NCBI GenBank assembly: GCA_027023475.1
Contig: JALVVJ010000119.1
Location: forward strand, 1-33,715
Source of the DNA: Flavobacteriales bacterium
GTDB taxonomy: Bacteria; Bacteroidota; Bacteroidia; Flavobacteriales; Flavobacteriaceae
Length of the DNA: 33,715 bases
Direction: 5' to 3'
Position numbers and translations under genes: made by a program
The notes under the pieces: generated by a model
The model's input: only the letters and a program-made list of their open reading frames with translations
What the model was told of the DNA's origin: nothing
Databases searched by the model: none
Shown: piece by piece, positions 1-33,715 of the stretch
How positions within the stretch are numbered: the first letter of the stretch is position 1
Layout: each line of letters begins with the position of its first letter

Positions 1-187
1 ACGGATAAAAAATCCGTTTGTCCAATTGCATCAGGGCGGTAAGTTCGCCCACTATGACAAAGTAAAACAGCAAAAACACCGCCCAAAGCAACCACGGAAA
101 CCGGGCATAAAAATAAAAGGCCGCCAAGAGCAGGGTCACATAAAGCAAGCCGGCAATGCTACGCCTTGTCAGTTCCGCTTTCTTCAT
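1..187 (-). CDS. cdsA: Phosphatidate cytidylyltransferase, N-terminal part only
   Basis: Partial gene that runs off the left edge; 62 codons are visible from the ATG at 187. The product begins MKKAELTRRSIAGLLYVTLL and continues as two hydrophobic stretches, ending in a GELTALMQLD segment. This matches the start of CdsA, the integral membrane enzyme that makes CDP-diacylglycerol from phosphatidate and CTP. The catalytic signature lies outside the window, so the call rests on the N-terminal pattern and on the ftsH-LUD-cdsA order that I recall from flavobacteria. The start lies 29 nt inside the end of the LUD gene in another frame, which suggests translational coupling. No other start gives an uninterrupted frame with this membrane pattern. 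Confidence 0.65.
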   Translation of the reverse strand, partial: MKKAELTRRSIAGLLYVTLLLAAFYFYARFPWLLWAVFLLFYFVIVGELTALMQLDKRIFYP

Positions 188-740
188 AAAGTATCAGGTA
201 ACAGGTTTTGGCCGAGGCCTCATCTTGGGTATCGTTGAAGCGTGTAAGGGTGCGAATTTGCGAAGGATATTGGCCGTGAAAATCCTTATTAACCGAAGCC
301 ATGGCTTCGTGCATATCGGGACGCAATTGGGCGGCATTGGCCACAAAAACAACCACTTGTGGCAAGTCTTTCAAAGGCCTACCGCCGGTTTGCAAGGAAG
401 AAATCATCAATCCGCCGGTGTTGCGAATCAAATACATCACATCGCTCAGTAATACCGCTTCCGAGGGGTTGTCGGGGAAAGCCAGTCGTATGGGAATATC
501 GTTGTCCACCGCCGTTTTTTGCAAACCGGGCCGGCTAACGTAGTAATAGGCCGTTTCTTCTTCGGCCAAAATGGCGCGTAAATATGCCGCCAATTGTTCG
601 GCGGTTTGGGCCAGCAGAAAACGGCCGCCGTTTTGCGTAAAGCGATATACGAATTGTTCCATGGGCGGCATCCGGTCGATGTCGGGAGCGGCCTGTTCGA
701 CCTTTTTCTTTTTTCCGAATAATTTGTCGAAAACGCCCAT
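159..740 (-). CDS. LUD-domain (LutC/YkgG-like) protein
   Basis: 193 residues. The N-terminus is a short basic segment (MGVFDKLFGKKKK), followed by one LUD domain of the kind found in LutC, a subunit of the lactate-utilization complex. Visible family features are the 'NTGGLMISS' segment (about 107-115) and the following 'LPQVVVFVANAAQL' strand. It lacks the cysteine clusters of LutA and LutB, and neither lies nearby, so a role in lactate oxidation is not supported here. It sits 11 nt downstream of ftsH and overlaps cdsA, so it is probably co-transcribed in the rsfS-ftsH operon. A small LUD protein at this position is a recurring flavobacterial arrangement of unknown function. Family assignment is fairly secure; function is not. 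Confidence 0.75.
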   Translation of the reverse strand: MGVFDKLFGKKKKVEQAAPDIDRMPPMEQFVYRFTQNGGRFLLAQTAEQLAAYLRAILAEEETAYYYVSRPGLQKTAVDNDIPIRLAFPDNPSEAVLLSDVMYLIRNTGGLMISSLQTGGRPLKDLPQVVVFVANAAQLRPDMHEAMASVNKDFHGQYPSQIRTLTRFNDTQDEASAKTCYLILYEESGTDKA

Positions 741-751
741 GTTTACAAGGT

Positions 752-2845
752 TTAGTCCTTATTGTCCGGCTTTCGGGTTGGCTTCGCCGATGAGGAACCG
801 GATGGTTCCGAAGCATTTACAAAACTGGAATCCGTGTGTTCCGGTTTCCGTTCTTCATCTTTCGGCTCTTCCGCTTGTTCTTGTTTGTCCGCTTGCTTTT
901 GTTCGTGTGGCCTCGGACCGAGAATTTCTTCCAAATCCTCACGGAAAAGCACTTCTTTTTCTCTTAGCCGTTCGGCCAATTTCAACAATTTGTCCTTGTA
1001 GCGGGTCAAAATGTCCAAAGCCCGTTGATATTGGGTATCCACCACCTTTTTGATTTCTTCGTCGATAATTTCGGCGGTCTTTTCGCTATACGGCTTGTTG
1101 AATTGCCATTCCTGCCCCGACGAATCGTAGAAGGTGATGTTTCCGATTTTGTCGTTCAATCCGTAAATGGCCACCATGGCGCGGGCTTGTTTGGTAACTT
1201 TTTCCAGGTCGTTCAAGGCGCCGGTGGACACGTTGCCGAAAACAATCTGTTCGGCGGCACGTCCGCCCAAGGCGGCAGCCATTTCGTCGTGCATCTGTTC
1301 GGGTTCCACCAGCACGCGTTCTTCGGGCAAATACCAAGCGGCGCCCAAAGATTGACCGCGCGGCACAATGGTAACCTTAACCAAAGGCGACGCGTGTTCC
1401 AGCATCCAACTGACCAAGGCATGGCCTGCTTCGTGAACGGCCACACGTTTTTTTTCTTTGGGTGTAATGACCTTGTTTTTCTTTTCCAATCCGCCGATAA
1501 TACGATCTATGGCATCCAGGAAATCCTGCCGTTCGACCTTATCTTTGTTCTTGCGGGCGGCAATCAGGGCCGCTTCGTTACACACATTGGCAATATCGGC
1601 ACCCGAAAAGCCCGGGGTTTGTTTGGCCAAAAGGTCCACATCCACATCGTCGCCCAATTTGAGCGGTCGCATGTGGACTTTAAATATTTCTTTACGTTCG
1701 TTCAAATCGGGCAGGTCAACAAAAATCTGACGGTCGAAACGACCGGCGCGCAAGAGGGCTTTATCCAAAATATCCACCCGGTTGGTGGCACCGATCACAA
1801 TCACATTGTCGGTGGAAGCAAAACCGTCCATTTCGGTGAGTAATTGGTTGAGCGTGTTTTCGCGTTCGTCGTTGGCGCCGGTAATATTGGCCCGGCTACG
1901 TGCCCGCCCGATGGCATCGATTTCGTCGATAAAAATGATGGACGGCGCTTTCTCCTTGGCTTTTTTGAACAAATCACGCACGCGCGAAGCGCCCACGCCC
2001 ACAAACATTTCCACAAAGTCGGATCCCGAAAGCGAAAAGAAGGGCACATTGGCCTCACCGGCTACGGCTTTGGCCAAAAGGGTTTTTCCGGTTCCCGGCG
2101 GGCCCACCAAGAGCACGCCGCGCGGAATTTTTCCGCCCAAACGGGTGTATTTTTGCGGGTTTTTCAAGAAATCAACGATTTCTTTCACTTCTTCCTTAGC
2201 GCCTTCCAATCCAGCCACGTCCTTAAAGCTGACCTTAACGTGCTTATCCTTATCGTAGAGTTGGGCACGGGATTTTCCCACATTGAAAATACCCATGCCT
2301 CCACCACCGCCTCCTGCATTGGACGCCATGCGTCGCATCAAATAGAACCAAAATCCCAGAATGAGCACCCACGGCAGCACATTGATCAAAATATTCAACC
2401 AAAGGTTACTGTTGGTTTTGAATTTGTAAGTAAACGGGACACCTTCCTTTTTGGCATCTTCGAGTTTCTTTTGGAACAATTGCAAATCACCGATTTCGAA
2501 GGTATATTGCGGCACATCGGCCGAGAAAAATCCGCCGCCTTGGGGTAATTTTTTGAAGGGTTCCTCTTTGAGCGCTTCGGGCGTCAGATAAACCTTGGCC
2601 AAATGCTTGTCTTCGATAACCACCTCTTTGACTTTACCTTTGTGGAGCAAATCAAAAAAGCGGTCGATGGTGATTTCCTGTTGCACATCGGCGCCGGGTG
2701 CGGAATAGAAAAACATCCACAGCCCGAACAGCAAAATGGACATAACGAACCAGGTGCCGAAACTCTTTCCGTTTTTCGGTGTTTTATTGTTGCCGGATTT
2801 TCCCTGTCCGGCGGAATTATTGGGTTGCTTATTGTTGTTCATCAT
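752..2845 (-). CDS. ftsH: ATP-dependent zinc metalloprotease FtsH
   Basis: 697 residues, membrane-anchored AAA+ protease that degrades misfolded and regulatory membrane proteins as a hexamer. The N-terminus is polar and Asn/Lys-rich (1-29), followed by TM1 (about 31-48), a periplasmic domain (about 50-147) and TM2 (about 149-169). A Gly-rich linker (177-184) precedes the AAA module: Walker A GPPGTGKT (248-255), Walker [10 protein letters not shown] (303-311), and SRH arginines R369 and R372. The protease domain has HEAGH (471-475), with D546 as likely third zinc ligand. The last 50 residues are a charged, low-complexity tail. The start overlaps the rsfS stop by 4 nt (ATGA), so translation is likely coupled. 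All catalytic residues are present. Confidence 0.97.
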
Positions 2846-3213
2846 TGTTCGATTTTTTGAATGGGTGCGTCGGCCCAGAGTCCTTCGATGTCGTAATATT
2901 CACGCACCGGACGTTGAAACACATGCACAATCACATCACCATAGTCGAGCAAAATCCATTCGGCATTTTCTTCGCCTTCCACGCCCAACGGGCGCATTTT
3001 CAGCGCTTTGGACACTTGCCGTTCAATATGTTGGGCAATGGCTTTCACTTGAATATTTGTAGTTGCGTCGGCAATCACAAAATAATCCGCAATGGTATGA
3101 TCGAATTGTTGAAGGTCAATAACGGCAATGTCATTCCCTTTTTTGTCGGTAATACTTGCTACGATACGTTCAATCAGGTTGTTTTCCAAGCTTTTGCTTT
3201 TAGTGTTTGCCAT
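2842..3213 (-). CDS. rsfS: Ribosome silencing factor RsfS
   Basis: 123 residues. RsfS binds ribosomal protein uL14 on the large subunit and blocks joining with the 30S subunit when nutrients are low. Family signatures are visible: ADYFVIADA (about 42-50), the WILLDYGDVIVHVF strand (about 86-99) and REYYDIEGLWAD (about 103-114). The length is typical. This is the first gene of the rsfS-ftsH-LUD-cdsA operon. A promoter-like TTTG-N21-TAATTTTG lies just upstream with only 6 nt between its -7 box and the ATG, so the transcript would have almost no leader. There is no other in-frame ATG at the N-terminus, so the start is firm. Confidence 0.93.
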   Translation of the reverse strand: MANTKSKSLENNLIERIVASITDKKGNDIAVIDLQQFDHTIADYFVIADATTNIQVKAIAQHIERQVSKALKMRPLGVEGEENAEWILLDYGDVIVHVFQRPVREYYDIEGLWADAPIQKIEQ

Positions 3214-3219
3214 ACATTA

Positions 3220-3252
3220 CAAAATTACGAATTAATTTTAGTCTATCGCAAA
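3220..3252 (-). promoter_or_regulatory. Putative Bacteroidota promoter of rsfS-ftsH operon
   Basis: On the minus strand, TTTG (3252-3249), a 21-nt spacer and TAATTTTG (3227-3220) match the Bacteroidota housekeeping consensus TTTG-N19-21-TAnnTTTG. The ATG at 3213 is only 6 nt past the -7 box, so transcription would begin at or next to the start codon. Confidence 0.5.
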
Positions 3253-3295
3253 AACCATACCTGTGCCGAAATGGCAGTTTGATAATACGGACCAA

Positions 3296-3323
3296 AAGAA
3301 AACCGCCTGCGGCGCAGGCGGTT
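3296..3323 (-). terminator. Rho-independent terminator after tsf
   Basis: A perfect 10-bp stem AACCGCCTGC/GCAGGCGGTT with a 3-nt loop (3301-3323) lies 29 nt past the tsf stop. Read on the minus strand it is followed by TTTTCTTTT. It separates the ribosomal protein/EF-Ts operon from rsfS. Confidence 0.8.
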
Positions 3324-3351
3324 CGGTAAAAGTTATTATTCGATTTTCCGC

Positions 3352-4179
3352 TTAGCCCAGCGCCACGCGTTTGAATCCAGTTACTTTGAGTTCGGGATCC
3401 AAAGACTTGACGTAGTCGGCAACGGATTTTTTGTTGTCTTTGATAAAGGCCTGATTCACCAAGGTGTTTTCCTTGAAGAATTTTTTGAGTTTTCCTTGGG
3501 CGATTTTATCAAGCATATTTTCGGGCTTGCCTTCGTTGCGCAATTGCTCTTTGGCAATTTCCAATTCCTTGTCGATCACAGCTTGGGGAACACTTTGTTC
3601 GTCCAAGGCAACAGGGCTCATGGCGGCCACTTGCATAGCCACATCGTGAGCCACTTCTTCCACGCCGGGGATATTTTTGCTCAGTCCCACCAAGGTGCCG
3701 ATTTTTTTGTTGGAATGGATATAGGAACCCAAATAAGGCGCTTCGAGCACTTCGAATCCGCCGATTTCAATTTTTTCGCCGATCACACCGGTTTGTTCGG
3801 TGAGTTTATCGGCCACCGAAATATTTCCGTCGAAGGGGGCTTGAAGGAATTCTTCTTTGGAATTGTAGTTCAGTGCCACCTTTCCGAAGTCTTCGGCCAA
3901 TTGGATAAAATCGGCGTTTTTGGCCACAAAGTCGGTTTCGCAATTGAGCGAAATAAGCACGCCACGCGTTTTATCGGCGTTCAGCGTAGCCACAACCACG
4001 CCTTCGGAGCTTTCGCGGTCGGCGCGTTTGGCAGCCACTTTTTGGCCTTTTTTGCGAAGGATTTCAATGGCTTTTTCGAAATCGCCTTCGGCTTCGACCA
4101 GTGCGTTTTTACAGTCCATCATTCCGGCACCGGTCATTTTGCGCAATTTATTTACATCTGCGGCAGTAATCTTTACCAT
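3352..4179 (-). CDS. tsf: Translation elongation factor Ts
   Basis: 275 residues. EF-Ts is the cytoplasmic guanine-nucleotide exchange factor for EF-Tu. The N-terminal UBA-like domain contains LRKMTGAGMMDCKNAL (about 12-27). The second signature, CETDFVAKN (80-88), carries the TDFV motif that contacts EF-Tu. The core domain has HDVAMQVAAMSP, and the C-terminus follows the usual pattern (ADYVKSL...FKRVALG). The length fits the Bacteroidota form, with no insertions or breaks. The gene starts 29 nt after rpsB and is the last gene before a strong terminator, the usual rpsB-tsf arrangement. Confidence 0.97.
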   Translation of the reverse strand: MVKITAADVNKLRKMTGAGMMDCKNALVEAEGDFEKAIEILRKKGQKVAAKRADRESSEGVVVATLNADKTRGVLISLNCETDFVAKNADFIQLAEDFGKVALNYNSKEEFLQAPFDGNISVADKLTEQTGVIGEKIEIGGFEVLEAPYLGSYIHSNKKIGTLVGLSKNIPGVEEVAHDVAMQVAAMSPVALDEQSVPQAVIDKELEIAKEQLRNEGKPENMLDKIAQGKLKKFFKENTLVNQAFIKDNKKSVADYVKSLDPELKVTGFKRVALG

Positions 4180-4208
4180 AGGTATAGTATTTAGGTTGTT
4201 GGGTTAGG

Positions 4209-5003
4209 TTATTCGGATTTTTCTTCGGCTTTTTGTTCTTGGGCTTGTTTTTCGGCTTTGGCGGCTTCTTTTTTCTTGGCCGCTTCTTTTTCCTGCTTGG
4301 CGCGTTCTTTGATCAATTGACGTTCTTCGAGCCCTTCGGCGATGGCGCTTGTCAGGTAATCCAGAATCAATTCAATGGATTTGGACGCATCGTCGTTGGC
4401 CGGAATAGGGTATTTGATCGGACGCGGGTCGGTGTTGGTATCCACCAGGGCCACAATGGGGATGTTCAGTTTGTTGGCTTCCTTTACGGCTACATGTTCC
4501 TTGTTGATGTCCACCACAATCATGGCGCCGGGCAGGCGGGTCATATCTTTGATGGAACCCAAGTTTTTTTCCAGTTTGGCACGTTGCCGGTCCAGGTGGA
4601 GTTTTTCCTTTTTGGACAGCGTATCGTAGGTGCCGTCTTTCTTCATTTTATCGATTTGGTCCATCTTTTTGATGGCCTTGCGGATGGTAACGAAGTTGGT
4701 CAGCATGCCGCCGGGCCAACGTTCGGCAATGTAGGGCATTTTGACGCTTTGTGCCTTTTCGGCCAAAATGTCCTTGGCTTGTTTTTTGGTGGATACAAAC
4801 AAGATTTTACGTCCGCTAGTCGCCATTCGTTTAAGGAATTTTTGGGCCTCTTCGAGCTTGGCGATGGTCTTGTAAAGGTTAATGATGTGAATTTTGTTCT
4901 TGGCACCGTAGATATAAGGGGCCATGTTGGGGTTCCATTTGCGGGTCAGATGACCGAAATGAACTCCGGCGTCGAGTAATTCGTTGATTTCGGGTTTTTT
5001 CAT
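4209..5003 (-). CDS. rpsB: 30S ribosomal protein uS2
   Basis: 264 residues. uS2 is a late-assembling small-subunit protein needed for uS1 docking and initiation. The start shows the family pattern DAGVHFGHLTRKWNPNM (12-28) and the middle contains RWPGGMLTNF and PGAMIVVDINKEH. The last 40 residues form a Lys/Glu/Ala-rich tail, likely helical, longer than in E. coli uS2 and common in Bacteroidota. The gene lies 84 nt after rpsI. That gap folds into a nested hairpin (see 5013-5072), consistent with feedback control of rpsB-tsf by S2, which is an inference. Confidence 0.97.
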   Translation of the reverse strand: MKKPEINELLDAGVHFGHLTRKWNPNMAPYIYGAKNKIHIINLYKTIAKLEEAQKFLKRMATSGRKILFVSTKKQAKDILAEKAQSVKMPYIAERWPGGMLTNFVTIRKAIKKMDQIDKMKKDGTYDTLSKKEKLHLDRQRAKLEKNLGSIKDMTRLPGAMIVVDINKEHVAVKEANKLNIPIVALVDTNTDPRPIKYPIPANDDASKSIELILDYLTSAIAEGLEERQLIKERAKQEKEAAKKKEAAKAEKQAQEQKAEEKSE

Positions 5004-5012
5004 GATTTTACA

Positions 5013-5072
5013 TTTAGTTTACGTTCCTTCGCATAGCAACACGTTCCCGACGTGTTTGGATGCTAAACTAAA
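5013..5072 (-). promoter_or_regulatory. Structured rpsB leader, candidate S2 autoregulatory element
   Basis: In minus-strand RNA the whole rpsI-rpsB gap can fold. The outer stem is TTTAGTTTA (5072-5064) with TAAACTAAA (5021-5013), 9 perfect pairs. Stacked directly inside is GCAT (5063-5060) with ATGC (5034-5031). After a 3x3 internal loop comes AACACGT (5056-5050) with ACGTGTT (5044-5038), closing a 5-nt loop. A 9-nt bulge (5030-5022) lies on the 3' side. The structure ends 9 nt before the rpsB ATG. There is no T-tract, so it is not a terminator. S2 leaders that repress their own operon are known in other bacteria; whether this fold is one is inference. Confidence 0.5.
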
Positions 5073-5087
5073 CAGAACAGGTTAATA

Positions 5088-5474
5088 TTAACGTTTGGAG
5101 AATTGGAATTTCTTACGTGCTTTGGGTCGTCCGTATTTTTTACGTTCCACCATACGCGGGTCGCGCGTAAGGAGTTTGGCGGGTTTGAGTTGGGCGCGGA
5201 ATTCGGGATCCACTTCCAGGAGTGCACGGGCGATGGCCAAGCGAATGGCACCGGCCTGACCGGTCAATCCGCCGCCTTTGACGTTTACTTTCACGTCGTA
5301 TTTACCCATGGTGTCGGTTACCTGAAAAGGTTTCAGGATGTCGATGCGGTGGGTCAATACGGGGAAATAATCTTCAAAACCACGTCCGTTGACGGTGATT
5401 TGGCCCGAGCCCTCTTTCATGTAAATACGGGCTACCGATGTTTTGCGTCGTCCGATGGTATGAATGGTATCCAT
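5088..5474 (-). CDS. rpsI: 30S ribosomal protein uS9
   Basis: 128 residues, standard length. uS9 is a head protein of the small subunit whose basic C-terminal tail reaches the P-site tRNA. Visible signatures are [13 protein letters not shown] (6-18), the [19 protein letters not shown] region (about 67-85), and the C-terminal [18 protein letters not shown] with the conserved SKR end. It starts 5 nt after the rplM stop, so the two are co-transcribed in the conserved L13-S9 pair. A 12-bp palindrome (5081-5092) overlaps its stop codon. Confidence 0.97.
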
Positions 5475-5479
5475 AGGGT

Positions 5480-5935
5480 TTATTTAAAATTATTGAGGTC
5501 GAAGGGTTGGGGATTTTGGGCCTCATGTTTGTGTTCGGGGCCTACATACACATGCAGGTTTTTGAACAATTTACGACCCAGCCGGTTTTTGGGCAGCATG
5601 CCTTTGACAGCTTTTTCGATCAGGCGTTCGGGGTGTTTTTTCCACAGGTCGATGGCCGTGATGCTACGGCGACCGCCGGGGTATCCCGTGTGCCAAATGT
5701 ATTCTTTATCTTCCCACTTGTTGCCCGTGAGCCGGATTTTTTCGGCATTGATGATCACCACGTGATCGCCGCAATCCACATGCGGGGTAAAGTAGGGTTT
5801 GTGCTTCCCGCGGATAAGCTTGGCCACTTTGGAGGCCAGGCGTCCGAGAGATTGTCCTTCGGCATCAACGAGCAACCAGTCCTTTTGGACGGTGTTTTTG
5901 TTGGCCGATACGGTTTTGTAACTTGTTGTATCCAC
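5480..5935 (-). CDS. rplM: 50S ribosomal protein uL13 (GTG start)
   Basis: 151 residues from a GTG at 5935. uL13 is an early-assembling large-subunit protein. Visible family features are [19 protein letters not shown] (20-38), [17 protein letters not shown] (51-67), [10 protein letters not shown] (82-91) and [11 protein letters not shown] (110-120). The frame is open up to an ATG at 5998. I choose the GTG for two reasons: the product then begins (M)[12 protein letters not shown], the usual flavobacterial uL13 N-terminus, and a TATATTTG promoter box at 5973-5966 lies inside the longer version. First gene of the rplM-rpsI-rpsB-tsf operon. Confidence 0.93.
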
Positions 5936-5965
5936 GTGTTTTGATTTTCGTTCATTAATGGCGTG

Positions 5966-5973
5966 CAAATATA
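5966..5973 (-). promoter_or_regulatory. Promoter -7 box upstream of rplM operon
   Basis: TATATTTG on the minus strand is an exact match to TAnnTTTG, 30 nt upstream of the rplM GTG start. No good TTTG lies at the usual 19-21 nt distance, so the -33 element is weak or absent. Confidence 0.5.
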
Positions 5974-6059
5974 AAACATTTTTCCCAAAACCCGACATTA
6001 TTCTTTGACCCTTTTTTCGTGCTCAATTTCTGGCGCTCCGAAACCCGGCTATGCCGGTT

Positions 6060-6654
6060 TTCTCCCGACATTACTAAGCAATGTGCGGGACAAGTTCCGC
6101 GGCTTCGGAAATCTGCGCTTCCTGTGTCCAAGCCGGTGGCCGCGCTTGTTTTCCTTCGCTGCTCCGGCAGCCCGTTCCGGTCTGCCTTCGCACGCTGCGG
6201 AGCCGCCTGCGTCGTCTCCTTGCGGCCCTCGGAGCCCTCCGGTCTCCTCGGGGAGCGGCGAACCCGCAGAGCGGTTTCGCCTTCAATGTTTACAGTAGGA
6301 CATTAATCATAAACCCGAACGCTTCAACCAAGGCCGGATGTATCATTGTAGCCGCGCGATTTATCGCGCGGGAAAAGCGATTTATCGCGCGCACCTTATT
6401 ATCGCGCCAGGGATGGGAGCGGTTATGCGGCGAAGGCGGCGAGGATGCTTTTCCGTCCGGCGGAGGCGACCGAAGGAAGCCCCACGCACGGGCGGGCGCG
6501 GGCAAGCGCAGGCGCAGCCCGCGCAAAAAGCAGCGAGCCGGCAAGCCGCATTCGAGCGGACAGCCCGACGGCGCCACGTGAACGCCGGCGGGTGCGAAAG
6601 CGCTCCGTCGTCTTGAAGCAACCGCCGATGCGTGAACGTGTGCGGCGGGGCGCC
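6060..6654 (+). repeat. GC-rich intergenic mosaic repeat, cluster 1
   Basis: This fills the 730-nt gap between rplM and lepB and has no convincing gene. In order it holds: a palindrome CCCGACATT...GCGGG (6064-6089); four small hairpins with different but complementary arms (6166-6186, 6199-6219, 6231-6247, 6257-6281); a core of about 145 nt (6282-6427) shared with clusters 3 and 4, carrying the palindrome CGCGCGAT-TT-ATCGCGCG (6353-6370) plus a second partial copy (6377-6390); a GC-rich stretch (6460-6565); and an 85-nt end module (6570-6654) repeated inverted at 10701-10785. Short open frames here follow the repeats and have no recognisable domain. Confidence 0.8.
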
Positions 6655-6665
6655 AAAAAAAACTT

Positions 6666-6697
6666 TTTACCCGTCCCGCCAAAAATGCTTAACTTCG
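6666..6697 (+). promoter_or_regulatory. Candidate lepB promoter with TTCG variant -7 box
   Basis: TTT (6666-6668), a 21-nt spacer and TAACTTCG (6690-6697) resemble the Bacteroidota consensus except for C in place of the third T. The lepB ATG is 35 nt downstream. The same box appears before folP. Confidence 0.35.
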
Positions 6698-6731
6698 CCC
6701 AAGCAAGTATTTAGCCCAAATCCCGTTCGTT

Positions 6732-8276
6732 ATGACTTGGACACAATGGTTCTACACTTTCCTGATAGCCAATGTTTTTCATTTTTTGATGTATGCCAAT
6801 TTTTACCGGCGTGCCGGCTATCCGCGTTGGGCGGCCCTGGTGCCCGTGTACAACCTGTATGTGCTCACGCGTATCATTAACCGGCCCTGGTGGTGGATGC
6901 TCCTTTTGATGATTCCGGTGGTCAATTTGCTGATGATTCCCACCTATTGGTTCCAAGTGCTGGAAGTGTTCGGCAAAAAAACCGCCCGCGACAAATGGCT
7001 GGTATTGCTCACGCTGGGACTTTACCTTGTTTACCTCAATTGGACCGAAGCCGATAAATTGCCTTACAATCCCGAACACGACAGCAAGGAAACCATTTTG
7101 GGTATTATCGTGTTTGCCGTAACGGCGGCTACGCTTGTGCACACCTTCGGATTCCAACCCTTTGTGATTCCCACATCGTCATTGGAAAACACCCTTTTGG
7201 TGGGCGACTACCTGTTTGTCAGTAAATTGCACTACGGACCGCGTGTACCCATGACCACGCTCCAAATTCCCATGCTTCACGACACCGTTCCGGTGATCAA
7301 AATGCGATCCTACATCAAACGTCCGCTGCTGCCCTACTTGCGCCTGCCCGGATTTCAAAAGGTCAAACGCTACGACATTGTGGTATTCAACTGGCCGGCC
7401 GACACCGTGGAGCAGTTTTATAAAAAAACCAGTAAATACATTTACAAACCCATCGATAAAAAGTCCAACTACGTAAAACGTTGCGTGGGCCTGCCCGGCG
7501 ATACCATTCAAGTCAAGCAAGGCATTCTTTACGTGAACGGCAAACCCGCCCGCTATCCCGACCGGACGCACTTGAAACACGATTATGTGGTGCGCACCAA
7601 GCAGGGGCTAAGTTTTTCGCGCCGGCAAATCAATTATTTGCTCGACAAATTTCATGTTTACGAATACCTTCGGGAGGCGGACGGAAGTTTTAAAATCAAC
7701 ATGACCCGCGAAGCCGCCCGGGCCGTGCGCGGCTTTCCGCAAACCGACACGGTGTATATGTCCCTGGATACCGTGCCCCAGCAATTGTTCGGCAATCCTT
7801 CGTGGTCGTTTGACAACTACGGCCCGCTTTATATTCCGCGCAAAGGAGATACGGTAACACTTACCCGCGAAAACTTTCCGATTTACAAACGCTTGCTCGA
7901 AGAATACGAAACCATGGAACCGCTCACCTACAACCGGGTGGAATGGAAAAACAACAGCGTTTATATCAACGGAAAGCCGGTCAAAAAATACGTGATAAGG
8001 CAGGATTACTACTGGATGATGGGCGACAACCGCAGCCACTCGGAAGATTCGCGTAAATGGGGCTTTGTGCCTTGGACGCATATTGTGGGTAAACCCGTAT
8101 TGATTTGGTTCAGCAAAGACAATGTTACCGGCAAAATCCGCTGGAACCGGCTCTTTACCACCGTCAGCGGAAAAGGTAAACGGGTGAGTTATGTTTGGTA
8201 TGTGGTGGCCTTGTTGTTATTCTGGTTTGTGGTTTGGCCCTATTACCGCAAGCGGAAGAATGAAATGAACGGTTAA
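6732..8276 (+). CDS. lepB: Signal peptidase I, large Bacteroidota form
   Basis: 514 residues. The enzyme removes signal peptides from exported proteins using a Ser-Lys dyad at the outer face of the membrane. Residues 1-110 form a multi-helix domain (YPRWAALVPVYNLYVL, then RPWWWMLLLMIPVVNLLMIP) resembling the DUF5684 module of Bacteroidota signal peptidases. A further helix (about 120-140) leads into the S26 domain: IPTSSLENTLLVGDYLFVSK (146-165) with S150 as nucleophile, YVKRCVGLPGD (247-257) with K249 as general base, and GDNRSHSEDSR (431-441). A C-terminal helix (about 485-503) ends in a basic tail. E. coli LepB has 324 residues; the extra length is the N-terminal domain and an insert of about 150 residues between the dyad and the GDN box. 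Monocistronic by position. Confidence 0.93.
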   Translation: MTWTQWFYTFLIANVFHFLMYANFYRRAGYPRWAALVPVYNLYVLTRIINRPWWWMLLLMIPVVNLLMIPTYWFQVLEVFGKKTARDKWLVLLTLGLYLVYLNWTEADKLPYNPEHDSKETILGIIVFAVTAATLVHTFGFQPFVIPTSSLENTLLVGDYLFVSKLHYGPRVPMTTLQIPMLHDTVPVIKMRSYIKRPLLPYLRLPGFQKVKRYDIVVFNWPADTVEQFYKKTSKYIYKPIDKKSNYVKRCVGLPGDTIQVKQGILYVNGKPARYPDRTHLKHDYVVRTKQGLSFSRRQINYLLDKFHVYEYLREADGSFKINMTREAARAVRGFPQTDTVYMSLDTVPQQLFGNPSWSFDNYGPLYIPRKGDTVTLTRENFPIYKRLLEEYETMEPLTYNRVEWKNNSVYINGKPVKKYVIRQDYYWMMGDNRSHSEDSRKWGFVPWTHIVGKPVLIWFSKDNVTGKIRWNRLFTTVSGKGKRVSYVWYVVALLLFWFVVWPYYRKRKNEMNG

Positions 8277-8342
8277 CCGGGTAGATAAAAAATATCACCA
8301 AAGTTTTTCACCGGAGCACACATGGGGTTGCCCGGAGTTTGC

Positions 8343-8981
8343 CTCTGTGTTACGCTGTGAAATAAACGCTGTGTCCTCTGTGGTTTATTTCTTTTAATTT
8401 AACCACAAAGTCGCACAGAGTACGGCACAGAGTCGCGCAGAGTTTTTTTCTTTCCGCCACTGAAAACATTGACGGACATTGCTATTTTGCAATCCGGCCT
8501 AATCTTACAAGAAACTAACCCTCTGTGTTACACTGTGAAAAATAAACTCTGTGTCCTCTGTGGTTTATAAAAATTTTTAACCACAGCGTTACACAGAGTA
8601 CGGCACAGAGTCACGCAGAGTTTTTTCTTTCCGCTACTGAAAACATTGACGGACATTGCTATTTTGCAATCCGGCCTAATCTTACAAGAAACTAACCCTC
8701 TGTGTTACTCTGTAAAAAATAAACTCTGTGTCCTCTGTGGTTTATAAAAATTTTTAACCACAGCGTTACACAGAGTACGGCACAGAGTCACGCAGAGTTT
8801 TTTTCTTTCCGCTACTGAAAACATTGACGGACATTGCTATTTTGCAATCCGGCCTAATCTTACAAGAAACTAACCCTTTGTGTTACTCTGTGAAAAATAA
8901 ACTCTGTGTCCTCTGTGGTTTATAAAAATTTTTAACCACAGCGTTACACGGAGTCCGGCACAGCATTGCACGGAGTTTTTT
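8343..8981 (+). repeat. Tandem array of 178-bp CTCTGTG hairpin repeats
   Basis: Four hairpin modules start at 8343, 8521, 8698 and 8876 (periods 178, 177, 178). They are separated by three nearly identical spacers of about 77 nt containing GAAAACATTGACGGACATTG. Each module is a long imperfect palindrome. In the second, CTCTGTGTTACACTGTG (8521-8537) pairs with 8604-8620, ACTCTGTGT (8546-8554) with ACACAGAGT (8591-8599), and CTGTGGTT (8558-8565) with AACCACAG (8579-8586). Each right arm runs into a T-tract on the plus strand, so the array could act as serial terminators after lepB. It fills most of the lepB-aldehyde dehydrogenase gap. CTCTGTG/CACAGAG repeats occur in many environmental genomes; their function is unknown to me. 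Confidence 0.9.
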
Positions 8982-9014
8982 GTATTATGCTGTGAAAAGA
9001 TTTCGAGCCCCGGT

Positions 9015-9046
9015 AAAAAAACCGCCCGCCATGCTGGCGAGCGGTT
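9015..9046 (-). terminator. Rho-independent terminator of aldehyde dehydrogenase gene
   Basis: Stem AACCGCCCGCC (9020-9030) with GGCGAGCGGTT (9036-9046), one mismatch, 5-nt loop. On the minus strand it is followed by seven T residues (9021-9015). It lies 25 nt past the stop codon. Confidence 0.8.
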
Positions 9047-9071
9047 GTCAGGATGATTTTGCCGGACAGTA

Positions 9072-10631
9072 TCAGTCCAAATCGAATTTGATTCCTTGGG
9101 CCAAAGGCAGTTCTTTGCTGTAATTGACCGTGGACGTTTGCCGGCGCATATAGGCCTTCCAGGCGTCGGAACCCGATTCGCGTCCGCCGCCCGTATCTTT
9201 TTCTCCGCCGAAGGCACCGCCGATTTCGGCGCCCGACGTGCCGGTGTTCACGTTGGCAATACCGCAGTCGGAGCCCACGGCCGACACAAAGAGTTCTGCT
9301 TCGCGCAGGTTTTCGGTAAAAATGGCCGACGAAAGCCCTTGCGGAACATCGTTGTTGATGGCAATGGCGTTTTCCACATCGCCGCTGTATTTGATCAGGT
9401 AAACAATGGGCGCAAAGGTTTCTTCCTGCACAATTTCGTAATGATTTTCGGCTTCGGCAATGGCCGGCACCACATACAGGCCGGTTTCATAGCCGGTACC
9501 TTCCAACACTTGGCCGCCGTAGATCACTTTTCCGCCTTCTTTTTCCACTTGTTCCAGGGCATATTTGAAATTGTCCACCGCATATTTGTCGATCAGCGGC
9601 CCTACCAAGGTTTTTTCATCCAAAGGATTGCCAATACGTTCGGCGATTTTTTTGTAGGCGTTGATCATTTTTTCCTTAAACTCGTCGTAGATGCTTTCGT
9701 GCAAAATGATGCGGCGCGTGCTGGTGCAACGTTGGCCGGCCGTGCCCACCGTGCCGAACACCGTGGACATAAGCGCCAAATTTTGGTTGGAGTTGGGCGT
9801 AATAATCACGGCGTTGTTACCACCCAATTCCAGGATGGTTTTGCCCAACCGTTTGCCCACCACTTCGGCCACATGGCGTCCGGTGGCAATGGAGCCGGTC
9901 ATGGAAATAAGCGGAATCCGTTTGTCGGAAAGGAAGTTGTCGCCCATTACCGACGAGCGGGCAATCACCAGGTTAAACACCCCTTCGGGCACGTTGTTTT
10001 CCTCCAAAACCGATTGAATGATATTGTGCGTGGCAATGGCCGTAAGCGGTGTTTTCGACGAAGGTTTCCAAATCACCGTATCGCCGGCCGTAATGGCCAG
10101 GGCGGTGTTCCAGGCCCACACGGCCACCGGAAAGTTAAACGATGTGATGATGCCCACGGGCCCCAGCGGTTGATATTGTTCGAAAAGCCGGTGTTCGGGA
10201 CGTTCCGATTGCAAACTTACGCCGTTCATGGTGCGTGCTTGGCCCACGGCAAAATCACAGATGTCGATCATTTCCTGCACCTCACCTTTGCCTTCCACCA
10301 GGATTTTACCCATTTCGTAGGTTACCAAGGCCCCCAAATCGTCTTTGTATTCACGCAATTTAAGCCCGATTTGCCGCACCACTTCGGCTCGCACGGGCGC
10401 CGGCACTTTACGCCATTGGCGGAATGCTTCCACCGATTTTTGCACCACCATTTCATAATCGTCCAGGGTGGCCGTTTTCACTTCGGCTATTTTTTTGCCG
10501 TCCACGGGCGAGTAGGACGCGCTGATTTTTCCGTCGGTGTCATACCAACGGGTTCCGGTGGACACGCCGGGATTCAGGTCTTTGATGCCCAGGCGTTCCA
10601 ACACTTTGCTAATATCCACAGTTTGTGCCAT
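9072..10631 (-). CDS. Aldehyde dehydrogenase, ALDH7-like (aminoadipate-semialdehyde / piperideine-6-carboxylate type)
   Basis: 519 residues from the ATG at 10631. NAD(P)-dependent oxidation of an aldehyde to an acid; the closest family by eye is ALDH7A1/Pcd, which oxidises 2-aminoadipate 6-semialdehyde in lysine breakdown. Key residues are in place: N166 in SFNFPVAVW, E268 in LELGGNN, C302 in GTAGQRCTSTRR, and EETFAP in the C-terminal half. ANVNTGTSGAEIGGAFGGEKDTGGG near the end is typical of this subfamily in type, though I cannot exclude another substrate. No lysine-catabolic neighbours are visible. The frame is open a further 66 codons upstream, but that part translates an inverted repeat (10701-10785) and is rejected. 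Ends at a strong terminator. Confidence 0.88.
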   Translation of the reverse strand: MAQTVDISKVLERLGIKDLNPGVSTGTRWYDTDGKISASYSPVDGKKIAEVKTATLDDYEMVVQKSVEAFRQWRKVPAPVRAEVVRQIGLKLREYKDDLGALVTYEMGKILVEGKGEVQEMIDICDFAVGQARTMNGVSLQSERPEHRLFEQYQPLGPVGIITSFNFPVAVWAWNTALAITAGDTVIWKPSSKTPLTAIATHNIIQSVLEENNVPEGVFNLVIARSSVMGDNFLSDKRIPLISMTGSIATGRHVAEVVGKRLGKTILELGGNNAVIITPNSNQNLALMSTVFGTVGTAGQRCTSTRRIILHESIYDEFKEKMINAYKKIAERIGNPLDEKTLVGPLIDKYAVDNFKYALEQVEKEGGKVIYGGQVLEGTGYETGLYVVPAIAEAENHYEIVQEETFAPIVYLIKYSGDVENAIAINNDVPQGLSSAIFTENLREAELFVSAVGSDCGIANVNTGTSGAEIGGAFGGEKDTGGGRESGSDAWKAYMRRQTSTVNYSKELPLAQGIKFDLD

Positions 10632-10654
10632 AGTTCTTTGGTATTGATTTTGGG

Positions 10655-10685
10655 TAAAAATACGCATAATCCTTGCAACGGCCAA
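10655..10685 (-). promoter_or_regulatory. Weak promoter candidate for aldehyde dehydrogenase gene
   Basis: TTG (10685-10683), a 20-nt spacer and TATTTTTA (10662-10655) on the minus strand fit the Bacteroidota consensus except for the last base. It is 23 nt upstream of the ATG at 10631. Confidence 0.3.
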
Positions 10686-10697
10686 TGATTTTTCGAT

Positions 10698-10890
10698 ATG
10701 GGCGCCCGGCCGCTCACGTTCACGCATCGGCGGTTGCTTCAAGACGGCGGAGCGCTTTTGCACCCGCCGGCGTTCACGTGGCGCCCGCCGCGTGCTCCGC
10801 TCAAACGGCCCGGCCGCCCGCACCGGCATTTCGGGGCCGCGGTGCGTAGGGCTTCCCGCTGTCAGCCGCCGCCCGCGGGAAATGCTCGGG
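10698..10890 (-). repeat. GC-rich intergenic repeat, cluster 2 (end module)
   Basis: This is the main content of the 420-nt gap between the aldehyde dehydrogenase and dps. Bases 10701-10785 are an inverted copy of 6570-6654: both are 85 nt long, with about five differences by eye, and both end about 70-80 nt upstream of a start codon (lepB and the aldehyde dehydrogenase). The rest (10786-10890) is very GC-rich and low in complexity. The core module of the other clusters is absent. No gene is supported here. Confidence 0.75.
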
Positions 10891-10994
10891 CGCGCGGCCG
10901 GCCCGTAACCGCTGCGCCCGCTGGCGCGGATATTTTTCTCCTAATTCCCATCCCGCGGAAATCATGAATGGTATTTGCATCAAAAAATTATTGT

Positions 10995-11033
10995 AAAAAA
11001 ACAAAAAAAGGACACCATAACCGGTATCCTTTT
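10995..11033 (-). terminator. Rho-independent terminator of dps
   Basis: AAAAGGACACC (11006-11016) pairs with GGTATCCTTTT (11023-11033) with one wobble and a 6-nt loop. On the minus strand it runs into a long T-rich tract. It lies 21 nt past the dps stop. Confidence 0.8.
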
Positions 11034-11053
11034 CGTTGGCCTGTGCGCGCCTG

Positions 11054-11500
11054 TTATTCCGACAGCCAAGCCCGAGTCATCCAAAGCATTTTTTCGTGTC
11101 CGGCAATGAGTTCGCTCATCAGGGCCACGGTGCCTTCGTCGCCGGCATCTGCGGCGGTTTTGAGCAAGTCCAGCTCATTGGCCAAAAGTTCTTGGAGCAT
11201 TTCCGAAACAGCACGCATGACCGCAGTGGCTTCAACGGTGTTTTCGTAGGCGGAAATACGGGCCGTTTCCACATAACCGGCAAATGTGTGCAGTGGTTGT
11301 CCACCGATCATCAGGATGCGCTCGGCAATTTCGTCAATCCGTCCGGCGGCTTCGTCATACCATTGTTCGAACAACGTATGGAGTTCAAAGAAGTGCTTGC
11401 CGCGAATGTTCCAATGAAATCCGCGTAGGTTTTGATAAAACATTTGGTAATCGGCCAAATGAGCGTTGAGCTTTTGGGTAATCATGTCATTGTTTTTCAT
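11054..11500 (-). CDS. dps: Dps-family DNA-binding ferritin-like protein
   Basis: 148 residues, a single four-helix ferritin-like domain. Dps forms a 12-subunit shell that oxidises Fe(II) with peroxide and protects DNA in stationary phase or under oxidative stress. The ferroxidase pattern is visible: GFHWNIRGKHFFELHTLFEQ (27-46) with H29 and H41, then RIDEIAERI (54-62) with D56 and E60. The N-terminal tail is short with few lysines, so DNA binding through a basic tail, as in E. coli Dps, is not obvious. An ATG start at 11500 fits the family length. Divergent from the FecCD permease, with a TATTTTTG box upstream. Confidence 0.92.
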   Translation of the reverse strand: MKNNDMITQKLNAHLADYQMFYQNLRGFHWNIRGKHFFELHTLFEQWYDEAAGRIDEIAERILMIGGQPLHTFAGYVETARISAYENTVEATAVMRAVSEMLQELLANELDLLKTAADAGDEGTVALMSELIAGHEKMLWMTRAWLSE

Positions 11501-11524
11501 GGTGTTTGTTTTTGGAATTCAAAG

Positions 11525-11532
11525 CAAAAATA
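11525..11532 (-). promoter_or_regulatory. dps promoter -7 box
   Basis: TATTTTTG on the minus strand matches TAnnTTTG exactly, 24 nt upstream of the dps ATG. No clear TTTG at -33. Confidence 0.4.
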
Positions 11533-11614
11533 GGTCATAATACAATGATTTTCAGAAGATTAAAATCGGTTATCACAATATTACTATCAGAAAAATTTAT
11601 ACCCGAAAGCTTGT

Positions 11615-11622
11615 TATCTTTG
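11615..11622 (+). promoter_or_regulatory. FecCD permease promoter -7 box
   Basis: TATCTTTG matches TAnnTTTG exactly and ends 7 nt before the ATG at 11630. Transcription would start almost at the start codon. The -33 region has only a T-rich segment. Confidence 0.4.
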
Positions 11623-11629
11623 TTCCGTG

Positions 11630-12631
11630 ATGAAATCCGCAGGAAGCCGTGCTTTATGGTTTTTATTGACCACCGCTTTGGTATTGGCCCTTGTGGCCGA
11701 CTTGCGTTGGGGGTCATTGTCTATGGACTGGAACACCTGGTGGCAAGCCCTTGCCGGAGGCGAAGAAAGCGTAAGCCGGACGGTGCTATGGCAATTCCGC
11801 ATACCCAAAGCACTTACGGCCTGGGCGGTGGGCTCGGGTTTGGGCTTGGCCGGGCTGTTGATGCAAAGCATGTTTCGCAATCCCATTGCCGGCCCCTATG
11901 TGTTGGGCATGAGTGGCGGAGCGGGACTTATGGTGGGTATTTGGATTCTGGCAGGTGCGGCTACGGGTTTGCAGTGGACAGTGGAATGGGGCGCCCCCAT
12001 AGCGGCCGCTTTGGGTGCTTCGGCGGTGCTGTTGGCCGACTTGTGGTTATACTACCGCACGCGTAGCGTGGTTACCTTGTTAATCGCTGGTTTGATGATC
12101 GGACTTTTTTCGGGTGCCCTGCTCAGTTTGCTACAATTTTGGGCGCCGGCCCGTGATCTGCAAAAGTTCGTTTTTTGGAGCATGGGTAATTTGGGGCATT
12201 TGCAAGCATCTCATATAGCCATATTGTGGGTTTTAATCATAGTGTCCTATGCAGCAGTTTGGCATTGGCGCGAGCGAATGGATTTGTTGCTTCTGGGCGA
12301 CGAATATGTGAGCTCGGCGGGGTATTCCGTGTTTGGTTTGCATCGTTTTATTGTCATCATATCGGGACTTTTGTCCGGAGTGATTACCGCCTTGGTAGGA
12401 CCCATTGCTTTTGTGGGTTTAATGGTTCCGCATGCGGCTTTTTTGCTTACGGGTTCCCGGTTGCATGCCGCGGCTTTGCCCGGGGCATTCCTCCTGGGAG
12501 GTATTTTGATGCTCACGGCCGACTTACTCAGTCAGTTGCCCGGTTCCGAAGGGGTGCTTCCGGTCAATAGCATTACTTCATTGCTGGGAGCACCCTTGGT
12601 GGTGTGGTTATTGGTGAAGCGGAAATTTTAG
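11630..12631 (+). CDS. FecCD-family ABC transporter permease
   Basis: 333 residues, polytopic membrane protein of the BtuC/FecCD family that imports iron-siderophore, haem or cobalamin across the inner membrane as a homodimer. About nine to ten hydrophobic helices. Family motifs are: RIPKALTAWAVGSGLGLAGL (about 57-76), MFRNPIAGPYVLGMSGGAGL (about 81-100), and the coupling segment GPIAFVGLMVPHAAFLLTGS, whose usual PHxxR arginine is replaced by Phe. A GTG at 11627 immediately precedes the ATG; I chose the ATG. No ATPase or substrate-binding protein gene is adjacent, which is unusual, since these genes normally form operons. Substrate cannot be assigned. Confidence 0.9.
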   Translation: MKSAGSRALWFLLTTALVLALVADLRWGSLSMDWNTWWQALAGGEESVSRTVLWQFRIPKALTAWAVGSGLGLAGLLMQSMFRNPIAGPYVLGMSGGAGLMVGIWILAGAATGLQWTVEWGAPIAAALGASAVLLADLWLYYRTRSVVTLLIAGLMIGLFSGALLSLLQFWAPARDLQKFVFWSMGNLGHLQASHIAILWVLIIVSYAAVWHWRERMDLLLLGDEYVSSAGYSVFGLHRFIVIISGLLSGVITALVGPIAFVGLMVPHAAFLLTGSRLHAAALPGAFLLGGILMLTADLLSQLPGSEGVLPVNSITSLLGAPLVVWLLVKRKF

Positions 12632-12719
12632 GTTTTATTAATGTAATGTATTCAACTCACTATTGTTAATCCTGCAATTGCAAACCGGAATTTTTCCGTT
12701 CCATTGCCGTAAATTTTCC

Positions 12720-12727
12720 TATCTTTA
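12720..12727 (+). promoter_or_regulatory. Candidate fbaA promoter -7 box
   Basis: TATCTTTA differs from TAnnTTTG at the last base and lies 22 nt upstream of the fbaA ATG. Weak evidence; the spacing to any -33 box is poor. Confidence 0.3.
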
Positions 12728-12748
12728 CCCGTAGAAAAATCCTTTGCT

Positions 12749-13837
12749 ATGTTCACGCTTAAACCCGGCTTGGTTTACGGCCAACAACTCAAAGAACTTT
12801 TTGCCTACGCCAAAGAAAAAGAATTTGCCTTGCCCGCCGTCAACGTGGTGGGCTCCAATAGCATCAATGCGGCCATGGAAACGGCCATGAAACTGCAATC
12901 GCCCGTAATTATTCAATTTTCCAATGGCGGCGCTTATTTCAATGCAGGCAAGGGTTTGGACAATACCGGACAACAAGCGGCCGTGATGGGTGCCGTTACC
13001 GGAGCCATCCATATTCATAAGTTGGCCGAGCTTTATGGCATTCCGGTGATTATCCACACCGACCACGCGGCAAAAAAATTGCTACCTTGGGTGGACGGCA
13101 TGATTGCTTTCGGAAAAAAATTCTACGAAAAACACGGTAAGCCGCTTTTTAGCTCCCACATGCTCGACCTGTCGGAAGAACCCTTGGACGAAAATGTGGA
13201 AATCAGCAAGCAATATTTACAAGAACTTTCGGCCCTGGACATGTTTTTGGAAATCGAACTGGGTATTACGGGTGGCGAAGAAGACGGCGTGGATAATACC
13301 GGCGTGGACAACCGCCGGCTCTACACCCAACCCGAAGAAGTGGCCTATGCCTATGAGGAATTGAAAAAAATATCGGATTACTTTACCATTGCCGCGGCAT
13401 TCGGTAACGTGCACGGGGTGTACAAACCGGGTAACGTGATTCTGCGCCCCGAAATTTTGAAAAATTCCCAGGAATATATCCGCCAAAAATTCGGACTCGA
13501 CGATCCCAAACCCGTCAATTTTGTTTTCCATGGCGGTTCGGGCTCGGATTTGGAAGATATTCGCAAAGCCATTTCCTACGGAGTGATTAAAATGAACATC
13601 GACACCGACACGCAATATGCCTTCATGGAAGGGGTAAGGGAATACTTCCGTAAATACTGGGATTATTTGCAAAGCCAAATCGGTAATCCCGAAGGCGATG
13701 ACAAACCGAACAAAAAATATTACGACCCGCGCAAATGGCTCCGCGAAGGCGAAAAAACCTTTGTTCAACGACTGACACGTGCCTTTGAGGATTTGCGCGA
13801 TATTCCCGATATTCACGGCATCCGTATCGAAAAATAA
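12749..13837 (+). CDS. fbaA: Fructose-bisphosphate aldolase, class II
   Basis: 362 residues, zinc-dependent aldolase that splits or forms fructose 1,6-bisphosphate in glycolysis and gluconeogenesis. It is the longer class IIA (E. coli FbaA-like) type. Visible catalytic residues are D105 and H106 in HTDHAAKK (103-110), H222 in FGNVHGVYKPGN, H261 in FHGGSGS (260-266), and the phosphate-binding NIDTDTQ (283-289). The ELGITGGEEDG loop (170-180) supplies a metal-ligand glutamate. Length and C-terminal extension are normal. It is followed 6 nt later by accD, a pairing I recall from flavobacteria. Confidence 0.95.
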   Translation: MFTLKPGLVYGQQLKELFAYAKEKEFALPAVNVVGSNSINAAMETAMKLQSPVIIQFSNGGAYFNAGKGLDNTGQQAAVMGAVTGAIHIHKLAELYGIPVIIHTDHAAKKLLPWVDGMIAFGKKFYEKHGKPLFSSHMLDLSEEPLDENVEISKQYLQELSALDMFLEIELGITGGEEDGVDNTGVDNRRLYTQPEEVAYAYEELKKISDYFTIAAAFGNVHGVYKPGNVILRPEILKNSQEYIRQKFGLDDPKPVNFVFHGGSGSDLEDIRKAISYGVIKMNIDTDTQYAFMEGVREYFRKYWDYLQSQIGNPEGDDKPNKKYYDPRKWLREGEKTFVQRLTRAFEDLRDIPDIHGIRIEK

Positions 13838-13843
13838 ACGCTT

Positions 13844-14701
13844 ATGTCCTGGTTCAAACGAAAAATCAAAGGGATTCAAACCCCTTCGACCGAAAAAAAG
13901 GATATTCCCAAAGGTCTGTGGTATAAAACCCCTTCGGGAAAAATCGTGGAACGCACCGAATTGATCGAAAACCTGTATGTGAGTCCCGAAGACGATTTCC
14001 ATCTGCGCATCGGCAGCAAGGAATATTTCGACATTTTGTTCGATGATGGCGAGTTCGAAGAACTTTGGCCCAAAATGGAGTCCAAAGACCCGCTCAAATT
14101 CGAAGATTTGAAGCCCTACACCCAACGGCTCAAAGAGGCCAAAGAAAAAACAGGCCTTCACGATGCGGTCCGGGTGGCACGCGGCAAATCCAAAGGCGAG
14201 GATTTGCTCATTGCCGCCATGGATTTCAGCTTTATCGGCGGTTCGATGGGCTCGGTGGTGGGCGAAAAAATTATGCGCGCCATGGACTATGCCGCCGAAC
14301 ACAAAATTCCGCTTTTGGTCATTGCCAAATCGGGCGGGGCACGGATGCAGGAAGCGGCCATATCGTTGATGCAATTGGTCAAAACTTCGGCCGGTGTGGC
14401 ACGAATGCAAAAGGCCAGCGTGCCTTATATCGCTTTGCTTACCGACCCCACAACAGGCGGTGTTACGGCATCTTTTGCCATGCTGGGCGATATTAATATT
14501 GCCGAACCCAATGCGCTTATTGGCTTTGCGGGGCCGCGCGTAATCAAGGAAGCCACCGGTAAGGATTTGCCCGAAGGTTTTCAACGTTCGGAATTTGTGC
14601 TCGAACACGGATTCCTGGATCAAATCATTCATCGCAAACAACTCAAAGACAAAATCAATTTGTTTCTGGATTTGATTTTAAATAGACCCGTAAGGGCATA
14701 A
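13844..14701 (+). CDS. accD: Acetyl-CoA carboxylase carboxyltransferase beta subunit, zinc-ribbon-less
   Basis: 285 residues. AccD and AccA form the carboxyltransferase that makes malonyl-CoA for fatty acid synthesis. The crotonase-like core is intact: [16 protein letters not shown] (about 127-142), SGGARMQEA (about 164-172), [18 protein letters not shown] (about 200-217) and IGFAGPRVI. The N-terminal zinc ribbon has lost all four cysteines: the [10 protein letters not shown] and [13 protein letters not shown] segments hold Thr, Gly, Ser and Asp where other AccD proteins have CxxC pairs. The fold around them is otherwise recognisable. I recall the same loss in flavobacterial AccD, so it is probably a lineage trait. 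Second gene of the fbaA-accD operon; a terminator follows. Confidence 0.95.
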
Positions 14702-14733
14702 TATTCAATCGGATAAATAAAAACTTTCCTATC

Positions 14734-14762
14734 GCCCGGATTTTTCCCGGGCTTTATTTTTA
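14734..14762 (+). terminator. Rho-independent terminator after fbaA-accD
   Basis: GCCCGG (14734-14739) pairs with CCGGGC (14747-14752) over a 7-nt loop, followed by TTTATTTTT. It lies 33 nt past the accD stop. Confidence 0.75.
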
Positions 14763-14835
14763 CAGGATGATTAAACCCTGTATCACCGGTTTGATTTTTT
14801 CGTCCCAAAATCATTTTTTTTTCGTTTAATCTTGT

Positions 14836-14843
14836 TACATTTG
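14836..14843 (+). promoter_or_regulatory. nifJ promoter -7 box
   Basis: TACATTTG matches TAnnTTTG exactly, 32 nt upstream of the nifJ ATG. A T-run at 14814-14822 lies at about the right distance for a -33 element. Confidence 0.45.
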
Positions 14844-14875
14844 GCAGGATAATCAATCGACAAAAACTTATTATT

Positions 14876-18397
<3,522 letters not shown>

Positions 18398-18424
18398 TAG
18401 CGGAAATATTGGAAATACGACAAG

Positions 18425-18457
18425 CCGTCCGGTGTTTTGCCGGGCGGTTTTGTTTTG
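18425..18457 (+). terminator. Rho-independent terminator of nifJ
   Basis: CCGTCCGG (18425-18432) pairs with CCGGGCGG (18440-18447) with one wobble and a 7-nt loop, then TTTTGTTTTG. It lies 28 nt past the stop. Confidence 0.75.
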
Positions 18458-18469
18458 TGTTGTTGTGGC

Positions 18470-19290
18470 GCTCCGGCAGCCCTGCGGTCTGCCTGCGCGG
18501 TTCCGCAAGCCCCTGCGGGTCTTGCTCCACGGCTCCACAAGCCTTCGGGGCGCCGGCGGCGGAATGAACATTCCGCTGCCGGCGGCGCAAAGTTTTTGAC
18601 GGCAAACGTTTTCCATACCGGATAAGCCGTTATTTAATGTCTCAACCGGAAAATTCCATCTTTTAGTTGCGCCGCCGGCTCCGCGCTGACGCGCGGCGCC
18701 GGCGCCCCTTGTCTTGTTCCGCCCTCCGCGAGCCCTGACGGTCTCGCTCCGGCGCTTCGTGAACCGCCTTGCGGCGTTTCACTTCGCAGCTCCCGACATT
18801 GCTACGCAATGTGCGGGACAAGCTCCGCAAGCCCCCAGCTCCGCTTCGCTTTGCCGTTGGTCTTGCTTCGCGGCCTCGGAACCCTTCGGTTTCCTCGGCG
18901 TCTCCCTCCGCAGCCCTCGGAGCCCTTCGGTCTCCTCGGGAGGCGGCGAACCCGCGGGCGGTTTCGCCTTCAATGTTTGCAGTAGGACATTAATCATAAA
19001 CCTGGATGTATCAATCAAGGCCGGATGTCCCATTGTGGACGCGCGATTTATCGCGCGCACCTTATTATCGCGCCAGGGATGGAAGCGGTATGAGCCGATG
19101 CCGCGCCGCCGGCCTGCCACGCCGGCGTGACTGACAGCGGGAAGCCGCGACCGGCGTGTTTTGCAGGCCAAGAGCGCGGCGAGGCGAATATAAGCGGACA
19201 GCCCGGCGGCTGCCGCGTGAGGAACAGCCGGCGCGAGCGTGCTCCGTCATCGCGAAACGACGGCTGAGGCGCCGCCGGCGGCGCCCCGAA
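18470..19290 (+). repeat. GC-rich intergenic mosaic repeat, cluster 3
   Basis: Fills most of the 930-nt gap between the convergent nifJ and folP; no gene is supported. Modules in order are: two small hairpins (18475-18493, 18505-18525); palindrome A (18550-18588); palindrome B (18669-18719); two hairpins (18728-18747, 18759-18782); palindrome C (18792-18817); three hairpins (18878-18894, 18919-18935, 18945-18968); the core D (18969-19092) with CGCGCGAT-TT-ATCGCGCG at 19040-19057; and a diverged GC-rich end with the perfect 18-nt palindrome at 19268-19285. A and B are 39 and 51 nt and recur at the same lengths, inverted, in cluster 4. Confidence 0.85.
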
Positions 19291-19328
19291 CGCCGGCAGC
19301 CGGGCGCCCTCATAAAAATTAACCCAAC

Positions 19329-20159
19329 TTATACTCGCTGCATTTGCATAAAAATGTCCACCGCCTCGCGGGCAGGGCCTACGTCGTGAACCCGGAGCAA
19401 GCGGGCGCCTTTTTGTAAGGCAATCATGTGTACGGCCGTGCTGGCGTTGAGCATGTCGCCGGGTGTTCCGCCCAGGAGTTTGAACAGCATGGACTTGCGC
19501 GAAATGCCCACCATAAGGATTTTGTCGTGCCACAGGAAAGTGTCCAAATGTTTGAGTATACGGTAGTTATCGTCAAGCGTTTTGCCGAATCCAAAACCCG
19601 GATCCACGATGATGTCGTTCACGTGCAACTTGTGCAATTCCCTGATTTTGCGGGCCAAAAAGCGGTTGATTTCCATAATCACGTCGTCGTATTCGGGATT
19701 CAGTTGCATGGTTTGGGGCGTGCCTTTCATGTGCATCAACACGTAGGGCACCTGCAATCGGGCTACGGTGGCAAACATGTTGCTGTCCAAATTGCCGGCC
19801 GAAATATCGTTGATCATACAAGCGCCGACTTCAACGGCTTCGCGGGCGATGGGGCTGCGGAAAGTGTCGGCCGAAAGGGGGACGCCGGGAAAATGCTTGT
19901 GCAAGCTTCGGATGGCCGGAATCAAGCGGCGGCGTTCTTCGGTTTCGTCCACCCGCGGCGCACCCGGACGTGAGGAATAGCCGCCCACATCCAGGATGTC
20001 CACACCTTGATTAACCATTTGTTCGGCGCGTTCCAGCAAATCTTTTTCGGCCGCCACCCGGCTGCCGGCAAAAAACGAATCGGGCGTTACATTTAAGATG
20101 CCCATAATGCGCGGGCGCTCGAAATCCATCAAACGGCCACGGCAGTTGATACTTGGCAT
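19329..20159 (-). CDS. folP: Dihydropteroate synthase
   Basis: 276 residues from the ATG at 20159. Condenses p-aminobenzoate with hydroxymethyl-dihydropterin pyrophosphate in folate synthesis; the target of sulfonamides. A TIM-barrel enzyme with the expected signatures: MGILNVTPDSF (19-29), DVGGYSSRPGA (57-67), INDISAGN, DPGFGFGKT, GISRKS and RVHDVG near the C-terminus. The frame is open to an ATG at 20213, but that lies inside ldcA and adds residues unlike the family. From 20159 the product begins MPSINCRGRLMDF, the flavobacterial pattern. It follows ldcA by 32 nt and may have its own promoter overlapping the ldcA end. Confidence 0.94.
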   Translation of the reverse strand: MPSINCRGRLMDFERPRIMGILNVTPDSFFAGSRVAAEKDLLERAEQMVNQGVDILDVGGYSSRPGAPRVDETEERRRLIPAIRSLHKHFPGVPLSADTFRSPIAREAVEVGACMINDISAGNLDSNMFATVARLQVPYVLMHMKGTPQTMQLNPEYDDVIMEINRFLARKIRELHKLHVNDIIVDPGFGFGKTLDDNYRILKHLDTFLWHDKILMVGISRKSMLFKLLGGTPGDMLNASTAVHMIALQKGARLLRVHDVGPAREAVDIFMQMQRV

Positions 20160-20176
20160 AATACGGCGTTTGGCTA

Positions 20177-20207
20177 CGAAGTTAAGGAATTTTAGGCCTT
20201 TTGGAAA
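20177..20207 (-). promoter_or_regulatory. Candidate internal promoter for folP
   Basis: TTT (20207-20205), a 20-nt spacer and TAACTTCG (20184-20177) on the minus strand, 17 nt upstream of the chosen folP start and overlapping the ldcA 3' end. The -7 box has TTCG in place of TTTG, as at lepB. Confidence 0.3.
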
Positions 20208-21106
20208 CGCCACCCGCCTTTGTGCCGGCTTATGCCATATTCCGCACCCAAAATCATGGGTTCGTTTTCGGGTATATGTCCGGCAGGGAAGCCGAAAAAG
20301 ACGGGATAGTCCTTAGTGACGGCCAATTCGCCTATAATTTGCTTGACCGTAAGCGGGAAAGGCGGGTCGTCGTGCCGGATGTCGGTAAATCGTCCTACAA
20401 GCAGCCCGGCCAAATCATTCAGTCCGCCGGCATGTTCCAAGCTGTGCAACAAGCGGTCAACGGCATAGAGATGTTCGCCCACATCTTCCAGGAACAGAAT
20501 TTTTCCACGGAAATCAAAGCCCGTTTCACACATAGAAACCAGGGTGGCCAAATTGCCGCCGGTGAGGATGCCTTGGGTTTCCTGCGGGCGCAGGTTCATG
20601 CTGTCGTGCGGGAAATCAACCGGCACCGGTTTGCCGGAAAGCAAATCAAAAAGATGCTTGCGGACCCTTTCCGGTTGGTCCTCATCCAAATTTACGGGCA
20701 TCCACGAATGAACGGATTGATAGCCCAATCGATGGAGCCACACATGGAAAACCGTGATGTCCGAAAAGCCCGCAATCCATTTGGGATTGTTGCGGAATCC
20801 CGTCCAGTCCAAGCGGTCAATAATACGGATGCTTCCGTAGCCGCCGCGCAGGGCCCAAATCATCCGGCACTCGGGGTCGTCCAAGGCGGCTTGCATGGCT
20901 TGAAGCCGCTCGTGGTCGGAGCCGGCCAAACTTCCCCATTGCCGGTAGGCCTGCGGCGCCACCTGCGTCCGGAAACCCCGGCTTTGGAGCAGGCGCACCG
21001 CCCTGTCGATAACGGCGGTTTCGGCCAGCGCTCCGGCCGGGGCGACAAGGCAAATCTTGTCGCCCTGTTTTAGCGGAGCCGGTGCTTTATATGCCGTGGG
21101 TTTCAT
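20192..21106 (-). CDS. ldcA: LD-carboxypeptidase (peptidase S66, murein tetrapeptidase)
   Basis: 304 residues. Cytoplasmic serine peptidase that removes the terminal D-alanine from murein tetrapeptides during cell-wall recycling. The Ser-Glu-His triad is visible: S115 in AGFSDIT (112-118), E207 in LFLEDVGEHLY (204-214) and H277 in GFPAGHIPENEP (272-283). The N-terminal LVAPAGAL and the WALRGGYGSIRII nucleophile-domain segment (84-96) also fit. No signal peptide, as expected for a recycling enzyme. Its ATG overlaps the ppdK stop (ATGA), so the two are translationally coupled although their pathways are unrelated. Confidence 0.93.
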   Translation of the reverse strand: MKPTAYKAPAPLKQGDKICLVAPAGALAETAVIDRAVRLLQSRGFRTQVAPQAYRQWGSLAGSDHERLQAMQAALDDPECRMIWALRGGYGSIRIIDRLDWTGFRNNPKWIAGFSDITVFHVWLHRLGYQSVHSWMPVNLDEDQPERVRKHLFDLLSGKPVPVDFPHDSMNLRPQETQGILTGGNLATLVSMCETGFDFRGKILFLEDVGEHLYAVDRLLHSLEHAGGLNDLAGLLVGRFTDIRHDDPPFPLTVKQIIGELAVTKDYPVFFGFPAGHIPENEPMILGAEYGISRHKGGWRFQKA

Positions 21107-23835
21107 TGTTTTTTGTGCCGGATGGTGGCTTGTGCGGCCGCCAAGCGGGCAATGGGCACACGGAAAGGCGAACAGCTAACATAGTGCAGCCCTACGCGGT
21201 CGAAGAAATCGATAGAAGTGGGTTCGCCGCCGTGTTCGCCGCAAATGCCCAGCGAAATATCGGGGCGGGTTTGTTTGCCCTTGCGTACGGCCGTTTCCAC
21301 CAATTGTCCCACGCCCTCTTGGTCCAATTTTTCGAAGGGGTCGGATTTGAGCAGACCTTTTTCCTTGTAGATTTTCAGGAATTTGCCGGCATCGTCGCGC
21401 GAAAATCCGAAGGTCATTTGCGTGAGGTCGTTGGTGCCGAAGGAGAAAAACTCGGCCGGACCGGCAATTTCGTTGGCCGTAACGGCGGCCCGTGGAATTT
21501 CGATCATGGTACCGATTTTGTAATCGATTTCCACGCCGTATTCGTCGAACACCTTGCGGGCGGTTTGTTCAATGATTTGGCGTTGCATTTCCATTTCGGA
21601 TTTCATGCTCACCAAGGGCACCATAATTTCGGGGCGCGCATCGATGCCGCGCTTGCGCAGGTTGAGGGCGGCTTCGAGGATGGCGCGGGTTTGCATTTCG
21701 GTAATTTCGGGATAGGTGTTGCCCAATCGGCAGCCGCGGTGGCCCAGCATGGGGTTGAATTCGGAAAGTTCTTCCACTTTTCGTTTGATCTCATCAACGC
21801 TCACACCCATGGCTTCGGCCATTTCGCGTTGGCCTTCTTCGTCGTGCGGAACAAATTCGTGCAGCGGCGGGTCGAGTAGCCGGACCGTTACCGGATAACC
21901 CTGCATGGCTTCGAATATGCCTTCGAAATCGGCCCGTTGCATGGGCAGGAGTTTGTCCAGGGCCTTTCGGCGACCGGTTTCGTCTTCGGCCAGGATCATT
22001 TCGCGCATGGCAATGATTTTGTCGCCTTCGAAGAACATGTGTTCGGTACGGCAAAGTCCGATTCCTTTGGCGCCGAATTTACGCGCCACCGAAGCATCGT
22101 GCGGCGTGTCGGCATTGGTGCGCACATACATGCGGGCGTGTTTGTCGGCCAGTTCCATCAGCCGGGCAAAGGCGGCGTCCAGTTCGGGGTCCACCGTTTC
22201 GATTTTACCTTCGAAGACTTCGCCGGTGGAGCCGTTGAGCGAAATCCAGTCGCCTTCTTTGAGCGCAATATCACCCACCCGGATGGTACGGGCTTTGTAA
22301 TCAATGTCCAATTCGCCGGCGCCGGCCACACAGGTTTTACCCATACCGCGGGCCACTACGGCCGCATGCGAAGTCATTCCGCCGCGGGCGGTCAGGATGC
22401 CGTTGGCTGCATGCATGCCCGCCAGGTCTTCGGGCGAAGTTTCGATGCGCACCAGGATAACGTCTTCGCCTTGGGCGGCCAGTTTTTCGGCCTCATCGGC
22501 AAAGAATACGATTTTGCCCGTGGCCGCACCCGGAGAAGCGGGCAAGCCCTTGGTAATCACACGGGCTTGGCTCATTTTGTCGCGGTTGAACACCGGATGG
22601 AGGAGTTCGTTCAGTTTTTCGGGGTCCACGCGCAACAGGGCTTCTTCTTCGCTAATCAGGCCTTCGTCGAGCATGTCCATGGCAATTTTGACCATGGCCA
22701 TACCGGTACGCTTGCCGTTGCGGGTTTGCAGGAGCCACAGTTTGCCTTCCTGGATGGTAAACTCCAAGTCCTGCATATCGCGGTAGTGTTGTTCCAGCCG
22801 GTGTTGGATGTCGTAAAGTTGCTTGTAGAGTTCGGGCATGGTTTCCTCGAGCGAAGGATATTTGGCCTTTCGTTCTTCTTCGCTAATCCCTTGCAGGCGG
22901 GCCCAGCGTCGCGAACCTTCGAGGGTGATTTGCTGCGGCGTACGCACACCGGCCACCACATCTTCGCCTTGGGCGTTAATCAGGTATTCGCCGTTAAAGA
23001 TTTTTTCGCCCGTGGCGGCATCGCGCGTAAAGGCCACGCCGGTGGCCGAATGATCGCCCATATTGCCGAATACCATGGCTTGTACATTCACGGCCGTACC
23101 CCAGTCGTGCGGAATGCCGTTAAGCTCACGATAGGTGATGGCGCGTTCGTTGTTCCAGCTACGGAACACGGCCAGGATGGCTTCCCAGAGTTGTTCCCAA
23201 GGGTCGTCGGGAAAATCTTTGCCGGTTTGGTCTTTGATGGCTTGCTTGAAGGCCTTGACCAGGTATTTGAGGTCATCGGTGGTCATGTCGGTGTCGGAGG
23301 TGTAGCCCTTTTCTTCTTTGAGCCGGTCCATGATGGCTTCAAAAGGGTCGATGTCTTCCTTGGATTCGGGTTTCATACCCAACACCACATCGCCAAACAT
23401 TTGTACAAATCGACGGTATGAATCCCAGGCAAAGCGTTCGTTACCGGTTTTGCGGGCCAGGCCTTCCACGGTTTGGTCGTTCAGTCCCAGGTTGAGCACC
23501 GTATCCATCATGCCGGGCATGGACACACGCGCACCCGAGCGCACCGACAACAACAGCGGATTTTCGGGGTCGCCGAAACGTGCGCCCATGTCTTGTTCAA
23601 TCATCCGGATGGCTTCTTCCACTTCGGGGCGAAGCAATTCGATAATTTTATCGCGGCCCAGTTTTTCGTATTCGGTACTTACGTCGGTGGTGATGGTAAA
23701 ACCCGGCGGCACCGGCACGCCGATGCGGCGCATTTCGGCCAGGTTGGCCCCTTTACCACCCAACAAATTACGCATGGTGGCATCCCCGTCCACCCGTTGC
23801 GAAGTAAACACATACACGCGTTTTTCCTTGTTCAT
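21103..23835 (-). CDS. ppdK: Pyruvate, phosphate dikinase
   Basis: 910 residues, full length. Interconverts pyruvate + ATP + Pi and phosphoenolpyruvate + AMP + PPi, allowing gluconeogenesis from pyruvate or PPi-linked glycolysis. The N-terminal nucleotide-binding domain starts with LLGGKGANLAEMRRIGVPVP (24-43). The swivelling phosphohistidine domain has GGMTSHAAVVARGMGK (485-500), with H490 as phospho-carrier and T488 as the residue equivalent to the regulatory threonine. The C-terminal TIM barrel has GTNDLTQMTFGFSRDD (800-815) and GICGEHGGEP (863-872) with catalytic C865. It leads the ppdK-ldcA-folP operon. With nifJ it could link acetyl-CoA and PEP in either direction (inference). Confidence 0.96.
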   Translation of the reverse strand: MNKEKRVYVFTSQRVDGDATMRNLLGGKGANLAEMRRIGVPVPPGFTITTDVSTEYEKLGRDKIIELLRPEVEEAIRMIEQDMGARFGDPENPLLLSVRSGARVSMPGMMDTVLNLGLNDQTVEGLARKTGNERFAWDSYRRFVQMFGDVVLGMKPESKEDIDPFEAIMDRLKEEKGYTSDTDMTTDDLKYLVKAFKQAIKDQTGKDFPDDPWEQLWEAILAVFRSWNNERAITYRELNGIPHDWGTAVNVQAMVFGNMGDHSATGVAFTRDAATGEKIFNGEYLINAQGEDVVAGVRTPQQITLEGSRRWARLQGISEEERKAKYPSLEETMPELYKQLYDIQHRLEQHYRDMQDLEFTIQEGKLWLLQTRNGKRTGMAMVKIAMDMLDEGLISEEEALLRVDPEKLNELLHPVFNRDKMSQARVITKGLPASPGAATGKIVFFADEAEKLAAQGEDVILVRIETSPEDLAGMHAANGILTARGGMTSHAAVVARGMGKTCVAGAGELDIDYKARTIRVGDIALKEGDWISLNGSTGEVFEGKIETVDPELDAAFARLMELADKHARMYVRTNADTPHDASVARKFGAKGIGLCRTEHMFFEGDKIIAMREMILAEDETGRRKALDKLLPMQRADFEGIFEAMQGYPVTVRLLDPPLHEFVPHDEEGQREMAEAMGVSVDEIKRKVEELSEFNPMLGHRGCRLGNTYPEITEMQTRAILEAALNLRKRGIDARPEIMVPLVSMKSEMEMQRQIIEQTARKVFDEYGVEIDYKIGTMIEIPRAAVTANEIAGPAEFFSFGTNDLTQMTFGFSRDDAGKFLKIYKEKGLLKSDPFEKLDQEGVGQLVETAVRKGKQTRPDISLGICGEHGGEPTSIDFFDRVGLHYVSCSPFRVPIARLAAAQATIRHKKQ

Positions 23836-23976
23836 AATATCACATTTTTTATCCCGTGTAAATTATGACATTATTTTGATGAAAAACTGAAAAATATCAG
23901 TTTCGGATGTTTCCTTGGCGCTTGCGTTATTAGGAGCGGGATAAATAGGTTTTGGGCGCCCCGCCCTCATTCATGC

Positions 23977-24140
23977 AGCATTGCAGCAAGCGTAAAATGT
24001 CGGAAAAGTTGAAGTTATTTTTGTCGAGAACAAAGCAGACAATCCGAAGGCATAGCCGTAGCTATGGCAAGGATGGGCAATGCCGTTATCGGCAAAAAGA
24101 ACAAAACTTGGTGTGATCATTTTATGCTTGCTGCAACGCT
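23977..24140. repeat. Small element with 23-bp terminal inverted repeats
   Basis: AGCATTGCAGCAAGCGTAAAATG (two parts: 23977-23999) is matched in inverse at 24118-24140 with two differences, enclosing 118 nt. The interior holds a short hairpin ATAGC-CGTA-GCTAT and no open frame of note. Its base composition is much closer to average than the GC-rich repeat next to it. No target-site duplication was recognised at the ends. It could be a miniature transposable element or a folded RNA; it lies upstream of ppdK between 142 and 305 nt from its ATG. Confidence 0.55.
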
Positions 24141-24150
24141 AAGCCGCACT

Positions 24151-25256
24151 GCTTCACTTTGTTCGCATTGCGGCGCATTCATGAGGCGGGACTCGCTACG
24201 CTCGCCTCCCGCTCTCGTTCAGGCAGGTTGCATGGCTTCACTTTCGTTCGCACCGCAACGCCTTCACGAGGCGGGACTTGCTCCGCTCGCCCCTGCGGCC
24301 GGGCTGTCCGCTCAAATTCGCCTTGGCGGATGCCGTGGTTTTGCGCGGGCGCGCGTGCCGCGCGCCCGCGCCCGCCCGTGCGTGGGGCTTCCTACTGGTC
24401 GCCTCCGCCAGGCGGAAAACCATCGGCACCGCCGGCGGCTCATAACCGCTCCCATCCCTGGCGCGATAATAAGATGCGCGCGATAAATCGCGCGTCCACA
24501 ATGGAACATCCGGCTTCGGTTGAAACATTCGGGTTTATGATTAACGTCCTATTGTAAATATTGAAGGAAAGTGTGATTTCGACGAACGTAGTGAGGAGAA
24601 ATCTCTTCACGGATACTCCATTCGGGACGGAATATTAAGTTCCTATTGTCCAATCCAAAATGAGATTCCTTCCCGACCTTCGGTGCGGGACAAGCTGGCG
24701 TTTTGCCTCGCTAGCGTTCGGGAAAACTTTGTCGGAATGACATCGATCTCCTACTGTAAACATTGAAGGATAATAAAAATCCCGCCCGCGGAGACCGCCG
24801 CCGAGCGAGCGCAAACGAAGCGAGGCGACATAGAGCCGGGCCGGCCGGGCCGTCCCGGCGACTTCCCGAGCAGACCGGGTCCGCTGCGTAGCAGCGGCCA
24901 AGGGCTGCGAGGGGCGCGAAGGGAGACCAACGCGTAGCCGCAGGCGAAGTGTGAGGGCTCCCGGAGCTGCGAAGCAAGACAAAGGCAGGAGCGCAGCGAC
25001 GGCCTGCCGGCTTGCGGAGTTGCGCAGGGAAACAAGGCGCGGCCTGTGGCGTTGGTCATTGGAAGCCGCAGGTTTCCGAAGCCGCGAAACAAGACAAGGA
25101 GCGCCGGCGCCGCGCGTAAGCGCGGGGCCGGCGGCGCAAAACTCACGGAAATTTGTCGGCAAAATCCCCGCCTCTGGCTTTGAACCAAAGAATGTAATAA
25201 ACCCGAAACTTTTGCGCCGCCGGCAGCGGAATTTTCATTCCGCCGCCGGCGCCCTG
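24151..25256 (-). repeat. GC-rich intergenic mosaic repeat, cluster 4
   Basis: Occupies most of the 1.55-kb gap between divergent ppdK and the DUF4395 gene; no gene is supported. Read on the minus strand it repeats the plan of cluster 3: palindrome A (25252-25214), palindrome B (25137-25087), hairpins (25077-25061, 24962-24921), then core D (24565-24440) with CGCGCGAT-AA-ATCGCGCG at 24477-24494, and the GC-rich E stretch (about 24410-24318) close to that of cluster 1. About 200 nt are inserted before D, bounded by 22-nt direct repeats (24547-24568 and 24749-24770). At the far end an 84-nt unit is duplicated in tandem (from 24151 and 24235). Bases 23836-23976 hold nothing recognisable, nor do 25257-25350. 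Confidence 0.85.
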
Positions 25257-25358
25257 ACGGCTTGTGAAGCCGCATAACTTGTCAAACCTCCGCAGATGGG
25301 TTTAGGAGCGTCTAAAATAACATAAAGTAACATACATTACATAGTTGGATAATTTTTG

Positions 25359-25366
25359 TAACTTTG
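25359..25366 (+). promoter_or_regulatory. Promoter -7 box of DUF4395 gene
   Basis: TAACTTTG matches TAnnTTTG exactly, 18 nt upstream of the chosen ATG at 25385. No TTTG at the right distance upstream. Confidence 0.4.
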
Positions 25367-25384
25367 TATCCAAAATCATCTGTT

Positions 25385-25861
25385 ATGAACCAACAAGCAT
25401 GTCCGGTAAATTACAAGCGTGTCAATGTTTATTTGATCAAGTTTTACAGCACCGTTGTGGCGGCTCTGCTGATGATGTTTTTGCTGGCCGATTGGCGTGT
25501 TCCTATGTATGTGTTGGCCGTGGATTTCAGTATCCGCGTGCTGTTTGGCGTCCGTTACAGTCCACTTTGTCGTGCTTTGGGCTTGGTTTTGGATTTTTTG
25601 CAGGTAAAACCGCGTGAAATCGACGCTTCGACCAAGCAATTTGCCGCACGTGTGGGCATGTTGTTTTCGGTTAGTGTAGCCCTGTTGATATGGACCGGCG
25701 CACTTACGACTGCACGTGTAGTGGCAGTGGTGTTTTTGGCGGCTGTTTTGTCGGAAGTGATGTTGGATTTTTGCATCGCCTGCTGGATGGAAAGCGTTTG
25801 GAAATCTTACTTCGGACGCAAAAGGCGCGACGAGCAAGAGCGTTTTTTCGACCGATCTTGA
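25385..25861 (+). CDS. DUF4395 membrane protein
   Basis: 158 residues. Four hydrophobic helices with a CPVNYKRVN N-terminus (6-14), a central DFSIRVLFGVRYSPLCRALG segment, ARVGMLFSVSVALL and a FCIACWMESVW end with paired cysteines. This is the pattern of DUF4395, small membrane proteins of unknown function that often carry CxxC-like cysteines and have been found near thiol-redox genes. No such partner is next to it here. The frame extends 7 codons upstream to 25364, but that ATG overlaps the promoter box, so I take the start at 25385. The initiator tRNA promoter overlaps its stop codon. Confidence 0.8.
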   Translation: MNQQACPVNYKRVNVYLIKFYSTVVAALLMMFLLADWRVPMYVLAVDFSIRVLFGVRYSPLCRALGLVLDFLQVKPREIDASTKQFAARVGMLFSVSVALLIWTGALTTARVVAVVFLAAVLSEVMLDFCIACWMESVWKSYFGRKRRDEQERFFDRS

Positions 25862-25888
25862 CACCTAATAGTTTTTGTTGTATATTTG
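25858..25888 (+). promoter_or_regulatory. Promoter of initiator tRNA
   Basis: TTG (25858-25860), a 20-nt spacer and TATATTTG (25881-25888) fit the Bacteroidota consensus. The -33 box overlaps the last codons of the upstream gene, and the tRNA begins 12 nt after the -7 box. Confidence 0.6.
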
Positions 25889-25899
25889 CATCGCAAAAC

Positions 25900-25972
<73 letters not shown>

Positions 25973-25978
25973 CAACGG

Positions 25979-26009
25979 AAACCGCCTTGAATGCTAGGGC
26001 GGTTTTTTT
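25979..26009 (+). terminator. Rho-independent terminator after tRNA-Met
   Basis: AAACCGCC (25979-25986) pairs with GGCGGTTT (25998-26005) over an 11-nt loop and runs into seven T residues. It begins 7 nt after the tRNA. Confidence 0.85.
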
Positions 26010-26034
26010 GTTTGACGGTTTTTTTGGCGAGCTT

Positions 26035-26071
26035 ACAAAAAACGCCGGAGCATGATAATCGCTCCGGCGTT
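26035..26071 (-). terminator. Rho-independent terminator of the efflux operon
   Basis: AACGCCGGAGC (26041-26051) pairs perfectly with GCTCCGGCGTT (26061-26071) over a 9-nt loop. On the minus strand it is followed by a T-run (26040-26036). It lies 22 nt past the RND gene. Confidence 0.85.
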
Positions 26072-26093
26072 CCGGTTTAAAGTTTATTCGTGC

Positions 26094-29000
26094 CTACACT
26101 CCCGTTTCTACTTGTTCACGCGCCACTTGACGGGTCATTTTAAGGAAAATGAAGTAGATCGACGGCACCACCACCAGCGTCAGGAAGGTGGCAAAGGTCA
26201 GTCCGTAAATTACCGCACGGGCCAAAGGCCCCCAGAAGGCCACATTTTCGCCGCCCAAATAGAAATCGGGCTTAAATTCGGCAAACAAACCGATAAAGTC
26301 CAAGTTCATACCCAAAGCCAGCGGGATTAAGCCCAAAATGGTGGTGATGGCCGTGAGCAAAACCGGACGCAAACGGGTTTTCCCGGCCTCTACAATAGAT
26401 TCGCGCACCATAGAAAGAGGTGGTTTATCCTCGTCGCCCAATCCGGCCTCGGCCTTTTTGCGCGCTATGGTCAGGTTGGTGTAGTCCAACAGCACAATGG
26501 CGTTGTTTACCACAATGCCCGCCAGCGAAATGATGCCAATCATGGTCATAATCACCGAAAATTCGGCCCGTGTAATCACCAGTCCCAGCAAAACGCCTAT
26601 CATGCTCAACACCACGGTTATCATGATAATGAAGGGTGTGGAAATGGAATTGAATTGCAAAACCAAAATCAGGAAAATCATCAAAACGGCTATCAGCAAC
26701 GCACGCGAAAGGAAAGCCATATTCTTTTTCATTTCTTTCTGCTCGCCTTCGAAGGTGTAGCGCATACCGCGTGGCAAGGTGTAGTTTTTCATCAATTTTT
26801 TCACTTGGGCAACAATTTCGTTGGCATTGTAACCTTCCAAAACGTTGGAACCTAGCGTAATCACCCGTTTCAGGTCTTTACGTTTGATGGCGCTAAACGT
26901 GGATTTGGGTTGCATGCTTGCCACGGTTGAAAGGGGCACACTGACCAATTTTCCGGTTTGCTGATCGCGATAAACGATGCGTTGGTCGAGCAAGCGGTTA
27001 CGGTTGTAGCGATACTTGTCGGCCAGGCGGACATTGATGGGGTAATCGTCGTCGCCCCATTTGTAGCTATCGGCTTCGCTTCCATAGATGGCCGTGCGCA
27101 ACTGCATGCCCACTTGCGCGGTGGAAATACCCAAGCGGCCGGCTTTTTCTTTGTCCACGCGGATTTCCAGTTCGGGCTTGTTTTTGTCCACATCGATTTG
27201 CAGGTCTTCGATGCCGGGAATATGGGCGTCGTCGATGTATTTTTTGACCCGGATGGCTTCGGTGAGCAATTGATCATAATCGTCACCTATCAGTTTTAAT
27301 TCCAAAGGTAATCCTGTGGGCGGTTTGTGCTGGTCTTTGTCCACCGATATTTTAATGCCGGCATAGCCGCGTATGAGTTTGCGCAGGTCGTTCATAATGT
27401 CGGATGTGCTTACACCTTTACGGTTGTCGAAGTCCTCGAAGTCGATAATGACCTTGGCCCGGTTGGGCGTTTTTCCTCCCACAAAATCCCTGCGCGGGTC
27501 GCCGGTGCCTTCGCCCACTTGTTCCACAATGGAGCGGACCAGGTAATCGTATTTTTTGCCGTGAAAGTATTTTTGAACCTTTTCGGTGGTTTTTTGGGTA
27601 AAATCATTGACCGTTTCAATGTCGGTGCCTATGGGGAATTCAATGTAAACATAAAGTTGATTGGGTTCGGTGTTGGGGAAAAATTGGGTTTTGAGCGGGA
27701 ATAATTTCATCATCAGTCCCGAGAAGATCAATAAGCCCACGGTGGAAAGAAAAATCCATTGGGCATGGCTGCCCCGGATAGCAAATTCAATCGTGCGGCG
27801 GTAATAATCCTCTAACCAAGGCAGAAAATTATTTTGAAACCATTCGATTGTTCTTCCCAAAAAAGTGCGATAGGCCCATTTCCAAAGCACCACCAAGGCA
27901 AACCAAAGTCCAAGGGCATTAAGCAAATGCTTCCATTTGACTGACAAACCGGGTAATAAAAATTCCAATGCGAAAAACACCACGGACAAAAGTCCGTAGA
28001 TAATCAGTTCACGGATGTATTTTTCGCGGGGTTTGCCGGCATCGGTCATTTTCATATACAACCGGGCCAACACCGGATTGACCACCAAAGCCACAAAAAG
28101 CGACGAACTGAGCACCACCATCAGCGTAATGGGCAGGTATTGCATAAAATTACCGATGATGCCCGGCCAAAAGGCCAAGGGCAAGAAAGCCACCACCGTG
28201 GTAGCAGTGGAACCGATAATGGGCCAAGCCACTTCGCCCACGGCAAAGCGTGCCGACTCCAAGGGACCGAAGCCCTCTTCGCGGTAGCGGTAAATGTTTT
28301 CGATAATCACAATACCGTTGTCCACCAGCATACCCAAGGCCAAAACCAAGGCAAAAAGCACCATGGTGTTGAGCGTTACGCCGAACATATGCAGTATGAG
28401 GAACGACAAAAACATGGAAAGCGGAATGGCCACGCCCACAAACAAAGCATTGCGGAAGCCCATGAAAAACATCAACACCATAACAACAAAAAGCATACCC
28501 ATAATGATGCTGTTTTCCAGGTCGGAAACCTGCTTGCGGGTGCGGTCGGACAAGTCGTTGGTGATGTGAACGCTCACATCCTTGGGAATAAAAGTTTTTT
28601 TGGCGTCTTCGATGATTTTGGCAATGGCATCGGCGGCTTCCAACTGGTTAGCGCCGCTTTGTTTTTTGACGTCGAGCATCACCACCGGATGTCCGAATTC
28701 GCGGGCATAGCTTTCGGCTTCTTTGGGTTTGAAACGCACGGTGGCCACATCTTTGAGGTAGGTGATTTTGTCCTTGGCCTTGCGGATGACGATATTGGCA
28801 ATTTGATCGGTGTTTTCGAAATCACCGCTCACGCGCACATTGCGGCGCACGCCGCCTTCCTTGATTTCGCCGGCCGAAATGCTCAGGTTGTTGTTTTTAA
28901 TGGCATTTTCGATGCTGCGAAACGATATGTTGCGGCTGATCATTTCGTTGAGGTCCACCGACACTTCTACTTCCTTGTCCTGAACGCCGCGGATATCGGC

Positions 29001-29555
29001 AGCCGAAATTTGGGGCAACTGTTCGATACGGTCTTGGAGTTCTTCGGCTATGTTTTTGAGCCGGTCGCCCGGATAATCGCCCGAAATGTTGATGTTCATA
29101 ATGGGTTTCATCTCCGAAAAATCCAATTTTATGGCTTTCGGATCCGAGGGCACATCGTCGGGCCAGTCTTTGTCGGCCGTAACGTCGTCGATTTTGTCCT
29201 TGACGTCTTGCAGCGCCTTGTCGGGGTCTACATCGAATTTAAATTTGATGTCGATGCTCGAAAAGCCCGATTTGGACGTGGACTTGATTTCGTCCACACC
29301 TTGGATTTTTTTGAATTCCAATTCCAAGGGATGGGTAATCAGTTCTTCCACATCTTCGGCCGAATTGCCCGGATAGGGTGTGCTGACAAACACTTCGGGT
29401 GCGGCCACATCGGGAAAGGATTCGCGCGGCATTTCGATGTAGGAAAACAGACCGCCGATAACGATAATGGCAATGATGACCTTGACCGCATTGTAGTTTT
29501 TCAAGGCCCAATCGGTCAGGCCGAAACGCTTGAAAATCTTTTTGTCAGTGCTCAT
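26094..29555 (-). CDS. RND efflux transporter permease subunit (AcrB-like)
   Basis: 1153 residues. Inner-membrane pump of a tripartite efflux system, with TM1 (about 24-40), a large periplasmic loop, a TM2-6 bundle, a second periplasmic loop and the C-terminal bundle. ESFPDVAAPEV (45-55) and the TM4 motif GMLVDNGIVIIEN (408-420) identify the family. Compared with AcrB, TM4 has D412-N413 in place of Asp-Asp, and the TM10 lysine of the proton relay is Asn (N1017 in VVNNAIVLLDY). Two extra hydrophobic segments (about 517-536 and 548-566) lie between the first bundle and the second periplasmic loop. I recall both traits from other Bacteroidota pumps. Overlaps the adaptor gene by 4 nt. Substrate unknown. 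Confidence 0.94.
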   Translation of the reverse strand: MSTDKKIFKRFGLTDWALKNYNAVKVIIAIIVIGGLFSYIEMPRESFPDVAAPEVFVSTPYPGNSAEDVEELITHPLELEFKKIQGVDEIKSTSKSGFSSIDIKFKFDVDPDKALQDVKDKIDDVTADKDWPDDVPSDPKAIKLDFSEMKPIMNINISGDYPGDRLKNIAEELQDRIEQLPQISAADIRGVQDKEVEVSVDLNEMISRNISFRSIENAIKNNNLSISAGEIKEGGVRRNVRVSGDFENTDQIANIVIRKAKDKITYLKDVATVRFKPKEAESYAREFGHPVVMLDVKKQSGANQLEAADAIAKIIEDAKKTFIPKDVSVHITNDLSDRTRKQVSDLENSIIMGMLFVVMVLMFFMGFRNALFVGVAIPLSMFLSFLILHMFGVTLNTMVLFALVLALGMLVDNGIVIIENIYRYREEGFGPLESARFAVGEVAWPIIGSTATTVVAFLPLAFWPGIIGNFMQYLPITLMVVLSSSLFVALVVNPVLARLYMKMTDAGKPREKYIRELIIYGLLSVVFFALEFLLPGLSVKWKHLLNALGLWFALVVLWKWAYRTFLGRTIEWFQNNFLPWLEDYYRRTIEFAIRGSHAQWIFLSTVGLLIFSGLMMKLFPLKTQFFPNTEPNQLYVYIEFPIGTDIETVNDFTQKTTEKVQKYFHGKKYDYLVRSIVEQVGEGTGDPRRDFVGGKTPNRAKVIIDFEDFDNRKGVSTSDIMNDLRKLIRGYAGIKISVDKDQHKPPTGLPLELKLIGDDYDQLLTEAIRVKKYIDDAHIPGIEDLQIDVDKNKPELEIRVDKEKAGRLGISTAQVGMQLRTAIYGSEADSYKWGDDDYPINVRLADKYRYNRNRLLDQRIVYRDQQTGKLVSVPLSTVASMQPKSTFSAIKRKDLKRVITLGSNVLEGYNANEIVAQVKKLMKNYTLPRGMRYTFEGEQKEMKKNMAFLSRALLIAVLMIFLILVLQFNSISTPFIIMITVVLSMIGVLLGLVITRAEFSVIMTMIGIISLAGIVVNNAIVLLDYTNLTIARKKAEAGLGDEDKPPLSMVRESIVEAGKTRLRPVLLTAITTILGLIPLALGMNLDFIGLFAEFKPDFYLGGENVAFWGPLARAVIYGLTFATFLTLVVVPSIYFIFLKMTRQVAREQVETGV

Positions 29556-30766
29556 AACGCGCCGGATTGAGGTTTACGAATACGCACACGGTCGCCGTCG
29601 GTAAGGCCACGGGCGCCAAACCGGGCTATCAAATCGCCCGGTTTAAGCCCTTGGACAATCATCGCCCGGCCGTTGTAGGACGGGCCCACTTGGATAATAC
29701 GTTTTGTGACCGTATAAACGTCCGGTTTGTCCGATGGTTTCAGGACAAAAACATAGTTATTTCCTGCGCGGTCTTCCATAATCAAGTCCAAAGGAAGCAC
29801 CACGGCGCTGTCTTTTTGGAGTTCAAGGATTTGCAAATGTGCCGTGAGGTTGGGTTTGAGCAATTGGTCGCTGTTGTCCAAATACACCCGGGTCTTGAAG
29901 GTGCGGTTGTTGGGATGAATAAAATTACCCGTGTAACCGACTTTGCCGTCCATTTCCTTGCCGATTTCGGGAAAACGGATGTGCACGGATGTTCCTTTGC
30001 GCACCTTGGTCAGGTATTTTTCCGACACATCGGCTTCGGCATAAATTTTATCCAAATTCACAATGCGCGCTACGGGGCGCCCCGGGGCGGCCATTTCGCC
30101 TTCTTTGACCATAATATCGTCCAAGGTTCCCGAAATGGGCGCAGTTACTTTGGCTTTACGGAGACGTGATTTGAGCGTGCGCAGTTTTTTGTAGAGCCCG
30201 TCTTTTTTGGCCCGGGCTTGCAGGTAGGCCATTTCGGAGCCGATTTTTTGGTCCCAAAGCCGTTTTTGACGTTCGTAGGCCGTAAGAGCCAGCCGGTATT
30301 GGGTGCGCACTTCGTCGATTTGGTTGCGCAAAATTTCGTCGTCGATCCGCATAATCACTTCGCCTTTGCGCACACGGTCGCCTACCTTTTTATACACCTT
30401 GACCACTTCGCCCTGGAATTCGGGCACCACCAGAATGTTACCGTCGGTTTTGACCGTTCCTTGCAGGTCGATGTATTTGACAAAATTTTGCGGCTGCACC
30501 GTATCGGTGTCAATGTAAGGAATATCCTCGTCCGAAGTGTCGCGCATTTGTTTTTCGAGCCGCACCAATTCGCGTTTCAAACTGTCGATTTGTTTGATCA
30601 ATTGCGCCCGGCGGGCTTTGGGGTCGGCCGGCGTATTGTCCTTGTGATGACACGAAGTAAATACCGTGCCGGAAAAAATCATTATTCCGGCCCAAATTAT
30701 TCCGCTTAAAAATCGATTTTTCATCGAAATCAATGTATTTTTCATAGTTTTCAAGGTATTTTTCAT
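29552..30766 (-). CDS. Efflux RND transporter periplasmic adaptor subunit (HlyD/MFP family lipoprotein)
   Basis: 404 residues. Periplasmic adaptor joining the RND pump to the outer-membrane channel. It has a lipoprotein signal ending SGTVFTSC (C39 lipidated), a coiled-coil start (about 54-75), a lipoyl half-motif VPEFQGEVVKVYKKVGDRVRKG split around a helical hairpin (about 150-205), the second half KVTAPISGTLDDIMVKEGE, and beta-barrel and membrane-proximal domains. The start codon shares one base with the tolC stop (TAATG), which favours 30766. However, three ATGAAAAAT starts occur in frame, 21 nt apart (residues 1, 8, 15), and the third gives the most usual signal peptide. Which is used is open. 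Confidence 0.92.
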   Translation of the reverse strand: MKNTLKTMKNTLISMKNRFLSGIIWAGIMIFSGTVFTSCHHKDNTPADPKARRAQLIKQIDSLKRELVRLEKQMRDTSDEDIPYIDTDTVQPQNFVKYIDLQGTVKTDGNILVVPEFQGEVVKVYKKVGDRVRKGEVIMRIDDEILRNQIDEVRTQYRLALTAYERQKRLWDQKIGSEMAYLQARAKKDGLYKKLRTLKSRLRKAKVTAPISGTLDDIMVKEGEMAAPGRPVARIVNLDKIYAEADVSEKYLTKVRKGTSVHIRFPEIGKEMDGKVGYTGNFIHPNNRTFKTRVYLDNSDQLLKPNLTAHLQILELQKDSAVVLPLDLIMEDRAGNNYVFVLKPSDKPDVYTVTKRIIQVGPSYNGRAMIVQGLKPGDLIARFGARGLTDGDRVRIRKPQSGAL

Positions 30767-32118
30767 TAATTATTTATTCCCAACAGGTTTTCCAATTGTG
30801 TTTTTTTGATAAGCAAATCCAGGACGGATTGCAGGTATTTTTGTTGCATTTGATAGAGTTGCATCCGGGCTTGGTTGAGTTGGAAACTGTTGCCCACGCC
30901 TTCTTTGTATTTGATGCGTTCTTTGCGTTCGATTTTTTCGGCCAGGGCCAGATTTTGGCGTGCGGTTTCCAATTGGCGGATACTGTGTTCGTAGTCGTTC
31001 CGCAAGCGTTGATAGGTGATTTGCAATTGGCGGGCTTGGGTTTCCAGGTCTTTTTGGGCGTTGAGATAATCCAGGCGGGCTTGGCCCACTTTTTTCATCC
31101 GTTGCAAGCCGCTAAAAAGCGGAATGTTGATGCTGATGCCCAGAATGGATTGTTCATACCAGGCCTGGTCTTTATCGAAAAACGTAAAATCGTTGTTGTA
31201 GGCGTTTTTACCGTAGGTAACAAAACCCACGATTTGGGGCAGGAATTGGCTTTGCTGGAAGCGCACTTGCAGTTTCCCGGCCTTGACCTTGTTTTGTGCA
31301 ATGCGGTAATCGATGGTTTGGGTGGGGTCAAAGGAGGCGTCCAGCAATTTGAGGTCTTTGGACGCATCGATGATGTCCTGCAAACTGTCGGTCAGTTGTA
31401 AGGGTGCGTCGGGGTCGCGGCCCAGCACAAAGTTGAGCATCTCGTAAACCGTCTGGCGCATTTTTTCCAAATAATCCCGTTGGTTGCGTAGCGATGCCAG
31501 GGTGAGTTCCAATTGTTCCACATCGGTTTGTTCCACCAGCCCGTTCCGATACATTTGCCGGATTTCGAAAAGGTTTTGTTCCACCACTTGGATGTTATCG
31601 TCCATAATCCGCAGGAATTCGTCCTGGAATAGGGCATTGCCGTAGGCCTGCACGGTGAGTTCACGCACTTTTTGCCGGGTTTTGACCAGGGCATTTTCCG
31701 AAATTTTCTTGTAGGTGCGCGACGAATACAGGCCAACGATGTAGGAGCCGTTGAAAATCAGTTGATTCAGTTGCACGGCCCATTTGGCACTTTGGTCGGT
31801 GCCGAACGAAACGGGAATGTATTGGTCGGCCGGTGCTTGCGGGTTAAATATACGCGCCGGCATCATTTGAACGGGTTTTTCCAGCATTTTTTGATAGGAA
31901 ACCGAACCGTTGATTTGCGGAAATCCCATAGCCGTGGTTTCCCAAACCTTGCGGCGGGCTTTGAGCACTTCGTTTTGTGCCTTGTAGGTGTTGGCATTGT
32001 GTTCCAAAGCGTATTGCACGGCATCGTTAAGCCCGACACGCAGGGTATCCTGCGCGTTTCCGTAGTTTCCTGTCAGGACAAAAAAGAACAGGAACAGCAA
32101 ATGATATGTTTTTTTCAT
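30766..32118 (-). CDS. TolC-family outer-membrane efflux channel
   Basis: 450 residues. Forms the trimeric outer-membrane duct for the RND pump. A signal peptide (about 1-22, MKKTYHLLFLFFFVLTGNYG then NAQ) is followed by two repeats typical of the family. The first begins LNDAVQYALEHNANTYKAQ (about 30-48); long heptad-rich helices form the periplasmic tunnel, and beta segments such as FLPQIVGFVTYGKNAY span the outer membrane. The C-terminal helices end in LLIKKTQLENLLGINN. Its ATG overlaps the tetR stop by 4 nt (ATGA) and its stop overlaps the adaptor start by 1 nt. Confidence 0.93.
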   Translation of the reverse strand: MKKTYHLLFLFFFVLTGNYGNAQDTLRVGLNDAVQYALEHNANTYKAQNEVLKARRKVWETTAMGFPQINGSVSYQKMLEKPVQMMPARIFNPQAPADQYIPVSFGTDQSAKWAVQLNQLIFNGSYIVGLYSSRTYKKISENALVKTRQKVRELTVQAYGNALFQDEFLRIMDDNIQVVEQNLFEIRQMYRNGLVEQTDVEQLELTLASLRNQRDYLEKMRQTVYEMLNFVLGRDPDAPLQLTDSLQDIIDASKDLKLLDASFDPTQTIDYRIAQNKVKAGKLQVRFQQSQFLPQIVGFVTYGKNAYNNDFTFFDKDQAWYEQSILGISINIPLFSGLQRMKKVGQARLDYLNAQKDLETQARQLQITYQRLRNDYEHSIRQLETARQNLALAEKIERKERIKYKEGVGNSFQLNQARMQLYQMQQKYLQSVLDLLIKKTQLENLLGINN

Positions 32119-32732
32119 AAGGAATATTTTTGTTCGATTCGTTTAAGATGTTCACGGCCTTTTTTGGTGGAAATGGCCGTAAGGAAAAATTTCAGGAATT
32201 CCCGGCCCACCCGCGCGCGTTCGAATTTTTCGGGCGGGTAAACTTCGGGGTTCATCATCAGCAGGGAATTGCCGTAGTAGAAATGTTTGATAAATTCATC
32301 GTCGAGGGATTTTTTGTAGTAACCGGCCTTGTGCCCCAAAGCCAGATTTTGCGACAAAAATTCCATAATGGCTTTCAGCTTGTGTTTTTTGAGTTCGTCG
32401 GCCACTTCGGGATACCATTTTTGCAGTTCGTAAAAAGCCATATGATGGGTGGTGTTCCGCAGCATTTCCTGCATCACTTTCCTGACGAAAAAAAATTGCT
32501 CGTAGGGGTCGGTAATATCATTACATATTTGCCGTATTTCATTTTGAATGTTATCGAAAACTCCTTTGATGGCCTCTCGCACCAGGGTGGTTTTGTTTTC
32601 GAAATAATGATAAAGCGTCTTTTTGGACATACCCAATGCCGAAGCAATATCATCCATTGTTGTGTGCTTAATGCCGTGAGAACGAAATAGTTCCGCGGCT
32701 TTTTCCAGGATACGTTGACGTGTTTTGTCCAT
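32115..32732 (-). CDS. TetR-family transcriptional regulator of the efflux operon
   Basis: 205 residues from the ATG at 32732. The N-terminal helix-turn-helix is clear: RQRILEKAAELFRSHGIKHT (about 5-24) followed by TMDDIASALGMSKKTLYHYF (about 25-44). The C-terminal ligand-binding domain is all-helical with no family-specific feature I recognise. It is the first gene of tetR-tolC-adaptor-RND. An upstream frame of 40 codons (to 32852) is rejected, as it would contain the promoter box. A 10-bp inverted repeat overlapping the promoter is a likely self-operator, so the operon is probably auto-repressed and induced by a pump substrate (inference). Confidence 0.92.
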   Translation of the reverse strand: MDKTRQRILEKAAELFRSHGIKHTTMDDIASALGMSKKTLYHYFENKTTLVREAIKGVFDNIQNEIRQICNDITDPYEQFFFVRKVMQEMLRNTTHHMAFYELQKWYPEVADELKKHKLKAIMEFLSQNLALGHKAGYYKKSLDDEFIKHFYYGNSLLMMNPEVYPPEKFERARVGREFLKFFLTAISTKKGREHLKRIEQKYSL

Positions 32733-32753
32733 TGGTAAAACGAATTTCGGGGA

Positions 32754-32785
32754 CAAAGATATAACAAGGAAACCAAAAATACAAA
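32754..32785 (-). promoter_or_regulatory. Promoter of tetR-efflux operon
   Basis: TTTG (32785-32782), a 20-nt spacer and TATCTTTG (32761-32754) on the minus strand are a full match to the Bacteroidota consensus. The tetR ATG at 32732 is 21 nt downstream, which supports the chosen start. Confidence 0.65.
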
Positions 32786-32798
32786 TCCGGTTTCCTTG
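32765..32798. promoter_or_regulatory. Candidate TetR operator
   Basis: Perfect 10-bp inverted repeat CAAGGAAACC (32765-32774) and GGTTTCCTTG (32789-32798) with a 14-nt spacer. The centre contains the -33 box, and one arm fills the -33/-7 spacer. A repressor bound here would block RNA polymerase. Confidence 0.5.
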
Positions 32799-32977
32799 GT
32801 TTTTTTGAAAACTTTTTCTGCTTATACCCATAAAAACTATCAAATCTTCCAAGTTTTTCGTCCTATAACCCTAAATGTTATTCACTCCTGCGCATTTTTC
32901 GTTGTATAGCCCGGAATACCTCCACCGTTCAACCGCAGAATTTTTCGTAATATAGCTTCGCTAAATTTTCAGCCGCA

Positions 32978-33409
32978 ATGATTAAATACCTCCACAGCGT
33001 TTGGGCCGGATTTGTGTTGATTGTGTTGGTTTTTACGATTATTCAGCATTTGACCGGCGTGCTCAAAGGCCGTATGTATAACCTGCGCACCGATTTCCGC
33101 ATGGCGCTTTTTGCCGCCATTATCTACGGCTTTCAAATTATTTTGGGATTGCTTGCTTGGTTTACTTCCGATTATTTTACCGGAATCCGCGACGGCCATT
33201 TCGGCGAATACATGAAAAACGCCCACTCCCGGTTGCTTGTTTTGGAACATCCGTTCATGGGCCTTTTGGGCCTTTTGTTGGTGCTCTACGGACTGCGCCG
33301 GAGCTATTTCCAGGTGGATCCACGCCGTAAATTCCTGAGCATCGTTTGGCTATACAGTTTGGCATTGCTACTGATTTTACTGCGTATTCCTTGGAGCGAT
33401 TGGTTATAA
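32978..33409 (+). CDS. Small four-helix membrane protein of unknown function
   Basis: 143 residues with four clear transmembrane helices (about 7-26, 41-62, 93-108 and 119-136). Polar and charged residues cluster in the loops: HLTG (24-27), DFRMAL, NAHSRLLVLEHP (about 81-92) and a RIPWSDWL C-terminus. I recall a flavobacterial family with this layout, sometimes given unrelated names in annotation. Histidines near helix ends (H7, H24, H83, H91) could bind haem or metal, but this is speculation. A TAGCTTCG box (32953-32960) lies 17 nt upstream. Its stop codon is back to back with that of the convergent epimerase gene within the hexamer TTATAA. Confidence 0.75.
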   Translation: MIKYLHSVWAGFVLIVLVFTIIQHLTGVLKGRMYNLRTDFRMALFAAIIYGFQIILGLLAWFTSDYFTGIRDGHFGEYMKNAHSRLLVLEHPFMGLLGLLLVLYGLRRSYFQVDPRRKFLSIVWLYSLALLLILLRIPWSDWL

Positions 33410-33715
33410 CGAATCCATCATTTCCACGCCATTGCCAGCTACTTGTGAATAGGTAATTCCTTGCGGAGTAATTTCCACGCCCCGGGCCGGGTCGTTGGTT
33501 ATCAGCAAGGGGCCGTCCAGGTCGGCAAAGCGGCACAAAGGCGCCACTTGGGCAGCCGCCGAAATACCTACGCTGCTTTCGGTCATACAACCCACCATGG
33601 TTTGTAAACCCTTTTCCCGGGCCCATCGTAGCATCCGGTAGCCCGGTGTCAATCCGCCGGCTTTGGTGAGCTTAACGTTGATGCCGTGAAAGGCATCGCG
33701 GCAATTTTCCAAATC
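33404..33715 (-). CDS. Dipeptide epimerase (enolase superfamily), C-terminal part
   Basis: Partial gene; the 5' part lies beyond the right edge. About 103 residues are visible. The segment INVKLTKAGGLTPGYRMLRW followed by VGCMTESSVGISAAAQVAPL matches the C-terminal half of the barrel in L-Ala-D/L-Glu epimerases. KLTKAGG contains the lysine expected to act as an acid/base residue, and the conserved DLDGPLLI(TN)D stretch follows. These enzymes help recycle murein peptides, which would fit ldcA elsewhere in the window, but other dipeptide specificities are common. The visible part is intact to a TAA at 33404-33406, overlapping the end of the convergent gene by 6 nt. Confidence 0.85.
   Translation of the reverse strand, partial: DLENCRDAFHGINVKLTKAGGLTPGYRMLRWAREKGLQTMVGCMTESSVGISAAAQVAPLCRFADLDGPLLITNDPARGVEITPQGITYSQVAGNGVEMMDSL

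Follow-up and report, generated by a model that had tools for sequence, protein, structure and literature searches.

Introduction

In E. coli, ribosomal protein S2 represses the translation of rpsB-tsf through the 5' untranslated region with the help of S1, which is needed for the repression to be effective; the details are described as unclear in the sections of the report drawn on here (PMC10931766). The published rpsB motif (t44, RF00127) contains a pseudoknot between J2-3 and a 3' extension after P1, according to the part of its description used here (Meyer et al. 2009, PMC2704228). In Bacteroidia, an L13 leader has been described for the gene cluster rplM-rpsI(+rpsB), with rplM as the first regulated gene and L13 as the likely ligand, and the portion of Table 1 of the same study that was available lists no S2 leader (Eckert and Weinberg 2020, PMC7247131). 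The available text of that study also gives leaders for S4, S15 (rated borderline) and S16 in Flavobacteria (PMC7247131), which resemble the element described below in being lineage-specific and found by comparison and differ from it in their genes and likely ligands. Autoregulation of a ribosomal protein at the level of initiation has been reported in flavobacteria for rpsU/bS21 of Flavobacterium, where, in the part of the report used, the 16S tail and an extended Shine-Dalgarno (SD) sequence serve the control and no structured leader is involved (PMC9976891). The available text of an F. psychrophilum transcriptome study names several new structured 5' elements, and rpsB is not among them. 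Here we describe a conserved folded RNA that precedes rpsB in flavobacteria and some of their relatives and that is almost certainly a structured rpsB leader.

A hairpin in the rpsI-rpsB gap

The window is the whole stretch of 33,715 nucleotides analysed here (GenBank assembly GCA_027023475.1, contig JALVVJ010000119.1, Flavobacteriales bacterium). The genes around the element all lie on the minus strand, and their names were assigned by recognising the encoded proteins, which we take to be the following:

5480-5998, minus strand: rplM, on the same strand as rpsI, rpsB and tsf
5088-5474, minus strand: rpsI (ribosomal protein S9), upstream of the leader
4209-5003, minus strand: rpsB (ribosomal protein S2), the gene presumably regulated, whose product is the presumed ligand
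3352-4179, minus strand: tsf (EF-Ts), next gene after rpsB, in the same direction

The gap between rpsI and rpsB is 84 nt long (5004-5087). An earlier note, made from the sequence of the window, had placed in this gap a hairpin of three stems (9, 4 and 7 bp) that has a 3x3 internal loop and a one-sided bulge of 9 nt and stops 9 nt short of the rpsB ATG. We recovered the hairpin at this place, running from 5072 to 5013 on the minus strand, and its geometry was that of the minimum-energy fold of the 60 nt (-15.5 kcal/mol). The outer stem has 9 possible pairs, of which 8 were drawn in the 60-nt fold, and it was drawn with 10 pairs when 101 nt were folded; the inner stems have 4 and 7 Watson-Crick pairs. 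No T-run follows the hairpin on the minus strand and no terminator-like site was called on that strand, so the view of the note that the hairpin is not a terminator was right.

Compared with shuffled sequences, the 60 nt gave z = -2.03, with 9 of 200 shuffles folding as well, and the 101 nt with flanks gave z = -0.93, with 35 of 200 shuffles folding as well. The evidence from folding a single sequence is modest, and the strong evidence is comparative. Such values, which barely beat the shuffles, are what a hairpin arisen by chance in a short spacer could show, but that reading is refuted by the conservation, covariation and specificity reported below, and its probability is negligible.

Eight genomes of the genus, the window included, were compared; a ninth had a partial rpsB only. 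The AUGC needed for the 4-bp GCAU:AUGC stem was present only in the window, and in the other seven congeners the minimum-energy fold has UCC:GGA in its place. We therefore rejected GCAU:AUGC as a conserved stem (1 of 8 congeners); the middle stem is the one point in which the fold of the note needs correcting. In the window itself GCAU:AUGC still gives the lower energy (-15.5 kcal/mol, against -13.5 kcal/mol for the consensus fold with UCC:GGA); because the consensus fold costs 2 kcal/mol more, the window RNA may use either fold.

An AUG-UAA start-stop pair (5013-5008, minus strand) overlaps the 3' end of the outer stem, 10 nt before the rpsB AUG. It is probably due to chance, since only L003 shares it and it is missing in the other six congeners compared.

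Conserved structure and covariation

For the comparative analysis, a 49-sequence alignment without congeners of the window (A3) was made from 52 loci chosen for diversity, with L049, L220 and L221 omitted for an unusual P3. The pattern by which its sequences were excised fixed A13, U14, A17, A18, GAA and most of inner P1 and left P3, G64, pair 16:88 and the outer pairs of P1 free; because the pattern fixed them, invariance at the former positions is not independent evidence. A smaller alignment (A2) held 16 of 30 loci and excluded the 8 congeners and L012, L019, L021, L024, L027 and L028 (atypical P3 or long inserts), and another (A1) held 28 of the 30 (L012 and L019 excluded), on which no conclusion rests. 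Folded unprompted with RNAalifold, A3 gave a basal helix P1, a 3x3 loop (G-N-A / A-N-G), a short helix P2 (UCY:RGA), A17 opposite G64, and a hairpin P3; the nested UCY:RGA was chosen on both alignments folded. Mapped onto the window, the parts of the leader are as follows:

5013-5072, minus strand: leader RNA over its full 60 nt, with 5072 as the 5' end
5064-5072, minus strand: P1, 5' strand UUUAGUUUA, pairs with 5013-5021; outer pairs covary in A3
5061-5063, minus strand: 3x3 loop, 5' side GCA (consensus G-N-A), from the A3 alignment, in which some columns are pattern-fixed
5058-5060, minus strand: P2, 5' strand UCC (consensus UCY), pairs with RGA at 5025-5027
5057, minus strand: A opposite G5037 (A3 columns 17:64)
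5050-5056, minus strand: P3, 5' strand AACACGU, pairs with 5038-5044
5045-5049, minus strand: P3 loop CGGGA
5038-5044, minus strand: P3, 3' strand ACGUGUU, pairs with 5050-5056
5028-5037, minus strand: 3' linker GCUAUGCGAA, of varying length in relatives; contains the AUGC of the 4-bp stem
5025-5027, minus strand: P2, 3' strand GGA (consensus RGA), from covariation counts, RNAalifold and congener folds
5022-5024, minus strand: 3x3 loop, 3' side ACG (consensus A-N-G), from the A3 alignment
5013-5021, minus strand: P1, 3' strand UAAACUAAA, separated from the rpsB start codon by 9 nt

The note had proposed that rpsI-rpsB spacers of relatives be examined for covariation, and the stems proved to be conserved and covarying. 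In A3 the structure paired 90.0% of cells, compared with 72.7% in shuffles; both partners had changed in 275 cells, compared with 104 ± 10 after shuffling and no more than 87 after sliding; and the covariation score was 0.510, compared with 0.174 when shuffled and at most 0.116 when slid. The number of pairs with change on both sides showed no excess (16, shuffle mean 15.3; 256 of 500 shuffles reached 16). Covariation was strongest in P3, whose inner R:Y pair 28:52 was AU in 31 sequences, GC in 17 and another combination in 1. In P1 and P2 alone, the helices shared with the window, double changes were found in 33 cells (12.4 ± 2.5 shuffled), again without an excess in the number of pairs with double change (3, shuffled 2.8). 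Their inner pairs were invariant within A3, partly from the cutting pattern. The third pair of P2 (16:88), which the pattern left unfixed, was UA in 26 of the 49 sequences, CG in 7, UG in 6, AU in 1 and unpaired in 9. Outside A3, L169, L170 and L273 carry UUCA...UGAA for UUUA...UAAA, judged by eye to be a compensatory change in the P1 core. The data establish a conserved structured RNA directly upstream of rpsB and covariation in support of its structure, two features of ribosomal-protein leaders in general.

Bases drawn as unpaired are conserved as well. G64, also left unfixed by the pattern, was G in all 49 A3 sequences, and G-N-A-U-C and G-A-A-N-G were present in 15 of 15 loci found by a covariance model that itself favours them. 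This bears on whether the RNA needs a protein at all: it might be a structural mRNA element, that is, a stabiliser or processing site for rpsB-tsf or a means to a constant low initiation rate. A hairpin near the 5' end can protect an mRNA, and the terminator-like hairpins found in some flavobacterial spacers would mean that rpsB perhaps has separate transcripts. Against this, the conserved unpaired bases are more than a plain stabiliser would need, and the position of the leader before the AUG is nearly fixed (see below), so we consider a leader without protein ligand very unlikely.

A proposed covariation of C12 and N92 in the 3x3 loop (C/C with U/U) failed, as other combinations were common. 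P3 is the variable part of the leader. Most A3 members have a longer P3 stem with a bulged A (AGRC / CYACU) where the window has its CGGGA loop, and the genus of the window is without the conserved inner loop of P3. L021, L024, L027, L036, L039, L072 and L106, among others, have an inner P3 of another type (for example AUGAAGCC...), with no AGRC/CYACU. Since these loci retain P1, P2 and the 3x3 loop all the same, the apical domain appears to be exchangeable. In L012 the 3' linker holds an additional small hairpin (CCCACAGTATGGG) between P3 and RGA, and the linker thus tolerates insertions.

Occurrence and specificity

An S2 protein could be located in 96 of the 99 related genomes, and the core TTTAGCATCYAAA ... 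GAACGTAAA preceded rpsB in all 30 loci fetched, the window's included. An exact pattern made from the core, in which rpsB was not asked for, was then scanned over 84,980 genomes; it gave at least 120 stretches, which are a sample rather than a census and may overlap with the 30 loci. Among the matches listed, 118 of 120 lay directly before rpsB (79 of 80 and 39 of 40), and the remaining two, L061 and L124, end 24 and 15 nt downstream with the ATG already in place. Upstream, rpsI was found in 78 of the first 80 listed matches, the other two having less than 130 nt on that side. In the viral collection the pattern matched once (L266); the match falls within a reading frame of 255 aa on the opposite strand and is probably due to chance, and a phage copy was rejected.

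A covariance model from 16 family sequences (R1) matched 16 of 198 class genomes, and 13 of the 14 matches fetched lay before rpsB. The remaining one, the weak match L166, showed no rpsB downstream in the 2 kb of DNA fetched and was taken as a false positive. A second model, R2, was built from A3. On the window it matched 5011-5073 (49.7 bits, E 2.7e-6), the only match in that genome at E<=10; the leader is thus single copy in the genome and not a repeat. R2 matches were obtained in 178 of 296 order genomes, at least five of them with two matches, a count that rests on the model match itself. In the class, 35 of 247 genomes matched, all 35 matches directly before rpsB, and in the phylum 18 of 158, all 18 likewise; these two sets share 9 genomes, and A3 members, which match by construction, account for 11 of the class and 3 of the phylum matches. 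The placement before rpsB was taken from S2 coordinates and fetched DNA (15 of 15 in one fetched set).

The R2 genome searches miss weak members because of strict filters. With the filters off, R2 found 19 matches in 93 regions upstream of rpsB, 13 of them in A3. The leader was detected in 13 of 19 order-level regions (L221-L239), in G063 and G043 (L168 and L220), and in 4 of 52 class-level regions, a fraction that understates the class since it was drawn from class genomes other than those with a match from the earlier searches. In the same filters-off search no leader was detected in 6 of 19 order-level, 48 of 52 class-level and 20 of 20 outside-class rpsB regions, and it therefore appears dispensable over much of the phylum. 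The order-level regions without a detected leader are L223, L227, L229, L233, L236 and L237. L233 and L236 belong to reduced genomes of 0.3 and 0.6 Mb, and in L227 something like the 3' half of the leader seems, by eye, to be kept.

The leader is tied to rpsB

Of 110 loci, 108 fitted the pattern and 105 were measurable. The distance from the GAACGUAAA core to the rpsB ATG was 8-27 nt (mean 11.4, SD 2.3), and that from the leader to the rpsI stop was 9-210 nt (mean 89, SD 43); by a rough criterion, 21 of the 105 loci had a terminator-like hairpin separating rpsI from the leader. Lying about 11 nt from rpsB and far, at variable distance, from rpsI, sometimes past a terminator-like hairpin, the leader is tied to rpsB. 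Inspection by eye showed that the 3' strand of P1 can extend into the start codon, over its A in L165 and L277 and over its A and U in L228 and L238, and that it ends 1 and 2 nt before the start codon in L158 and L167.

The gene neighbourhood might point to a ligand other than S2 alone, namely another operon product or ribosomal partner (EF-Ts, S9, L13 or S1) or an S2-S1 complex. Where tsf was located in the same direction as rpsB (89 loci), it came no more than 400 bp after rpsB in 79, and rpsI regularly precedes the leader, as in the 78 of the first 80 listed pattern matches. According to the available parts of the literature, S1 is required for effective S2 repression in E. coli (PMC10931766), the ligand of a leader is often not encoded by the nearest gene, and the L13 leader of Bacteroidia belongs to this very cluster (PMC7247131). 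Since the leader is nevertheless tied to rpsB by its spacing, and S2 is known as a leader ligand elsewhere, we consider such a ligand unlikely, though it is the likeliest of the alternatives.

Comparison with known leaders

No Rfam family matched the element at the gathering score in the window or in 10 loci. At E<=10 there was no match in the 301-nt region of the window and none overlapping the element in 3 loci, where weak matches lay elsewhere, and at E<=1 none was obtained, t44 included, in 20 further class-side regions, 17 of them with the leader. As a positive control, t44 was detected before rpsB of E. coli with 83.5 bits. The S2-leader reading of the note, which had named Rfam as a check, thus came through this comparison. 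As far as our searches go, the family is undescribed in Rfam and the open-licence literature, a statement that papers beyond these could overturn, and the leader represents, within these limits, a new ribosomal-protein leader family, very probably an S2 leader.

The L13 leader of Bacteroidia is likewise a predicted ribosomal leader from the same class and gene cluster; it lies upstream of rplM, whereas our element lies between rpsI and rpsB. The S4, S15 and S16 leaders of Flavobacteria (PMC7247131, as far as its available text goes) are set apart in that no Rfam family matched the rpsB element. With t44 the element shares its nature as a structured RNA in the rpsB 5' region and its variable apical stems; it differs in sequence and in fold, with P1, loop, P2 and P3 nested and a short stretch from P1 to the AUG. 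The t44 model misses these leaders, and R2 misses t44-like regions.

Both leaders stand before rpsB, and the element could in principle be a divergent member of the proteobacterial rpsB/t44 leader, with UCY:RGA corresponding to the pseudoknot between J2-3 and the 3' extension. If a GCA:UGC helix formed, UCY:RGA would be a pseudoknot of t44-like topology, and GCA:UGC can pair in 92.5% of cells. This helix, however, showed no covariation: no cell was changed on both sides and all 500 shuffles reached the observed score. As RNAalifold picks the nested UCY:RGA, we rejected GCA:UGC with UCY:RGA as a pseudoknot; the pseudoknot of t44 was not found here, UCY:RGA nesting inside P1. The pairing partner comes after P1 in t44, as described in the part of PMC2704228 used, and before the 3' strand of P1 here. 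Considering also that t44 was not matched at E<=1 in the 20 class-side regions, nor R2 at E<=1 in 20 outside-class regions, we regard membership in the t44 family as highly improbable.

Outside the class, t44 gave sub-threshold matches of 25-31 bits (cut-off 44) in 3 of 20 rpsB-upstream regions (L246, L249 and L251), all on the strand leading to rpsB. The published rpsB motif thus seems to extend into this phylum, and the two sets of regions suggest that the phylum holds two S2 leader types. L248 gave a sub-threshold match to whalefall-1 and none to t44. By eye, CAUAC...GUGU...GUAG...AACC is common to many of the rpsB-upstream regions of other classes (L240-L259), which points to a conserved t44-like rpsB leader distinct from the one described here; 11 of the 20 outside-class regions were aligned with E. 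coli.

Ribosomal-protein leaders frequently, though not always, resemble the rRNA site of their ligand. A likeness of shape between leader and 16S has been reported in enterobacteria, in the part of the study consulted (PMC10931766). In sequence, the longest string shared by leader G291 and the 16S of the same genome was 8 nt. Of 500 simple shuffles, 356 shared a string at least as long, and sequence mimicry of the 16S is not supported for this leader; no 16S match was found in the assembly of the window.

A proposed model for probable autoregulation by S2

The best explanation of these results is probably a cis-acting leader of rpsB(-tsf) that is recognised by S2 and blocks initiation. The note had called the hairpin a possible S2 leader, which fits a structure that is conserved, covaries and keeps a nearly fixed distance to the rpsB start, its placement relative to rpsI being loose; judged from the sequences, S2 is probably the ligand and repression of rpsB the probable effect. 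The RNA would fold into P1, the 3x3 loop, the short P2 (UCY:RGA) and the variable hairpin P3. When S2 exceeds the free 30S precursors, it would recognise the leader, for which the conserved loop bases would be the natural contact site. With S2 bound, P1 would stay closed; since this helix stands a few bases ahead of the rpsB AUG, within the site where the 30S subunit lands, its closure would block 30S loading and initiation.

In the available parts of the work on these bacteria, the ribosomes of Bacteroidia fail to recognise SD sequences and the rpsB initiation region of F. johnsoniae is without SD (PMC9976891). As these bacteria do not rely on SD pairing, accessibility of the start site would matter. 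The same source gives an SD for rpsB in certain Bacteroidia (PMC9976891), which counts against the preferred explanation, as do the many rpsB regions of the phylum in which no leader was detected, the unsupported 16S sequence mimicry, the number of pairs with double change, which stayed at the shuffled level, and the missing inner P3 loop in the genus of the window. An effect on transcription is less likely because no terminator was called on the minus strand and P1 adjoins the AUG; we infer that S2 acts as the ligand, that the effect is repression, and that it takes place at translation.

A wider scenario, to which we give an even chance, is that an independently evolved S2 leader class replaced a widespread t44-type within the phylum: the nested hairpin of Flavobacteriales and scattered relatives would control SD-independent initiation by closing a helix up to or into the start codon, and other classes would keep a t44-like leader. 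If S2 autoregulation holds, Bacteroidota would have their first described S2 leader (within Rfam and the open-licence literature), a compact, covariance-supported RNA for studying mRNA recognition by S2, a late-assembling protein. It would also offer a handle on regulation where ribosomes do without SD pairing. Two different folds for one presumed ligand would, moreover, be a useful example of convergence in RNA-protein recognition.

Elsewhere in the window, the intergenic stretch 6337-6391 contains two 15-nt copies of GCGATTTATCGCGCG, 21 nt apart, each of them partly self-complementary.
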